From: Geothrix sp.
GTDB taxonomy: Bacteria > Acidobacteriota > Holophagae > Holophagales > Holophagaceae
DNA length: 64,000 nucleotides
NCBI GenBank assembly: GCA_019449415.1
Contig: JAGRPP010000023.1
Span: 186,001 to 250,000, forward strand
Direction: 5' to 3'
How positions within the stretch are numbered: position 1 is the stretch's first letter; every line of letters starts with the position of its first letter. A program made the translations under genes and the position numbers. Under the pieces are notes generated by a model that had not been told where the DNA came from, made no database searches, and saw nothing but the letters and a program-made list of their open reading frames with translations. Positions 1 through 64,000 of this stretch are shown piece by piece.

Positions 1-377
1 CCGGTCAGGCCGCCGGAGCTGCGACCTTCCGCTTCGAGCTGGAGGGGAAGGCTCTGATCCGCCGCAGCCATGCGGACTATCCCGCCGCCAACGGGCGCCT
101 CGCCTCCCATCACGAGGATCTGATGACGATCTTCGCCGAAGGCGGACAGCTGAAGGCCATCTACTTCGACAACGAGGGCCATGTCATCCGCTACGCCGCG
201 GCCACCGTGCCCGGGGGCGTGGCCTTTACCAGCGAACCGGCCCCCGGTCCCCGATTCCGTCTGACCTACCTGCAGAAACCCGACGCCACCGTCACCGTGC
301 GCTTCGAGATCGCCCCGCCCTCGGCGCCGGACGCCTTCAAGACTTACCTCGAAGGGGTCACGCGCCAGGTGAAGTGA
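1..377 (+). CDS. C-terminal part of an unrecognised protein (5' end outside window)
   Basis: The frame is open from base 3, so the true start lies upstream of the window. About 124 residues are visible. They alternate polar and hydrophobic residues in a beta-rich pattern, with stretches such as YFDNEGHVIRY, PRFRLTYLQ and RFEIAPP, and end in KTYLEGVTRQVK. This resembles small lipocalin-like or nitrobindin-like beta-barrel proteins, but I cannot name a family. There is no visible membrane segment. A strong bidirectional terminator follows directly, and the next gene is convergent. Confidence 0.75.
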   Translation, partial: GQAAGAATFRFELEGKALIRRSHADYPAANGRLASHHEDLMTIFAEGGQLKAIYFDNEGHVIRYAAATVPGGVAFTSEPAPGPRFRLTYLQKPDATVTVRFEIAPPSAPDAFKTYLEGVTRQVK

Positions 378-402
378 CAGCCTCCAAGGGCGTTCCCGGC
401 CG

Positions 403-437
403 CAAAAAAGGGCCCCCGGGATCGGGGGCCCTTTTTG
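403..437. terminator. Bidirectional intrinsic terminator
   Basis: A near-perfect hairpin pairs GCAAAAA-GGGCCCC with GGGGCCC-TTTTTGC around a short loop. It gives an A-tract and a T-tract on either strand. It lies between the convergent ends of the truncated first gene and ccsA, so it can serve both. Confidence 0.9.
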
Positions 438-451
438 CAGGTTTGAAAAGC

Positions 452-2224
452 CTAGGTGTGGGCGCCGGGCTTGGTGATCCAGAACCGGGCGGGCGCGTAG
501 CAGATGGCCATGAGGAGCACCTGGCTGGCGATGAAGCCGGTCAGGGCCCAGAAGGCCTGGTCCATGAAGCCGTAGGAGTGGAGGCCCACGCCGAGCATGT
601 TCACGCCGAACCAGGAGCAGGCGGTAATCACATTGCCGAAGATGGCCATGACCATGGTGCCCCGCTCGCGCACATAGCCGGCCCAGCGGGCGTGGAGGAT
701 GATGGCGTTCCACAGCACGATGAGCAGGGCGCCGTTCTCCTTGGGATCCCAGCCCCAGAAGCGGCCCCAGGACTGGTCGGCCCAGATGCCGCCCAGCACG
801 GTGCCCACGAAGCTGAAGAAGAGGGCAAAGCAGATGATGCCGTAGGCCATGTCCACCAGGGCCTTGTCGGTTTCCGGATCCGCCTTGGCGGCGATGTGCT
901 TGCGCAGCGCGTAGCCGATGGCGATGGCGCCCGCGAGGAAGGTGCCGGAATAGCCGATGGTGATGGTCACCACATGGGTGGCCAACCAGAAGTTGGAGTC
1001 CAGCACGGCGCGCATCATCTCCATGGTGTCGCCCTCGGTGCCCAGGTTCTGGGCCACGATCAGGGAGGCGAAGCCGGCCGCGGCGGCCACGGCGGTGCCG
1101 AAGCCCTTGCGATACATCCGCTCGACGATGAGGCCCAGGATCACCGCGCCCCAGCCCACGAAGACGGCGGAGGAGTAGAGGTTGGTGACCGGGGGCCGGC
1201 CCTGCAGGATGATGCGGGCGGCCAGGCCCAGGGTGTGGATGATGGCGCCGACGAACAGCAGGGCGTAGGCCGTGGGCTGCAGGAGCCCGGGTTTCCAGAT
1301 CCAGGAGACGCACAGCACGAGGAAGGCCACGAAGTAGATGGATAGGCCCACGAAGAAGGGCTGTGCGCGGTTGAAGAGGATCTCGTTCGAGGCGTGGCTG
1401 AGCGCGCCCGGCTTCAGGGTGGTGACCACGCCCTTCATCTCGTCGAGGGCCTGATTGAAGCTGGCGGGATCATTGGTGCTGTAGGCGGCGTTCAGTTTGG
1501 CCAGAGGCACCAGGCCCGGGTGCATCGCGCCACCGGTGGAGGCGGCGCTGAGGGCTTGGCCGACGCTCTGCCAGGCATCGGGCCCCGCGCCCGCCGGGGG
1601 CGGCAGGATCCGGAACTGGGCGAGCTGGATCAGGTCCTGGTGGCGCAGGGTCGCGTCAGGCGTGCCGAGGGACTGGATCTCCCAGCCCAGGCCGGGGGAC
1701 CCCGCCAGCTGCAGCGTGTTCCGGAGCTTGTAATACAGGTAGACGCGGTCGAACAGGTTGACGATGGCGCTCTGGAAGCGGGTGCGCTTCTGGGCGGCGA
1801 TGGGCTGGGCCGCCATGGCCTGCTTCTGGATCTCCTCCAGGTGGGAGGAGAGGTCGGCGAAGCTGAAGTAGTTCCGGTTCTTGGTCTGTTTGGCGCCGAT
1901 GAGGCCGATGACATCGGGATCGTCGATGACGAAGATGGCCTGCTGGTCTGCCACCTGGGGCCGGAACATCACATCGAGGATCCATTCGTCGGGGCCCACC
2001 ATGCGGCCTTCATGACGGAACCCCTGGCGGCTGTGGATCACCAGCAGGGAGTTGCGGGCCACGGAGTCCAGGGGCTTGACGCGGCCGCCCTCGAGAATGG
2101 GCAGGGTGGCGAAACCGCTGACATCGAAGCCGCGGGCCTTGCCGCCGGGCAGGGCGAAGATGAGGGCGACGAGCAGGGCGAGGGCGCCGGCTCCCCAGGC
2201 GAGGTATTTCTGCACGAAGGTCAT
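452..2224 (-). CDS. ccsA: Cytochrome c biogenesis protein CcsA/ResC
   Basis: This is an integral membrane protein of system II cytochrome c maturation. Together with ResB it moves heme across the membrane and attaches it to CxxCH motifs. There is an N-terminal membrane anchor, then a periplasmic region of about 250 residues, then a C-terminal multi-helix CcsA domain. The tryptophan-rich heme-handling motif (WGWDPKE) is at residues 490-496 inside GRFWGWDPKENGALL. At 590 residues it is longer than plain CcsA because of the N-terminal extension. It begins just after the resB stop, so the two are co-transcribed. The multiheme cytochromes near 42-44 kb are likely clients. Confidence 0.93.
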   Translation of the reverse strand: MTFVQKYLAWGAGALALLVALIFALPGGKARGFDVSGFATLPILEGGRVKPLDSVARNSLLVIHSRQGFRHEGRMVGPDEWILDVMFRPQVADQQAIFVIDDPDVIGLIGAKQTKNRNYFSFADLSSHLEEIQKQAMAAQPIAAQKRTRFQSAIVNLFDRVYLYYKLRNTLQLAGSPGLGWEIQSLGTPDATLRHQDLIQLAQFRILPPPAGAGPDAWQSVGQALSAASTGGAMHPGLVPLAKLNAAYSTNDPASFNQALDEMKGVVTTLKPGALSHASNEILFNRAQPFFVGLSIYFVAFLVLCVSWIWKPGLLQPTAYALLFVGAIIHTLGLAARIILQGRPPVTNLYSSAVFVGWGAVILGLIVERMYRKGFGTAVAAAAGFASLIVAQNLGTEGDTMEMMRAVLDSNFWLATHVVTITIGYSGTFLAGAIAIGYALRKHIAAKADPETDKALVDMAYGIICFALFFSFVGTVLGGIWADQSWGRFWGWDPKENGALLIVLWNAIILHARWAGYVRERGTMVMAIFGNVITACSWFGVNMLGVGLHSYGFMDQAFWALTGFIASQVLLMAICYAPARFWITKPGAHT

Positions 2225-2226
2225 GG

Positions 2227-3384
2227 TCAGCCCTCCTTCTTGTCCTGGCGCCGCTTGAGGGAGCGCCGGAGGACGATGGCGAAGTGCACGAGCAGGCCCA
2301 GGGAGACCAGCACGCAGGACACATACGGGAGCAGCCAGCCGGGATTTTCAACCACGGAAAGGACCGAGAGCGTGTCGTTCTTGCCGAAGCTCGCCTGGTA
2401 GAAGGTCTTGCCCTCGTACCGAAGCGGCTGGTTCATGTAGATGAGCACCTCGCGGGACTCGTTCTGGGCGGGATTCACCACCTGGACGAGGCTCGAGAAG
2501 TTCTTGGGGATGTCCGTTCCGGGATAGACATCGTGCCGGAACTGCTTGAGCGTGAAGGCATAGGGCAGGTACTGGCGGCGCAGGCGCATGGTCAGCGCGT
2601 AGGTGCGGCCCTCGTGGGTGAAGGTCTGCGGCTGGCCGATGGCCACGGAGGCCAGCCAGGTGCCGTAGCTCTGGCCGCCGGCGACGGGCTCCACGAAGAC
2701 CGAGGTCTGGTTCATGTCGTTGTCGGCCGTGACCGTGGGGCGCTCCACGATGGCCACGCCCTGACCCACGCCGGCCGTGGCCAGGGCGGGGGAACCGGGC
2801 GGCAGGTTGCTCAGCTCCGCGTTGGGGAAAAAGCGCTTCACATTTAGGGTGATGGGCGTGCCGGGGACGGGGATCGAGGCGCGGCGCGACAGCAGCGTGT
2901 CGGGGACGGAATAGACCTCGTCGAAGGCGGGGTCGGTGACATCGATGACGGCCAGTTCCACATTCTTGTAGCTCTGGACATAGTTGACCGTCTGGCCCAC
3001 CTCGATGGACATGTTGGTGTCCACCTGCATCATGCCGGCCACGAATTCGCCCGCGAAGAGGATCACCAGGCCCGAGTGGACGAGCCACATGCCGGCCTTG
3101 GTCCAGGAACGCTGGATGTCGAGCGTCTTGGCGATGAGGTTGAGGGTGAGGAGGAGGCCCACCAGGGCAGCACCCGGGAACACCGGGAGGGGGAAGGGCA
3201 GGGCCGGGAACTGGCGCCACACGAAGAAGCTGCGCATGTAGGCGTTCACGGCGCCCGCGGTGCCCATCTCCACCTGGGCCAGGGTGCAGAGCACCACCAG
3301 CGCCATGAGGAGGGCCAGGAGGACGATGGTGAGCTGGAAGGACTTCAGGAATTTCCAGAGGCGGGTGGCGAGTGTCTTAATCAA
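2227..3384 (-). CDS. resB: Cytochrome c biogenesis protein ResB
   Basis: This is the ResB partner of CcsA in system II heme attachment. The N-terminus has two hydrophobic helices (LTIVLLALLMALVVLCTL and a second near residues 60-80). A third near residue 95 is followed by a long periplasmic beta-rich region and a final helix near the C-terminus, the ResB layout. I chose a TTG start at 3384 because GGAGAG lies 8 bases upstream and the frame then begins LIKTLATRLWKFLKS, which is normal for the family. A longer frame to 3450 would overlap the upstream gene by over 70 bases. The start overlaps the preceding stop by 8 bases, indicating translational coupling. Confidence 0.9.
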   Translation of the reverse strand: MIKTLATRLWKFLKSFQLTIVLLALLMALVVLCTLAQVEMGTAGAVNAYMRSFFVWRQFPALPFPLPVFPGAALVGLLLTLNLIAKTLDIQRSWTKAGMWLVHSGLVILFAGEFVAGMMQVDTNMSIEVGQTVNYVQSYKNVELAVIDVTDPAFDEVYSVPDTLLSRRASIPVPGTPITLNVKRFFPNAELSNLPPGSPALATAGVGQGVAIVERPTVTADNDMNQTSVFVEPVAGGQSYGTWLASVAIGQPQTFTHEGRTYALTMRLRRQYLPYAFTLKQFRHDVYPGTDIPKNFSSLVQVVNPAQNESREVLIYMNQPLRYEGKTFYQASFGKNDTLSVLSVVENPGWLLPYVSCVLVSLGLLVHFAIVLRRSLKRRQDKKEG

Positions 3385-4033
3385 GGCGGAGGCTCTCCAG
3401 GATGCGCATGAAGTCAGGCTTGGCCTTCGCCGCGGCGGCGGCGTCCCCACTCATCTTCAGGAACCAGGTGTTCCCGTCGGGCGTGGAGATCAGGCCGGCC
3501 ACCAGACGGCTCTTGGTGCCGTCGTTGGTGAAGTCGTAGAGGTTCACGGCGCCGGCCTTGGTCTTGAGCACCACGCGGGCGGCAGCCAGAGCCTGCTCAT
3601 CGATCGGGGGCAGGGTGATCTGGCCGCGCCACCGGTTCACATTGGCCAGTTCGCCACCCGCGGGACCCGGCAGGACCACCACGGTGGCCTCGAGACGGCC
3701 GGCGACGGGGGTCTTGAAGGTGGCGAAGCGCATGCCGTCGCCCGGCAGCTCGCTCCAGCCCTTGGGGAGGGACCACTTCAGCGGCCCCCGGGCCGAGGCG
3801 GCGGGACCGGCGGATTCAGGGCCGGCGGCCTGGGGGGGCATGGCCTCCTCGGCATGCCCCGGATGGTCAGGGTGGGGTGCGGCGGTCTCCTTGGGCACCC
3901 GGAAGTGGGAGACCCCGTCCGGGCGGCAGCCCAGGGTCAGGCCCAGCAGGCCGATCCCGATGAGGGCGCCCTTCAGCAGGGATGGATGGGGGTGGCGGGG
4001 GGGGAGGGGCAGGGTCGGCAAGGGGTTCCTCAT
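3377..4033 (-). CDS. Putative lipoprotein upstream of resB
   Basis: The protein has 218 residues. The N-terminus has a proline/histidine-rich start, then a hydrophobic helix ending LLGLTLGC, which fits a lipobox with Cys as the lipidated residue. A low-complexity Ala/Pro/Glu linker follows. The remaining ~140 residues form a globular domain (LKWSLPKGWSELPG, FATFKTP, WRGQITLPPIDE, YDFTNDGTKSRLVAGLI, WFLKMSGD). It is the first gene of an operon with resB and ccsA and overlaps resB by 8 bases, so a role in cytochrome assembly or envelope redox chemistry is plausible. I do not recognise the family by name. Confidence 0.8.
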   Translation of the reverse strand: MRNPLPTLPLPPRHPHPSLLKGALIGIGLLGLTLGCRPDGVSHFRVPKETAAPHPDHPGHAEEAMPPQAAGPESAGPAASARGPLKWSLPKGWSELPGDGMRFATFKTPVAGRLEATVVVLPGPAGGELANVNRWRGQITLPPIDEQALAAARVVLKTKAGAVNLYDFTNDGTKSRLVAGLISTPDGNTWFLKMSGDAAAAAKAKPDFMRILESLRLD

Positions 4034-4090
4034 GGACTTTTCAGAATAACGGACCTGTCCATGCTCAGACAGTAAACAAACGGCAAATGG

Positions 4091-4336
4091 TCATAGTCCG
4101 AAGGGTTTAACCGCATCATCGATGAGCCGGGCCAGCTGGTGGTCCAGGTCGGTGATGCCGTTCGCCTCGTGGGTGGTGAGGGCGATGCGGACATAGCCCC
4201 AGCCGAAGGCGATGTCCGGATGGTGGTTCAACCCCTCGGCGGGCCCCACCACCGCGCCGACCAGGTGGTAGGCCGTGAGGAAGTCCGGGGTCTTGAAGGT
4301 CTGCACCAGGCTTCCGTTCTCTTCGGTCCAGCTCAT
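4091..4336 (-). CDS. phhB: Pterin-4a-carbinolamine dehydratase
   Basis: This short enzyme (81 residues) dehydrates the 4a-hydroxy-tetrahydropterin formed by aromatic amino acid hydroxylases so that the cofactor can be recycled. The family signature is present: HHPDI near residue 38, then VRIALTTHEANGITDLDHQLARLID. It overlaps the end of the phenylalanine hydroxylase gene by 4 bases (ATGA), so the two steps of the pathway are translationally coupled. It is slightly shorter than typical 95-115 residue family members, mainly at the N-terminus. Confidence 0.93.
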   Translation of the reverse strand: MSWTEENGSLVQTFKTPDFLTAYHLVGAVVGPAEGLNHHPDIAFGWGYVRIALTTHEANGITDLDHQLARLIDDAVKPFGL

Positions 4337-5931
4337 GCCATCGCCTCCAGTTCCGTCAGTTCAGCCTGCAGCAGCCACTCGGCGGGATGCCTCCGGGCCC
4401 GGTCGGCCAGGGCCCGCAGGCGTGGACCGTCCCTCCGGCCACCTTCCCTCAATGCCCGGACCTCGAGGTAAAGTTCCGCAACTTCCGCCGGCAGGGACTC
4501 GGCCTTGCGGGTCCGGGCCTGGGCTTCGGCCTCCCCTTCGGAAAAGGCCCCCTGATCGCCGAACCAGCGATCCCAGGAACCGGGATCCGCCGGGCCCCCC
4601 GCCACCGAGGGCAGGCCTTCACTCAGGAAGAGCAGGGCCCAGCTGGGCAGGTCCAGGGGGCGGCCATCCAGGTGGCCCTGAAGGTCGATCACTTCGTGCC
4701 CGCCCACGCGGAAGCCCGAGAGGGCGAGCCCGGAGGGCAGCTCCAGGTTGAAGGCTCCGCGGGGAGGCAAGGCGCCCCGTCCGAAGGCCACCAGGGCCTC
4801 CCCCGTCCAGGGGCGGCCATCCGCCGCGCCCTGCCGGGACAGCAGCATGGGGCCCTCGATCCGGGCCAGGGCCGTGGCGAGCCCCGGGGCCACCGGATGG
4901 CGGGCCGCGATCTGCGCCGTCACGCGGCCCGTCAGTTCGAGGCCGTCCGCCAGCCGGAGGTGGTTCACGGTGCGGGCCCGCAGGGCCTCCGTCAGGCCGT
5001 GGTCCCCGCCCCGTCGCCAGCTCAGGGTGGCCTCGAAGGCCTCCAGCACTTCAAAAAGGTGATCGAAATCCCGGGCCACGAAGAGCTGGGGCTGCATGCG
5101 CGTGATGTCGTATTCGGTCTCGACGCAGGCCAGGCTGAGGGGCACCCGTTTCACCGCGCCCGTGAGGCAGTGGACCGCCTCGCCCAGGCTGCTGAGAAGC
5201 CCGGCCCCGTAGAGCTTCGGGTCGTCGAGGCCGCCCACCAGGCCGTACTCGGCCGTCCACCAGTAGAGGCGGCTGGCCTTGGTGCTTTCGCTCTCGTAGC
5301 GCCGGCTGGCAGCGGCCGCGCACAGGCGTGCCTCCGCCAGCTGCTTCTCCCCCTCCGTGGCGGAAGGATCCTCCTTCACCACGCTGAGGTGGCGGATGGC
5401 CTCGTAGACGGCCTGGTCCTCCACGGAGGCGATGGCGCGGAAGCCCGCCTCGCCGCAGCGCTTCAGGTAGTCGGCAAACCGGCGGTCCGCCAGGATGGGC
5501 GCGTGCCCCGCGCTCTCGTGGACGATGTCCGGGGCCGGTGTGTATTCGATGTGCGCGTGGCTGCGGATGTCCGCGGCGATGGCCAGCACCCCCAGGGATT
5601 GCAGCTCCGTGAACACCGCCGGGGGGATGAAGCCGCGCACGCCCACGGCGGACCAGCCCAGCGCCGCCAGCTTCCCGTTCATCTCGTCGAGGCTGGGGAT
5701 CGCCTCGAGGCCGATGCCGGTAGCTGCCAGGCCGGACAGGTAGCTCGCGTGGGCGGTGTGCTTCAGGCGGTCCGTCAGCCGGTGGAGGATGTGCCGCCAT
5801 ACGGCGTGGTCCCTGGGCGTGTAGGCCCCATGGTCCTGGTCCACCACATAGCGGCGGAGGTGGGGCGGCAAGCGGTCGATGGCCCGCTGGGTGGGACTGG
5901 ACATCAGTGGATGGGCCGAGGGAGAGGTCAA
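4333..5931 (-). CDS. phhA: Aromatic amino acid (phenylalanine) hydroxylase with C-terminal extension
   Basis: This is a biopterin- and iron-dependent hydroxylase, probably converting phenylalanine to tyrosine. The iron ligands are visible: His138 and His143 in HESAGHAP and Glu228 in WWTAEYGL. At 532 residues it is much longer than the 260-300 residue bacterial enzymes. The last ~230 residues form an extra region with no motif I recognise, ending in a helical tail. A TTG start at 5931 has GGAG six bases upstream; an ATG at 5904 is the alternative and lacks a clear ribosome site. phhB follows with a 4-base overlap and a LysR-type gene precedes it on the same strand. Confidence 0.9.
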   Translation of the reverse strand: MTSPSAHPLMSSPTQRAIDRLPPHLRRYVVDQDHGAYTPRDHAVWRHILHRLTDRLKHTAHASYLSGLAATGIGLEAIPSLDEMNGKLAALGWSAVGVRGFIPPAVFTELQSLGVLAIAADIRSHAHIEYTPAPDIVHESAGHAPILADRRFADYLKRCGEAGFRAIASVEDQAVYEAIRHLSVVKEDPSATEGEKQLAEARLCAAAASRRYESESTKASRLYWWTAEYGLVGGLDDPKLYGAGLLSSLGEAVHCLTGAVKRVPLSLACVETEYDITRMQPQLFVARDFDHLFEVLEAFEATLSWRRGGDHGLTEALRARTVNHLRLADGLELTGRVTAQIAARHPVAPGLATALARIEGPMLLSRQGAADGRPWTGEALVAFGRGALPPRGAFNLELPSGLALSGFRVGGHEVIDLQGHLDGRPLDLPSWALLFLSEGLPSVAGGPADPGSWDRWFGDQGAFSEGEAEAQARTRKAESLPAEVAELYLEVRALREGGRRDGPRLRALADRARRHPAEWLLQAELTELEAMA

Positions 5932-6010
5932 ACCGCGCTCCGGGGATCCCCCAAGCCTAGTGTCAGAACAGATAGGCGGAAATTGAATAAATAATGAACC
6001 ATTCGTCGGA

Positions 6011-6931
6011 TTATCGTCGTTTTCGAAGGTGGGCGGCCAGGGCCTTCAGACAGGCCTCGGCCGCGGCGGACGCTCCCCCCGAAGGCCAGAGCGCCACCAC
6101 CTCCACTGCCTGGGCCTTCCGTTCCTTCAGCGGCCAGACCTCGAGGTCGGCGGGGAAGGGGCCCAGAGCCCGGAGATCCGGGGCGATGGCGCAGGCCCGG
6201 AAGGCCCGCAGGGCCGGATAGAGCTGGAGGAAATTCTCCACCCGGGCCGCTTCCCGCACCTGGATCCCGGCCTCCGCAAAGCGCGCCGAGTTGGCGCCGC
6301 CGTAGGGATCGTCCCTTAGCCAATCCACGAAGGGCTTGTCGGCCAGGTCCTTCACTCGAAGGAAGCCCGCCCCGGGAGTCAGCCCATAACCCAGCCCGCA
6401 ACCTGGGGCGGCCAGCACCACGAAGGGCAGGCGGGCGAGCACGCGGTACTCCACCCCCCGGTGGGGCGGCAGGGGCGTGAAACCCAGGGCCAGGTCCAGC
6501 TGGCGCGTCTGGATCTGGCGCACCAGCTCGTGGGCGCCGCCGAAGGCCGCCTCCAGCTTGAGGCCCGTGCGCGCGGCGGCCTGGGCCAGCGGTTCCATCA
6601 GCAGGGCGGAGAGGGTGGGGTTCAGGCCCAGGCGCAGCCCCGGTTCCGGCGAGGCGAGGTCGCGCAGGCGCTTGAGGTCCAGCTGGTGGAAGGAGGCCTG
6701 GGCGCCGGCGAAGAGGCGCTCCCCCCGCGGGGTGAGGCTCAGGCGGCGGCCGGGTCCGCGCTCCACCAGGGTCTCGCCGTCGGCGAGGGTCTCCTCCAGG
6801 GCGCGGAGGTGTTCGCTCACGACGGAGCGCGCCACGCTCAGGTGCTGGGCTGCCGCCTCGAGCGAGCCGGTCTCCACGACGGCCACGAAGGCTTCGAGCC
6901 AGGTGAGGTGCCGGGGAAGTTTGCGGGGCAT
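6011..6931 (-). CDS. LysR-family transcriptional regulator
   Basis: The 306-residue protein has an N-terminal winged helix-turn-helix (LTWLEAFVAVVETGSLEAAAQHLSVARSVVSEHLRALE) and a C-terminal substrate-binding domain of the type-2 periplasmic fold. It lies immediately upstream of phhA-phhB on the same strand with a ~79-base AT-richer gap. It may therefore control aromatic amino acid hydroxylation, although LysR targets are often divergent genes. The divergent neighbour is the RNA methyltransferase 31 bases away. The effector is not predictable from sequence. Confidence 0.9.
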   Translation of the reverse strand: MPRKLPRHLTWLEAFVAVVETGSLEAAAQHLSVARSVVSEHLRALEETLADGETLVERGPGRRLSLTPRGERLFAGAQASFHQLDLKRLRDLASPEPGLRLGLNPTLSALLMEPLAQAAARTGLKLEAAFGGAHELVRQIQTRQLDLALGFTPLPPHRGVEYRVLARLPFVVLAAPGCGLGYGLTPGAGFLRVKDLADKPFVDWLRDDPYGGANSARFAEAGIQVREAARVENFLQLYPALRAFRACAIAPDLRALGPFPADLEVWPLKERKAQAVEVVALWPSGGASAAAEACLKALAAHLRKRR

Positions 6932-6962
6932 GGCACCAGCCTACCGCCTGTAACCTGATCCC

Positions 6963-7772
6963 ATGCCGGCCTTCGACCCCTGGGACCCCTACCGCGACCT
7001 GCGCTTTGCCGGCACGCGGGAGCACCCGGAGTACGGGACCTGTTTCATCGCGGAGGGCCGGATCCTGGTGGAGGATCTGCTGGAAGCCGGTCGCGCCGGG
7101 CGCCTGAAGGTCATTTCTGTGGCCGCCACCACCGCGGCGGCGGCGGCGCTTCGCGACCGCCTTCCGGCCGGCACGGACCTGTTGACGATGGAACCCGCGG
7201 CCCTGTCGGAGCTGGCGGGCTTTCCCTTCCACCGCGGCCTCATGGCCTGCGCCCAGGTGCCCGTGCCGCCGCCGGCCCCGGCCCTGCGCGCCGCCCGCCG
7301 CCTGCTGGTGCTGCCCCGCCTCTACGACAGCGAGAACCTGGGCCTGCTGCTGCGCAGCGCCGCGGCCCTGGGCCTGGATGGCGTGCTGGCGAGCCCGGGG
7401 CCGGGCCAGTGGACCCGGCGCACCGTGCGCGTCTCCATGGGCGCCGTGTGGCGCATCCCCGTGTGGCGGGCGGAGGATCCCTGGGCGCTCCTGGCGGATT
7501 GGAAGGCGGCGGAACCAGGCTCGGAAATCGTGGCCGCCGCGCTCACGCCGGGAGCGGAGGAGGCGCATGCCTGGCGGCCCGCCCCCCGCTGCGCCCTGGT
7601 GATGGGCCCGGAGGACACTGGCCTGGACCCCCGCCAGCTGGCCTGCTGCGACCGCGCCGTGGCCATCCCCATGGCATCGGGCATGGACAGCCTCAATGTC
7701 GCCGCCGCCGGTGCGATCCTGATGTTCCAGATGGCGGAACCCGGCCTCACTGGTAGCAGACCGACACCTTGA
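6963..7772 (+). CDS. TrmH/SpoU-family RNA 2'-O-methyltransferase
   Basis: The protein has 269 residues and the SPOUT-class motifs: motif 1 around LYDSENLGLLLRSAAALG, motif 2 LVMGPEDTGL, and motif 3 PMASGMDSLNVAAAGAILMF. An N-terminal substrate-binding segment (EGRILVEDLLEAG) precedes the catalytic domain, as in the tRNA/rRNA ribose methyltransferases. Which RNA it modifies cannot be read from the sequence. Its 3' end overlaps the convergent DUF4402-like gene by 26 bases. Confidence 0.9.
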   Translation: MPAFDPWDPYRDLRFAGTREHPEYGTCFIAEGRILVEDLLEAGRAGRLKVISVAATTAAAAALRDRLPAGTDLLTMEPAALSELAGFPFHRGLMACAQVPVPPPAPALRAARRLLVLPRLYDSENLGLLLRSAAALGLDGVLASPGPGQWTRRTVRVSMGAVWRIPVWRAEDPWALLADWKAAEPGSEIVAAALTPGAEEAHAWRPAPRCALVMGPEDTGLDPRQLACCDRAVAIPMASGMDSLNVAAAGAILMFQMAEPGLTGSRPTP

Positions 7773-8658
7773 ACAGCCCGCGGTAGAGCCCGCTCGCCTG
7801 TCCGGGCGGCACCACCAGGCTGGCCCCCACCCGGAAGGGCACGGTACCCGTCGGAAGGGCGCCTTGGATCGGCAGGTCACAGACGAATTCACGGACTTCC
7901 AGAGGTGCGCCGGGCCCCGTCAGCAGCATCCGGGTGGGCAGCTGCAGGTTGTAGCCCGAGCCCGGAGGGCCCGACAGCAGGAACGCCGCGGGGCGGGGGT
8001 TGCCGCGAACCAGGCGCGGCCCTCCGCCGGGGGTGCTCCGGTGCGAGCCATCCGGGGCGACGCTGAAGGTGCCCTCGGTGGAGCCCGGCAGCAGGCTCCC
8101 GAAGTCCAGGGGACTTCCGTTGCTCAGCTTGAGGACGGGGCGCAGGTAGGCGCGGATGCCGAAGGATTGCCGCGCCACCCGGGGCTCCCGGTCCCCCTGG
8201 ACCCGCATCTCCAGGATCACCTGCTCAAGGGCATAAGGCCCTTCCGGCGTGCCGGCCTGGATGTCGAGCTTGGCGCCGAGCCGCAACTCCGCCTGACCTT
8301 GGGCGTCGAAGGTTCCCTCCAGGCTGGGGAAGGACGGGAAGAAGGACTCCACATGGATCTGCCCGCCCCGCGGTCCGGCGAGCAGGGGCTTCGGCGGATC
8401 CAGCCGCAGGAGGAACCGGGCCCGGGGTGGGCCCGACAGCTGGAATCGGGCCTCCTGGCAGGTCGGCCGGAGGATGGGGCTGAGGCCGGGACTCAGGGCG
8501 ATCCGCACCCCTTCGTGGGTGAGGGTGATCATGCCGCCCCGGTCCGCCACCTGGAGGCCACCGAAGTGCATGTCCTGCACCAGCCGGATGGCTGGATCCT
8601 GAGCCTGGGCCAAGACCGAGGACAGGGCGAGGGAGAGCAGGATGGGCCGGGTGAACAT
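7747..8658 (-). CDS. Secreted DUF4402-like protein, last gene of fimbrial operon
   Basis: The 303-residue protein has a clear signal peptide (MFTRPILLSLALSSVLAQAQ). The mature part looks like two related beta-rich halves. Each contains a MRLLxGP-like or RLDPPKPLLAGP segment and ends in a G-Y-x-L or GLYRGLFKVSV strand, a pattern I associate with DUF4402 adhesin/pilin-like domains. It sits 37 bases downstream of the usher-like gene, so it is probably a minor subunit or tip component exported through that usher. The function is inferred from position and fold pattern. Confidence 0.7.
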   Translation of the reverse strand: MFTRPILLSLALSSVLAQAQDPAIRLVQDMHFGGLQVADRGGMITLTHEGVRIALSPGLSPILRPTCQEARFQLSGPPRARFLLRLDPPKPLLAGPRGGQIHVESFFPSFPSLEGTFDAQGQAELRLGAKLDIQAGTPEGPYALEQVILEMRVQGDREPRVARQSFGIRAYLRPVLKLSNGSPLDFGSLLPGSTEGTFSVAPDGSHRSTPGGGPRLVRGNPRPAAFLLSGPPGSGYNLQLPTRMLLTGPGAPLEVREFVCDLPIQGALPTGTVPFRVGASLVVPPGQASGLYRGLFKVSVCYQ

Positions 8659-8694
8659 GGCAGCTCCTTTCCGGGTGAGTCGGGGTCGAGCGGG

Positions 8695-11478
8695 TCAGGG
8701 CTTTCGGGGAGGTGGGTCCTCCCGGGTGGGCAGAGTGGGTGGCGGGGGTGCGGGCGCTGCTTCGGGGGGACCCTCTTCCACCACCAGGTCGAGGCCTTCG
8801 AGGAAGCTCTTCTTCGCATCGATGTGGATGGGGCGCGAAGGCGCGTTCGTCAGGCCCAGGCGGCGGACCTCCTCGGGCGTAATCCGCAGCACATAGTCGC
8901 CGGGCGGGAGGTCGCGGAATTCAAAGAAGCCATCGTAGGCGCTCCGCTTCGTCTTGAGGGAGACGCCGGCGGGCGTGATGACCTCCAGCTCAAGCCCCGG
9001 CAGCTCCTCGGTCTTGCCGGCCTTGCGGAGCCTGGTGGTGCCGCTCACCTCGCCCATGATCGTGATGGGGTAGTCCACGGTCATGACCTTGCCGGGCCTG
9101 GGGAGGATCCGGTAGGAAGGGAGGGTCGGCCGCATGGAGGCATCCTCCAGGGTGCCTTCGTCCACCTGGAAGGCCAGATCCTGGCTCCTGCCCACATGGG
9201 AGTACAGCGCAACCTTGGGATCGGGCCGTCGTTCCGGCAGTTCGCCCCCGCCCACCTTGAACCGGACATCCTCGAGGGTGCGTTCGCCGGGATCCCGCCG
9301 GCCATTCAAGTTCTCGTCCATGAAGGCGGAAGCCGAGACGGCCCCCATGGACGACATGGCCCGCGCGTCCATGAAGCCCTTGCCCGTCCGCGGCTCGCGT
9401 CCGAAGGAGGCCGACAGCCGCAGGCCGGCGGTGTAGCCCGTGGCCCGGGCGTAGCTGGCATCGACGCCGTAGGCGATGCGGCCGGTCATCTTGGTGACGC
9501 TGGCGTTGATCGTCGTGTCGCGCAGCGATCCGTTGCTCCCCTGCAGGGTCACCCGGTAGAGCATCCCTTCTCCGTGGCGATAGTCTGCGCCCAGGCCCCA
9601 GCTCTGGAACCGCGTCCGGTTCTGCTCCCGGGCGAAGGTCACCGAACCCAGAAGGTTGAGGTTCTCGCCGAAGGAGGAGACGAAGACGCTTCCCTCGGTC
9701 CGGACGGACTCCTGCCCGGCGCGCAGGGAACGGATGCGTGTGAGGATGGGCGAGATGCTGAGCCGGGAAAGGCTGGCCGTGAGCTGGGCGCGATCGCTCT
9801 GAAAGGCGCTGTCGAGAAAGACCTGGCGCTGGTGTTGGAGATAGAGGTTCAGCGGGAAGCGCTTGAAGGGAAGGGGCGTCGAGAAGTCCGCGAAGTCCTC
9901 GGTGCGGATCACTTCGCCGCGCTCCGATACGCCGAGTTTGTAGAAGCCCCGACGGTACTCCGACCGCCTCAGGGTCATGGTGGAGTAGCCGATGCCGGTC
10001 ATCAGGATGCCCTCGGCGGCCAGTCCCTTGGACTCGGTTCCATCCGTCTTCTCGGCCTGGTCCTGGGCTCCGTTCAGCTGCAGGGACAGGAAGGGCAGGA
10101 TCGCCCGGAGGCCCAGCACGCTGTAGTCGTGCGTGCCGGTGGAGACGGCCATGCGGCTGAAGCCCGATTTCACGGAGAACAGGGTGGACAGCCCGTACTC
10201 GGCCTCGGCCAGCAGGGCCGTCCGGTGGGTTGGATCCAGCAGGACGGGCTGGGCACTCGGATCGAGGCTCACTAGGGGATAGGTAAGGTACGAGGCCCGC
10301 GGCCGCCAGCCCGCCGCGCGGTAGTAGAAGGTCCCCGGTGGCGGCTGCTCCTGCGCGATGTCCAGGCGGTAGTTCCGTTCCGTGCGCTGGCCGAGCGGGC
10401 CGTGGAAGACCAGCCGGAACTGGTTCAACCCGAACCGCATCGGCACATCCATGAACTCGTACTGGCCATCGGCCCGGGACCTCTGGAAGGAAACGAGGCT
10501 GCCGTTCTGGTACAGCTCCACGGTCCAGCCTTCAGGCAGGGGCCCCCGGAAGGTCCGGGCGGCGAAGGTGGCGCGGTACGAGGTGGGGTAGTTGTCCACG
10601 AGCACCCCGCGCCCGGAGGGCAGGGAGCCGGCCAGTTCCAGCGAAGGGGTGGGGATGTCCACCAGGGCCACATGCCTGGCGTGGAGGGGCCCCAGCAGGC
10701 CGCCCGACGGGTCGTCCCGGGACAGCGTCCCGCGGCTCGAATTGAAGGAGCCGTTCGCGTCCCGCGTGAGGTAGATTTCGGAACTCATCCAGAGCAGATC
10801 GCCGCCGGTCATGACGGCACCCTGGACCGGCGCACCGGACCCCCGCTGCGCCGTCCGCCAGGAGGCGCTGAGATCCACCATGGGAACATCGATGAAGGCA
10901 TAGGGCGACGGATAGCGCGGCGCCTGGCTGGCCGGATCGGCATCCGGCGCGAAGCCGAGCTTGCCGCCGTACCGCTTGTCACGGTCCCAGGCGGCCTGGA
11001 TCGGCAGGCGTTCCTTGGCCTTGATCTGGATGGCCGAGGCCCGCAGGTCGATTTCGAGTTCCAGGGGGAACCAGGTCTGGAAGAGGCGGGCGTCCACATA
11101 GAGGTCGGACTTGAAGGCGCGCACCTGCGTCGCCTCGAAGGTCATGCGGCGGCCCTCCACCTCCACCGTCCGGCCCGCGAGATCCAGCGCGAAGCGCCGC
11201 CTGGGCGAGATGAAGAAGCCGGAGGCCTGCCCTTTCGCACCTTGGACGGTGATGCCGAGGGAAAGCAGCCGCGACAGTTCCCCCAGGGGGACGAGAGGGG
11301 CCGGCCGGGCCGGAAAGGCTAGGAGGCCGTCGCCCAAGGGGGTCCGGTCGAGGTAGGGCTGCAGGATCATGGCGTCGGCCTCGTCCAGGGGGCCGTCTTT
11401 CCGTTCCTGCGCATCCACCAGGGCGGCCGCGAGGAACACCGCCGCGGCCGCCCTGAGGAAACACCGATCTGGAGGCAT
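8695..11478 (-). CDS. Fimbrial usher-like outer membrane protein
   Basis: The 927-residue protein has a signal sequence ending ALVDAQ and is dominated by alternating beta-strand sequence consistent with a large outer-membrane barrel. The region WTVELYQNGSLVSFQR followed by GQYEFMDVPMRFGLNQFRL is typical of usher plug/barrel segments. After the barrel comes an SdrD/calcium-repeat-like segment (FMDENLNGRRDPGERTLEDV). The C-terminal carboxypeptidase-regulatory-like domain contains YDGFFEFRDLPPGDYVLRI. The chaperone gene ends 2 bases upstream. The role is translocation and assembly of the neighbouring subunits at the cell surface. Confidence 0.8.
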   Translation of the reverse strand: MPPDRCFLRAAAAVFLAAALVDAQERKDGPLDEADAMILQPYLDRTPLGDGLLAFPARPAPLVPLGELSRLLSLGITVQGAKGQASGFFISPRRRFALDLAGRTVEVEGRRMTFEATQVRAFKSDLYVDARLFQTWFPLELEIDLRASAIQIKAKERLPIQAAWDRDKRYGGKLGFAPDADPASQAPRYPSPYAFIDVPMVDLSASWRTAQRGSGAPVQGAVMTGGDLLWMSSEIYLTRDANGSFNSSRGTLSRDDPSGGLLGPLHARHVALVDIPTPSLELAGSLPSGRGVLVDNYPTSYRATFAARTFRGPLPEGWTVELYQNGSLVSFQRSRADGQYEFMDVPMRFGLNQFRLVFHGPLGQRTERNYRLDIAQEQPPPGTFYYRAAGWRPRASYLTYPLVSLDPSAQPVLLDPTHRTALLAEAEYGLSTLFSVKSGFSRMAVSTGTHDYSVLGLRAILPFLSLQLNGAQDQAEKTDGTESKGLAAEGILMTGIGYSTMTLRRSEYRRGFYKLGVSERGEVIRTEDFADFSTPLPFKRFPLNLYLQHQRQVFLDSAFQSDRAQLTASLSRLSISPILTRIRSLRAGQESVRTEGSVFVSSFGENLNLLGSVTFAREQNRTRFQSWGLGADYRHGEGMLYRVTLQGSNGSLRDTTINASVTKMTGRIAYGVDASYARATGYTAGLRLSASFGREPRTGKGFMDARAMSSMGAVSASAFMDENLNGRRDPGERTLEDVRFKVGGGELPERRPDPKVALYSHVGRSQDLAFQVDEGTLEDASMRPTLPSYRILPRPGKVMTVDYPITIMGEVSGTTRLRKAGKTEELPGLELEVITPAGVSLKTKRSAYDGFFEFRDLPPGDYVLRITPEEVRRLGLTNAPSRPIHIDAKKSFLEGLDLVVEEGPPEAAPAPPPPTLPTREDPPPRKP

Positions 11479-11480
11479 GT

Positions 11481-12425
11481 TCAGTGGTCGATGTCGAAGG
11501 ATGCCGAGACGGGGGGAAGCTTCATGTCGGTGGCGGTGAAGGTGACCTTGACCCGGGTTCCTTTGAGCCCGCCGTTCTGCCCAAGCTGCATGGGCAGGTG
11601 GACTTCCCGTCGAGCGAGGTTCGCGTAGATGGCGATCGCCTTCAGCTCGCTGATGCGGGCGCCCTTCTTGAACTTGCCGCCGGATTCCACGGTGACGGCA
11701 AACTCGCCGATGACGCTGCGGTTTCCGGTGCGCTCCATGGTGAGGCTCAGGACCGGGAGCGCCTCCGGCACATCCGGTTGCCAGAAACGGAACCCGGTGA
11801 GCGTGATGGCCGCCGTGGTCGGTCCGTGCCGGACGATGATGGGTATGGAGATGCCCACCAGCTGTGTGATGTTGAAGCTCAGCTTCTGTTCAGGGTCCTC
11901 GCCGGAGGGCTTCGGGGGCTCGGCGGTGGGGATGGCCTGGAGCAGCAGGTGGGATCGGTACTCGCCGTCGGGGAGGCCTTCCGGTTTGCGCACCTGGACG
12001 CGGACCGTCTGGGACTCACCGGGGGCGAGATCCACCTGGCGGGGCGAGAAGCGGACCAGATCCGCAGCGGTGATCTCGCCGGGCTTCCGTTCCCGCTCCT
12101 GGATCCTTCCGCCGGGCAGCATGTCCATTTCTTTGAAGCTCACCCGGTACGAGGCGGCCGAGGCTCCGCAGTTCTGCAGCATGATCTCGGCGGAACGCTC
12201 CCGTCCCTCCATTACCACGCGGGTGGGGAAGATGGCGAGATCCCCGGTGCCTCCGGGCCGGGGTACCGGCATGCCTGAGGGGGTTTTGGCGGGCTGCGCC
12301 GGTTGCGCGGCGGGTGGAGACGGCGCGGGCGCCTGGGGAACGACCAATGGGCCGCCGCCGGCGATCGAGGAGATCGCCAGCAGGCAGCCAAGAAGGATGG
12401 GAAGGGTAGATCGGCTCGGCATCAT
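11481..12425 (-). CDS. Periplasmic pilus chaperone (PapD-like)
   Basis: The 314-residue protein has an N-terminal signal helix and then a proline/alanine-rich spacer. An immunoglobulin-like domain follows (LAIFPTRVVMEGRERSAEIMLQN, then VRFSPRQVDLAPGESQTVRVQVRKPEGLPDGEYRSHL), matching the first domain of pilus chaperones. A second beta domain follows up to FTATDMKLPP. It should bind subunits in the periplasm and deliver them to the usher encoded next. A strong hairpin separates it from the upstream subunit gene. No obvious ribosome site precedes the tandem ATG codons. Confidence 0.82.
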   Translation of the reverse strand: MMPSRSTLPILLGCLLAISSIAGGGPLVVPQAPAPSPPAAQPAQPAKTPSGMPVPRPGGTGDLAIFPTRVVMEGRERSAEIMLQNCGASAASYRVSFKEMDMLPGGRIQERERKPGEITAADLVRFSPRQVDLAPGESQTVRVQVRKPEGLPDGEYRSHLLLQAIPTAEPPKPSGEDPEQKLSFNITQLVGISIPIIVRHGPTTAAITLTGFRFWQPDVPEALPVLSLTMERTGNRSVIGEFAVTVESGGKFKKGARISELKAIAIYANLARREVHLPMQLGQNGGLKGTRVKVTFTATDMKLPPVSASFDIDH

Positions 12426-12455
12426 GGCGGTGGGGTGGTTGGCCTTCGGCGCCGA

Positions 12456-12492
12456 CCCGGGGACCGCAAGGTCCGACCTCGCGGTCCCCGGG
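12456..12492 (-). promoter_or_regulatory. Intra-operon hairpin between fimbrial subunit and chaperone genes
   Basis: A perfect 12-bp inverted repeat (CCCGGGGACCGC / GCGGTCCCCGGG) surrounds a 13-base loop that can itself form a 4-bp mini-stem. There is no T-tract, so it is better read as an attenuator or 3' mRNA stabiliser than as a full terminator. It would allow more subunit than chaperone and usher mRNA. Confidence 0.6.
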
Positions 12493-12513
12493 GATTCCTG
12501 ACGCCGCAGAGGC

Positions 12514-13107
12514 TCAGTTGTAGGTGACCTTCACCGTGATGGTTCCGGCGTAGTTGCCGGGGATCGCATCCGAGGGGATGTCCAGCTTGCCGAACACCGA
12601 GAAGTGCTTGGCCGTGGTGCCTTCCTTGGCCGGGAAGTAGAGGCAGGAATCCACGGGCAGGTCGTTCTTCGGGGTGAAGTGGCAGGCCTTCCCATGGGGG
12701 CCGATCAGATCGGTGGCGGTGATGGCGATGCTCACATTGGGATCGCCATCAGAAACGGGTGCGAAGCTCGGGCCGCCGCCGCCGAAGTTGTTGTCCCGCT
12801 GATAGTGGAAGAAGGCTGCGGTCGGCATCTCGGTCTTGTTGTAGAAGCCGCAGTTCACGAGCTTCTTGTCCGTGAGGGATGGGTTGCCGTTGGGCGGCGT
12901 GTTGAAGGTCAGCTCCACGCTGGCGGCCTTTCCGAGCTCATCCAGCACGATGGATCCGAAGTTCAGATCCTGGGTGGACAGGAGCTTGACGGGCGCCATG
13001 ATCTTGGCGAAGGAGTGGGCAGTGGCGGTGTCGCTGTTGCCGATGCCGACGGGATCGAGGGCCAGCAACGGGGATGCGACGAGCGCTAAGGCGATAAGCT
13101 TGCGCAT
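12514..13107 (-). CDS. DUF4402-type fimbrial major subunit candidate
   Basis: The 197-residue secreted protein has signal peptide MRKLIALALVASPLLA. The mature region reads as one DUF4402-like beta domain: LLSTQDLNFGSIVLDELGKAASVEL near the N-terminus and a final strand IPSDAIPGNYAGTITVKVTYN. I chose the ATG at 13107 because GGAGA lies just upstream and the signal peptide begins there; a longer frame to 13191 adds a non-signal leader. It is the first gene of the operon (subunit, chaperone, usher, second DUF4402-like protein), the usual place for the major pilin. Confidence 0.82.
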   Translation of the reverse strand: MRKLIALALVASPLLALDPVGIGNSDTATAHSFAKIMAPVKLLSTQDLNFGSIVLDELGKAASVELTFNTPPNGNPSLTDKKLVNCGFYNKTEMPTAAFFHYQRDNNFGGGGPSFAPVSDGDPNVSIAITATDLIGPHGKACHFTPKNDLPVDSCLYFPAKEGTTAKHFSVFGKLDIPSDAIPGNYAGTITVKVTYN

Positions 13108-13432
13108 GAATTCTCCATATGGGGCTAGCGTCCGGTGGGCGATCGGTTCGACCCTGGCCGGACAATGTTTGGGGAACCCGGATGCCCCCAAGCGGGAGTT
13201 TCCGGGGTGAAACAGGCCACTGGCGGGCGCAGTCCCGGGTTCATGCGGGCGCAGCGGCCTTTAAGGCGTTGCTTTAAGGGTTCCTGATCGGATCGATGCA
13301 GGTGACTGGAACGGATTTAATGTGAGGTCGCGGAGGGGGCCCCGCAAGGCCGGAAAAGGTTAAGATTTGTTAAAAAATCGATGAATCATGATAAAATAAA
13401 TCGTTTTATTTATTTATTTAGATAATCAATGC
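13108..13432. other. Fimbrial operon upstream region with AT-rich island
   Basis: No gene is seen in these ~325 bases. The half next to the subunit gene is GC-rich. The segment around 13355-13430 is strikingly AT-rich for this genome, with runs of TTTATTTATTTA and AAAATAAAT. It lies between the response regulator gene and the fimbrial operon and is the likely promoter and control region of the latter. No confident -35/-10 pair was identified. Confidence 0.5.
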
Positions 13433-13472
13433 CTAGCGCGCTCCCGGCTGCGGCTCCCGGGTTAGGCGCTAG
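13433..13472 (-). terminator. Hairpin after response regulator gene
   Basis: An outer 7-bp stem (CTAGCGC / GCGCTAG) and an inner CCCGG / CCGGG stem form an interrupted hairpin overlapping the response regulator stop codon. On the minus strand it runs into AT-rich DNA rather than a clean T-tract, so it is a probable but imperfect terminator. Confidence 0.5.
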
Positions 13473-14251
13473 CAACAGACGAAACCCACGCCCCATTCCG
13501 TCTTGAAGTGCTGCGGGTGGGCGGGGTCGTCCTCGAGCTTCTCGCGCAGCTTGCACACGAAGACATCCAGGGCCTTCGCGCTGCCGAAGTGGTGCTCGCC
13601 CCAGACCTCTTCGCGGAGCTGCTCCCGCGTGAGCACCTTGCCAGGGTGCCGGAGGAACGCGGCCAACAGGGCGAATTCCCGGGGCGTGAGATCCACCTCC
13701 CGGTCGCCCTTGAAGACTTTCATCGTCAGACATTCCAGACGGAGATCGCCGAGGGACAGGGTGTTCGAGATCTGGGACTGGTGCGCGTACCGTCGCAGCA
13801 CGGCCCTGATCCGCGCCACGAGTACATCCGGGCCGAAGGGCTTCACCAGATAGTCGTCCGCGCCCAGTTCGAGGCCCGACACTTTGTCGGAGTCGTCCCC
13901 CCGTCCCGTGAGGATGAGGATGGCCACCGCCTCGCTCCGCTGCCGCAGCTTCTGGCACAGCTCGAATCCATCCATGCCCGGCAGGCCGATGTCCAGGAGG
14001 GCCACCTGCGTCGGATGGCGCTCGAAGAGCTCGAGAGCCTCTTCGCCGCTGCCGGTTTCGTGGACCTTGAAGCCCGCCTTCTGTAGCGTGATGCGAATGA
14101 ACTTCCGGGCGACGGGATCATCCTCCACCAGCAGGACCGGACAGGTGGGTCCCAGGATTCCGATCCAGCTCGATCCATGCGAATCCCGGGGTGCGCCGAA
14201 GGGAACCTGCGTGGAGGTTGGCTGGGGGGTGCAGGGTGTCCGTTGGTTCAT
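13469..14251 (-). CDS. OmpR-family response regulator
   Basis: The 260-residue protein has a ~35-residue leader, then a receiver domain (VLLVEDDPVARKF, phospho-acceptor Asp in VALLDIGLPGMDGFEL, switch residues in ILTGRGDD and conserved Lys in LVKPFG). A C-terminal winged-helix DNA-binding domain follows (EVDLTPREFALLAAFLRHPGKVLTREQL ... KALDVFVCKLREKL). No histidine kinase gene is adjacent, so it is an orphan in this window. It is transcribed towards the fimbrial operon across the AT-rich gap, and I infer it may control that operon. The N-terminal leader makes the start uncertain. Confidence 0.92.
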   Translation of the reverse strand: MNQRTPCTPQPTSTQVPFGAPRDSHGSSWIGILGPTCPVLLVEDDPVARKFIRITLQKAGFKVHETGSGEEALELFERHPTQVALLDIGLPGMDGFELCQKLRQRSEAVAILILTGRGDDSDKVSGLELGADDYLVKPFGPDVLVARIRAVLRRYAHQSQISNTLSLGDLRLECLTMKVFKGDREVDLTPREFALLAAFLRHPGKVLTREQLREEVWGEHHFGSAKALDVFVCKLREKLEDDPAHPQHFKTEWGVGFVCC

Positions 14252-14386
14252 GGATCCCCGGGGGGGGCGACCGGGACCGAAACGAGCTTGGGCGCCGAGG
14301 GCAAAAAGTAGCAGGTTCTTTTACGATGTTCAAGTTATCAATGTTTATTTTTTACCTAATCACCCTATGCTTGAGCATGTGTTTGG

Positions 14387-15337
14387 ATGGATAAAATGAC
14401 TCTCAGGTGGACTGACTCGGATGCCGGAACCGAGACCCTCCAGGGCCGGATCGAGGCGGGCGCCGCGAGTTCCAAAGCCCGGGATTTCCGGGCCGCCAGC
14501 GAACATTACCTGCGTGCCCTGGAATGGGACCCCTGCCATCCCCAGGCCCTGCGGGGGCTGGCCGATGCCTACCGGGGGCTCCGCGAGGTCGGGCGATGCC
14601 TCGAAACCTGGGATCGCTACCTCGCCCTTCATCCGGGCGATGTCTCCGTCCAGACCCGCGTGGGGGACGCCTGCCGGCGGGCCGGCCACCTGGAGCGGGC
14701 CGCCGCCCACTACCAGGCCGCCCTGCATCACGATCCGCGGGACCGCTACGCCCTCATGGGGCTCGGCGACCTGCACCAGAAGGCGCATCACCCGGAGGAA
14801 GCGCTGGCCTGCTGGGAACAGCTTCTGACCCTCGCCCCGGGCCTGCTGAACATCCGCACCATGGCCGGGAACCTGTGCCGCCGGAAACTGGATTTCCTCC
14901 GGGCGGAGCACCATTTCCGCGAGGCCCTCGCCCTGGATCCCCACAATGCCCATGCGGTCTTCGGGCTGGCGGATGCCCTGCGCGGGCAGGGCCGCTTCGA
15001 GGAGGCGGCGCCCTACTGGGACGAGATCTTGGAGGCCGATCCGGGAAACCGGCAGGTGCTCTGCCGGGCCGGGGATTGCTTCACGCGGTTGGGGCGGTGC
15101 GACAAAGCCGAGGCCCTGTTCCGCCGCGCCCTGGACTCCGGCTACGACCGCTCCGCCCTGCTCGGCCTGGCCAAGGTGCAGCTCCTGCTGGGCGCTCCCG
15201 CCGAGGCCATCCGCTGCTACGGGACCATCCTGGCGCGGAATCCGGAAGACGCGCGCGCCAGTCTGCTCCTGGCGCAGGTGCACGCGGAGGCCGGACATTC
15301 CACCCAATTCCACCAGGGGACGACGGAACCGTCCTGA
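14387..15337 (+). CDS. TPR-repeat protein
   Basis: The 316-residue protein is made of about seven to eight tandem tetratricopeptide repeats, each with the W/L-G-Y/A-A-P spacing (for example HYLRALEWDPCHPQALRGLADAYR and HFREALALDPHNAHAVFGLADALR). No signal peptide or membrane helix is seen, so it is probably cytoplasmic and acts as a protein-interaction scaffold. It is divergent from the response regulator across a ~135-base gap that becomes AT-rich near its start. An internal ATG at 14396 is an alternative start. Confidence 0.85.
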   Translation: MDKMTLRWTDSDAGTETLQGRIEAGAASSKARDFRAASEHYLRALEWDPCHPQALRGLADAYRGLREVGRCLETWDRYLALHPGDVSVQTRVGDACRRAGHLERAAAHYQAALHHDPRDRYALMGLGDLHQKAHHPEEALACWEQLLTLAPGLLNIRTMAGNLCRRKLDFLRAEHHFREALALDPHNAHAVFGLADALRGQGRFEEAAPYWDEILEADPGNRQVLCRAGDCFTRLGRCDKAEALFRRALDSGYDRSALLGLAKVQLLLGAPAEAIRCYGTILARNPEDARASLLLAQVHAEAGHSTQFHQGTTEPS

Positions 15338-15358
15338 AGGCCAGCTTGAACTCCGAAC

Positions 15359-15928
15359 CTAGAGGCCCCGACTGGCGGCGATATCGGTGAGGTGCAGCAG
15401 CTCGTCGACCACCTCCTGACGGGCTGCGTCCTGCCCGTAGCGGGCGGCGACTTCCTTCCGTGCGGCGGCCACATTCCCGCAGGCCTTGCCGCGGGCGATG
15501 AGCTCCCGGCAGGCCTCAGGCATCGGGCCCCAGTGACCGCATTCCACGAAGCGGTCGCTCAGGAAGATGAACTTGGGAATGGCCTCGCCGCCGTTGGTGA
15601 GGAAGCGGATGAACACGCCCGGGTGCTGCTCCCGGCTGATGTAGTGGACCCGGAGGTTGGGCCCGGCCTCGGCCATGCGCTGGAGCACGGGCACATGCCG
15701 GACCACATCCCCGCACCAGTCCTCGGCGATGGCCACGACATGCACAGGGACGGGCAGCGTGGCCAGGAAGCCCGCCGCCGTGGGATCCAGCAGGAGCGCA
15801 CGGCGCTGCGCCTCGATCTCGTGGGCCTGCTCGGTCGATTCGGCCGCGCTCAGCCAGGCGGCGTAATCCTGGCCAGATTCAAACACGGCTTTCCAGTCGA
15901 GGATGGGCAGGGTGGCTGGGCGGGGCAT
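15359..15928 (-). CDS. Thioredoxin-fold protein with single active-site cysteine
   Basis: The 189-residue protein has a thioredoxin-like core with VVAIAEDWCGDVVRHVPVLQRMAEA at the usual active-site position, a central strand HYISREQHPGVFIRFLTNGGEAIPKFIFL with the cis-proline (IPKF), and a helical C-terminus. The usual WCxxC is WCGDV here, so only one cysteine remains. Homologues I recall also keep WCGD. A monothiol or binding role is more likely than disulfide exchange. Confidence 0.85.
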   Translation of the reverse strand: MPRPATLPILDWKAVFESGQDYAAWLSAAESTEQAHEIEAQRRALLLDPTAAGFLATLPVPVHVVAIAEDWCGDVVRHVPVLQRMAEAGPNLRVHYISREQHPGVFIRFLTNGGEAIPKFIFLSDRFVECGHWGPMPEACRELIARGKACGNVAAARKEVAARYGQDAARQEVVDELLHLTDIAASRGL

Positions 15929-16036
15929 GGAACCTCCGGGAGTCGTTTGATGCTGCCATGTCGCCCCTCGTTCCGGGGCGTACCTTTTGGGGCGGCGCGG
16001 AGCGCATCCCGCTGGAGCGTTGGAGGAAAGGGAGCC

Positions 16037-16606
16037 ATGAACGAGACCACCGACCCGACCACTGGCCCGGCCCGATCATCCCTCGAATGGAAGGAACCCC
16101 AGGCCGCCGAACCCCGGTACGAGCTGTGGGCCGGTGAGGACCTGCTGGCGACCCTGTCCTTCGGATCGCCGTGCCGGACCCTCGGAACCGTCGAAACCCA
16201 GGAGGGCCGATGGACCTTCCAGCAGGCCGGTTTCCTCCGCCCCTCGATTCTCGTCCGTGAGGAGGAATCCGATCTGGACCTTGCCGTGTTCCGTCCAGGT
16301 CTGCTGGGCCATGGCCGCCTCCGGTTCACCAACGGGGTCGTCTTCCAGTGGCGGCACGAGGGCCTGGGCTCGGCCACCTGGTCCTTTCGCGGCGACGGGG
16401 GGGAGGTGCTGGTCGCCCTCAAGCTGCGCCCCGACGGCGAGGAGGGGCCGGGGCCTCACCGGGTCCAGGCCGAGGTCGAGGTCACGCCCGTGGGCCACTT
16501 CAGCCCCCGGGTGCCCCTGCTGGCTGCCCTGGGCTGGTACCTGATCCTGCTGCACCGGCAGGAGGAGGAGCCGGTCACCGACGGACCCATCGAGTCCGTG
16601 TACTGA
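16037..16606 (+). CDS. Conserved hypothetical protein, tubby/LURP-like beta barrel possible
   Basis: The protein has 189 residues. The ATG at 16037 follows GGAGG and GGGAG and is preferred over a long upstream frame. The sequence is beta-rich (YELWAGEDLLATLSF, GRWTFQQAGF, GRLRFTNGVVFQWRHEG, TWSFRGDGGEVLVALKLRP) and ends in a hydrophobic helix (VPLLAALGWYLILLHRQ). The pattern resembles tubby C-terminal-like or scramblase-related barrels, but this is only an impression. No operon partner. Confidence 0.75.
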   Translation: MNETTDPTTGPARSSLEWKEPQAAEPRYELWAGEDLLATLSFGSPCRTLGTVETQEGRWTFQQAGFLRPSILVREEESDLDLAVFRPGLLGHGRLRFTNGVVFQWRHEGLGSATWSFRGDGGEVLVALKLRPDGEEGPGPHRVQAEVEVTPVGHFSPRVPLLAALGWYLILLHRQEEEPVTDGPIESVY

Positions 16607-16613
16607 GGGCGGC

Positions 16614-17123
16614 TCAATCCAGGGCGATGCGATACACGGCCACCTCGTCGCCCGGCGACCATTCCATGCTCCCCGTGGACCGAAAGGCTAGGGCCTCCAG
16701 CAGGCGGATGGAGGGGGCATTGCCGGGCGAGACGATGGCGAGGACCCCTCGCAGTCGCAGGGTCTCGCGCGCGTAGGCGAGACACGCCGCGGCGGCCTCG
16801 CGGGCATGTCCGCGTCCCCAGAACTCCGGCACGAAGGCGTAGCCCAGGTCCACCTCGGGAAGCGCTTCCCGCCGGATGAGGCCGCACATGCCCATGGGCG
16901 TGCCCGCGCCCCGGTCCTGCACCATCCATAGTCCGTGCCCGTGGGCGGCGTAGCTCGCCAGGGGTCCCTGACGCAGGTAGTCCTCGGCCTGGTCGATCGT
17001 GCGCACACCCTTGTCGGCGATGTGCTCGATGAAGGAGGGTTCATTGAGCAGCCGCAGGATGAAGGGTGCGTCCTCCAGAGTGAAAGGGCGGATGAGCAGG
17101 CGGGGGGTCAGCAGGGGCGTCAT
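16614..17123 (-). CDS. GNAT-family N-acetyltransferase (RimJ/RimL-like)
   Basis: The 169-residue protein starts at the ATG at 17123 (MTPLLTPRLLIRPFTLEDAPFILRLLNEP), the classical opening of RimJ/RimL-type acetyltransferases. The acetyl-CoA site is in VDLGYAFVPEFWGRGHAREAAAACLAYA, followed by VLAIVSPGNAPSIRLLEALAF. It probably transfers acetyl groups to a protein N-terminus or small amine; the acceptor is unknown. It is convergent with the preceding gene (7-base gap). Confidence 0.88.
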   Translation of the reverse strand: MTPLLTPRLLIRPFTLEDAPFILRLLNEPSFIEHIADKGVRTIDQAEDYLRQGPLASYAAHGHGLWMVQDRGAGTPMGMCGLIRREALPEVDLGYAFVPEFWGRGHAREAAAACLAYARETLRLRGVLAIVSPGNAPSIRLLEALAFRSTGSMEWSPGDEVAVYRIALD

Positions 17124-17232
17124 GGTTCCAGGATGGCCCAACCCCCCCGGTCGGATGCCACGCACCCCGGGGTGCCTTCTGTTCTTCCCGCAGCCATGGA
17201 CTAGAGTGGATGTCCTGCCTCAAGGAGTTTCC

Positions 17233-18276
17233 ATGGCCACCGCCAAAGCCTACGCCGCAACCTCTCCCTCGGCGCCGCTCACCCCCTTCCAGTTCGAGCG
17301 CCGAGCCGTGGGGCCCCACGACATCCAGATCGAGATCGCCTACTGCGGCATCTGCCACTCGGACCTCCACCAGGTGCGCGACGAGTGGGGCGGCTCGAAG
17401 TTCCCCATGGTGCCCGGCCACGAGATCGTGGGCCGCGTCACGGCCGTGGGCGCCCATGTGAAGGGCTTCAAGGCCGGGGACCTGGCGGGCGTGGGCTGTC
17501 TGGTGGACAGCTGCCGCACCTGCCCCAGCTGCCAGCGCCACTTCGAGCAGTTCTGCGAGAAGGGGGCCGCCTTCACCTACAACAGCTTCGAGATGGACAA
17601 GAAGACCCCCACCCAGGGCGGCTACTCCTCGAGCGTGGTGGTCGATGAGGCCTTCGCGCTGAAGGTCTCCCCCAAGCTCGACCTCGCTGCCGCTGCGCCC
17701 CTGCTCTGCGCGGGCATCACCACCTACTCGCCCCTCCGCCGCTTCAACACGAAGAAGGGCGACAAGGTGGGCGTGGTGGGCCTGGGCGGGCTGGGTCACA
17801 TGGCCGTGAAGCTGGCCGCCGCCATGGGCGCCGAAGTGACCATGCTCAGCACCTCGAAGGCCAAGGAGGCCGATGCCCGCAAGCTCGGCGCCCACCACTT
17901 CGGCCTCACCTCGGACGATGCCACCTTCAAGCGGCTGGCGGGCCAGTTCGACCTCATCATCGACACCATCTCCGCCCCCCACGACTACAACAAGTACCTG
18001 GGCCTGCTCCGCCTGGAGGGCGCCATGGTGCTGCTGGGCGTACCGCCGGAACCCACCCCCGTGGCTGCCGGCTCGCTGATCTTCGGGCACAAGGTGCTGA
18101 CGGGTTCGCTCATTGGCGGCATCAAGGAAACCCAGGAGATGCTCGATTTCTGCGCCGAGCACGGCATCGTCTCCGAGATCGAGCTCATCCCCGTCCAGCA
18201 GGTGAACGAGGCCTACGAGCGCATGCTGAAGAACGATGTCCGCTACCGCTTCGTGCTGGACATGAAGACGCTATAA
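17233..18276 (+). CDS. Zinc-dependent NAD(P) alcohol dehydrogenase (cinnamyl/YahK type)
   Basis: The 347-residue medium-chain dehydrogenase has catalytic zinc ligands in CGICHSDLHQ and GHEIVG and structural zinc cysteines in SCRTCPSCQRHFEQFC. The Rossmann glycine motif is VGVVGLGGLGHMAVKLAAAMG, followed by LSTSKAKEADARKLGA. This set matches the NADP-dependent aldehyde reductase branch (YahK/CAD-like), acting on aldehydes and alcohols. The ATG at 17233 has AAGGAG 5 bases upstream; the longer frame has no support. Confidence 0.93.
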   Translation: MATAKAYAATSPSAPLTPFQFERRAVGPHDIQIEIAYCGICHSDLHQVRDEWGGSKFPMVPGHEIVGRVTAVGAHVKGFKAGDLAGVGCLVDSCRTCPSCQRHFEQFCEKGAAFTYNSFEMDKKTPTQGGYSSSVVVDEAFALKVSPKLDLAAAAPLLCAGITTYSPLRRFNTKKGDKVGVVGLGGLGHMAVKLAAAMGAEVTMLSTSKAKEADARKLGAHHFGLTSDDATFKRLAGQFDLIIDTISAPHDYNKYLGLLRLEGAMVLLGVPPEPTPVAAGSLIFGHKVLTGSLIGGIKETQEMLDFCAEHGIVSEIELIPVQQVNEAYERMLKNDVRYRFVLDMKTL

Positions 18277-18384
18277 CGAGCGGCCTCCGGCACGATTCTT
18301 GAATTGGAAAAAAACGGCTACACGGTGGTCCGGTTGGCCGTATAGTGGGTCGCTTCCCTCCCCCGCTGCGCGTGCGGAGGTTCC

Positions 18385-20949
18385 ATGTCCCTTGCGGCCG
18401 GCACGACCTTCGGCGCCTACGAGATCGTGGGCGTCCTGGGCGTGGGTGGAATGGGGGAGGTATTCCGGGCCTGGGATCCCAAGCTGGGCCGCGAGGTGGC
18501 GATCAAGGTCCTGTCCGAGGCCTTCGCGGAGGACCCCGGCCGCCTGCACCGCTTCCAGCGGGAGGCGCACGCGCTGGCCGCCCTGTCCCATCCCAGCGTC
18601 GTGCAGATCTTCGATGTGGGGGAGCACCTGGGGCGCCCCTACCTGGTCATGGAACTCGTGGAGGGGGAGACCCTCCGCCAACGAATGGCCGCCGGTCCCT
18701 TGCCCTGGCGTCAGGCCGCGGAACTGGCTGCGGCTGTGGCGGATGGCTTGGCGGCGGCCCACGCCAAGGGGATCATCCACCGGGATCTCAAGCCCGAGAA
18801 CCTGATGCTGACGGTCCACGGCCATGTGAAGATCCTCGATTTCGGGCTGGCGAAACTGCGCGAGGAGCAGACCCTCCCGCCGGGGGTTCTGCGGGCCGTG
18901 GGAACCTCGGCGTCGACCTCCGCGCCGACCGGGGGACTCACCGAGGCGGGCCTGGTGATGGGCACCGCCGACTACATGAGCCCGGAGCAGGTGCAGGGAC
19001 AGGCCGTGGAGGCCCGCAGCGACCTCTTCAGCTTGGGCGTAATCCTGTGGGAACTGACCACGGGAGGCCACCCCTTCCGCCGCGCCGCCCCGGACGAGAC
19101 CATGCGGGCCATCCGGCTGGGCCGGCCCGAGGTGCCCGCCGGTTCGGAACGGCCCCCTTCGCCCCTGGGCCGGATCCTCCGGGTCTGCTTGGCGAAGGAG
19201 CCCTCCCAGCGCTTCAAGAGCGCCCCGGATCTCGCCGAGGCCCTGCGGTTTGCCGCCCGGACGGAGCTGGGGCCCCGGCCGGCCTGGGACCTGAGGCCCC
19301 GGATCGAGTCCGTGGTCCGGCGGCGGACCCTGTGGGTGGCTCTGGGGCTGGGCGCGGTGGCCACGGCGAGTGGGCTCTATGCCTGGCGCCGGGCGCCGGG
19401 CGCCCCGGCGGCCCCAGCCGTGCCGGCGGCCTCCCGGCTGCCCAGCGTACTGGCCCTGCCGGCGCGGGTCCTGGGGGCCGATGAAGCCGCCTACCTGACG
19501 GACGCGGTGCCCAATTCCCTGTCTACGCTGCTGGCGGGGGTGGAGGGCCTCGACACCAAATCGCCGCCCTCCAGCATCCAGGTCGACAAGTGGAAGGGAG
19601 ACCTGGCCCAGATCACCGAGGCGTACCGGGCTGATCATCTCGTGGTCACCACCATCACTAAGCAGGCGAAGCGGTTGATCCTCGATGTGCAGCTGGTGGA
19701 CACCCGGACCTGGAAGGTGCGCTGGGGGCACCAGTACCAGGGGACCCAAGCCACCTACAACGACCTCATGCGGGAGGCGGCCGGGGCGCTGGCCCGCGCG
19801 CTCCTGCGGGAGGAGGCGGGGGGCCTGCCGGTGCTGGCGCGGCCCACCACCAGCTCCGAAGCCGAGTTGGCCTTCGGGGAGGGGAAGCACTTCCAGTACC
19901 GCTACCGGGCCCTGCAGCAGGACGACGACTTCAAGCAGGCGGTGGCCGCCTTCGAGAAGGTCTTCCGGCTGGATCCCCACCAGGCGGACGCCGCCGCCCA
20001 GCTGGCGGTCCTCCACGGCTGGCGCTCGTACCAGCTGGGCTCGGCCCAGGCTGGCGAAGCCGAACGGCGGCTTGAGGAAGCCTGGGCCCAGCGGGCGCTG
20101 CAGGTCGATCCGCGCTGTGGCATGGCCTGGAGCCTTCTGGGAGCGGTCCAGGTCCAGGCGCGCCAGGAGGATCCTGAGCGGGCCGTGGAATACGCGGTGA
20201 AGGGAGTCTGTCTCGCCCCGAACCAGGCCCAGGTCCACATCACCCTGGCCACCATCGTGTCCGGGCCGGGCTCCGTGGGGCTCTTCATGGCGGGCGGACG
20301 CCGGTCCATGGAGCTGGATCCCATGGATCTCACGGGACCGGCTTTCGTGGCCCTGGGGCTCGCCTGGATGGGCCGGGGGGAGGAGTCGCTGGCCATCGTG
20401 GAGCGGGCCCTGCCGAGGGAACCCGGACATGTGCTCTTCAACGACACGGTCAAGCCCTACGCCTTGATGCGGCTGGGGCGCCTGGAGGAGGCGGAGGCGC
20501 AGCTGGCCCGCTCCGGCCGGCCGCTGCGCGCAAACTCCCGCTTCCTGCTGGCGGCCTACCGTGGGCAGGCCGAGGCGGCCCGAGGGCTGGCCGGGCCGCT
20601 CCTGGAGCATTGGCTGAGCCCCAAGATGCGGGCCATCGATCTGGGCAATGCCGTGCTCTTCAACGCCCCGTGCCTGGTGCGGGTGGGCCTCCGAGATGAG
20701 GCCTGCCGGCTGCTTCAGAAGAGCCTGGACATGGGCGCTCCGCCACCCCTGGATTGGCTCCTGATGGATTCCGACATGCAGAAGCTCCGCAACCACCCGC
20801 GGTTTCCCGGAATTCTGCGGGCTACCCGGGAGGCGACGGCCGCCGTGGTGCGCCAGCTCGATCAGGCCAAGGCCCGGGGGGAACTGCCCGAATACCTGTG
20901 CGTGCAGCTGGAAGAGCTGCGCCGGAAGATCGCCGAGGCCTCCGTCTGA
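18385..20949 (+). CDS. Hanks-type Ser/Thr protein kinase with membrane anchor and TPR region
   Basis: The 854-residue protein has an N-terminal kinase domain with P-loop GVGGMGEV, Lys41 in VAIK, catalytic Asp134 in HRDLKPEN, DFG at 152-154 and the activation-segment end GTADYMSPEQ. A single membrane helix at about 316-334 follows an Arg-rich stop, so the rest is probably periplasmic. That part has a TolB/FlgO-like segment (LPARVLGADEAAYLTDAVPNSL ... LVVTTITKQAKRLILDVQLVD) and then TPR-like helices. Start: ATG after GGAGG. It probably senses envelope or nutrient state; substrates are unknown. Confidence 0.93.
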   Translation: MSLAAGTTFGAYEIVGVLGVGGMGEVFRAWDPKLGREVAIKVLSEAFAEDPGRLHRFQREAHALAALSHPSVVQIFDVGEHLGRPYLVMELVEGETLRQRMAAGPLPWRQAAELAAAVADGLAAAHAKGIIHRDLKPENLMLTVHGHVKILDFGLAKLREEQTLPPGVLRAVGTSASTSAPTGGLTEAGLVMGTADYMSPEQVQGQAVEARSDLFSLGVILWELTTGGHPFRRAAPDETMRAIRLGRPEVPAGSERPPSPLGRILRVCLAKEPSQRFKSAPDLAEALRFAARTELGPRPAWDLRPRIESVVRRRTLWVALGLGAVATASGLYAWRRAPGAPAAPAVPAASRLPSVLALPARVLGADEAAYLTDAVPNSLSTLLAGVEGLDTKSPPSSIQVDKWKGDLAQITEAYRADHLVVTTITKQAKRLILDVQLVDTRTWKVRWGHQYQGTQATYNDLMREAAGALARALLREEAGGLPVLARPTTSSEAELAFGEGKHFQYRYRALQQDDDFKQAVAAFEKVFRLDPHQADAAAQLAVLHGWRSYQLGSAQAGEAERRLEEAWAQRALQVDPRCGMAWSLLGAVQVQARQEDPERAVEYAVKGVCLAPNQAQVHITLATIVSGPGSVGLFMAGGRRSMELDPMDLTGPAFVALGLAWMGRGEESLAIVERALPREPGHVLFNDTVKPYALMRLGRLEEAEAQLARSGRPLRANSRFLLAAYRGQAEAARGLAGPLLEHWLSPKMRAIDLGNAVLFNAPCLVRVGLRDEACRLLQKSLDMGAPPPLDWLLMDSDMQKLRNHPRFPGILRATREATAAVVRQLDQAKARGELPEYLCVQLEELRRKIAEASV

Positions 20950-20961
20950 TCCCCGGACGCA

Positions 20962-20987
20962 GCGCGCCCCGCCGAAGCGGGGCGCGC
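20962..20987. terminator. GC hairpin between convergent genes
   Basis: A perfect 11-bp stem (GCGCGCCCCGC / GCGGGGCGCGC) with a CGAA tetraloop lies between the kinase stop and the end of the convergent secreted-protein gene. No T-tract is present, so termination strength is uncertain. Confidence 0.65.
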
Positions 20988-21004
20988 CCAGGTCCAGACG
21001 GCCT

Positions 21005-21565
21005 TCAGCGGCGCCGGAGCACCTGGTCGAGGGTGGCAGCGCCCCGCGCCGTGCCGCGCTGCATGGGCGAGATCTCGATGGGGCCGATGGTGCCCTTCAG
21101 CTCGGGATCGAGGATCTTGGGATTGATCATCAGCTCCCAGTTGGTGGCCTGGCCCAGGGCCAGGGCGCAGCCGTTCTTCAGGGCCTCGGGGCGGGTCCCG
21201 AAGGCCGCGATGGTGCCGTTGACCCGCTGGACCAGGGCCGTGGCATGAGGGGAGCCGTCGCGGATGAGCGGATCATTCGGCATGAGGGCGAGCAGCTCGA
21301 CGCCCCGCTGGAGGATGGTCGTACCGGCCGCCCCCACCTGCATGGGATGCCGGACATCGACCACCGTGAGGACGGAGCCGTTGGGCAGGGCCCGTTCGAG
21401 ATCCGCCACCTGGGTGCGGCTGCGGCCGTAATCGCAGACGACGCCGTAGTGGATCTTGCCCTGGTAGATCAGGTTCGCGGCCTTCACCACGGGACCGAAA
21501 TCCTCGGCGACGAGGGCGGTGGAGAAGGCTGCGAGGGCGAGTAGGGCGTGGGTGGGACGGAACAT
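21005..21565 (-). CDS. Secreted protein of unknown function
   Basis: The 186-residue protein begins at an ATG preceded by GGAGG (start chosen on this basis). Its signal peptide is MFRPTHALLALAAFSTALVA. The mature protein opens DFGPVVKAANLIYQGKIHYGVVCDYGRSRTQVADLERALP and alternates helix and strand, resembling small periplasmic proteins of the YfiR or substrate-binding kind, but no diagnostic motif is seen. It is convergent with the kinase and divergent from the winged-helix regulator. Confidence 0.78.
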   Translation of the reverse strand: MFRPTHALLALAAFSTALVAEDFGPVVKAANLIYQGKIHYGVVCDYGRSRTQVADLERALPNGSVLTVVDVRHPMQVGAAGTTILQRGVELLALMPNDPLIRDGSPHATALVQRVNGTIAAFGTRPEALKNGCALALGQATNWELMINPKILDPELKGTIGPIEISPMQRGTARGAATLDQVLRRR

Positions 21566-21825
21566 GGAACACCTCCGTGAAGGGGCCCGGCCGGGCCCGG
21601 GTGGTGCCGAGCCAAGGGCTGCGGCGAAGGTCAACCTGGCCCGGGGCACCTCACCGCGCCATGACACCTAGCTGAAATTCCAAGTGCTGATTCAAAGCTG
21701 GTTGATGGCCCCCTTTTCACCTCGGCTGAGGGGGCGGGTGCACCGGTTGGCGGCCCGTTAGATTGGGGCGATGCTTGAAGGCGACCTCGGAGGCACCATA
21801 CTTGCCCAGCCTCCCCGGGGTACCG

Positions 21826-22797
21826 ATGTCCCGCTTGGCTTTTGGCGACTTTGAACTGGACCCGACCTCCGGCGAACTCTGGAAGGCCGGGGCCTGCCTG
21901 CGCATTCAGGAGCAACCCCTCAAGCTCCTGCTCTGCCTGCTGGAGCGGCCGGGGCAGCTGGTGGGGCGCGAGGAGCTCCAGAAGCGGGTCTGGACCGGCG
22001 ACATCCATGTGGGGTTCGAGGATGGCCTCAATGCGGCCGCCTGGCGGCTCCGGCAGGCTCTAGGGGATTCTGCCGAGCGGCCCCAGTTCATCGAGACCGT
22101 GCCCCGGAAGGGCTACCGCTTTGTGGGCCAGGTGACACCGCTCCCCGGGAACCCCCGGCCCCCCTCGGTTTCCTTTCCCATGCCGGTTTACCGGCCGGAT
22201 TCGGGCTGGGCCCCGCGCCCGGCCCTGTCCGCCCGCCGAGGGTGGGTGGCGGCGAAGAACCTGGGGTGGGGCCTGGGCAAGGCCTGGGTGGCCGGGGCGC
22301 TGGGCCTCGTCCTTCTGGGCGCGGGAGCCCTCGTCTGGGGCGCTTTCCGCCCCCGCACGCCGACGGTGACCCTCACCCCCCTGGTGAATGTCACCGGAGA
22401 TCCGGCCGTGGATTATTTCGCCTCGGCCCTGGGTCACCAGGTGGCCCAGGATCTGGCGGCCTCCCGGGAGCTGCGGGTCCTTCCCCCGAGGGCGCCCGGT
22501 CCTCGGGGCGTACAGGCGGCCGAGGGCGCGGACGCCGACCTGGTGCTGACCTGGACCCTGGCCCGGGATGCCCAGGGCTATCGGATCGCCGTGCACCTGG
22601 CTGGACGGAGCGGGCAGGGCCTGGGGGATCAGGTCTTCCTCTCCAGCCCCGAGAACCTCCACGACGCGCACCGGGGGATCGCCGCCTATCTCGCGAACCA
22701 GGCGTTGGGTCGGGCGCCGGACCGGGCGCTGCCGCCGCAGGGTGCGGGGCCCGTTCCGGCAGCCGGAGCCGCCGCCGGAAGCCAGGAAAGGCCGTGA
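21826..22797 (+). CDS. Membrane-anchored winged-helix regulator (CadC/ToxR-like)
   Basis: The 323-residue protein has an N-terminal OmpR-type winged helix (FGDFELDPTSGELWKAGACLRIQEQPLKLLLCLLERPGQLVGREELQKRVW ... FIETVPRKGYRFVGQV). A single membrane helix (VAGALGLVLLGAGALVWGAF) lies near residues 150-170. The extracytoplasmic domain begins VTLTPLVNVTGDPAVDYFASALGHQVAQDLA, a TolB/FlgO-like pattern. It probably transduces an envelope signal directly to DNA without phosphorylation. The ATG at 21826 is favoured over a TTG 63 bases upstream because it starts at the folded domain. Confidence 0.88.
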   Translation: MSRLAFGDFELDPTSGELWKAGACLRIQEQPLKLLLCLLERPGQLVGREELQKRVWTGDIHVGFEDGLNAAAWRLRQALGDSAERPQFIETVPRKGYRFVGQVTPLPGNPRPPSVSFPMPVYRPDSGWAPRPALSARRGWVAAKNLGWGLGKAWVAGALGLVLLGAGALVWGAFRPRTPTVTLTPLVNVTGDPAVDYFASALGHQVAQDLAASRELRVLPPRAPGPRGVQAAEGADADLVLTWTLARDAQGYRIAVHLAGRSGQGLGDQVFLSSPENLHDAHRGIAAYLANQALGRAPDRALPPQGAGPVPAAGAAAGSQERP

Positions 22798-22852
22798 ATA
22801 GAGCCTAGACTGGCGGGGTGGCCGTTCCCCTCCCGGAGTTCCATCGCCTGCC

Positions 22853-23659
22853 ATGACCCTTCGACGATATTCCCTCCTCCTGCTGGGCATTCTGCTCGTC
22901 GCAGGCCTGCGGGCGCAGGAGGCCCGCGACGCCTCGATCTTCCTTCGGTACCTCGCGCTGGACGGCAGGGTGGAGCAGGCGAGCCGCGCCGTGGCCGCGC
23001 GCCGCTTCGGGGAGGCGCAGCGGTTGCTGGAGCCCTGCCTGGCCAAGGTGCCGGAGCACTTCGAAGCCCATTTCCTCCTGGCCCAGATGGCCTACGAGGC
23101 GAAGGATTTCGCCGGGGCGCTGGGGCACCTCGAGATCGCCCGGCGGAGCCTGGCGGAACTGGATCGCCTCTACCGCGACGAGATGGCGGCCATGAAGGCC
23201 CAGGTGGAGGTCGAAGAGCAGGCCATGCGGGCCAGCCTGGACAACCTCTATTCCCGGGGCGCCGACCCCAGCGGCTGCACGGCTCCGTTATTCCGCAGCA
23301 AGCAGAACGCGCTGGACTACTACGAGGCGAGGAAGGGGCACCTCCACGACCGGGAGAACCCCTTCAGCCTCCCCGCGGAGTACGCCTTCCTGCACGGGAA
23401 CTGCCTCTATCGCCTGGGCCGCCGGAGCGAGGCGCTGGATCAGTACCGGCAGGCGGTGCAGAAGGATCCCGCCCACGGGGGCGCCTGGAACAACCTCATC
23501 AGCCTGCAGTGGAAGGCCGGGGCCTACGCGCAAGCCCGCGCCGACCTGGACCGCGCCGAGGCCGCCCACATCACTATTCGTCCCGAGCTGAAGCAGGCTG
23601 TCCTCGCGGCCTCCGCCCAAGTCGCCGCCCAGGCCACGGACACTCTGCCGCCGCGGTGA
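22853..23659 (+). CDS. Secreted TPR-containing protein
   Basis: The 268-residue protein has signal peptide MTLRRYSLLLLGILLVAGLRAQ. It carries helical TPR-like repeats (AARRFGEAQRLLEPCLAKVPEHFEAHFLLAQMAYEAKDFAGALGHLEIA; YRLGRRSEALDQYRQAVQKDPAHGGAWNNLISLQWKAGAYAQARADLDRAE) around a central insert with Cys and aromatic residues. It is 55 bases downstream of the winged-helix regulator and likely in the same transcript, so it may work in the same periplasmic sensing pathway. Confidence 0.82.
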   Translation: MTLRRYSLLLLGILLVAGLRAQEARDASIFLRYLALDGRVEQASRAVAARRFGEAQRLLEPCLAKVPEHFEAHFLLAQMAYEAKDFAGALGHLEIARRSLAELDRLYRDEMAAMKAQVEVEEQAMRASLDNLYSRGADPSGCTAPLFRSKQNALDYYEARKGHLHDRENPFSLPAEYAFLHGNCLYRLGRRSEALDQYRQAVQKDPAHGGAWNNLISLQWKAGAYAQARADLDRAEAAHITIRPELKQAVLAASAQVAAQATDTLPPR

Positions 23660-23872
23660 GCCGGCACCTCCATCGATTTGAAGCGTGGCTCCCATCGTTT
23701 TGAACGGGCCGAGGGGCGGCTCAGGAACCGCTCCGTTCCATCCTCCAGCTTTCCACCGCCTCGAACGGCTGATCCCGATGGGCTTGAGTCGACATGGAGA
23801 AGGCGCGTCTTCGTCGGCATGCTCCTTGATTGGAAAGGTGGAGCCCCGCTCAGGGACCCCAGGAGGCATTCC

Positions 23873-24025
23873 ATGCTCGTGCTCTTGATCGTCATTCTGC
23901 TCCTGATGTCCCTCGGCAGCCTTCCCACTTGGCCCCACAGCAAGCAATGGGGCTATTACCCGAGCAGTGGCCTGGGCCTGGTGGTGGTGGTGCTCCTCGT
24001 CCTGGTGGTCCTGGGCCGGGTCTAG
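23873..24025 (+). CDS. DUF3309-type small membrane protein
   Basis: The 50-residue protein is preceded by AGGAGG. Its sequence (a hydrophobic helix, the conserved middle LGSLPTWPHSKQWGYYPSSGLG and a second helix VVVVLLVLVVLG) is the standard DUF3309 pattern. It is a two-helix inner-membrane peptide of unknown role, often seen near stress genes. A ~210-base non-coding stretch lies upstream, containing two similar 12-base segments (ATCGATTTGAA / ATCGTTTTGAA). Confidence 0.88.
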   Translation: MLVLLIVILLLMSLGSLPTWPHSKQWGYYPSSGLGLVVVVLLVLVVLGRV

Positions 24026-24135
24026 GCCAACGGCTCGGCTGGGCGCCCGGTGCTTCGGGCGTCGCTCTCCCCGACCCGCTCCCCGAACTTCTCCCCCATC
24101 CTGGGCTCCAGGGTCGAAAACGAGGTGGAACCGCC

Positions 24136-24309
24136 ATGTCATTCGGACTTTACGCAACGGGATTCGCCATCGTCATCGCCGGGCTCATCTACGGCGCTGC
24201 GTTGATGCATGTGCCCGCCCAATGGATCGCCGTCGGGGCTATCGTGCTGCTGGGGGTCGGCATCCTGACCGGCGTCAAAGCCACGCGCCAGAAGGATCCA
24301 CCTGCCTAG
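24136..24309 (+). CDS. Small two-helix membrane protein
   Basis: The 57-residue protein begins MSFGLYATGFAIVIAGLIYGAALMHVPAQWIAVGAIVLLGVGILTGV and ends in a charged tail (KATRQKDPPA). Two membrane helices are separated by a short HVPAQW loop. GAGGTGG lies upstream as a ribosome site. Homologues exist in many bacteria without known function. It follows the DUF3309 gene by 110 bases. Confidence 0.8.
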   Translation: MSFGLYATGFAIVIAGLIYGAALMHVPAQWIAVGAIVLLGVGILTGVKATRQKDPPA

Positions 24310-24320
24310 AAGGCCTGTCC

Positions 24321-24725
24321 TCAGGGCTGCGGCCGCTCCAGCAGGATGCCCAGCCCGGGCGACTGCGGCTTGTAGTAGGCGAGGCGGCCCGGAATGCACG
24401 ACAGGATGGCGCCGGGCCCATGCAGACAGACCAGGCGCAGGGCCTCGCGCAGCGGCAGCTCCCGGCCATCGGCCTTCAGCCCGTCGGCGATCACATGGCA
24501 GGTCGGACCCGCGCCCCGGGCCGCGAGGAGTTTCTCCAGTTCCTCGGGAAAGTCCTGCGGTCCCGGCACCTCGGTGGCGAATTCCGGCAGGTAGGGCAGG
24601 CCGCGGCTCAACTGGCCGAGGACCTCCTTGCGCCGCTTGGCCTGGGCGAGGAGCTGGATGAACCGGGCCCGCTTCTCCGAGGGGAGAAAGGCCTTGGCAA
24701 AGGCTTCTTCGTGATCCGTGGACAC
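24321..24725 (-). CDS. Hypothetical cytoplasmic protein
   Basis: The 134-residue protein starts at GTG 24725, chosen because GGAG lies 6 bases upstream; a TTG at 24740 is in the same frame but overlaps that ribosome site. The sequence is helical and charged at the N-terminus (EEAFAKAFLPSEKRARFIQLLAQAKRRKEVLGQL), then a mixed region with CHVIADGLKADGRELPLREALRLV. No signal peptide and no recognised domain. It is convergent with the two small membrane-protein genes. Confidence 0.7.
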   Translation of the reverse strand: MSTDHEEAFAKAFLPSEKRARFIQLLAQAKRRKEVLGQLSRGLPYLPEFATEVPGPQDFPEELEKLLAARGAGPTCHVIADGLKADGRELPLREALRLVCLHGPGAILSCIPGRLAYYKPQSPGLGILLERPQP

Positions 24726-24812
24726 CGGCGACTCCTGCAAGAAGACCTTAACCGCACCGAGTGCGGGGTGCGGGCGGCGGATCCCAATCCATCCCGGGAC
24801 TGCCGTCCGGCC

Positions 24813-25172
24813 TCAGTTCGGCGGAATGGGCAGGCCGTGCTGGCGGAGGAAGCTGAGCTTGTCCCAATAGCCGCGTTGGAAGGCGATCAGCCCGCCGACC
24901 ACGCGGAAGAAGCCGCAGCCGCGCAGGCCCAGGGGATCGCGCCACTCGAGGATGGCCCACTCGCCGTCCTCGAAGAGGTTCTCCACGAGGCAGACCATCT
25001 CGGCGGCGGCGAACTCCCGGGCGAACATGGCGTGGATTGCCTCCCGGCCCACCACCGGGGATTCCGCCACCTGGTGGTTCACCGCGTCCGCGTGGTACAT
25101 CGCGGCCAGGGCATCGGCGTCGCCGCGGTTGAAGGCCTCGACCCAGGCGGCCACGCAGGCCTTCGGCGTCAT
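24813..25172 (-). CDS. SnoaL/NTF2-like protein
   Basis: The 119-residue protein has the cone-like NTF2 fold signature: CVAAWVEAFNRGDADALAAMYHADAVNHQVAESPVVGREAIHAMF, then a beta sheet with CLVENLFEDGEWAILEWRDPLG. Such proteins are small hydrolases, isomerases or binding proteins, and the substrate cannot be predicted. Start: ATG at 25172, overlapping the previous gene's stop by 4 bases (ATGA), so the two NTF2-like genes are co-translated. Confidence 0.87.
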   Translation of the reverse strand: MTPKACVAAWVEAFNRGDADALAAMYHADAVNHQVAESPVVGREAIHAMFAREFAAAEMVCLVENLFEDGEWAILEWRDPLGLRGCGFFRVVGGLIAFQRGYWDKLSFLRQHGLPIPPN

Positions 25173-25678
25173 CGCATCACCTCCGGCGGGCCCATCCGCC
25201 GAGGCGAGTGGTTCGGGTTGTCCATGTCGGACACGATGAGCCACCGGCCTCCCGTGCCGCGCCGAAGGATCAGTACGAACTTGCCGGCGTCGGGCGCTCC
25301 GGCCCGGTGGGTGAAGCCGCCGAGGATGTAGCCGAGGGGCCCCTCGGTGGCGTAGGCCAAGGCGCGCAGGAACAGCGCCCCGCCCGCATCGGCGTAGGCC
25401 TCCCGGATCGCAGCCCGGCCGCGGACCGGCGCCTTGCCCTGGGCCAGCACGAACCCGTCCTCGGTGAAGAGGTCGGCCAGGGCCGCGGCGTCGCGGCGCT
25501 GCCAGGCTGCCTCGTAGTCGCGCAGCACGCGGTCGAGGTCCGGCGGCAGCGCCACGGAGGGCAGGGGGGCGGGCACAACGGCGGCTGGGGGCGCTGGCGC
25601 CAAGGTGTGACCCGGGGAGGTGGCCAGGTTCAGGGCCAGGGTCAGGGTCAGGACGAAGGGCGGGTTCAGGCGGCGCAT
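25169..25678 (-). CDS. Secreted SgcJ/EcaC-type NTF2-like protein
   Basis: The 169-residue protein starts at ATG 25678, with GGAG upstream. Its N-terminal signal segment is MRRLNPPFVLTLTLALNLATSPGHT, and a Pro/Ala-rich linker follows. An NTF2-like domain comes next (VLRDYEAAWQRRDAAALADLFTEDGFVLAQGKAPVRGRAAIREAYADAGG ... GGRWLIVSDMDN), matching the SgcJ/EcaC subgroup. It is translationally coupled to a second, cytoplasmic NTF2-like gene; the two may form a pair acting on related small molecules. Confidence 0.85.
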   Translation of the reverse strand: MRRLNPPFVLTLTLALNLATSPGHTLAPAPPAAVVPAPLPSVALPPDLDRVLRDYEAAWQRRDAAALADLFTEDGFVLAQGKAPVRGRAAIREAYADAGGALFLRALAYATEGPLGYILGGFTHRAGAPDAGKFVLILRRGTGGRWLIVSDMDNPNHSPRRMGPPEVMR

Positions 25679-25744
25679 GAAGGTCTCCAGCGGGCTGGGG
25701 TGGCGCTCAGGGTCAGAAGACACGGTAGCCGAATCCCCTGCGGT

Positions 25745-26290
25745 TCAGATCCCGGCGGGATGGACCGCGGGCCGCCCCGGGCGGAACCGGCGCACCAGAG
25801 CGGGAAGCAGCAGCATGGCCGCGAGGATGATCCAGACGGTGGCTTCGGGATGCTTCAGCCAGGCATGGAGACGCAGGGTGGCGAGGGCCACCACGGCGTA
25901 GTAGAGCAGGTCGCCCGCGATGGCGATGGCCCAGCCCGCCAGGAAACCGTGACCCGCAGCCAGGGCCGCACTGCGGCCCGTCATGGGATCCACCCCGAAG
26001 GCCACCATGACGAGGGCGATGGGCCCCATGCCCGGGCCGCCGATCTGGGCGGCACTGCGGGCCATGGCGGCCCTCAGGGCGGCGCCAAACCGGGCCAGAA
26101 AGGGGCTGCGTTGGGCCAGGAACACCAGTCCCCGGAGGAGCGGCTCGAAGGCCAAGGCCAGGATCAGATCCGACACGAGGTACAGGCCCGCCGTTGGCCC
26201 CCAACCCAGCCCCTTCGACTGCGCCAGCAGCACCCCGGCCGGGATCCCGCCCCCGACGGGAAGCAGGAAGAGGAGGAGGACCGCGAGCAT
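25745..26290 (-). CDS. Integral membrane protein of unknown function
   Basis: The 181-residue protein has about five hydrophobic segments: MLAVLLLFLLPVGGGIPAGVLLAQ, then AGLYLVSDLILALAFEPLLRGLVFLA, MGPIALVMVAFGVD, FLAGWAIAIAGDLLYYAVVALATLRL and ATVWIILAAMLLLPAL. The Gly-rich first helix and the long Arg-rich tail recall small-multidrug-export-like proteins, but I cannot confirm a family. Confidence 0.78.
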   Translation of the reverse strand: MLAVLLLFLLPVGGGIPAGVLLAQSKGLGWGPTAGLYLVSDLILALAFEPLLRGLVFLAQRSPFLARFGAALRAAMARSAAQIGGPGMGPIALVMVAFGVDPMTGRSAALAAGHGFLAGWAIAIAGDLLYYAVVALATLRLHAWLKHPEATVWIILAAMLLLPALVRRFRPGRPAVHPAGI

Positions 26291-26348
26291 GAACCCATGC
26301 TACCCGGGCCGGGACCTGCACCCGGGGCCGCTCGGGGTGGATCAGGCT

Positions 26349-26573
26349 TCAGCTCTTGATGCGCCGGGGATCCATGGACCTCGGATAGGTCCGCTCCTCC
26401 TGGATCTGGCCATCTTCCTTGTGGATCTTCACCGAGCCCGCATGCTGCTGCATGTAGACCCGCGTCTGCCCGATGGCTTCCGCCTTGGTCGCCGCGTGGA
26501 CAACGGGCCGACGGCCGCCTTCGGGCTTGAGGGCCCAGGCGTTTCCTTCCTTGGCGAGGTGATAATTTTTCAT
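26349..26573 (-). CDS. DUF2188 domain protein
   Basis: The 74-residue protein (MKNYHLAKEGNAWALKPEGGRRPVVHAATKAEAIGQTRVYMQQHAGSVKIHKEDGQIQEERTYP) is the whole of a DUF2188 domain, a small fold with the conserved AEAIxxAR and HxxDGxI segments. The start at 26573 has GAGGAGG upstream. DUF2188 proteins are widespread small proteins with no settled function. Confidence 0.88.
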   Translation of the reverse strand: MKNYHLAKEGNAWALKPEGGRRPVVHAATKAEAIGQTRVYMQQHAGSVKIHKEDGQIQEERTYPRSMDPRRIKS

Positions 26574-26648
26574 ATCGCCCTCCTCGTGTGGCTTTCGCCG
26601 ATGCATAACATAGGCCTTTCGCGCAGCTTCACCAATGAATGGAAGCCT

Positions 26649-27050
26649 TTAGGGCCGGGATCTTCCGAAAAGGGTGCTCAGGAAAGCCCTGGTGTAGCTC
26701 TGCTCGCCCTCCATGGGGCAGTTCATGATGAGCAGGCCCGCGATCACTGCGAACGGTACGAGGAACGAAATCACGAACCGGTATCTCAGGGGGGCCTTGG
26801 CCCTGAAGAGGATGACTTGAGCTGCGGCCTGATACAGCAGGGACCCGACCAGCACCGGGCCGATGAAGAAGATGTAGTAGATCGCACCACCCAGACCCAT
26901 GGGGATGTGGAGGACTTCCCACGAAAGCCAGACGAACCAGACCTTGTGGAAGAGCAGCGAGAAAAGAACGCACGCGATGACGCCCAGGAAGAACCAGCCC
27001 ACGGCGCCCCGCAGGTTGGATGGGTAGGGTTGAGGTGAGCTGAAACTCAT
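26649..27050 (-). CDS. Small membrane protein
   Basis: The protein is about 133 residues from an ATG at 27050; a GTG at 27104 is a longer alternative and neither has a strong ribosome site. Four hydrophobic segments are seen: VGWFFLGVIACVLFSLLFHKVWFVWLSW, LGGAIYYIFFIGPVLVGSLLYQAAAQVILF, YRFVISFLVPFAVIAGLLIM, and a short tail. Codon and base use is less GC-rich than most neighbours. No family recognised. Confidence 0.65.
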   Translation of the reverse strand: MSFSSPQPYPSNLRGAVGWFFLGVIACVLFSLLFHKVWFVWLSWEVLHIPMGLGGAIYYIFFIGPVLVGSLLYQAAAQVILFRAKAPLRYRFVISFLVPFAVIAGLLIMNCPMEGEQSYTRAFLSTLFGRSRP

Positions 27051-27151
27051 GGACAGTCTCGAGGAATGGGCGCATGTTTCGACGAAGTCATGATTTTCAA
27101 ACACGCCGACTCAGGAAACGAAGGTCCAGTCGCGCTATGGGTTCCAGACGA

Positions 27152-27673
27152 TCATTGGGCGAGCATTTTAGGTAGGCGGGCTCGGAGCCAACGAATCTGG
27201 CCACAATGGCCGATTTCGTCTTCCATCACATGGAACCAAGCCCAGTGGGCATTCCAGTCGGGTTTGGCTGCCAACGGCCCTTCAAACCACAGATCATTTT
27301 GTTTGGCCAGCGAGGCGAGTGTCGACTGCCGGATTCGAGACAGGTCGTCCAAATAGAAAGTCAGGTCCCTTCCTTGAATGCTCTGCCGGCCCCTCTCGCC
27401 AAGATCCAAGGCTGGAAGCCAGTCGGCGATCTCATCGTCCGAAGGTTCGTATCCATCAAAGGTGAGAATTTGGAACCATCGTTCGACGGCTGCGGCATGA
27501 GCCAGGAGCGCCCCGATTGAGTTGCTATTCGAGTCTTGAAGGTGGTCGAGTTCTGGGCTCGAAAGGCCGCTTACTGCCGAGAGAAGTGTCTGCCGGACAT
27601 GGGTGAGCATGCACACCAACCGGCCGATGGTCGGTGAGTAGCCGGGAGTGGGAAGGATGACCTTTGGGATCAT
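27152..27673 (-). CDS. DinB-family putative metal-dependent protein
   Basis: The 173-residue helical protein has the DinB pattern: an N-terminal helix (LVCMLTHVRQTLLSAVSGLSSPELDHL), a first metal-binding histidine in LLAHAAAVERWFQILTF, and the C-terminal HVMEDEIGHCGQIRWLRARLP helix with two further histidines. Members are four-helix-bundle metal proteins, including thiol transferases and stress proteins. Base use is lower in GC than the flanks, so recent acquisition with tspO is possible. Confidence 0.88.
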   Translation of the reverse strand: MIPKVILPTPGYSPTIGRLVCMLTHVRQTLLSAVSGLSSPELDHLQDSNSNSIGALLAHAAAVERWFQILTFDGYEPSDDEIADWLPALDLGERGRQSIQGRDLTFYLDDLSRIRQSTLASLAKQNDLWFEGPLAAKPDWNAHWAWFHVMEDEIGHCGQIRWLRARLPKMLAQ

Positions 27674-27693
27674 GGGCCCATTTGAGGGTTATG

Positions 27694-27740
27694 GGGGCGA
27701 GCCCCTTCTGGTGGAGGATGCGGGCTGGCTCCGCCAGAAG
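27694..27740. repeat. Two adjacent hairpins between DinB-like gene and tspO
   Basis: Bases 27694-27705 form GGGGC-GA-GCCCC. Next, CTTCTGGTGGA at 27705-27715 pairs with TCCGCCAGAAG at 27730-27740, 11 bp with one wobble pair. The role may be termination after tspO or mRNA structure in the dinB leader. There is no T-tract. Confidence 0.55.
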
Positions 27741-27789
27741 CAAGGTGATGAGCGGGGCCGAGGGCGCGGGAAGCGACGAGAGCGGGCGG

Positions 27790-28287
27790 TTAGGTGAGGA
27801 GGTGGGGATTCCTTATCCATACTGCCCAGGTGAGGACCGAGGCGAAAGAGACCCAGGCCAGATAAAGAACGAGCAAAGCGCCGGCAGTGCGGTTTCGGCG
27901 CCAGAACATCCATGTCGTGGCCAGGATCAAAAGCCAGAGAAGGAGAATCTCGGCCAATGCCAGGGCACCCTGGTGCCAGACAAAGAACAACCAAGTCCAC
28001 AAGGCGTTCACGGCCAGCTGGAAAAGGAACAAAGACAGGGCCGAGGCAGCCTTTCGAAAGCCGCCCTCTCGCCAGATGAGCCAGGCTGAAATGGCCATCA
28101 GGAGGTAGAGGAGCGTCCACACAGGGGCGAAGAGCCACCCCGGCGGTGCCCACGGGGGGCGATTGAGGGACTGATAGAAGGCTCCCGCCTGGGCAGAGGC
28201 GAAGGCACCGAGCACCGCGGCAGCGAAGCACACACAGAGCCACCCAAGGAAGCCCAGAGCTTGTTTGAAGATTTGGTCGCGGGCCAT
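27790..28287 (-). CDS. tspO: TspO/MBR-family membrane protein
   Basis: The 165-residue protein has five membrane helices. The family motif is clear: FYQSLNRPPWAPPGWLFAPVWTLLYLLMAISAWLIW in the first half and QLAVNALWTWLFFVWHQGALALAEILLLW in the second. TspO proteins bind porphyrins and sterol-like ligands and are linked to tetrapyrrole handling and stress. It lies in the same lower-GC patch as the DinB-like gene. About 160 bases upstream hold no gene that I can see. Confidence 0.93.
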   Translation of the reverse strand: MARDQIFKQALGFLGWLCVCFAAAVLGAFASAQAGAFYQSLNRPPWAPPGWLFAPVWTLLYLLMAISAWLIWREGGFRKAASALSLFLFQLAVNALWTWLFFVWHQGALALAEILLLWLLILATTWMFWRRNRTAGALLVLYLAWVSFASVLTWAVWIRNPHLLT

Positions 28288-28448
28288 CGGAGTTCCGAGA
28301 GATGCCTAGCGTAGGAGGCTAACTGGACCCGCCTGTACCAAGGCGGTATGCAGAGCCGAGAAAATGAACAATTGAGAGTGATCGGCAATGCAGGCGGGGT
28401 CTGAGCTGAAGCGAGGGGTAGGGCAAACCTTATGGATGCGGATGGGAG

Positions 28449-29741
28449 CTAGCCCCAGACCCGCTTGCCGCCCACCCAGGTGCCCAGGATCTTCCCGGGA
28501 AGGCTCCAGCCCTTGAAGGGGGTGTTGTAGGACTTGGACTGGATGAAGGCGCGGTCCACCTGGACCTGGGCGCTGGGGTCGAAGAGGACGAAGTCCGCGG
28601 GGGCGCCGGGCTTCAAGGTGCCGAGGCCCTGCTGGTCGAGGTGGAAGACCTTGGCGGGCTCCCAAGTGAGCAGGCTGATGGCCTTGGCCAGGCTGATGAC
28701 CTTCTTGTTCACCAGCAGCTCGAGCGTGAGGGGCAGGGCGGTCTCCAGGCCGATGACGCCGAAGGCGGCGATGGGCAGCTCCACTTCCTTGTCGTCCCAG
28801 CCGTGGGGGGCGTGGTCCGTGGCGATGGCGTCCACGGTGCCGTCCGCGATGGCCTCGAGCACGGCCTGGATGTCAGCTTCGGTGCGCAGGGGCGGGTTCA
28901 TCTTGTAGTCGCTGTCGAACTTCATCAGCTCCTTGTCCGACAGGGCGAAGTGGTGGGGCGTGACTTCGCAGGTGACGGCAAGGCCGCGCGCCTTGGCCTC
29001 GCGCACCATCCTCATGGAGCCCTTCGTGCTGAGGTGGGCCAGGTGCAGGTGGCCGCCGGTGTGCTCGGCCAGCACGATGTCGCGGGCCACCATGGCCTCT
29101 TCCGCCGCGGCGGGGATGCCGAGGCAGCCCAGCGACGCGCTCACGGCGCCCTCGTGCATGTAGCCCTTGCCCGCCAGCTCGCGATCTTCTTCGTGGGCCA
29201 CCACGGGCACCTCGAGCCAGCGCGTGTATTCCAAGGCGCGGCGCATGAGCGAGGCGCTGGAGATGGGCAGGCCGTCATCGGAGAAGGCCACGCAGCCGGC
29301 GGCCTTCAGCGTGCCCATGTCGGCCAGCTCCTCGCCCTTCATCTCGCGGCTGACGGTACCGATGGGGAAGTAGCGGCAGAGACCGGCCTTTGCGGCGCGG
29401 GTGAGCATCATCTCCGTGATGGCCACGCTGTCGTTCACGGGCTTGGTGTTGGCCATGGCGCACACGGAGGTGAAGCCGCCCGCCACCGCCGCCCGACTGC
29501 CGCTTTCGATGCTCTCCTTGCGGGTCTGCCCCGGCTCGCGGAAGTGCACATGGAGATCCACGAAGCCCGGCGTCAGCACCGCGCCGCCGCCGTCGACCAC
29601 CTCCACGCCTTCGTGCTTCGGCAGGGCCGCCGCGTCCGTGGCGATGGCTTCCACCTTCCCGTCCACCACCAGCAGCAGGCCGAGCCCGTCCAGGTTCTGC
29701 GCAGGATCGACCAGACGGACATTCTTCACGAGGAGGGACAT
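28449..29741 (-). CDS. pyrC: Dihydroorotase (class I type)
   Basis: The 430-residue zinc amidohydrolase performs the third step of pyrimidine synthesis (carbamoyl-aspartate to dihydroorotate). The metal motif is in FVDLHVHFREPGQ, followed by ANTKPVNDS, HLAHLSTKGSMRMVREAKARG (further His ligands), TCEVTPHHF, and ATDHAPHGWDDKEVE with the catalytic Asp. The usual GFP/E loop becomes SFDDGLP-like here (CVAFSDDGLP). The start at 29741 follows GGAG. guaB lies upstream on the same strand but a repeat-flanked GxxExxY gene separates them. Confidence 0.95.
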   Translation of the reverse strand: MSLLVKNVRLVDPAQNLDGLGLLLVVDGKVEAIATDAAALPKHEGVEVVDGGGAVLTPGFVDLHVHFREPGQTRKESIESGSRAAVAGGFTSVCAMANTKPVNDSVAITEMMLTRAAKAGLCRYFPIGTVSREMKGEELADMGTLKAAGCVAFSDDGLPISSASLMRRALEYTRWLEVPVVAHEEDRELAGKGYMHEGAVSASLGCLGIPAAAEEAMVARDIVLAEHTGGHLHLAHLSTKGSMRMVREAKARGLAVTCEVTPHHFALSDKELMKFDSDYKMNPPLRTEADIQAVLEAIADGTVDAIATDHAPHGWDDKEVELPIAAFGVIGLETALPLTLELLVNKKVISLAKAISLLTWEPAKVFHLDQQGLGTLKPGAPADFVLFDPSAQVQVDRAFIQSKSYNTPFKGWSLPGKILGTWVGGKRVWG

Positions 29742-29800
29742 GGGAGGCTCCGGGACTCTGAAACTCGGCAGACCACTGACGCTTCAAGATAAAAGAAGAA

Positions 29801-29840
29801 CACCGATGAACACCGATAAAAGCTGATGAACGCCGAAAAA
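29801..29840. repeat. Left arm of inverted periodic repeat around GxxExxY gene
   Basis: Four consecutive 10-base units (CACCGATGAA, CACCGATAAA, AGCTGATGAA, CGCCGAAAAA) form this arm. The first 29 bases are the exact reverse complement of 30240-30268. The 10-base period is one helical turn. The arm lies just past the stop of the GxxExxY gene, whose 3' side also carries a T-rich run on the minus strand. Confidence 0.9.
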
Positions 29841-29850
29841 AGCAGGAGGA

Positions 29851-30243
29851 CTAGCGGGAGATGCGTTTGATCTGGGGCTTGGGGGTTCCGAGGTTGATGA
29901 GAAGGCATGTGGGCAGACCGGTGGCCCGGAGGTAGTTGAGGCACTGGGCCGTGTGGACATCCTCCAGGGCCCGGCAGGCCTTCAGCTCGATGAGGAGCTG
30001 ACCTGCGACCACCAGGTCGGCGATGTCGTTGCCCACGACCTGATCTTGATAAGTCACGGTGATCGGGACCTGCTGCTGAAACGCGAGTCCCGCATTTCGC
30101 AACTCTATGGCCAGGGCGTTCTCGTAAACCTTCTCCAGAAAACCTGATCCCAGCCCGTTGGCCACCTTGAACAGCAACCCAATCACGACCTCCGTCAACG
30201 GATCATGATCCGGCCTCGAATGTCGTTCTTGATCGGTGCTCAT
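29851..30243 (-). CDS. GxxExxY protein
   Basis: The 130-residue protein has the signature GSGFLEKVYENAL (GxxExxY) near residues 32-44. It continues with VTYQDQVVGNDIADLVVAGQLLIELKACRAL and ends CLLINLGTPKPQIKRIS. The core (VGNDIADLVVAGQLLIELKA) has the D-x(n)-E-x-K arrangement of PD-(D/E)XK nuclease-like folds, which suggests but does not prove a nucleic-acid function. The start codon and first six residues (MSTDQE) are encoded by units 3 and 4 of the right repeat arm. It splits pyrC from guaB, so it is probably an insertion. Confidence 0.9.
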   Translation of the reverse strand: MSTDQERHSRPDHDPLTEVVIGLLFKVANGLGSGFLEKVYENALAIELRNAGLAFQQQVPITVTYQDQVVGNDIADLVVAGQLLIELKACRALEDVHTAQCLNYLRATGLPTCLLINLGTPKPQIKRISR

Positions 30244-30268
30244 CAGCTTTTATCGGTGTTCATCGGTG
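30229..30268. repeat. Right arm of inverted periodic repeat, containing start codon of GxxExxY gene
   Basis: Read on the minus strand this is CACCGATGAA, CACCGATAAA, AGCTGATGAG, CACCGATCAA. Bases 30240-30268 exactly mirror the left arm. The ATG at 30243-30241 lies in unit 3, and unit 4 encodes Thr-Asp-Gln. No Shine-Dalgarno sequence is visible before this ATG. Confidence 0.9.
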
Positions 30269-30290
30269 GTCTGCTTTTCGGTCGCCCCGG

Positions 30291-31751
<1,461 letters not shown>

Positions 31752-31869
31752 GGGGAGCCTTCGGTCGGGGCCCGCGGCCTGCGGCGCCTTGCAAGACATG
31801 GTCTCACGGGGCGGCCCGAGGTTCCAGGGCCAGGTCCCGGGGGGCGCCAGGATTCGCGGGGCGGCGGTT

Positions 31870-32709
31870 TCAGCGCCGGCGCAGAAGGTTGGGGTGGAAG
31901 GTGAGCGTCAGCGATACCGGGGCCTTGAGGCCATGAGGCCCCAGGGGCTCGAAGCGCCACTCCCGGGCGGCCCTGAGAGCCTCTTCGTGCAGGAGGGCGG
32001 GCCCGGACACCACGGTGGCCTGAAAGGGCACGCCATCGTCGCCGATGAGGATGCGCACCCGCACCGGCTGCCGGGTGGCGGCACCCTCCTCGCCCGGGGC
32101 GAGGCGGTGGTAGATGGGCACCTGGCGGACGGGGACCAGCTTCTGATCCGCGACCGGCACGGGAACGGGCGGCCGGATGAGTCCACCCGATCCTCGGGCG
32201 GCATCCCTCCCGGTCCCCCGGGTCAGCCCGTTGCCCCCGGCCTGCAGGGGGAGGGCGGGATTCAGGGACAGGCCAATCCGCTCCGCCCTGGGGGAGAGGC
32301 TCAGGTTGTCCGGATCCACGGCGTCGGTGGGCATGGACCGCGCCGAGGTCTGGATGCCGGCCAGCCTTGGATCCAGCGTGGAGGTCCCCTCCCGATGGCC
32401 CGCTCCGCCGGGGCCCTCGGGGCCCACGAGGTTCCGGACCGGTTCTTTGAGCTCGGCGGGTTCCTGCAGCAGGAGGGATACGGACCGCACGACGCGGCTG
32501 ACGCCGCTCCGCGCGGACTGCAGCGAAGCGGGGGTGAGAAGGCTCAGGCAGAGCCCGTAGACCAGCAACGGCGTCAGACCAAGGCTGAGGAGGAGCGGAA
32601 AGGCGTGGGATCGGGCCGCGGCGGCCTGGCTGATGGGGCGCAGGTCGTGGACCGAGGATTCCGTCCTGGCGCCGGGCGTCAGGTCGAGGGTGCGAAGCAG
32701 GGGGTGCAT
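31870..32709 (-). CDS. Energy transducer TonB-like protein
   Basis: The 279-residue protein starts at ATG 32709. A hydrophobic anchor ([26 protein letters not shown]) near residues 36-60 precedes a long proline/glycine-rich periplasmic linker. A C-terminal TonB-like domain follows ([66 protein letters not shown]). Its first 31 bases overlap the end of the upstream ABC ATPase gene in another frame. No exbBD or receptor gene is in this window. Confidence 0.85.
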
Positions 32710-33650
32710 GGGGAGGTCCAGTCTGCGGACGGCAGGGGCTGCTCGCAACGGAAACCCTGGTCGGGCGCTCCTTGCCAAGGCGCCCAGGTGGCGCAGGCTC
32801 CCGAGGCGACGGCGCACCGGGGGCGGAAGGGGCAGCCTGCCGGGCGATCCTGCGGCGCGGGGAGAAAACCGGATTCGCGGGAGGGCTGGCGCCGGAAGGC
32901 TTCCACGAGGCGGGCCGTGTAGGGATGGCGCGGGGTCGCCAGGACCTCGGCGACCGGGCCCGCCTCCATGGGTTCGCCCCCGTACAGCACCAGCAGGCGG
33001 TCGCAGGTCTGGGCCGCCAGGGCCAGGTCGTGGGTGATCCACAGGAAGCCGAGGCCGCGCTCCCGCTGGAGGTCCAAGGCCAGATCCACGAAGGCCTTCC
33101 GCGCCGCCGGATCGAGGGCCGTGGTGGGTTCGTCCAACACCAGCAGGTCTGGATCGCAGGACAGGGCCATGGCGAGGGCGAGACGCTGGCGCTGGCCCCC
33201 GCTGAGCTGGTGGGGGAAGCGCCTCAGAAAGGCCGGATCCGCCGGCAGGCGAAGCTGCTCCAGCAGTGGGGTCAGCCGGGCCAGGGCAGTGGGGGCGGAT
33301 TCTCCGCGATGGAGCTCCGGCAGCAGGGCCAAGTGCTGGGCCAGGGTCAGGAGGGGATTCAAGGCCTGGCCGGGATCCTGGGGCACCCAACCGATCCGGA
33401 CGCCCCGGAGGCGGTCCCGTGCCGCGCCGGGTCGATCCAGGGGCACGCCGAAGGCCGAGATCGAGCCCCCCGCCTGCCGCACTCCCGGGGGCAGCACGCC
33501 GAACAAGGCCTGGGCCAGCAGGCTCTTGCCCGAACCGCTCTCCCCCGCCAGCCCCAGGCGGTCCCCGGGGGCCAGGGAAAGGGTCAGGGGCCCCAGCAGA
33601 CGGACGCCGTCCGCCCGTTCCAGGAGCAGTGCATCGATGGCCAGGGACAT
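32679..33650 (-). CDS. Peptide/nickel-type ABC transporter ATPase (DppD/OppD-like)
   Basis: The 323-residue protein has Walker A GESGSGKS, the Q-loop in GWVPQDPGQALNPLLTL, signature LSGGQRQRLALAMAL, Walker B LLVLDEPTTALD and the H-loop in WITHDLALA. The C-terminal tail has HPYTARLVEAF and a Cys-rich end (GCPFRPRCAVASGACA), typical of oligopeptide transporter ATPases that may bind an iron-sulfur cluster. No permease or binding-protein gene is adjacent, and it overlaps the tonB-like gene, so its partner proteins must be encoded elsewhere. Confidence 0.9.
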   Translation of the reverse strand: MSLAIDALLLERADGVRLLGPLTLSLAPGDRLGLAGESGSGKSLLAQALFGVLPPGVRQAGGSISAFGVPLDRPGAARDRLRGVRIGWVPQDPGQALNPLLTLAQHLALLPELHRGESAPTALARLTPLLEQLRLPADPAFLRRFPHQLSGGQRQRLALAMALSCDPDLLVLDEPTTALDPAARKAFVDLALDLQRERGLGFLWITHDLALAAQTCDRLLVLYGGEPMEAGPVAEVLATPRHPYTARLVEAFRRQPSRESGFLPAPQDRPAGCPFRPRCAVASGACATWAPWQGAPDQGFRCEQPLPSADWTSPCTPCFAPST

Positions 33651-33799
33651 GGCCCCAGAATCCCATGGAAATAACAGAAGTCAAACGAGTTCAGGTCTCT
33701 CCCGGAATACCCCTTGACGCCCCCCGGGGCGGTCCTACTCTTGGGCCACCCTATCACCCTGCGGGGTCCCGCCCGATCCCGCCCCGGCATGGAGGAGTC

Positions 33800-34033
33800 A
33801 TGGATTTTCTGCGCCCAGAGCTTCAGGAGCGCCTGATGAAGGAACACTTTGAATTCCGGAAGCTGATGGAGGAGCACAAGGCCGCCGACACGCGCCTGGG
33901 CGATCTCCAGCGGAAGCCGAGCCTCTCCGCCAAGGAATCCCTGGAAGAGGTGGAACTGAAGAAGACCAAGCTGCGCGCGAAGGAACGGATCTATCACATC
34001 GTGCAGGAGGCCTCAAGGCACGCCGAACAGTAA
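33800..34033 (+). CDS. DUF465 (YdcH-like) small coiled protein
   Basis: The 77-residue protein MDFLRPELQERLMKEHFEFRKLMEEHKAADTRLGDLQRKPSLSAKESLEEVELKKTKLRAKERIYHIV fits DUF465: an N-terminal EHxEF helix and a C-terminal KKxKLRxKERI helix. The family is small, helical and of unknown function. GGAGGAG lies upstream of the ATG. It is followed by a strong terminator. Confidence 0.88.
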   Translation: MDFLRPELQERLMKEHFEFRKLMEEHKAADTRLGDLQRKPSLSAKESLEEVELKKTKLRAKERIYHIVQEASRHAEQ

Positions 34034-34055
34034 GGCCGCCTAGCACTCGTAGGAG

Positions 34056-34088
34056 AAGCCCCGGGAATCGGCCCGGGGCTTCGTTTTT
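34056..34088 (+). terminator. Intrinsic terminator after DUF465
   Basis: A 10-bp stem AAGCCCCGGG / CCCGGGGCTT with a 6-base loop is followed by CGTTTTTC. Good plus-strand terminator geometry. Confidence 0.88.
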
Positions 34089-34098
34089 CAAGTTTTTT

Positions 34099-34169
34099 AA
34101 CCGCAGAGGGCGCAGAGGACGCAGAGAAAGAAGGTTTTCTACTCTGCGATCTCTGTGCCCTCTGCGGTT
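34099..34169. repeat. Solo palindromic hairpin with 9-base periodic arms
   Basis: The left arm 34099-34126 and right arm 34142-34169 are inverted copies (25 of 28 bases match) separated by 15 bases. Each arm is three 9-base units (CCGCAGAGG, GCGCAGAGG, ACGCAGAGA). The design mirrors the GxxExxY repeat pair at 29801/30268 but encloses no gene. It lies between the convergent ends of DUF465 and hutI. Confidence 0.88.
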
Positions 34170-34182
34170 GAATGCTTTTTCC

Positions 34183-35391
34183 TCAATCGGGCAGGAACCT
34201 CGGCCGGTAGGGCTCGCCCACCCAGTAGACGAGTTCCAGCATTTCTTCAACATCCCACAGCAGCACTTCGGCGCGGGCGCCGGGATGCAGGTGGCCCAGG
34301 TCGGCGTGGCGCAGGCTGCGGGCGGCGTGGAGGGTCATGGCGGTGAAGGCCTCCTCGAAGGTCATCCGCAGCTGGAGGCAGCCCAGGCGGAGCACGGTGA
34401 GGGGATCCACGCAGGGACACGACCCGGGGTTGAAGTCCGTGGCCAGGGCCACGCGGCAGCCTGCGTCGATCATCTTCCGGGCGGGGGCCCAGTCGCGCAT
34501 ACCGAGGAAGAGTGTGGTCGCCGGCAGCAGTACGGGGGTGACCCCCGCCGCGGCCATGGCCTTCATGCCCGCCTCGCTGCAGAACATGAGGTGATCGGCG
34601 CTGGCGGCGCCCAGGTCCGCGGCCAGCTCGGCGCCGCCGGTCCAGGTGAGTTCGTCCGCGTGGAGGCGGGGGATGAGGCCCAGGCGTTGCCCCGCCTCGA
34701 AGATGCGGCGGCCCTGGTCCGCGCTGAAGACGCCGGTCTCCACGAACACATCGCAGAACCGTGCCACACCGGGATGGCGGCGCACCAGCTCCGGCAGCCA
34801 GTCCTCGGCCACGGCCCGGGCATTGGCCTCGACATCCCCGCTGAATTCCGGCGCCAGGTCATGGGCGGGCAGCAGCGTCACATCCAGGCTCCAGCCGCGC
34901 CGCTTCAGTTCCGCGTAGGCCGCGGTGAGGCGGGACTCCGCTTCCAGCTCCAGGCCATAGCCGGTCTTGCACTCGAGGTGCACCACGCCGCGCTCGCGGA
35001 AGGCCTTCAGTCGCGCTTCGCCCGAAGCCACCAGCTCCGCCACCGTGGCGCTCCGGGTGGCGCGCACGGTCTCGCGGATGCCGCCCCCTTCGGCGGCGAT
35101 CTGCTGGTAGCTGACGCCGTGGAGCCGCCGGTTGAATTCGCCGCTCCGGTTGCCCCCGAAGAGCAGGTGGGTATGTGGATCCACGAAGCCCGGCGTGGCC
35201 CAGGCCCCGCCGCCATCCACCCTGGGTGCATCCGCCCAGGTGGTCGGCAGGTCCGCAACCCGGCCCAGCCAGGCCACCCGGCCGCCCTCCAGGGCCAGGG
35301 CCGCGTCCGGGATGCGATCCACGGCCCAGGCCTGGGCGGGATCGGGGGTCAGCAGGCCCCGGAGGTTCACGAGTACACGGCGTTCCGACAT
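34183..35391 (-). CDS. hutI: Imidazolonepropionase
   Basis: The 402-residue amidohydrolase of histidine breakdown hydrolyses imidazolone-propionate to formiminoglutamate. Metal motif: FVDPHTHLLFGGNRSGEF. Further ligands and active residues lie in HLECKTGYGLELEAE, LHADEL and ATDFNPGSCPCVDP. The start at 35391 gives MSERRVLVNLRGLL, as in the family. No other hut gene is nearby, so regulation is probably separate. It is followed by the solo hairpin repeat. Confidence 0.93.
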   Translation of the reverse strand: MSERRVLVNLRGLLTPDPAQAWAVDRIPDAALALEGGRVAWLGRVADLPTTWADAPRVDGGGAWATPGFVDPHTHLLFGGNRSGEFNRRLHGVSYQQIAAEGGGIRETVRATRSATVAELVASGEARLKAFRERGVVHLECKTGYGLELEAESRLTAAYAELKRRGWSLDVTLLPAHDLAPEFSGDVEANARAVAEDWLPELVRRHPGVARFCDVFVETGVFSADQGRRIFEAGQRLGLIPRLHADELTWTGGAELAADLGAASADHLMFCSEAGMKAMAAAGVTPVLLPATTLFLGMRDWAPARKMIDAGCRVALATDFNPGSCPCVDPLTVLRLGCLQLRMTFEEAFTAMTLHAARSLRHADLGHLHPGARAEVLLWDVEEMLELVYWVGEPYRPRFLPD

Positions 35392-35464
35392 GCCATCAGT
35401 CTGCCAGGGACGATCGGCGGAGCCTCCCGATTCTTGGTAGCATCGCCCCACGGCGGAGGTTCCA

Positions 35465-36343
35465 GTGCGGGCACGGGGTGTGGCAGGACGGGGCTCACGC
35501 GGCGGATCCCGGTGGGGGAAGGCGAGGCGCCTGCTGGCGGTGCTGCTCCCGGCTCTGCTTCCAGCTCTGCTGCTGGCGGCGCAACCCTCCGACGCCGGAT
35601 CCAGGTTGGTGCTCCCCACGCCGGTGCTGAAGCCAGGCGAGGGACTGTCCCTCACCCTGGGCGATGGCGAGGTGCGGAGCTACGGAGAGGCCCGGAAAGA
35701 GGCCCCCATGGGCGGCCTCGCCAAGCTGATCTGGATGCGGCTCGAGGGGGCCGATTGGTCCAGCCGGAATGTCCAGTTTCGCTGCCAGGGTACGGCCGGA
35801 TCCTTTACATGCGGAAAGCGCGAGGGGCATGGGCGCGTGGATCTGGGCCGCGCCCTGGCGGAAGACTGTGATCTGGCCTTCCTGGTCTGGATCGCAGAGG
35901 CGCAGACGCGGTGGTTGAAGGACTATGGAGACGCAGCCGGGCGCCTGCGCATGGAGGAGGTCTTCGCGCCCTTCCTGGGACGCCGCCTCCCGCCTGGAGA
36001 TGGCCTTCCCGCCTTTTCGGCGGCCTGGGTGGGGGGCGGCGACCTGCTCCGGACCAGTCCCGAGGCGTTCCTGCGCTGGCTCATGGAACCGGAGCAGGGC
36101 GAGGTCGTCACCTTCGGGAAGCGCTACCTCGCGGGCTTCTGGGTCGAGGTGAAGGATCTCTTTGGCAAGGAGGGCTGGTGGTTCAAGACGGGCACCGCCC
36201 CAGTGCCCGGGGATCCCGTGGCCACCAGTGCCTGGGTGGCCGGCGGTCGCGGATCGGCCCTGGTGGTGTTGCACCTGCCCCGGGGGCAGGGCAAGCCAGA
36301 GGGCCTGGCCCGCATCCGGGAGATCCTGGGCCTGAAGCCTTGA
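35465..36343 (+). CDS. Penicillin-binding/class D beta-lactamase-like protein with altered active site
   Basis: The 292-residue protein starts at GTG 35465 with GGAGG just upstream. A basic, hydrophobic N-terminus (RRLLAVLLPALLPALLLAAQPS) acts as signal or anchor. The mature part resembles a transpeptidase domain: APMGGLAKLIWMRLEG where SxxK would be expected, CDLAFLVWIAEAQ near the SxN position, PFLGRRLPPGDGLPAFSAAWVGGGDLLRTSPEAFLRWLM, and WWFKTGTAPVPGDPVATSAWVAG carrying KTG. The serine of SxxK appears replaced by Gly, so catalysis may be lost. Identification is from these motifs only. Confidence 0.6.
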   Translation: MRARGVAGRGSRGGSRWGKARRLLAVLLPALLPALLLAAQPSDAGSRLVLPTPVLKPGEGLSLTLGDGEVRSYGEARKEAPMGGLAKLIWMRLEGADWSSRNVQFRCQGTAGSFTCGKREGHGRVDLGRALAEDCDLAFLVWIAEAQTRWLKDYGDAAGRLRMEEVFAPFLGRRLPPGDGLPAFSAAWVGGGDLLRTSPEAFLRWLMEPEQGEVVTFGKRYLAGFWVEVKDLFGKEGWWFKTGTAPVPGDPVATSAWVAGGRGSALVVLHLPRGQGKPEGLARIREILGLKP

Positions 36344-36345
36344 GC

Positions 36346-36597
36346 GTGAGCTGGTGGGTGTATCTGCTCCGCTGCGGCGACGGCACGCTCTACTGCGGCA
36401 TCGCCCTCGATGTGGCGGCGCGCCTGGCGCAGCATCAGGCGGGGAAGGGGGCCAAATACACCCGGGGCCGCGGCCCGCTGGAGCTGGTCTACCACGAGCG
36501 GTGCGGCGCGAAGGGCGAAGCCCTGCGCCGGGAGCGGGAGATCAAGCGGATGCGGCGGAAGGCGAAGGCGGCGCTGGCGGCTACAGCGAGACCATGA
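36346..36597 (+). CDS. GIY-YIG nuclease-like protein
   Basis: The 83-residue protein opens WWVYLLRCGDGTLYCGIALDVAARLAQHQAGKGAKYTRGRGPLELVYHE, the YhbQ/UvrC-type GIY-YIG fold in which VYLL and LYCGI replace the literal GIY and YIG. The conserved Arg and later Glu (REREIKRMRR) are present. I chose the GTG at 36346; a TTG at 36340 overlaps the previous stop. The 3' end overlaps the convergent secreted-protein gene by 17 bases. Confidence 0.88.
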   Translation: MSWWVYLLRCGDGTLYCGIALDVAARLAQHQAGKGAKYTRGRGPLELVYHERCGAKGEALRREREIKRMRRKAKAALAATARP

Positions 36598-37357
36598 TCG
36601 CCAGCCGGATGCCCGGGTGGCGGCGGCTCGTGAGGTAGTAGCCGTCGAAGGCATCGTCGATGTACATGTCGTCCCACAGATACCACTCGTCCGCCCAGAA
36701 CTCGGGCCAGGGGTCCACGATGAGGAACCAGTAGCCGCCGCAGCGGAACCGGGGGTAGCCGCGGTAGATCACGGGGCGGCTCCCGATCCGGAACGCGTGC
36801 CGGTCGCCGAAGCGGGCCACGAACTGCGGCTCGGGGATGCGGTAGCCGCCGTAGCCTCCGCGCTGGGCCCAGGTGCGGTGCTCGCTTTCCCAGCGGTGGG
36901 CCCGGTGCTCCCGCCAGGAGGGGCGGGCGGGCCAGGCGTCCCGGCGCCAGGATTCCCGGGCCTGCCAGGCGCGGGCGGCCTCGGGACGGACCGGGCGGCC
37001 CAGGTCCCGGGTGGGAGGGGCGCCCCGGGGGACGGCGGATTCCCTCCGCTCAGGCCGCGGTTCCGGGCGTGGCCGGACTTCCTCGGCCCGCCGGAGCCGC
37101 TCCGGCTCGCCCCGCCGAGGTTGCTCCGGACGCGGGCGCTCCTCGAACCCCCGTTCCCGGGGGGCCTGGGCGGACCGGACCGGCGCCTCCCGACCCCGTT
37201 CCTGGCCTCGCTCCTGACCTCTTTCGGCCTGGGGGCGACCCTCGCGGGGGCGTTCTGGGCGGGCCGCCTCATCTCGGCGGTCGTGCTGAGCATTCAGGTG
37301 GAGGCCCGCCACCATCAGCAGCAGGGCCCAGGTACTTGCGCGTCGATGCCGTGTCAT
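36581..37357 (-). CDS. Secreted protein with Arg/Glu/Pro-rich region and conserved C-terminal domain
   Basis: The 258-residue protein has a signal peptide (MTRHRRASTWALLLMVAGLHLNAQ), about 120 residues of charged low-complexity sequence rich in Arg, Glu and Pro, and a C-terminal domain. That domain contains YRIPEPQFVARFGDRHAFRIG, YRGYPRFRCGGYWFLIVDPWPEFW and YIDDAFDGYYLTSRRHPGIRLAIMVSL. The C-terminal part is conserved in other bacterial secreted proteins but has no function I know. The start has GGAGG upstream. Confidence 0.82.
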   Translation of the reverse strand: MTRHRRASTWALLLMVAGLHLNAQHDRRDEAARPERPREGRPQAERGQERGQERGREAPVRSAQAPRERGFEERPRPEQPRRGEPERLRRAEEVRPRPEPRPERRESAVPRGAPPTRDLGRPVRPEAARAWQARESWRRDAWPARPSWREHRAHRWESEHRTWAQRGGYGGYRIPEPQFVARFGDRHAFRIGSRPVIYRGYPRFRCGGYWFLIVDPWPEFWADEWYLWDDMYIDDAFDGYYLTSRRHPGIRLAIMVSL

Positions 37358-37528
37358 GGGTGCCTCCCTGGCCAGGCCTTCGAGTTGGGCACTGGGTTGG
37401 ATGCCTCGATAGCAGGTCTGGTGCCACTCCAGGGCCGAACGCAGGGATGTGATTGCGAACTGGAGACTTGCTCCTGAACCAGAGGGCTGCGGCCCCTGGG
37501 GCGCGTGGCATCCTGCAGCGGACCGGGC

Positions 37529-38227
37529 TCAGGCCTGGCGGCCGGCGGCCATCTCTCCCAGCAGGTCCGCCACGGCGGCGCGCGGATCCGTGGCCTTGAA
37601 CACGGCGTTGCCCGCCACGAGGCAGTCGGCGCCGGCCCGCACCAGATCCCCCGCGTTCTTCAGGCTCACGCCGCCATCCACTTGGATGAAGAAGAGCGCG
37701 CCGCGCTCGGTGCGGAGGGCATCCAGGCGCTTCACCTTATCGAGCACGCGGGGGATGAAGCTCTGCCCGCCGAAACCGGGATTCACGCTCATGAGCAGCA
37801 CGAAGTCGAAGTCGCCGACGAGGTCCACCAGCGTCTCCACCGGCGTGCCCGGATTCAGCACCACGCCGGCTTTGCCGCCCGCCTGGCGGATGGCGGCCAG
37901 GGTGCGGTGCAGGTGGGGATCGGCCTCCTGGTGGACGCTCACCCAGTCGGCGCCGGCCTTCACGAACTCGGCGGCGTAGCGCAGAGGCTCCACGATCATC
38001 AGGTGGCAGTCCAGGGGCAGCGCCGTGGCTTTCCGCAGGCTCTCCACCACGGGCAGGCCGATGGTGATGTTCGGCACGAAGCGGCCGTCCATGACATCCA
38101 CATGCACCACCTGGGCCCCGGCGGCCTCGATCATCCGCAGTTCCTCACCCAGCCGCGTGAAGTCCGCGGAGAGCAGGGACGGGGCCAGCAGGGGGGCGGC
38201 GGGGCGGAGGCTCGTGGGGTGGCTCAT
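37529..38227 (-). CDS. rpe: Ribulose-phosphate 3-epimerase
   Basis: The 232-residue TIM barrel interconverts ribulose-5-P and xylulose-5-P in the pentose phosphate pathway. The family landmarks are LAPSLLSADF, HVDVMDGRFVPNITIG (metal ligands), DCHLMIVEPL, VLLMSVNPGFGGQ and IQVDGGV. It lies 5 bases downstream of an amidohydrolase gene on the same strand, so they are probably co-transcribed. Confidence 0.95.
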   Translation of the reverse strand: MSHPTSLRPAAPLLAPSLLSADFTRLGEELRMIEAAGAQVVHVDVMDGRFVPNITIGLPVVESLRKATALPLDCHLMIVEPLRYAAEFVKAGADWVSVHQEADPHLHRTLAAIRQAGGKAGVVLNPGTPVETLVDLVGDFDFVLLMSVNPGFGGQSFIPRVLDKVKRLDALRTERGALFFIQVDGGVSLKNAGDLVRAGADCLVAGNAVFKATDPRAAVADLLGEMAAGRQA

Positions 38228-38231
38228 GGCT

Positions 38232-39836
38232 CTAGTGTGCCAGGGGCACTTCCACGCCGTTCACCCAGAGCCGCCCAGGCTTCAGCTTCCGCAGGGCCTC
38301 TGGGCTGAGGTCTCCGATCGGCGCCTGCACCCAGAGGAGGTCGGCCACGGCCCCCTTTTGGAGGGTGCCCAGGTCCTTCGCCCGCCCCAGGGCCGCCGCA
38401 TTGCCCGCCGTGTAGGCGCGGATGGCTTCGAGGCGCGTGAGCCGCTGGGCGGGAAGGAAGCCGCCGGGCGGGTTGCCGTCCGGGTCCTGCCGGGTCTCGG
38501 CCGCGGCTAGGCTGATGAAGGGGTTGGAGTCCTCCACGGGCGCATCGCTGCCGAAGGCCAGCAGGGCACCGCCATTCTCGAAGCTGCGCCAGGGGAAGGC
38601 CTCGCTCAGGCGCTCGGGGCCGAGGCGGGCGGGGGTCCAGCTGTGGTCCGAGGTGCAGTGCACGGGCTGCACGCTGGCCACCACGCCCAGCCTGCCGAAG
38701 CGCGCGGCGTCCTCGGCCGTGACGATCTGGGCGTGCTCGATGCGGGGAGGCAGGGTGCCCCGGCCCTTCTTCATGGCCTGGGCCAGCAGGTCGAGGGCCG
38801 CGCGGTTGGCGGCATCGCCGATGGCGTGGATGGCGGGTTGGTAGCCGGCCTTCATCGTGATGGCCGCATCCAGGGCCACCTTGGCGGGCTCCGTGACCCA
38901 GAGGCCCCGGGTGGCGGGCTCGTCGGCGTAGGGCGCCAGGAGCCGGGCGCCGCGGCTGCCCAGGGCGCCGTCCAGGTAGAACTTCACGCCCTGCACTTGG
39001 AAGAAGGACAGGTTCTTGGGCCGGGGCTGCTTCAGCTCGCGGAGCATCAGCCGATGGTCGTGGCTGAGGTAGGCGAAAACGCGGATGGGGAGCGTTCCCG
39101 CGGCGGCCATGCGGCGGTAGGCGGCCAGCTCGGGGCCGGTCACCCCCATGTCGGCCACGGCGGTGAAGCCCTGGGCGCGCAGAGCCTCCAGCCCGGCCTT
39201 CAGGCGCGCTTCCAGCTCCGCGCGCCCGGGCTCGGGAATGAGCTTCCGGACCAGGTCCACGGCATTGTCCAGCAGGATGCCCGTGGCCCGCCCGAACTCG
39301 TCCCGGAGGATCCGGCCGCCCTCGGGATCCGGCGTCTTGGGGCCGATGCCCGCCATGGCCAGGGCGGCGCTGTTCACCCAGGCGGCGTGGCCGTCCACCC
39401 GCTGGAGGAAGGCCGGTCGGGTGCCCGTGAGCACATCGAGGTCATGGGCGCGGGGGAAGGCCTTGGTGGCCCAGCGGTTCTGGTCCCAGCCCCGGCCCAG
39501 CAGCCAGCCCTGGGCGTGGGTGGCGGTCCAGGCCTTGATGCGGTCCAGCGCGGCGGGCAGGCTGGCGGCGCCCGTGAGGTCCACCTTGCGGGCGAGGGCG
39601 CCGAGGCCCCCCACATGGGCGTGCCCCTCGATGAGACCCGGCAGCAGCGTGCCGCCCGGCAGGTCGATGTGGATGGCCTTGGGGTGGGCCTTGACCAGGG
39701 TCTCGACGGCCCCGACGGCGAGGATCTTCCCCTTCCGGAGGACGAGCGCCTGACCGTGTAGGGCCCCCTGGGTGGTCCAGACATCGGCACCGGTGATGAG
39801 TTGGACGGAGGCGGGCGGCGGAGGCGGCAGCGGCAT
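38232..39836 (-). CDS. YtcJ-like metal-dependent amidohydrolase
   Basis: The 534-residue protein has the composite domain of amidohydrolases: [17 protein letters not shown] (HxH-like metal site), [49 protein letters not shown] and [13 protein letters not shown]. These match the YtcJ group that hydrolyses N-acyl or imide substrates; the natural substrate is unknown. The start at 39836 ([14 protein letters not shown]) is favoured over upstream frames. It precedes rpe with a 4-base gap. Confidence 0.9.
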
Positions 39837-39915
39837 GGCGGGCTCGGAGAAAGGGAGGGGCCAGTGTAGCGTCTGCCTGCGACCCGGCGATAAGGTGGAT
39901 CTCATCGGAGGCTTC

Positions 39916-41571
<1,656 letters not shown>

Positions 41572-41594
41572 CCGATTCAAACGCCTCCAGGGTC

Positions 41595-41622
41595 TTGTAA
41601 CGACATCAATTCTCGGTACCCT
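41595..41622 (+). promoter_or_regulatory. Possible sigma-70 promoter for cytochrome cluster
   Basis: TTGTAA at 41595-41600 and TACCCT at 41617-41622, 16 bases apart, lie about 60 bases before the monoheme cytochrome gene. The match is moderate and untested. Confidence 0.35.
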
Positions 41623-41646
41623 TATTGCAGACCTGTGACTCGACCC

Positions 41647-41662
41647 GTCCCGTTCGCGGGAC
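41647..41662 (+). promoter_or_regulatory. UUCG-tetraloop hairpin in the leader of the monoheme cytochrome
   Basis: GTCCCG-TTCG-CGGGAC is a perfect 6-bp stem closed by the very stable UUCG tetraloop. It lies about 20 bases before the ATG, just upstream of the GGAGG ribosome site. Confidence 0.6.
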
Positions 41663-41682
41663 CCCCACTTCCCGGAGGCACC

Positions 41683-41934
41683 ATGCGCATCGCCACCCTC
41701 ATCGCCGCTGCGGCGCTGATTCTCGCAGTTCCCGCCCAGGCCAAGATGCCTTGGGTCAAGAAGTCCCAGGAACTCGGCTTCGCCGAGGTCAAGGATTGCA
41801 AGGCCTGCCATGTGGGCGCCCCCAAGAAGGGCGGCGAAATGTCCGCCCGCGGCAAGTTCCTGGAAGAGACCAAGGCCAAGAAGAAGGCCGCTGAGGTCGA
41901 TCTCAACTGGCTGAAGGACTACAAGGGCAAGTGA
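41683..41934 (+). CDS. Monoheme periplasmic c-type cytochrome
   Basis: The 83-residue protein has signal peptide MRIATLIAAAALILAVPAQA and one heme site CKACH (residues about 38-42). A Lys-rich body follows (GAPKKGGEMSARGKFLEETKAKKKAAEVDLNWLKDY). It is probably a soluble periplasmic electron carrier. It precedes the 11-heme membrane cytochrome gene and is followed by a terminator, so it may be transcribed independently as well as together. Confidence 0.87.
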   Translation: MRIATLIAAAALILAVPAQAKMPWVKKSQELGFAEVKDCKACHVGAPKKGGEMSARGKFLEETKAKKKAAEVDLNWLKDYKGK

Positions 41935-41960
41935 TCCGCCGAAAGGTGGTTCAGGCATCG

Positions 41961-41989
41961 AACCGGGCGGGCTTTCCGCCCGGTTTTTT
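41961..41989 (+). terminator. Intrinsic terminator after monoheme cytochrome
   Basis: AACCGGGCGG / CCGCCCGGTT forms a 10-bp stem with a 5-base loop followed by a T-run. Good plus-strand terminator. Confidence 0.88.
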
Positions 41990-42032
41990 CTGTACGGATG
42001 AGTCGCGATTGCTGCGGATCCAGACAAATGTC

Positions 42033-42046
42033 GTGATCCAGATCAC
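42033..42046 (+). promoter_or_regulatory. CRP/FNR-type operator upstream of multiheme cytochrome
   Basis: GTGATCCAGATCAC is an almost perfect palindrome matching the CRP-family core GTGA-N6-TCAC. It is centred about 65 bases before the ATG of the 11-heme cytochrome gene and after the terminator of the previous gene. It likely controls anaerobic or carbon-state expression of the cluster. Confidence 0.65.
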
Positions 42047-42104
42047 CAGGGCCTAGCACCGACCTGAAGACTCAGGCTAGGGTTAGAGGACTTGAGAGGT
42101 GGCT

Positions 42105-43967
42105 ATGCGTCTGCTGCTTGCTGGATTGTTCTCCCTCGCCCTTGCCGCGGCCCCGACCGCGCAGGACTGCACTTCGTGCCACGAGGTGGATCTCGCCAAG
42201 TTCGCCGCCACCAAGCACGGAAGCATGGCCTGCACGGATTGCCACAGCAGCATCACGAAGCTGCCCCATGCCGACAAGCCCGCGCCGGTGAAGTGCGCGA
42301 CCTGCCACGAAGATCAGGTGAAGGCCTACGGCAAGAGCATCCACGGCGTCGCCAAGCAGAACGGGATGGCCGATACGGCCACCTGCAAGTCCTGCCACGG
42401 CCCCACGCACCAGATCGTGGCCAGCAGCGACCCGGCCTCCACCGTGAACAAGAAGAACCTGGCGGATACCTGCGGGGCCTGCCACTCCAACCCGGACTTC
42501 CTCGCCAAGCACAAGATTCCGTTCGCCAAGCCGGTGGAAGCCTACCGCCTGAGCGTCCACGGCCGCGAGGTGGCCAAGGGGAACGCCAGCGCCGCCTCCT
42601 GCTCTGATTGTCACGGAAGCCACGACATCCTGCCTTCCGCGGATCCCAAGGCGAAGGTGAACCGCGCGAATGTGGCGGAGACCTGCGGCGTCTGCCACAA
42701 CGATGTCCAGGCCGTCTACGCCGACAGCGTGCATGGTCTCGCGGTCAAGCGCGGCTCCAAGGATTCCCCCACCTGCACGGGCTGCCACGGCGAGCACAAC
42801 ATCCTGGCCCCCAAGGAAGCGGGCTCCCTGGTGAACGCCGCCCGCGTGTCCACCGTCACCTGCGGCCGCTGCCACGGCGACGAGCGGCTCAACTCGCGCT
42901 ACGGCTTCGGTGACAAGGTGCCGGCCTTCCAGGATAGCTTCCACGGCCTGGCCATCCGCGGTGGGCAGCAGACCGCCGCCAACTGCGCTTCCTGCCACGG
43001 CGTGCACAACATCCTGCCGTCCGCGGACATCCGCTCCACGGTCAACCCCGCCAACCTCCAGAAGACCTGCGGGCAGTGCCACCCCGGCGTGGGCGACAAG
43101 ATCGCCCGCAGCAAGGTGCATGTGCGCACCGCCGGCGGCATCGAGCACATCTCGGTGAAGTGGATCCGCTGGGCCTACTACGCCCTCATCCCCATGACCA
43201 TCGGCTTCATGCTCTTCCACAACGGCCTGGATTACTTCGCCAAGCTGCGCCGCCACAAGCCCCACCACGGCACGGGCGAGCAGCTGCCGCGCATGAACAA
43301 GACCTTCCGCATCACCCACGGCATGGTGATGGTCAGCTTCATCCTCCTGGTCATCACCGGCTTCGCCCTGAAGTTCCCGGAAGCGGGCTGGGTGAAGGTT
43401 CTGGGCATGAACGGAGCCGGCCTGGTCCGCGGCTGGGTCCACCGCATCGCCGCCGTGGTCATGATGGCCGCCACCGTGATGCATGTGATCCACCTCGCCC
43501 TGGTGAAGCGGGACCGCGTGATCCTGTTCGAGCTGCTGCCGGGCTGGCAGGATGCCAAGGACATCGCCAACGCCCTGCGCTACAACCTCGGCCTGACCGA
43601 CAAGCGGCCCACCTTCGGCATGTTCGGCTACGCGGAGAAGATGGAGTACTGGGCCTTCATGTGGGGCACCGTGGTGATGGCCGTGACAGGCCTCCTCCTC
43701 TGGGCGCAGAACTGGAGCCTCAAGCACTTCCCCATCTGGGTGCTCGACGCCGCCACGGCCGCCCACTGGTATGAGGCGATCCTAGCCACCCTCTCCATCC
43801 TCGTGTGGCACTGGTACCTGGTGATCTTCGATCCCGAGGTCTACCCCATGGATTTGGCCTGGCTGACCGGAAAGGCCTCCGCAGACCACCTCCGCGAGAC
43901 CCGGCCTGAGTACTATGCGGCTGTGGTGAAGAAGCAGGAAGAGGCCCAGAAGGACCGCGCTGAATAA
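42105..43967 (+). CDS. Multiheme (11 CxxCH) cytochrome c fused to b-type membrane module, CbcL-like
   Basis: The 620-residue protein has a signal peptide (MRLLLAGLFSLALAAAPTAQ). About 320 residues follow with eleven CxxCH motifs: CTSCH, CTDCH, CATCH, CKSCH, CGACH, CSDCH, CGVCH, CTGCH, CGRCH, CASCH and CGQCH. From residue ~350 comes a cytochrome b561/HydB-like module of several helices with paired histidines (ITHGMVMVSFILLVITGF, VHRIAAVVMMAATVMHVIHLAL, ATLSILVWHWYLVIFD). This order, periplasmic multiheme domain then b-type quinol module, is that of Geobacter CbcL. Such proteins oxidise menaquinol and pass electrons to periplasmic carriers. The start is the ATG at 42105; a GTG 6 bases upstream is possible. 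Confidence 0.92.
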   Translation: MRLLLAGLFSLALAAAPTAQDCTSCHEVDLAKFAATKHGSMACTDCHSSITKLPHADKPAPVKCATCHEDQVKAYGKSIHGVAKQNGMADTATCKSCHGPTHQIVASSDPASTVNKKNLADTCGACHSNPDFLAKHKIPFAKPVEAYRLSVHGREVAKGNASAASCSDCHGSHDILPSADPKAKVNRANVAETCGVCHNDVQAVYADSVHGLAVKRGSKDSPTCTGCHGEHNILAPKEAGSLVNAARVSTVTCGRCHGDERLNSRYGFGDKVPAFQDSFHGLAIRGGQQTAANCASCHGVHNILPSADIRSTVNPANLQKTCGQCHPGVGDKIARSKVHVRTAGGIEHISVKWIRWAYYALIPMTIGFMLFHNGLDYFAKLRRHKPHHGTGEQLPRMNKTFRITHGMVMVSFILLVITGFALKFPEAGWVKVLGMNGAGLVRGWVHRIAAVVMMAATVMHVIHLALVKRDRVILFELLPGWQDAKDIANALRYNLGLTDKRPTFGMFGYAEKMEYWAFMWGTVVMAVTGLLLWAQNWSLKHFPIWVLDAATAAHWYEAILATLSILVWHWYLVIFDPEVYPMDLAWLTGKASADHLRETRPEYYAAVVKKQEEAQKDRAE

Positions 43968-44044
43968 CTTGGAACGCCGTTTGCTTTTCCTCCCCTGACC
44001 CGGCCCTTGAGCCCGGTCCCAACCCCAACAAAGTAGGAGCCCTC

Positions 44045-44278
44045 ATGCGCCGCATCACCCTCCTCACCGCCCTGCTTGCCCTGGCCGTCGCTCCCGTCGC
44101 CAGCGCCAAGATGACCACCGTCAAGGGTGCCAAGTGCACCGCTTGCCACGAAGGGGCCCCCAAGGACAAGAAGTTCAACGCCGCCACCACCAAGATGGTC
44201 GCGAAGTACAAGGAATCCCAGTGCAAGGACTGCCACGGCTGGGCCGATGGCAAGCTGACCACCATCAAGAAGAAGTAG
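44045..44278 (+). CDS. Diheme periplasmic c-type cytochrome
   Basis: The 77-residue protein has signal peptide MRRITLLTALLALAVAPVASA and two heme motifs, CTACH and CKDCH. The TAGGAG ribosome site is 6 bases upstream. It closely resembles the monoheme protein two genes upstream in size and composition (Lys-rich, GAPKDKKFNAAT). It is likely the periplasmic partner of the 11-heme membrane cytochrome, 77 bases downstream of it in one transcript. Confidence 0.87.
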   Translation: MRRITLLTALLALAVAPVASAKMTTVKGAKCTACHEGAPKDKKFNAATTKMVAKYKESQCKDCHGWADGKLTTIKKK

Positions 44279-44290
44279 CACCCTGCTTTC

Positions 44291-44328
44291 CACGAAAAAC
44301 GGCGCCCTCATCGGCGCCGTTTTTCGTG
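44291..44328. terminator. Strong bidirectional terminator
   Basis: A perfect 16-bp stem (CACGAAAAACGGCGCC / GGCGCCGTTTTTCGTG) with a 6-base loop has A/T tracts built into the stem on both sides. It separates the cytochrome cluster from the convergent phosphohexomutase gene. Confidence 0.92.
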
Positions 44329-44339
44329 GGTGGAGAAAC

Positions 44340-46040
44340 CTAGAGGCCCAACAGGGCGCGGGCTTCGGCTTCCATGCGATCCAGCTGCGCGGCGTCGCCG
44401 CGGGACTGGAGGTAGACCTTCAGCTTGGGTTCGGTGCCGCTGGGGCGGAAGGCGGCGAAGGCTCCGCTCTGGAGGCGGAACTTCAGCACATTGCTGTGGG
44501 GGATGGGCAGGGCGACCGTGCGGCGGTCGGGCCGGTCGAGGATCGCCTCGGTGCCGCCCTCGCCGTGCCAGAGACCCGTCTGGAAATCCTCCCAGCTGGC
44601 GACCTGCTCGCCGCCCAGGGAGGCCAGCCCGGCGGCGCGGATGCGGCCCATGGCCTCGGCAAAGCGCTTGGCGCCTCCGGGCCGGGGATCCTCCAGGTTC
44701 ACGAGGCGGTTGTGGAAAGTGCCGACCTTCGCCATGAGGGCGTCCACGGCCTGGAAGAGGGTCAGCCCCTTCGCCTTGTAGTATCCGGCCATTTCGGCGA
44801 CGACGAGGGCCGCCGTGACGCCGTCCTTGTCGCGCAGGCTGGGCGGTAGCAGCATGCCGTAGCTCTCCTCGGCGCCGAAGGCGTAGGCCTCGCCCAGGGC
44901 CTCGAGGCGGTCCATGCACACGGCGATGTTCTTGAAGCCCGTGAGGGTCCACACGACGGGCAGGCCGTGATGGCGGGCGACTTCGGCCATGAAATCAGAA
45001 GTGACGACGGTGCTCACCACGGCGCCGGAACGGCCCTTCTGCGTGCAGAGGTAGTCGAGGGTGAGGGCGGCCAGGTCATTGCCGGACATGAGCTCCCAGG
45101 CCCCTTCCCGCTGGGCCACCACGCCGATGCGGTCGGCATCGGGATCGTTGGCCAGGATGACCTCCGCATCCATGGCTTCGGCCTCCCGCAGGGGGGCGGC
45201 ATAGGCCGCCAGCTCTTCGGGGTTGGGGCGGGGCGCCGTGGGGAAGGTCCCATCCTGGATGCCCTGGCTGGGGCTGATGGTGAGGGGGATGCCGGCCCCT
45301 TCGAACAGGGCCGGGACGAAGGCGATGCCCGTGCCATGGAAGGGCGTGTAGAGGATGCGGGCCGGCTCGAAGGGCCGGGGATGCTGGAGCAGACCCTGAC
45401 CCAGGGCGAGGTAGGCGTTCTCGACCTCGAGGGGAATGGGGCTGATGCGGCCCGGCGGAGCTACGGGTGGCACGGGTACCACGGGCAGGGCGGCCATCTG
45501 CGCCTCGATCTCGGTGTCCCAGGGCTCCACTACCTGCCCGCCAAGGTCGTTGTAGGCCTTATAGCCGTTGTATTCCTTGGGGTTGTGGCTGGCGGTGATG
45601 ATCACGCCGCAGGCCGAACCCAGCTCCTTCATGGCGAAGCAGAGGAAGGGCGTGGGGAGGGGGCGCGTGCCGAGAAACACCTGATAGCCCGCTGCGGCGA
45701 GTACCGAGGCGGCTTCCTCCGCGAAGACATCGGAATTGAGGCGCGTGTCGTAGCCCACCACGGCCACCTTCTTGCCCGGCGCGCGCCGCTGGGCCACGGC
45801 GGCCAGCGCCAGGGTGGTGCGGCGGACATTGGGCCGGTTCATGCGGCGGAGGCCCGCAGCCATGAAACCGCGCAGGCCGCCCGTGCCGAAGGCGAGGGGC
45901 TCGAAGAAGCGGTCCTCCAGGTCCGCGGCGGCCTGGGCATCGCCACGCTCGGCAGCCGCCACGAGGGGTTCCAGTTCCGCGCGGAGTTCGGGCTCCAGGT
46001 GGGGGAAGGCAAGGTAGGCGCGGGCGGAGGCGAGGCTCAT
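44340..46040 (-). CDS. Phosphoglucomutase/phosphomannomutase (PgcA-type)
   Basis: The 566-residue alpha-D-phosphohexomutase has the phosphoserine loop GVIITASHNPKEYNGYKAYNDLGGQ, metal loop ANDPDADRIGVVAQ, sugar-binding EESYGMLLP-like segment (AFGAEESYGMLLPPSLRDKDGV) and phosphate-binding FRPSGTEPKLKVYLQ. Its length matches the Bacillus PgcA class. It would connect glucose-6-P with glucose-1-P for cell-wall or storage polysaccharide. It is the last gene of the leftward tldD-pmbA operon. Confidence 0.94.
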   Translation of the reverse strand: MSLASARAYLAFPHLEPELRAELEPLVAAAERGDAQAAADLEDRFFEPLAFGTGGLRGFMAAGLRRMNRPNVRRTTLALAAVAQRRAPGKKVAVVGYDTRLNSDVFAEEAASVLAAAGYQVFLGTRPLPTPFLCFAMKELGSACGVIITASHNPKEYNGYKAYNDLGGQVVEPWDTEIEAQMAALPVVPVPPVAPPGRISPIPLEVENAYLALGQGLLQHPRPFEPARILYTPFHGTGIAFVPALFEGAGIPLTISPSQGIQDGTFPTAPRPNPEELAAYAAPLREAEAMDAEVILANDPDADRIGVVAQREGAWELMSGNDLAALTLDYLCTQKGRSGAVVSTVVTSDFMAEVARHHGLPVVWTLTGFKNIAVCMDRLEALGEAYAFGAEESYGMLLPPSLRDKDGVTAALVVAEMAGYYKAKGLTLFQAVDALMAKVGTFHNRLVNLEDPRPGGAKRFAEAMGRIRAAGLASLGGEQVASWEDFQTGLWHGEGGTEAILDRPDRRTVALPIPHSNVLKFRLQSGAFAAFRPSGTEPKLKVYLQSRGDAAQLDRMEAEARALLGL

Positions 46041-46080
46041 GGAAAGTCCTGTGGCTGCATTCCAGGATCGCAGATCGCGG

Positions 46081-46695
46081 CTACGACTGAAACCCTGTGG
46101 GCTTCCGGGCCACCACCTGCATCACGGCGCCGGGGCCGTGATGGTAGGCGCCTTCGTGGATGTCCCGTACGACCTCCCGGCCGATTTCCAGCTCCAGACC
46201 CGGAAGCAGCTCCACCGTTTCGGCCAGGGTGCTGAGCAGATCCAGCTCCTTCGGGCCGCCGGTGCCGTACTCCAGCTGCCGGGGCGTGTAGGCCTCCAGG
46301 ATCAGGACGCCTCCGGGAGCGAGCGCCGCGGCGTAGCACGGATAGAGGCGCCGTCGGAGCGCGGAGGGCAGGTGGCAGAAGATGGAGATGATGCCGCTCC
46401 AATGCGTCGGGCCGAGGTCGAAATCCGCCAGGTCGGCCGCGACCGTGGCGAGGGTCACGCCGCGGCTGAGGGCCAGCTCCTGGGCGCGGGCCAGCCCCAC
46501 GGCGGACTGGTCCACGGCGGTGACGGCGTGGCCCAGGGTGGCCAAGTGGACGGCATTCCGGCCCTGACCCTCGCCCAGTCCCAGCACGGGGCCCGGCGGA
46601 ATGCGGGGGGCCATCTCGCGCAGAAAGTCGTTGGGCTCCGAACCGTAGACCAGGTCGGGCTCGGCGTACCGTTGATCCCAGAATCCCTGTCCCAT
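46081..46695 (-). CDS. SAM-dependent class I methyltransferase (TehB-like)
   Basis: The 204-residue protein opens WDQRYAEPDLVYGSEPNDFLREM, then motif I VLGLGEGQGRNAVHLATLGHAVTAVDQSAVGLARAQELA and a catalytic face IISIFCHLPSALRRRLYPCYAAALAPGGVLILEAY. This is the TehB-like small-molecule methyltransferase pattern. It shares one base with the pmbA stop (TGATG), so translation is coupled. The substrate is unknown. Confidence 0.9.
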   Translation of the reverse strand: MGQGFWDQRYAEPDLVYGSEPNDFLREMAPRIPPGPVLGLGEGQGRNAVHLATLGHAVTAVDQSAVGLARAQELALSRGVTLATVAADLADFDLGPTHWSGIISIFCHLPSALRRRLYPCYAAALAPGGVLILEAYTPRQLEYGTGGPKELDLLSTLAETVELLPGLELEIGREVVRDIHEGAYHHGPGAVMQVVARKPTGFQS

Positions 46696-48083
46696 CAGGC
46701 GCCTCCGAGCGCGATGTCTTCCAGCAGGATGCTCAGGCCGGCGCTGCTGCCGTACCAGCGGAGGTCGCTGCCCAGGGCGGCGATGCGCGTGAGGAAGTCT
46801 CGCAGGTTGCCCGCGAAGGTGAGCTTGTCCACGGGCTCGGCCAGCGCGCCCTCGCGGATGCGGATGCCGCTGGCGCCCACGCTGAGGTCGCCGCTGACGG
46901 GATCCACCGTGTGGAGGCCCATGATCTCGGTGATGAGCACGCCGTTTCCGGCCATGTGGTAGAGGGCGTCGGGTGCGGTGTCGCCGGGCAAGGGGAACAG
47001 GTTGAAGGTGGTGGCGCCGGGCTGGCTGCCGAAACCCCGGCCCGCGCTGGCCGTGGGGGCCAAGCCCATCTCGGCGGCGGTCTTCAGCGTGTGCAGGTAG
47101 GTCTTGAGCACGCCGCCTTCGAGCAGGACATTGCGCCGCGTGGGCAGACCCTCGGCATCCCAGGGCTCGGTGCCCAGGGCCGGCCGGCCGGGGGCTTCCG
47201 CGAGACGCCCGTCGTCGATCAGCGTGAGCAGGGGCGAGGCGATGGCCTCGCCCAGCTTCCCGGCGAAGAGGCTGCGCTGCTTGAGCACGGACTCGGCGTC
47301 CAGCATGCCCGCCACGATGCCGAGCAGATCCACGGCTACCTCGGGATGCAGGACCACGGCGTATCTCCCTGCGGGCAGCCGCTGGGGGTTCAGCTTCCGC
47401 TCGCCCTTGAGCGCCGCCTCGGCGCCGATGGCCGCGAGGTCGAGGCCGGGGCGTCGGGCCACATCCCAGTGCCAGGCGGCCTGCCGTTCCTCGCCGTCGG
47501 CCACCGCCAGCTCGATGGAAGCGGAACAGCTGGACCAGGCGTCCGCAGCCCGCACGCCCTTCTGCGTGAGCAGCAGGCTGGCGCCGGATCCGTCGCTCCA
47601 GGCCGATTCCCGGACGGCGGCTACCTTGGCGGAGGCACGCCGGGCCTGGGTTTCCAGGTCCAGGGCCCAGTCGATGCGCTGCTGGGGCGTGATGGCCTCC
47701 ACGGCCGCGTCGAAGCGGCTGGGCAGGTCATCGGTGCCGGATGGATCGGCCTGGCGGAGCCAGGGATCTTCGTCGCCCAGGGCGCTCAGTTCCCAGGCCT
47801 GGGCGAAGAGGTCGCGGAAATCGGCGGCGGCGAGGTCGGTGGTGGTGGCCAGGCCCGTGCGAAAGCCCTTGCTCCCCGCGCGGATCACCCGCACGCCGAG
47901 GCCGCCCCGCTTGCTGGCGGTGAGGTCCTCCAGCGCGCCGTTCTGCACTTTGGCTTTGCGGGAGCGGGACACGGAGGTGAAGGCCTCCGCGCCTTCCGCG
48001 CCCAGCTTCAGCGCGTGCTGGATGCCGTCCTGCAGGCGGGCTTCGAGGGCATCGGGAATGAAGGTTCGGAACGGTTCGGTCAT
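46695..48083 (-). CDS. pmbA: PmbA/TldE-like protein
   Basis: The 462-residue TldD/PmbA-family protein, from the ATG at 48083, is the non-metal partner of TldD. In E. coli the pair degrades unfolded peptides and processes microcins. It has AEAFTSVSRSRKAKVQNGALEDLTASKRGGLGVRVIRAGSKGF near the N-terminus and VLLEGGVLKTYLHTLKTAAEMG plus VDPVSGDLSVGASGIRIREG near the C-terminus. TldD (fused to CoaE) is two genes upstream, with the macro-domain gene in between. Confidence 0.93.
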   Translation of the reverse strand: MTEPFRTFIPDALEARLQDGIQHALKLGAEGAEAFTSVSRSRKAKVQNGALEDLTASKRGGLGVRVIRAGSKGFRTGLATTTDLAAADFRDLFAQAWELSALGDEDPWLRQADPSGTDDLPSRFDAAVEAITPQQRIDWALDLETQARRASAKVAAVRESAWSDGSGASLLLTQKGVRAADAWSSCSASIELAVADGEERQAAWHWDVARRPGLDLAAIGAEAALKGERKLNPQRLPAGRYAVVLHPEVAVDLLGIVAGMLDAESVLKQRSLFAGKLGEAIASPLLTLIDDGRLAEAPGRPALGTEPWDAEGLPTRRNVLLEGGVLKTYLHTLKTAAEMGLAPTASAGRGFGSQPGATTFNLFPLPGDTAPDALYHMAGNGVLITEIMGLHTVDPVSGDLSVGASGIRIREGALAEPVDKLTFAGNLRDFLTRIAALGSDLRWYGSSAGLSILLEDIALGGA

Positions 48084-48084
48084 G

Positions 48085-48603
48085 TCAGGTGTCCTTCTCG
48101 AGGGCGGTCTGGAGGACGGTCCGGCTGAGGTCATCGTAGGCCACGAGGGTGATTGTCCGGGGGAGGTCATGGGCTGCCAGCCAGGCCCGGCAGGTGGTCA
48201 CGGCGATGGCGGCGGCGCGGTCTGAAGGAAAACCGAAGATGCCGGTGCTGATGGCGGGGAAGGCCACTCGGCCGCAGCCGTGGGCTTCAGCCAGCCGCAG
48301 ACTCTCCTGGTAGCAGGAGGTGAGGGTCTGATCCTCCCCCTGCCGGCCGCCACCCCAGACCGGGCCGACGGTGTGGATCACGAAGCGGGCCGGCAGCCGA
48401 TGGCCACGGGTGAGCTTGGCCTGTCCTGCCGGACAGCCCCCGAGGCCCCGGCATTCTTCCAGAAGGCCGGGCCCTGCGGCCCGATGGATGGCCCCGTCCA
48501 CACCGCCGCCGCCCAGGAGGCTGCGGTTCGCGGCATTGACGATGGCATCCACGGCAAGGGTGGTGATGTCGGCCTGCACCACCTGCAGGCGTCCGGAGGT
48601 CAA
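48085..48603 (-). CDS. Macro-domain protein (O-acetyl-ADP-ribose deacetylase-like)
   Basis: The 172-residue protein is a complete macro domain: [44 protein letters not shown], then [27 protein letters not shown] and a closing helical segment. It binds ADP-ribose or O-acetyl-ADP-ribose and may remove such groups. It overlaps tldD by 4 bases (ATGA) and is followed by pmbA after 1 base, so it is coexpressed with the TldD/PmbA proteases. Confidence 0.93.
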
Positions 48604-50684
48604 AGCACGCTCGGCAGGGGTTCGGCGGTGCCGCCGACCACGAGGGCGGGGCAGAGGATGGTGGGGAGGGCATCGCTGACGGGCACGCCCTGGCCGTCCT
48701 TGCCGCAGGTGCCGATGTCGAAGTGGTGGAGGTCGCTGCCGATGCGGGTGAGGCCTTTCAGCACCTCGGGACCGCAGCCGCTGAGGGTGGCGTTCTTCAC
48801 GGGGTATTTGGGCTCGCCGTTCTCCACCCAGTAGCCTTCGGTCACCTGGAACACGAAGTTGCCGGTGACGGTGTCCACCTGGCCGCCGCCCATGCGCTTG
48901 ACCAGCAGCCCGCGGTCCAGGTCGCGGAGGATGGCTTCGGGAGCCTCACTCCCAGCAGCCAGGAAGGTGTTCCGCATGCGGGGGATGGGCAGGTGGCGGT
49001 AGCTTTCGCGGCGGCCGTTCCCGGTGGGTTCCGCATTCATCTTCCGCGAGGTCTTCCGCGATTGGAGGTAGGCCTTCAGCACGCCATTCTCGATGAGCAC
49101 CACGCGGCTCACGGGATTGCCTTCGTCGTCGATGGCCTGGCTGCCGCGCTTGTGGGGCAGGGTGCCGTCGTCGATGATCGTCACGCCCTCGGCGGCGACT
49201 TTCTGACCCAGCTTGCCCGCGAAGGCGCTCATGCCCGCCAGGGCGAGATCAGCCTCCAGCCCGTGCCCACAGGCCTCGTGGATCATGGTGCCCCCGGCGC
49301 TGCTGCTGAGCACCACCGGGAAGGTGCCGGCGGGGGCGGGCTGGGCGTCCAGGGCCTGCACGGCCAGGCGGGCGGCTTCGCGCACGGTGTGCGCCACGGC
49401 CTCGTCGGTGAAGAGCTCGAACCCCCGGGTTTCGCCCAGGGCCTGGTAGCCGGTCTGGAGCTGGGTACCGTCACCGGCAGTGACATTCGCGCGGAGCACC
49501 ACCTGGGTGCGGTGGTCTTCCGTGAGGGTGCCCGACCAGGCGCCATCCCGGAATTCGGCGGCGGCGATCCACACCCGCTGGGTGCTGTCGCCATAGCCGA
49601 CGGAGACCTGCTTCAGCGCGCCGGGGCGCAGCGCCTCGGCCTCGGTGCGGGCCAGGGCCTCGGCGCGGCGCACCAGGGCCACTTTCTCGCTCAGGGCCAC
49701 GCGGCCCGGATCGCGCTCCACGGGGCTGGGAGTGGGGTGGGTCTTCAGCACCAGGGCCGGAACCCCAGCGGCGGCGCCGGTGCCGGGGGCGGCCAGGGTG
49801 CGTGCGGCTTCAGTCAGCTCTTCGAAGGTGGGGGCGATGAGATCGGCGAAGCGGGTGGTCTCGCCATCTACCAGGCGCAGGCTCGCGCCGAAAGTCTCCG
49901 AGGCGAGCACATCCTCCATGCGGCCGTCGTCCATGCCCAGGGCGTGGGCCCGGCGGCGTTCCACGAAGGCCTCGCCGTAGTCGCCGCCCCGGCTGAGCAG
50001 GGTGGCCAGGACATCGCGCAGCTGATTGGCGCTGAAGGGTGCGGGCATCGGGGTTCTCCAGGTCCGCGCACGGCGGACCTTCCAGTTTGCCAGAAGGGCC
50101 GTCTCGGCTCCCGCCAGGATTCCAGCCAGATCCCGTCCGTCATTGGGGATCACGAGATCCGCATGGAGGGCCCGTTCCGGAGGCGTGGCCTGCGCCCGGA
50201 GGCGCGCCAGGGCGGCCTCCCGAGTGATCCCGTCCCGAGCCTGGAGCCGCTGAAGCCGAAGGACCTCCGGCGCATCCACGGTCCAGAAGGCGTCGAAGTG
50301 GTGGGCCTTGCCGCGCTCCACCCAGAGGGCGGCGTCCAGCACCGCACCGCGGGTGTCCGCCGGTAACCCGGCGAGGCGGCCCGCGAGCAGGGCCTCGATG
50401 CGGGGATGGAGGATCGCGTTGAGGCGGGCCCGGGCGGCGTCATCGGAAAACACATGGGCCGCCAGCCAGGCGCGGTCCAGGGCGCCGTCGGGCCGGAGGC
50501 AGCCGGGCCCGAAGGCCGCCACCAGGGCGGCGAGGCCTTCGCTTCCCGGCAGCACCGCCTCCCGCGCCAGGCCATCCGCATCCACCACGGCCCACCCCCG
50601 GGCCGCCAGCTTCCCCGCCACGAAGCTCTTCCCCGCCGCGATGCCGCCGCTGAGGCCGAGGATGGGGAAGGGCGAAGCGTGCAT
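48600..50684 (-). CDS. Dephospho-CoA kinase fused in frame to TldD metalloprotease
   Basis: A single uninterrupted 694-residue frame starts at ATG 50684, with GGAG upstream. Residues ~1-205 are CoaE: P-loop [85 protein letters not shown]. The rest is TldD, with the metalloprotease motif HEACGH in [15 protein letters not shown] and the family regions [19 protein letters not shown] and [20 protein letters not shown]. CoaE makes coenzyme A; TldD works with PmbA. No stop separates the two. An internal ATG at 50048 with its own ribosome site could also give TldD alone. Confidence 0.85.
50046..50059 (-). promoter_or_regulatory. Internal ribosome site and start for TldD alone
   Basis: On the minus strand GGAGAA stands 5-6 bases before ATG (50048-50046), beginning [22 protein letters not shown], the normal TldD N-terminus. 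It sits within the CoaE-TldD frame, so dual translation (fusion and free TldD) is possible. Confidence 0.7.
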
Positions 50685-50794
50685 GGGGAACTCCGGCCCT
50701 GATTCTGCTCCCAATTAGGCGCTCTAAGGTGCACAGAGCCTGATTCCAGCCTCTCGGCTACACTGGACCGTTCCTCTTCTTGACCCGAGGTCAC

Positions 50795-51754
50795 ATGAAA
50801 GACGCTACCCCCGAGCAGACCATGGATCTGTCCCAGCTGGAGAAGCCGGTACTCGAGCTGGAGGCCCAGATCCGGGCCATGGAGATGGACCCTTCCCAGG
50901 CCAAGGAGCGGGAGAAGCTGCAGAAGAAGCTCGACAAGCTGAAGGCGGAACTCTTCTCCCATCTGACGGACTGGCAGCGGGCCCAGCTGGCGCGCCACCC
51001 CAAGCGGCCCTACACGATGGATTACCTGGAGCGCATCTGCGAGCGCTTCGAGGAACTCCACGGCGACCGCCGCTTCGGCGACGACGCGGCCATCGTGGCC
51101 GGCATGGGTTGGATCGAGGGCAATCCGGTGATGATCATCGGCCAGCAGAAGGGCCGGGACACCAAGCAGAAGATCCTGCGCAACTTCGGCATGCCCAAGC
51201 CCGAGGGCTACCGCAAGGCCCTGCGCCTCATGAAGCTCGCCGAGAAGTTCCAGCGGCCCATCCTCTGCCTCATCGACACGCCGGGCGCCTATCCGGGCGT
51301 GGATGCGGAGGAACGCGGCCAGGCCGAAGCCATCGCCCGGAACCTGCTGGAGATGGCCAAGCTCGAAGTGCCCGTGGTGGCCGTGGTCATCGGCGAAGGC
51401 GGCAGCGGCGGGGCCCTGGCCCTGGGCGTGGCCGACCGCGTGCTGATGATGGAGAACGCCATCTACTCGGTGATCTCGCCGGAGGGTTGCGCGTCGATCC
51501 TGTGGAAGGATGCGACCCAGGCTCCCAAGGCCGCCGAAGCCCTCAAGCTCACGGCGCCCCACCTGCTGGAGCTGGGCATCATCGACGGCATCGTGAAGGA
51601 GCCCCTGGGGGGAGCCCACGCGGATTTCGACGCCGCCGCCGCCGCGCTGAAGGAGGCCATCATCGAGGCCTTCTCCGAGCTCTCCGAGCTGTCGGCGGAG
51701 CAGCTGGTGGAGGAGCGGTACCAGAAGTTCGCCCGCATGGGCAGCGTGGGCTGA
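50795..51754 (+). CDS. accA: Acetyl-CoA carboxylase carboxyltransferase subunit alpha
   Basis: The 319-residue subunit transfers the carboxyl group from biotin to acetyl-CoA in fatty-acid synthesis. Features: [136 protein letters not shown]. The start is the ATG at 50795 after CGAGGT. recJ follows 1 base after its stop. Confidence 0.96.
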
Positions 51755-51755
51755 C

Positions 51756-53423
51756 ATGGAGGCCAAGACTTGGCGCCTCCGCCGGGAGATCCCGGCGGGA
51801 CCGGCGCCCTGGCGGGCCCTGGCCGCGGCCTGGAACCTGGAGCCCCGCCTGGCGCGACTGGCCTGGCTGCGGGGTGCCGACCAGCCGGAGGATCTGGCCT
51901 GGCGCTTGGATCCCAGCTGGACGCGCAGCACCGATCCCCACCTGCTGCCGGGTGTGGATCCGGCCGTGGCGCGCATCCGCCAGGCCATCGGGGCCCGGGA
52001 GCGCATCGTGGTCTACGGTGACTACGATGTGGACGGCGTCACCGCCACGGCCCTGCTGGTGCGCGCCCTGGAGCGCCTCGGCGCCGAAGTCTCCTTCTTC
52101 ATCCCCAACCGCTTCTCGGACGGCTACGGCCTGCACCTGGACTGCATCCGGGAGCTGAAGGCCACGCGCGACCCGGGCCTGCTCCTGTCCGTGGATTGCG
52201 GCGTGCGCAGCGTGGACGAGGTGAAGGCCAGCGCCGAGCTGGGCATGGACTGGGTGATCACGGATCATCACGCCCTGGGCCCGGAACTGCCCCCTGCCTG
52301 CGCCGTGGTGCACCCCCATCTGGATGGCTACCCGAACCGCTTCCTGGCGGGTGTGGGCGTGGCCTTCAAGCTGGCCCAGGCCCTGATGGGTGCCGTGCCC
52401 CATCCCACGGGTGCCGACGCGGCCTTCCTGGACGGCATGCTCAAGCTCGTGGCCATCGGCACCGTGGCGGACATGATGCCCCTGGTGGATGAGAACGCGC
52501 TGCTGGTGCGCCGGGGGCTGGATTCCCTCGGGGGGAAGAATGGTCCGGGCCTCGCGGCTCTGCTGCGCGCCGCGAAGAAGGAAGGCGCCCTGGGCGGCCA
52601 GGACATCGCCTTTGGGCTGGCCCCACGCCTCAACGCGGTGGGCCGCATGGGCGGCGCGGAAGATGCCGTCCGCCTGCTGCTCACGAGGGAGGCCGCCGAG
52701 GCCGAGGCCCTCATGGCGCGGGTGGAGGTTCTGAATCAGGAACGCCGTGCCATCCAGCAGGAGCTGACGGCCAGCCTGCAGCCGCCGGACGGCGCGGCCT
52801 TCGACCTGGTGCTGGATCCGGCAGCCCACAAGGGCGTCATCGGCATCGTGGCGGGCCAGCGCATGCGCGCCACGGGGCGCCCGGCGGGCGTCTGCACCGT
52901 CATCGACGGCGTGGCCCACTGCAGCCTGCGTGCACCGGAGGGCTACGACCTGGGCGAACTCCTGGTCCTGGCCCAGCCCTTCATCCTGAGTGGCGGCGGC
53001 CACCGCGCCGCCGCGGGCCTGAGTTTCGAGGCGTCCCGCCTGACCTTCGTCCGTCAGGCCCTCCAGCGGGGAGCGGCGATGCAGGCCGAGGGCCGCGAGC
53101 TTCCGCCTCTCCTGCTGGACGGCGCTCCCGGGGAGCTGCCGGACGATGCGGATCTGGCCCGCCTGGAGCCCTTCGGCCAGGGCTTCGCCCCGCCGCTGGC
53201 GCGGGTGGAGGGCACGCTGGCCTCTTCCGCGGTCTTCGGAGCGGATCACTGGAAGTTGCGGGTGGCGGGGCTTTCCGATCCCCTCACCTGGTTCTCCAAC
53301 CACGAACGGCCCGCCCAACCCCACGCCGGAGAGCGGATCTGCGTGGCGGCCGCCCCCCAGGCTAGCGCCCGCTGGGGCCGCTCCTGGCTGGTGGACATGG
53401 CCCTTGAAGAGGCGGCTCCATGA
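51756..53423 (+). CDS. recJ: Single-stranded DNA exonuclease RecJ
   Basis: The 555-residue DHH-family 5'-3' exonuclease of recombination and mismatch repair has metal motif GDYDVDG at residues 88-94, the VDCG segment, DHH at 170-172, and a later RLNAVGRMGGAEDAVRLLL. The DHHA1 domain has GVIGIVAGQRM and SGGGHRAAAGLSF. The last ~90 residues form the OB-fold-like tail. It starts 1 base after accA and overlaps the next gene by 4 bases. Confidence 0.95.
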   Translation: MEAKTWRLRREIPAGPAPWRALAAAWNLEPRLARLAWLRGADQPEDLAWRLDPSWTRSTDPHLLPGVDPAVARIRQAIGARERIVVYGDYDVDGVTATALLVRALERLGAEVSFFIPNRFSDGYGLHLDCIRELKATRDPGLLLSVDCGVRSVDEVKASAELGMDWVITDHHALGPELPPACAVVHPHLDGYPNRFLAGVGVAFKLAQALMGAVPHPTGADAAFLDGMLKLVAIGTVADMMPLVDENALLVRRGLDSLGGKNGPGLAALLRAAKKEGALGGQDIAFGLAPRLNAVGRMGGAEDAVRLLLTREAAEAEALMARVEVLNQERRAIQQELTASLQPPDGAAFDLVLDPAAHKGVIGIVAGQRMRATGRPAGVCTVIDGVAHCSLRAPEGYDLGELLVLAQPFILSGGGHRAAAGLSFEASRLTFVRQALQRGAAMQAEGRELPPLLLDGAPGELPDDADLARLEPFGQGFAPPLARVEGTLASSAVFGADHWKLRVAGLSDPLTWFSNHERPAQPHAGERICVAAAPQASARWGRSWLVDMALEEAAP

Positions 53424-55165
53424 TGGCCTCCCTGCTCCAGAGCCTGCCCTCTGCGCGCCACCCGCTCTGGCGGGGCCTGGGCTGGGGTCTGGCCGCGGGC
53501 ACCCTGGGGTTGACGCTGCGCTTCCTCCTGGTGGGTGGCGGCGGCATGCCGGGCCGCACCGTGGGCGGCGATCCGCTGTTCGGCGAAGGCACCAAGGGCA
53601 GCGTAGGCACCCTCACGGAGCAGCTGGGCCAGAACCGCATGGTGTTGGCCTACAAGACCATCGAAGGCTCCGAAGAGGATCTGCGCCTGGACCAGGTGAG
53701 GGGCTCCCTGGACGAGCCGGCCGGGAAGTGGCGTCTGCTCTCGCCCAAGGCCCGCCGTCAGACCGGGGTCTGGACCCTACAGGGCCCCATGGACCTGGGC
53801 GTGGCCCAGCCCGGGACCACCACTCCGCTCGGCAAGGGCCGCATCGAGAGCGAGGGCCCGGCCCTCCGCTGGACTGGCGGGGAATGGGAGGGCCTGGCCC
53901 CCCTGCACTGGGAATCCCTGGAGGGTTCCACCCGGGGCACCTGGAACCTGCCCGCGGGCTGGCGCCGGGAGATCGACGGCCGCTTCCGCGTGGAGCGGGG
54001 CCCCGTGCGCTGGCTGGCGCCGACGGACGGCACGGCCCCCGCCACGCTCAAGGCCATGGACGCCGACCGGCTCTGGGCCACGCCGGGGTTCCTGTCGGGC
54101 CACCTGGAAGGGGTGAGGGCGAGCCTGGCGGAAGGCTCGCTCCAGGCCTCGGTGGCCGATCTCACGCCGGATACGGTGATCTGGCCGGGGCCCCTGGCCT
54201 TCGAGCGCGCCGACGGCTGGCGGGGTGAGGCCAAGGGAGGGGTGGCCCCGCGTCCCGCCCCGGGCGCCCGCTTCCAGCAGGTGGAGCTGAGGGGCTTCCG
54301 GGCGCGCCGGGCAGTGGCCGGCGGGGAGGAGCACCTGTCCACGGAGGGGGCGCGCTGGACCCCGGCGGGACTGCGCCTCGAGGGGAGCGTGGTCTGGGAT
54401 CAGCCCCTGGATGGCCAGCGCCTCATGCTGAAGGCCCCGCGGGTCTTCATGCGGGAAGCGCCCGGCCAGGACCTGCCGGCCTCCCTGCCGATCGGTCATG
54501 CTGCGGCGGAAGGTCAGGCCCTGCTCACCTGGGGGCGGCGCAGCCTCTCGTCGCCGCGGATCCTGGTGGAGCGGGCCACGCGCCGCTGGAAGCTCCAGGC
54601 GCCGGTCCTGGGCCGCGGGGAGGAGGGCACCTTCACGGGCGGGGCGGGGCAGGGCGATCCCCGGGCCTGGACCATCGAAGGTCCCGTACAGCTGAACCTG
54701 TTTTCCGGCGGAAGCCTGCGGGGGGCGAAGCTCGTCTGGGAGGACGCACTCTGGACGCTGACGGGCCGCCCCGCCGCTTGGAGCCGGCTGCGGGAGCGGC
54801 TCTCCGGGCCGCGCATCGTCCGTCAGGGCGAGGTGGTGAGCTTTCCCGAAGGCCTGAGCGGGACCCTGGCCGCTGCGGACGGGGACCTGTTCCTGCGGGC
54901 GGAGCGGGGCCAGAGCGAGGCCCAGAAGATCACCCTCGGCGGCGGGGTGGAGTGCCAGGGCCAGGGCTGGCGGCTGGCGGCGGACACCGTGATCGTCACC
55001 GTCGGGCCTGACCGCACCGTACGGCTCATCCAGGCGGAGGGGACCGTGACTTTGCGCGGGCGCCTCGGCGAAGGCCAGGGCGAGGCCCTGGAGCTGGAGC
55101 CCGGACCCCAGACCGTGCGGTGGCAAGGTCGGGTGCGCGGCAAGGGGGCAGGCTCCGGCTGGTGA
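53420..55165 (+). CDS. LptA/LptC-like envelope protein
   Basis: The 581-residue protein has an N-terminal membrane helix (LWRGLGWGLAAGTLGLTLRFLLVGGGG), then long beta-repetitive sequence. A C-terminal part reads FLRAERGQSEAQKITLGGGVECQGQGWRLAADTVIVTVGPDRTVRLIQAEGTVTLRGRLGEGQGEALELEPG, matching the OstA/LptA beta-jellyroll repeat. Given lptB and rpoN 3.3 kb downstream, it is probably the periplasmic bridge component of lipopolysaccharide export. Its size, with an N-terminal LptC-like part and C-terminal LptA-like part, suggests a fused or expanded form. Confidence 0.72.
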   Translation: MMASLLQSLPSARHPLWRGLGWGLAAGTLGLTLRFLLVGGGGMPGRTVGGDPLFGEGTKGSVGTLTEQLGQNRMVLAYKTIEGSEEDLRLDQVRGSLDEPAGKWRLLSPKARRQTGVWTLQGPMDLGVAQPGTTTPLGKGRIESEGPALRWTGGEWEGLAPLHWESLEGSTRGTWNLPAGWRREIDGRFRVERGPVRWLAPTDGTAPATLKAMDADRLWATPGFLSGHLEGVRASLAEGSLQASVADLTPDTVIWPGPLAFERADGWRGEAKGGVAPRPAPGARFQQVELRGFRARRAVAGGEEHLSTEGARWTPAGLRLEGSVVWDQPLDGQRLMLKAPRVFMREAPGQDLPASLPIGHAAAEGQALLTWGRRSLSSPRILVERATRRWKLQAPVLGRGEEGTFTGGAGQGDPRAWTIEGPVQLNLFSGGSLRGAKLVWEDALWTLTGRPAAWSRLRERLSGPRIVRQGEVVSFPEGLSGTLAAADGDLFLRAERGQSEAQKITLGGGVECQGQGWRLAADTVIVTVGPDRTVRLIQAEGTVTLRGRLGEGQGEALELEPGPQTVRWQGRVRGKGAGSGW

Positions 55166-55216
55166 TGCCGGGCGCTTTTCGGGCATGATGGGGCAAACCT
55201 CGTATTAGGAGGCACC

Positions 55217-58200
55217 ATGTCCCGATTCCGTTCCCTTGCGCCCTTGGCCTTCATCCTGGTGGCCGCGCCGGTCCTGGCCGCACCCGCCGCCAAGCCGGCG
55301 GCCAAGCCGGAGGCCGCGGCCTCCAAGGACTCGCCCCTGGCGGCGCTGCCCTTTCGGAACATCGGCCCCGCCGTCACTTCGGGCCGGGTGGGCGACATCG
55401 CCATCGATGCCCGGAAACCGGACACCTGGTATGTGGCGGCGGCCTCCGGCGGCGTGTGGAAGACCCTTAATGGGGGCACCACCTGGTCGCCCATCTTCGA
55501 CAAGGAAGGCTCCTTCTCCATCGGCTGCATCACGATCGACCCCCGCGATCCCCTCACGGTCTGGGTGGGCACGGGCGAGAACAACTCGCAGCGCTCCGTG
55601 GCCTACGGCGATGGTGTGTACCGCAGTCTCGACGGCGGGAAGACCTGGGAGAACATGGGGCTGAAGACCAGCGAGCACATCGCGAAGATCCTCGTGGATC
55701 CCCGGGACAGCCGGGTGGTGTTCGTGGCCTCCCAGGGCCCGCTGTGGAAGGAAGGCGGGGAGCGCGGGCTCTACAAGTCCACGGATGCAGGGAAGACCTG
55801 GAAGGCCGTGCTCACCGTGGACGCCCACACCGGCGTGACGGATGTGCTGATGGATCCCCGGAACCCGGATGTGATGTACGCGGCCTCGTACCAGCGGCGC
55901 CGCCATGTGTGGGGCATGGTGGATGGCGGTCCCGGCGCGGGCATCCACAAGAGCCTGGACGGCGGACAGACCTGGACCCGTCTGAAGGAGGGCCTGCCCA
56001 AGGAGGACATGGGGCGCATCGGTCTGGCCATCCCCGAGGGCGAGCCGGACACGGTCTACGCCACCATCGAAGCCGCCAACAAGGCGGGGGGCTTCTTCCG
56101 CAGCATCGACGGAGGGCGGAACTGGGAGCGCCGCAACGAGATGGTGTCGGGGAGCGCCCAGTACTACCAGGAGCTCTTCTGCGATCCCAAGGATCCGAAG
56201 CGCGTCTACTCCCTGGACACCTGGATGCAGGTGACCGAAGACGGCGGCAAGACCTGGCGGCGCGTGGGCGAGACCCACAAGCATGTCGACAATCACGCGC
56301 TCTGGATCGATCCCGCGAACACGGACCACCTGATCTCCGGCTGCGACGGCGGCGTCTACGAGAGCCGCGACCGTGGCGCCACCTGGGAGTTCAAGGCCAA
56401 CCTGCCGATCATCCAGTACTACCGCGTGGCCGTGGACAATGCCCGGCCCTTCTACACCATCTACGGCGGCACCCAGGACAACTACTCCATGGGCGGCCCC
56501 AGCCGCACCCGCAATCTCCACGGAGCCACGAACCACGACTGGTTCGTGACACAGGGGGGCGATGGCTTCTACAGCCAGGCGGATCCCGAAGATCCCGACA
56601 CGGTGTATTCGGAAAGCCAGTACGGCGGCCTGGCCCGCTTCGACCGCCGCACGGGCGAGCGCGTGGAGCTTCAGCCCCAGCCGGCGCCCGGCGAGGAACC
56701 CTACCGCTGGAACTGGGATGCGCCGCTGCTGCTGAGCCCGCACAACTCGAAGCGCCTCTACTTCGCCGCACAGAAACTCTTCCGCAGCGACGATCGCGGA
56801 AACAACTGGACGGCCGTGAGCCCCGATCTCACCCGGAAGATCGACCGCAGCCGCCTGAAGATCATGGACAAGGTGCAGAGCGTGGATGCCGTGGCCCGCA
56901 ACGCCTCCACCAGCTTCTTCGGCAACATCGTGGCCTTCACCGAGAGCCCCAAGGTGGAAGGGCTGCTCTATGCCGGCACCGACGATGGCCTCATCCAGAT
57001 CAGCGAGGATGGCGGCAAGGTCTGGCGGAAAACCGAGCGCTTCCCCGGTGTGCCCGACCTCACCTATGTGGCCTGCCTCAGCGCGAGCCCGCACCAGGCC
57101 GGCACGGTGTACGCCGCCTTCAACAACCACAAGACCGGCGACTTCAAGCCCTACCTGATGCGCTCGCGGGACCGCGGCCGCAGCTGGGAAGCCCTTGCCG
57201 GAGGCCTGCCCGAGCGCGGCAGCGTCTACACCGTGCGGGAGGATCCGGCCCGTGAAGGCCTTCTCTACTGCGGCACGGAGTTCGGCCTGTTCTTCAGCCT
57301 CGATGCCGGCAAGTCCTGGTCGAAGTTCACGGACCTGCCCACCATCGCTGTGAAGGACCTGGCCATCCAGGCCCGGGAGGGCGATCTGGTCGTGGCCACC
57401 TTCGGGCGGGGGTTCTATGTCCTGGACGACCTGACGGCCCTGCGCGAAGCCCGCGCCGAGCATCTGGAGCAGGAGGCCCACCTGTTTGGCCTCCGGCCCG
57501 CCCTCGCCTATGTGCCCGCCGTGCCCTTCGGCGGGCCCGGGAAGTCCTTCCAGGGCGAGGCGCTCTTCCTGGCGCCCAACCCGCCGTTCGGTGCGGTGTT
57601 CACCTACCATGTGAAGGCGGAGCCGAAGACCCTGAAGAAGCAGCGCCAGGCTCAGGAAAAGGACGCCGTGAAGGCCGGGCAGGATCCCGCGACTCCCTCC
57701 TGGGACGCGCTGCGCGCAGAGGACCGCGAGCTCGCGCCCACGGCGGTGCTGACCATCGCCGCCGCGGACGGACAGGTGGTGCGCCGCATCACGGGGAAAT
57801 CCGAGAAGGGCCTGCACCGTGTGGCGTGGGATCTGCGCTTCCCGAATCCCGCGCCGATCCGCCTGAAGGTTCCGGGTGAGCGCGATCCATGGGACTACGG
57901 CGCCCACGGGGCTCTGGCGGCGCCGGGCCGCTACCAGGCCACCCTGGCCTTCCAGGTGGACGGAGTGCTGAAGCCCGTGGCGGGCCCCGTGGCCTTCGAG
58001 GTGAAGCCCCTGGATGCCGACCGGCTGTCGCCCGCCCAGTGGGTGGAGTTCAGCTCGTTCTGCGCACGCATGGGCGAGGCCCAGCGCGCGGCCATGGCCG
58101 CCTCGGAGCGCCTGACCGAGGCCCAGAACCGGCTCGACCATGTGCGGAAGGCCCTCCTTGAATCGCCAGCGGCGGATCCGGCCCTGCTGGCCCGAGCTCG

Positions 58201-58498
58201 TACGCTCCACGGTGAGCTGAAGGACCTGCGCAGCCTGCTGAGCGGCGATGCCACCGTGGCCTCCCGTCAGGAGCCCACGGCCCCAGGTGTTCTGGGGCGC
58301 GTCGGCGAGGTCACGGGCAGCGTCTGGGCCACCACCCAGCTGCCCACGGGCACCCAGCGCCAGAACCTGGCCTGGGCCGAGGAGGGGCTCAAGGCCTTCC
58401 AGGGCCGGTTCGACGCCGCTTCGGGGCTGCTGAAGACTCTGGAGGACGCTCTGGAGACCGCCAAGGCCCCCTATACCCCCGGGCGCACCTCCCGCTAG
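55217..58498 (+). CDS. VPS10/sortilin-like secreted BNR-repeat protein
   Basis: The 1093-residue protein has signal peptide [21 protein letters not shown] and an Ala/Lys/Pro linker. About 700 residues of BNR/sortilin-type repeats follow, each carrying the S/T-x-D-x-G-x-x-W motif ([77 protein letters not shown]). The C-terminal ~300 residues have a beta domain and helices with [14 protein letters not shown]. Such ten-bladed propellers bind peptides or glycans outside the cytoplasm. GGAGG precedes the ATG. It splits the usual lptA/lptC-lptB neighbours. Confidence 0.88.
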
Positions 58499-58508
58499 GA
58501 CTTTTATC

Positions 58509-58530
58509 CGCGCGCCGGCCACGGCGCGCG
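58509..58530. terminator. GC hairpin after VPS10-like gene
   Basis: CGCGCGCCG / CGGCGCGCG is a 9-bp stem with a GCCA loop, 10 bases after the stop. No T-tract follows, so it may be a pause or a stabiliser rather than a full terminator. Confidence 0.5.
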
Positions 58531-58571
58531 GCCTCGGCGCGATCGGGCAGCCAGTATGTTCTGATAGAGCC

Positions 58572-59309
58572 ATGACCGAGCAGACTCCCTGCCTTGAGGC
58601 CGTGAACCTCCAGAAACGCTATGGCGACCGCACCGTGGTGCGGGATGTGAGTCTCTGCGTGGGCACGGGTGAAGTGGTGGGGCTCCTGGGACCCAACGGG
58701 GCCGGCAAGACCACGACCTTCTACATGGTGGTGGGCGTGGAGGCCCCGGACCGGGGCAGCATCCGCTGGCTGGGGCAGGATGTCACGGCCCTGCCCATGC
58801 ATCGGCGGGCGCGACTGGGCATCGGCTACCTGGCCCAGGAGTCCAGCGTGTTCCGGGGTTTGACGGTGTGGGAGAATCTCATGGCACTGGCGGAATTGCA
58901 GCCGGTCCCGAAGGCGGAGCAGAAGGACCGCTGTGAGCGGCTTCTGGCCGACTTCCATCTGGACAGGGTGCGCGACACGCTGGGCATGAGCCTGTCGGGC
59001 GGCGAGCGACGACGCTGCGAACTGGCGCGGGCCCTGGTGACCGAGCCCCGCATCATGCTGTTGGACGAGCCCTTCGCCGGCGTGGATCCCAAGTCCGTAC
59101 TGGAGATTCAGGGCCTCATCGCCGACCTCAAGGCGCGAGGCATCGGCGTGCTCATCACCGACCACAATGTCCGCGAGACCTTGCAGATCGCCGACCGCGC
59201 CTATATCTTGGCGGACGGGATGATCATGAAACACGGCTTGCCCAGTGAGATCGCAGAGGATCCGGACATTCGCCGGGTCTACTTGGGCGACCGGTTCAGG
59301 CTGGACTGA
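58572..59309 (+). CDS. lptB: LPS export ABC ATPase LptB
   Basis: The 245-residue ATPase drives lipopolysaccharide extraction by LptFG. Walker [27 protein letters not shown]-loop [22 protein letters not shown], signature [15 protein letters not shown], Walker [15 protein letters not shown]-loop [11 protein letters not shown], and the LptB tail [31 protein letters not shown]. It shares one base with rpoN (TGATG), so the two are coupled. Confidence 0.96.
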
Positions 59310-60877
59310 TGGCTGCCGGTCCCTTCCTCTCCCAGCGCCTGGCCCAGAGCCAGACCCTCGCGCTCACGCCGGCCATGCAGCTGAAGCTCAAGCTGTGGCA
59401 GATGAACCTGCAGGAACTGTCGCAAACCATCGAGCGGGAACTTGAGGACAACCCCCTGCTGGAGCTGGCCGAGGACAGCGACGAGGTGCCGACCCTCGAG
59501 GCCATCGAGGAGGGACGCGATTCGGATGTGACGGAAGCCTCGGGCGATCAGGCCTCCGATGGCGTCGAGCTGCCCGAGGGGGTGGACACCGTCGATCTGG
59601 GACCGATGCTGGACGCGGCGGGTGAAATGAATCCCGAAAACGATCTGGAGCGGTTCACGGAAGAGGGCGTGGCCCAGGTCCAGGAAACCGAACTGGGCGC
59701 GGAAAACAGCTGGGACCAGGATCTCCCCCGCACCAGCAACCTGCCGGAAGAGGACCGCCTCTCCTGGGAGGACCGGCTCAGCGCCTTTGAATCGCTGCAG
59801 GATCACCTGGTGGGCCAGCTCTACGAGACGCTGGAGCACGAGGACCCCCGGGCGCCCCTGGTGGAGCGGCTCATCGACCGGATGGATCCCAAGGGCTTCA
59901 TCCGTCTGGATCCCGACCAGCCTTCCGTGGAGGTCAGCCCTGCAGCGCTGGCGGCGGATTTCGGCGTCACTGAGGAAGAGCTTCGCGCGGCGCTGGATGT
60001 GCTCCAGGAGTTCGATCCCTCCGGCGTGGGCTGCTTCACGGTGCAGGAGAGCCTGCTGCTCCAGCTGCGCCACGCGGGCGCGGAACCCGACGATCTGGCC
60101 GTCCGCATCATCCAGGATCATTCGGAGCAGCTGTCCCAGCGCGACAGCGGCAAGCTCCGCAAGGCCCTGGGCTGTACGGATGAAGAACTCTGCCTGGCCA
60201 TGGAACAGCTCAAGCACCTCAACCCCTCGCCGGGCCGGGCCTTCGACCCCGAGGGTGAGCGCGTGGTGAAGCCGGATGTGGTGGTGCTCCGGGGCGACGA
60301 TGGCAACTGGAAGGTCTACCTCAACGACGAGGGCCTGCCCCGCCTACGCGTGAACGGCGAATACCAGCGCTTCATGGCCTCCAGCGAAGCCAAGTGCGAC
60401 AAGGATTTCATCCGCGAACGCTTCCGCAGCGCCCGGGATTTCATCCGCGGCGTGGAGGACCGCAACCGCACCGTGCTCCGCGTGTCGGCCCAGATCGTGG
60501 AACTGCAGAAGGAATTCATCGAGCACGGCATCGAGCGCCTTCGGCCCATGGTGCTGCGCGATGTGGCCGAGGCGACGGGCTTCCACGAGAGCACCATCAG
60601 CCGCGTGGTGAAGGCCAAGACCATCCACACCCCGCAGGGCCTCTACGACCTGAACTACTTCTTCTCGGCCCGGCCCAAGGAATCCGACATCTCCGCCACT
60701 GTGGTGAAACACAGGATCAAGGCTTTCGTGCAGGCCGAGGATCCCGCCAAGCCGCTCTCCGACGAGGCCATCGCCGGGTTGCTGGAACGGGATGGCATCA
60801 AGGTGGCGCGCCGCACGGTGAACAAGTACCGGGAGGAACTGAAGATTCCACCAGCTTCCCAGCGCCGGCGCCGATAA
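59309..60877 (+). CDS. rpoN: RNA polymerase sigma-54 factor
   Basis: The 522-residue protein has region I (SQRLAQSQTLALTPAMQLKLKLWQMNLQELSQTIERELEDNPLLEL), an acidic region II, the core-binding and DNA-binding region III, and the RpoN box VARRTVNKYREEL close to the C-terminus. It directs transcription from -24/-12 promoters with enhancer-binding proteins. The order lptB-rpoN-hpf is conserved in many Gram-negatives. Confidence 0.97.
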   Translation: MAAGPFLSQRLAQSQTLALTPAMQLKLKLWQMNLQELSQTIERELEDNPLLELAEDSDEVPTLEAIEEGRDSDVTEASGDQASDGVELPEGVDTVDLGPMLDAAGEMNPENDLERFTEEGVAQVQETELGAENSWDQDLPRTSNLPEEDRLSWEDRLSAFESLQDHLVGQLYETLEHEDPRAPLVERLIDRMDPKGFIRLDPDQPSVEVSPAALAADFGVTEEELRAALDVLQEFDPSGVGCFTVQESLLLQLRHAGAEPDDLAVRIIQDHSEQLSQRDSGKLRKALGCTDEELCLAMEQLKHLNPSPGRAFDPEGERVVKPDVVVLRGDDGNWKVYLNDEGLPRLRVNGEYQRFMASSEAKCDKDFIRERFRSARDFIRGVEDRNRTVLRVSAQIVELQKEFIEHGIERLRPMVLRDVAEATGFHESTISRVVKAKTIHTPQGLYDLNYFFSARPKESDISATVVKHRIKAFVQAEDPAKPLSDEAIAGLLERDGIKVARRTVNKYREELKIPPASQRRRR

Positions 60878-60929
60878 TAGGGCCGGATCCACGATCCACG
60901 GGCCACCCGGCCCTTTTCAGGAGTGTCCC

Positions 60930-61253
60930 ATGAAGGTCAACTACACCGGCCGCCACATGGAGCTCACCGAGCCCCTGAAGCAGTTCACGAAGGAGCGGCT
61001 GGACAAGATGGCCACCTACCTGGACGACATCATCGATGTCCATGTGATCCTGAGCGTGGAGAAGCACCGCCACGCGGCCGAGGTCACCCTGAAGACCCGC
61101 GCCAGCGCCTTCGTGGCCTCCGCCACCACGGACGACATGTACGCCAGCATCACCCAGGCCATCGACAAGCTGGATGTGCAGGCTCGCAAACTCCAGGGCA
61201 AGCGCAACACCCGCCCCCACGAAAGTGCCAAGGCTGGCGCCGTCGAAGAGTAG
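60930..61253 (+). CDS. hpf: Ribosome hibernation promoting factor (short form)
   Basis: The 107-residue protein MKVNYTGRHMELTEPLKQFTKERLDKMATYLDDIIDVHVILSVEKHRHAAEVTLKTRASAF has the beta-alpha-beta-beta-beta-alpha fold of the YfiA/HPF family. It binds the 30S decoding region in stationary phase. The short form lacks the long C-terminal dimerisation domain. AGGAG precedes the ATG; rpoN lies 52 bases upstream. Confidence 0.95.
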   Translation: MKVNYTGRHMELTEPLKQFTKERLDKMATYLDDIIDVHVILSVEKHRHAAEVTLKTRASAFVASATTDDMYASITQAIDKLDVQARKLQGKRNTRPHESAKAGAVEE

Positions 61254-61272
61254 GCGTCCCTGCCTTTTCCGA

Positions 61273-61302
61273 CCAAAGGCGGCCCGGCGGGGCCGCCTTT
61301 GG
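61273..61302 (+). terminator. Terminator-like hairpin after hpf
   Basis: CCAAAGGCGGCC / GGCCGCCTTTGG is a 12-bp perfect stem with a 6-base loop. Its T-content is inside the stem and no T-run follows, so partial read-through into the next genes is possible. Confidence 0.7.
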
Positions 61303-61327
61303 TATCCTTGAAGATCCGGAGTCTGCC

Positions 61328-61492
61328 ATGCCCGATCCCACTCACCTCTACGCCCCCAAGACCACCACCGAGCCCACCCAGATCTGCGAGAAGTGCCGGA
61401 ATCCCTACACGCTGGAGCACTTCCAGCACGGGGTCGAGGGCCAGGACTGCGTCTGCCGCCGCTGCCTCCAGGTGATGGGGTACAAGGTCTAG
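61328..61492 (+). CDS. Small zinc-ribbon protein
   Basis: The 54-residue protein has two Cys pairs, CEKC and CRRC, spaced like a zinc ribbon, within QICEKCRNPYTLEHFQHGVEGQDCVCRRCLQVMGYKV. Its stop is 2 bases before the mqnC start, so it is co-transcribed. The role is unknown; binding of RNA, DNA or a partner protein is possible. Confidence 0.75.
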   Translation: MPDPTHLYAPKTTTEPTQICEKCRNPYTLEHFQHGVEGQDCVCRRCLQVMGYKV

Positions 61493-61494
61493 AC

Positions 61495-62604
61495 ATGCTC
61501 AAGAGCGTCGCCTCGCCCGAAGCCATCCTGGAGGGCGTGCTCCAGGGGCGCCGGATCTCCGCCGCCGAAGCCCTGGTGCTTCTCGAACAGGCCGAGCTGC
61601 CCGACCTTGCCGTCGCCGCCACCGCAGTCCGGGACCGCCATGCCGATCCCCGGCGCGTCAGCTATGTCATTGATCGCAATGTCAACTACACCGATGTCTG
61701 CAATGTCTACTGCACCTTTTGCGCCTTCTACCACAAGCCCGGCGACAGCCGCGGCTATGTGCTGACGAAGGAGCAGCTGAAGCAGAAGGCCGAGGAGACC
61801 CAGGCCATCGGCGGCACGGGCTTCCTGCTGCAAGGCGGCGTGAACCCGGACCTGCCCTGGGACTACTACCTGGACCTGGTGCGCTACCTTCACCACGATC
61901 TGGGCATCTGGGTCCACGGCTTCTCGCCGGTGGAGATCCAGATGATGGCCAAGCTCAGCGGCCAGACGCTGGGCAAGACCATTGCGGATCTGCGCGAGGC
62001 GGGCCTAGGCTCCATCCCTGGCGGCGGCGCGGAGATCCTGGTGGACCGCATTCGGAAGAAGATCGCGCCGCTGAAGGGCGGCCGGGACAAGTGGCTCGAG
62101 GTGATGGAGGCCGCCCACGAGGAGGGCGTGAAGACCACCGGCACCATGATGTTCGGCATCACCGAGACCCTGGCCGAGCGCATCGAGCACCTGGAAGCCC
62201 TGCGCGACCAGCAGGACCGCGCGCTGGCCCGGAACAATGGCGGTGGCTACACGGCCTTCGCCGCCTGGCCCTTCCAGAGCGGCCACACGCCCTGGGAAGG
62301 CAAGGTGCCCAAGCCCACGGATGTGGAGTACCTCCGCACCATCGCCGTGGCCCGCATCTTCCTCGACAACTTCGCGCACATCCAGAGCAGCTGGGTCACC
62401 ATGGGCCGCAAGACCGGCCAGCTGGCCCTGCACTACGGCTGCGACGACATGGGCAGCCTCATGCTCGAGGAGAATGTCGTCAGCGCCGCGGGCACTTGCT
62501 ACAGCGTGAACAAGGACGAGATGACTCGCATGATCCGCTCCGCCGGCTACGAGCCCTGGCAGCGGGACAACATCTACGGCGAGGTTCCCGCCCAGGTCGG
62601 GTAG
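61495..62604 (+). CDS. mqnC: Cyclic dehypoxanthinyl futalosine synthase
   Basis: The 369-residue radical SAM enzyme catalyses the spiro-cyclisation step of menaquinone synthesis through futalosine. The cluster motif CNVYCTFC is at residues 69-76. Other landmarks are GGTGFLLQGGVNPDLPWDYYLDLVRYLHH, GLGSIPGGGAEILVDRIRKKIAPLKG, TTGTMMFGITET and NFAHIQSSWVTMGRKTGQLALHYGCDDMGSLMLEENVVSAAGT. It supports menaquinone as the quinone that feeds the CbcL-like cytochrome. Confidence 0.96.
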   Translation: MLKSVASPEAILEGVLQGRRISAAEALVLLEQAELPDLAVAATAVRDRHADPRRVSYVIDRNVNYTDVCNVYCTFCAFYHKPGDSRGYVLTKEQLKQKAEETQAIGGTGFLLQGGVNPDLPWDYYLDLVRYLHHDLGIWVHGFSPVEIQMMAKLSGQTLGKTIADLREAGLGSIPGGGAEILVDRIRKKIAPLKGGRDKWLEVMEAAHEEGVKTTGTMMFGITETLAERIEHLEALRDQQDRALARNNGGGYTAFAAWPFQSGHTPWEGKVPKPTDVEYLRTIAVARIFLDNFAHIQSSWVTMGRKTGQLALHYGCDDMGSLMLEENVVSAAGTCYSVNKDEMTRMIRSAGYEPWQRDNIYGEVPAQVG

Positions 62605-62633
62605 CCCGGTCCACCATTCAGCAGGGAGGTCCG

Positions 62634-63047
62634 ATGCGGTTCCTGTACCTCTCCCTGCTTCTGTTGATGGGCCTCGGCTGCCGTGCGCCTGAATCCACGA
62701 CACCACCCCAGGCCCGGCTCATCGTGCGCTTCCTGGACCGGGACGCGGTGCTGGACCTGGGCGCCGCACCCGCTGAAGGTCCCTGGCGCCTGATGAACGC
62801 CGGTCAGTGGGAGCCCCTGGAGGTCCGCTGGAAACTGGGCGCTCCGCGCCTGGGCGCCGCCGTGGTGGGCCGCACGGCCCCGGACTGGGTGCTGCTGGAG
62901 GATCCCGCCCAGGACACCCACCGCGTCGTCGTGCGCGGCCCCGGTCCCGAAGAACTCGCCCGCCGCAACGAGCGCATGGATCCCGGTGACCGCGACGCCC
63001 TGGCCGTGCTGGGCGTCCTGTGGGTGCTGGGATGGACGCGGTGGTGA
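62634..63047 (+). CDS. Putative lipoprotein
   Basis: The 137-residue protein begins MRFLYLSLLLLMGLGCRAPESTT, with a lipobox (LGLGC). The mature part is a small beta-rich domain (QARLIVRFLDRDAVLDLGAAPAEGPWRLMNAGQWEPLEVRWKLGAPRLGAAVVG) with a helical tail. GGGAGG precedes the ATG. It is 29 bases after mqnC and probably shares its transcript. Family not recognised. Confidence 0.8.
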   Translation: MRFLYLSLLLLMGLGCRAPESTTPPQARLIVRFLDRDAVLDLGAAPAEGPWRLMNAGQWEPLEVRWKLGAPRLGAAVVGRTAPDWVLLEDPAQDTHRVVVRGPGPEELARRNERMDPGDRDALAVLGVLWVLGWTRW

Positions 63048-63070
63048 GAGGGCGCCAGGAAACTGATTTC

Positions 63071-63146
63071 TAGCCAGGATGAAGGGGATCAAGGGGATTT
63101 CAAGAAGCTGCTCTTGTCATCCCCTCCATCCCCTTCATCCTGGCTA
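63071..63146. repeat. Solo palindromic hairpin with 9-base periodic arms
   Basis: Left arm 63071-63098 and right arm 63119-63146 are inverted copies (26 of 28 bases). Each contains 9-base units (CCAGGATGA, AGGGGATCA, AGGGGATTT). The 20-base spacer can form a further 5-bp stem. It lies between the convergent lipoprotein and XRE genes. Confidence 0.9.
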
Positions 63147-63188
63147 ATGCTTTTCTGTTGAATCCTGGCTCGCCCGCAAAGAATTGGC

Positions 63189-63620
63189 TCAGCCCCGGAT
63201 CAACCAGACAGGCTTGCCCTGGCGCACGGCCTCGCGCAGCAGGCGCTGGGCCTTGGTCAGGTCCATGGACTCGGCGGCCAAGCCGTTCAGCTCGATCCCA
63301 GTGATGGGGCTGCCCTGGCGCGGCGGGGGCAGGGTGACGGACTTGGCGAAGGCTTTCGATTCCGCCACCCGCGGATCCAGCTGCGTGTCGAGGGGGCCGG
63401 AATCCAATTCGGCCCGCGTGGTGTGCAGCTTCTGCTCCAGCAGCGTCCAGGTGCGCTTTCCCGGCTCGCGCTTGCCCTGTTCCCAGAGGGAGATGGTCTG
63501 CTGCGTCACATTCAGGTAGTCCGCGAAGGCCCGCTGGCCCAGGCCCATCTGCTCGCGCATGGCCTTCAGGTTCTCGGGGAACCAGTGCCTGGCCTTGGGT
63601 CGGCCCTTGGCCGAGTTCAC
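63189..63620 (-). CDS. XRE-family transcriptional regulator
   Basis: The 143-residue protein starts at GTG 63620, with CTGGAG 6 bases upstream; a TTG at 63641 would start inside a palindrome. The helix-turn-helix is NLKAMREQMGLGQRAFADYLNVTQQTISLWEQGKREP. A tail of ~85 residues follows with PRQGSPITGIELNGLAAESMDLTKAQRLLREAVRQGKPVWLIRG. It resembles single-domain repressors or antitoxins. The 15-bp palindrome 17 bases upstream of its start suggests autoregulation. Confidence 0.85.
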   Translation of the reverse strand: MNSAKGRPKARHWFPENLKAMREQMGLGQRAFADYLNVTQQTISLWEQGKREPGKRTWTLLEQKLHTTRAELDSGPLDTQLDPRVAESKAFAKSVTLPPPRQGSPITGIELNGLAAESMDLTKAQRLLREAVRQGKPVWLIRG

Positions 63621-63636
63621 GCGTGGCTCCAGACAA

Positions 63637-63651
63637 GACAACTAAGTTGTC
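63637..63651. promoter_or_regulatory. Palindromic operator copy 1
   Basis: GACAACTAAGTTGTC is a perfect 15-bp palindrome with a single central base, immediately upstream of the XRE gene start. An almost identical copy lies at 63787-63801, centre to centre 150 bases. Confidence 0.8.
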
Positions 63652-63786
63652 GAAGGCCCTTGCCAGACCTTGCGCCCGGGCATCGAGGGCAACGGTCGAA
63701 GAGGCGTGACATGAGGTCCAGTCTCGGCCGCGGCCAGGCCGCCCTGGAAGACGGCCGATCAGAGCTAGTCGGGGCGCGGCATTTGG

Positions 63787-63801
63787 GACAACTTAGTTGT
63801 C
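63787..63801. promoter_or_regulatory. Palindromic operator copy 2
   Basis: GACAACTTAGTTGTC differs from copy 1 only in the central base. It lies 18 bases before the ATG of the truncated rightward gene, in its leader or promoter. The ~170 bases around and between the two copies hold no gene. Confidence 0.8.
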
Positions 63802-63818
63802 AGTCGTCGAAAGCCGCC

Positions 63819-64000
63819 ATGCCCTCAGACCCACAGGACTTCTCCCTGCGGCCCTTCCAGGAGAAGGCGCGGCCGGAGGCCCAGCCCCGCATGGTGGATG
63901 AGGAGGAAGGCCTGGATGAGGCCTATCCGGTGGGCGGATCCGCCTCAGAGGCGGCCGATGGCGGCGTGCCTCGGCGCAAGAAGCGCAATACGGCGCGGCT
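63819..64000 (+). CDS. N-terminal part of an unknown hydrophilic protein (3' end outside window)
   Basis: From the ATG at 63819 the frame is open to the window end (60 codons). The visible part reads MPSDPQDFSLRPFQEKARPE, then PRMVDEEEGLDEAYPVGGS, and a basic stretch PRRKKRNTAR. It is charged, low-complexity and probably disordered at the start, with no signal peptide. It is divergent from the XRE regulator with the duplicated palindrome between them, so it is a likely target of that regulator. No family can be named from this fragment. Confidence 0.6.
   Translation, partial: MPSDPQDFSLRPFQEKARPEAQPRMVDEEEGLDEAYPVGGSASEAADGGVPRRKKRNTAR

Follow-up and report, generated by a model that had tools for sequence, protein, structure and literature searches.

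A Geothrix genome (Holophagaceae, Acidobacteriota) carries, between pyrC and guaB, a small GxxExxY gene flanked by inverted arrays of 10-nt units. This arrangement raises the question of whether gene and arms form one mobile unit and whether the encoded protein acts on the arms. The window, meaning the whole stretch of 64,000 nucleotides analyzed here, lies on contig C7 of an assembly (G000) that is 64% complete. GxxExxY genes occur in many phyla, have no known function and have attracted almost no literature, being mentioned in 2 of 5.39 million papers, and a search of open-access papers found none linking them to repeats.

Periodic inverted arms frame the GxxExxY gene

The gene (29851–30243, minus strand) encodes 130 amino acids and adjoins two host genes, pyrC (dihydroorotase; 28449–29741, minus strand) and guaB (IMP dehydrogenase; 30291–31799, minus strand), which form the same junction in other genomes. 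The coordinates thus agree with an earlier note, made from the sequence, that the element separates pyrC from guaB. The pyrC-side arm, downstream of the gene, occupies 29791–29836 (plus strand), and the guaB-side arm, upstream of it, occupies 30233–30278 (minus strand). These 46-nt arms are 91% complementary and constitute the longest inverted repeat of the region, and within them the 29-nt sequence CACCGATGAACACCGATAAAAGCTGATGA at 29801–29829 (plus strand) has an exact inverted copy at 30240–30268. TRF determined a 10-nt period in both arms, at 29798–29836 and 30232–30268. The units are uneven: two read CACCGATGAA/CACCGATAAA, whereas the third, AGCTGATGA, and the fourth, ACGCCGAAAA/GCACCGATCA, are degenerate. 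Therefore, the two arms of 10-base units with 29 exactly inverted bases that the note described were found, with the refinements that the arms extend to 46 nt and that half of the units are degenerate. The ATG (30243–30241) and the first codons coincide with units 3 and 4 of the upstream arm, as had also been noticed. The whole element, arm, gene and inverted arm, measures approximately 490 bp.

The gene encodes a predicted Cas4/RecB-type nuclease

The window protein matched the profiles TIGR04256 (E-value 5.8e-38; 129.8 bits against a curated cut-off of 35) and PF13366 (PDDEXK_3; E-value 5.7e-38; 130.3 bits against 22). Across 35 relatives, G34, E37, Y40, D76, E86, K88, and Q100 were invariant and Y104 was nearly so, the first three residues making up the GxxExxY motif of the family. 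We take the GxxE, D, ExK, and QxxxY residues to be the motifs of RecB/Cas4-type nucleases. An AF2 model of the protein had a mean pLDDT of 92, with the first nine residues, those encoded by the arm, disordered, and its best match among solved structures was the Cas4 SSO0001 (4ic1; Z 10.4 over 98 residues, 3.2 Å); LHK-Exo, AddAB, and Hjc ranked below it. Searched by sequence, the PDB gave no significant match and hence no solved relative, and neither PADLOC nor PHROGs gave a match. The PD-(D/E)XK core that had been read from the D...ExK residues is upheld by the family assignment, by the invariant D76, E86, and K88, and by the predicted fold. The gene, as modeled, encodes a minimal Cas4/RecB-type PD-(D/E)XK nuclease, its activity being a prediction. 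A dN/dS of approximately 0.1 was found at four junctions, indicating that the protein is under purifying selection.

The AF2 model also resembled the fold of an XisH-type fdxN excision factor (2okf; Z 6.1). TAACTGA heptamers, which are known from Beggiatoaceae and cyanobacteria, have a taxonomic distribution similar to that of XisH/XisI (PMC4679880), and the two might represent a further protein-repeat pair.

Gene and periodic arms occur together across eleven or more phyla

We examined 111 GxxExxY loci, 80 of them from one-genome-per-species contigs of many phyla, many of the genomes being MAGs. Because the contig scan used a narrow profile, these 80 all belong to the subfamily of the window gene, and other subfamilies were sampled mainly in Holophagaceae. 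An inverted flank score of at least 30 was obtained at 86% of the 111 loci. The same score was reached by 2.2% of 270 control genes taken from these loci and by none of 555 dinucleotide shuffles. These two controls replaced a mismatched-locus null, which was set aside as too strict because a common template underlies the arms of all loci. Of the 96 armed loci, 89 had a best arm period of 10 or 9 nt. Within Holophagaceae, 62 of 77 genomes carried GxxExxY genes, and 82 of 91 such loci had arms. According to the record titles, the 80 contig loci were distributed over Acidobacteriota, Nitrospirota, Desulfobacterota, Planctomycetota, Chloroflexota, Verrucomicrobiota, Pseudomonadota, Cyanobacteriota, SAR324, Methylomirabilota, and Abyssobacteria. 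Judged from sequence, gene and arms are combined in this way in eleven phyla or more, and they appear to make up a small mobile DNA element of a kind that is widespread and so far undescribed.

At one locus, in a proteobacterial MAG (L177, approximately 3001–3339), a GxxExxY gene is framed by two perfectly matching inverted copies of roughly 106 nt, which could be an assembly artifact.

Arm words differ among loci and follow the protein

The arm units of all loci conformed to a template close to C-R-C-N-R-A-K-G-R-M, and the word varied by locus, among others CACCGATGAA, CACGGAGAAC, CACGAAGACA, CGCAGATGAC, CGCGAATGAC, CACAGATTTC, and ACAGGATTAA; relative to the window gene, CCAGGATGAAGGGGAT and CACGGAGAAC are non-cognate words. 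Arms of the same locus paired with a mean score of 53.6, compared with 23.9 for permuted arms (sd 0.86, n = 96), and word similarity tracked protein similarity with a Mantel r of 0.43 against a largest permuted value of 0.07 (pairs below 75% identity), both permutation values overstating independence because the loci are related by descent. At one orthologous junction, which precedes a gene identified by sequence as 3-hydroxyacyl-CoA dehydrogenase-like, both arms carried CGCAGATGAC in three species and CACAGATTTC in others. The window genome contains two further GxxExxY genes. The arms of the paralogue at C7:252298 carry the word CCAGGATGAAGGGGATAAAGGGGAT, whereas at C29:187689 a CCACAAAGGGCTCAAAGG-type inverted pair is confined to one side of the gene, and this locus failed the flank test. 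Since the window and paralogue arms carry different words, words vary among genes within one genome.

Arms and gene moved as one unit, and the occupied sites turn over

Elements at rpoB-rpoC and at ftsA-ftsZ were 82–83% identical over 476–497 bp. The similar stretch ran from a point 0–4 nt off the outer edge of one arm to a point 1–6 nt off that of the other, and the flanks were unrelated. Likewise, in deltaproteobacterial lineages (L113/L117 versus L125/L151), similarity began 8–9 nt outside one arm and ended 5 nt outside the other. Element homology bounded by the outer arm edges at unrelated sites indicates that arm-gene-arm was the unit that moved; on this comparative evidence, arms and gene travel together on the time scale of evolution, as the earlier note had proposed. 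Most close relatives share the same site, indicating that movement is rare.

The guaB-pyrC junction, classified by reading in 30 congeners, was occupied by a GxxExxY cassette in 5, an HNH cassette in 2, a gene-less 10-nt hairpin in 6, a 7-nt hairpin in 13, and a near-empty scar in 1, the remaining 3 being uninformative owing to a contig gap or a non-adjacent pyrC. Thus, the relatives differ in the cassette between the two genes, rather than all carrying the GxxExxY gene at the same place with degraded, non-inverted flanks. This one-genome-per-species sample contained no two genomes of one strain of which one had the site cleanly empty, and hence revealed no target duplication or excision footprint; at the element ends themselves, no target-site duplication was obvious.

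One of the two HNH cassettes comes from a genome of the window's own species: in G010 (L044:3007–3693), a gene for a 228-aa HNH endonuclease lies within 10-nt arms with the word CACCAAGACA. The HNH gene was considered as an equal partner of the arms and rejected, since it is armed at guaB-pyrC alone and its relatives elsewhere have no arms.

Between the arms, the sole ORF matched to a family was GxxExxY, and none of the DDE, serine, or tyrosine transposases that mark insertion sequences was present. The 50 matches in one genome, G065, were considered as an element-driven burst and rejected, an insertion sequence with a DDE-like transposase end having captured an arm-flanked GxxExxY gene. That insertion sequence (L184–L212), the only burst seen, spread to dozens of copies, many of them with an internally deleted gene.

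Gene-less hairpins carry the same words

Two gene-less hairpins are present in the window itself. At 34096–34172, AACCGCAGAGGGCGCAGAGGACGCAGAG and its inverted copy form a pair of 10-nt-unit arms of the same architecture. At 63071–63146, the word is AGCCAGGATGAAGGGGAT, that of the GxxExxY paralogue at C7:252298 approximately 3 kb away. Three simulated windows contained no hairpin reaching the score of these pairs. When an empty site was sought for the latter hairpin, the homology in G010 and G020 ended just before it.

The window's word, CACCGATGAACACCGAT, occurred 467 times in 32 of the 47 genomes of the genus, with up to 84 occurrences per genome, and its reversed-pattern control did not occur in any of the 47. 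These copies often formed opposed pairs approximately 60–150 bp apart, and arm copies lacking the gene numbered up to dozens per genome. Therefore, the search for the arm with and without the gene, which the earlier note had suggested, returned many copies of both kinds, and the possibility it had raised that no other arm copies exist in any genome is contradicted. Where a genome contained a gene with 64% or more identity to that of the window, the median was 14 CACCGATGAACACCGAT copies, against 1 in the remaining genomes (p = 7e-4); after the gene's own arms were subtracted, the contrast persisted (p = 0.005), both values being uncorrected for genome kinship. The total number of GxxExxY genes was not significantly correlated with CACCGATGAACACCGAT copy number (Spearman 0.17). 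G014 contained 10 CACCGATGAACACCGAT copies and no GxxExxY gene, and some other genomes were alike in this respect. The co-variation of word and protein and the larger number of word copies beside close gene relatives lend indirect support to the earlier suggestion that the protein may recognize its own arms.

Elsewhere in the window's assembly (L011:1157–2651, contig C27), a pair of arms with a word similar to that of the window stand opposed approximately 1.46 kb apart with several non-nuclease-like ORFs inside, possibly a composite element.

S23 genes carry arms of a 7-nt period

The 7-nt hairpins at guaB-pyrC suggested that another small protein family would be the partner of that period, and the candidate set beforehand was the 23S-rRNA-IVS protein/four-helix-bundle family (TIGR02436, PF05635), which PHROGs ties to Avd of DGRs. 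In Holophagaceae, inverted arms flanked the S23 gene at 15 of 19 usable loci, 14 of them with period 7. Among 30 further S23 loci from genomes of many phyla, 26 had arms, with a period of 7 in 22 and of 8 in 4. Each S23 locus (L073–L098, L293–L322) has its own heptamer. That S23 arms share the architecture at 7 nt indicates that the period belongs to the protein family and not to the DNA helix. The earlier argument that a 10-base period places every unit on the same face of the helix thus fails as a principle.

Proposed mechanism and alternatives

We think it fairly probable that the element is mobile, or formerly was, that its nuclease recognizes and cuts the arms, and that the gene-less hairpins are derivatives. 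Recognition of the arms by the protein would probably involve a hairpin, a cruciform, or single-stranded DNA at the replication fork. The protein would cut at the arms, and host repair or replication would then insert the unit, or a gene-less arm pair, into intergenic junctions. The gene-less hairpins would be non-autonomous derivatives of the element, as REPINs are of RAYT/TnpA_REP, and each element lineage has its own word, the same in both arms. Arm recognition, cleavage, and the role of this protein rather than another enzyme as the mover are what we infer here; to our knowledge, no nuclease of this family has been shown to transpose anything.

Alternatively, the arms could serve as operator arrays bound by the gene product itself or by a nucleoid protein, with the gene autoregulated through the arm at its start codon and the dispersed copies serving as chromosomal binding sites. 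A start codon within the upstream arm, seen at 52 of 96 loci, would suit such a role, as would a 10-bp unit of about one helical turn and the co-variation of word and protein; moreover, opposite-strand tandem 7–8-mer arrays of Geobacter metallireducens are read as IHF/HU sites (PMC2700814). Yet operators leave unexplained the inverted arm behind the gene, the arm-bounded homology at different sites, the cassette swapping at guaB-pyrC, and the 7-nt class, and we regard this explanation as unlikely. Similarly little credence is due to the idea that the arms are a REP-like repeat in their own right, mobilized by a different enzyme, and that GxxExxY hitch-hikes between two of them like the HNH gene. 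Such an HNH gene does lie between the arms at guaB-pyrC in three genomes and is unarmed elsewhere, the words are found in gene-free genomes, and one element was captured by an insertion sequence, but a mere passenger fits poorly with arms at so large a majority of loci in 11 phyla, with a word that co-varies with protein phylogeny, with the low dN/dS, and with the link between a different period and a second protein family that is unrelated to the first.

We hold it still more improbable that the element acts at the RNA level like the intervening sequence (IVS) of 23S rRNA, its arms pairing in the transcript and RNase III excising it so that insertion into operons is harmless. The S23 proteins of these IVSs are the other cargo family, the Coxiella IVS is described as selfish with a 28-bp terminal stem (PMC4990558), and many element copies lie within operons, such as ftsA-ftsZ, rpoB-rpoC, and carA-carB. 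However, differences between arms exhibited no G-U preference, the near equality of 117 wobble-compatible and 115 incompatible transitions arguing against selection for an RNA stem, and gene orientation relative to neighbors was only weakly polarized across loci. As for chance or an artifact of low-complexity intergenic sequence, the units are indeed short and degenerate, but the shuffle, control-gene, and reversed-pattern controls refute this explanation, and its probability is negligible.

Returning to the proposed nuclease-driven element, a broader proposal that we advance tentatively, at slightly less than even confidence, is that it belongs to an undescribed superclass of prokaryotic mobile elements with periodic inverted arms and two or more engines unrelated to each other, including a stand-alone Cas4/RecB-like nuclease for the 10-nt arms and an S23/Avd-like four-helix-bundle protein for the 7-nt arms. 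The period would be the footprint of the protein, the protein of each lineage would read that lineage's own word, and hairpins without a gene would be mobilized in trans. The link to arms makes GxxExxY genes and the unexplained paired repeats of genome papers one testable system, and it offers natural pairs of a small nuclease and a candidate cognate word that differ by lineage. With a second family of different period, a protein-to-period rule also becomes testable.

Comparison with known systems

Cas4, RecB, and AddB nuclease domains share both the PD-(D/E)XK fold and the D, ExK, and QxxxY motifs with the protein encoded in the window; the latter, however, is a stand-alone protein of 130 aa, adjoined by neither cas1 nor a helicase. 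Like the element, the 23S rRNA IVS with an S23 ORF is small, has terminal inverted repeats around one small ORF and has been called selfish (PMC4990558), and genes of its S23 family are what the 7-nt sister class carries as cargo. In contrast to the IVS, the element is intergenic (guaB/pyrC), its ORF is a PF13366 nuclease, its units are 10 nt long, and it has no sign of RNA-pairing selection. The heptamer/octamer arrays of Geobacter metallireducens are likewise opposite-strand pairs of short tandem arrays with many intergenic copies, but they are read as IHF/HU sites, with no link to GxxExxY or S23 in the main-text parts consulted (PMC2700814).

A close parallel is REPIN/RAYT (TnpA_REP) and the REPtrons, in which a single-domain nuclease gene also lies between inverted short repeats, repeat doublets are also dispersed through the genome as hairpins, and the repeat type also follows the protein subclass (PMC6006769, PMC3116915). 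The element shares with them a gene between inverted copies of a dispersed repeat and dispersed hairpin doublets. It differs in its enzyme, PD-(D/E)XK (PF13366) instead of HuH-Tyr (Y1), in its arms, periodic 10-nt arrays instead of a 20–40 nt palindrome with a GTAG-type tetranucleotide, and in that arm-gene-arm moves as one unit, which REPtrons are reported not to do. Since the HuH-Tyr enzyme that defines REPIN/RAYT is absent, the element is not a member. By analogy, the element is best read as a REPIN/RAYT-like system in which a Cas4/RecB-type nuclease would take the place of the HuH transposase.
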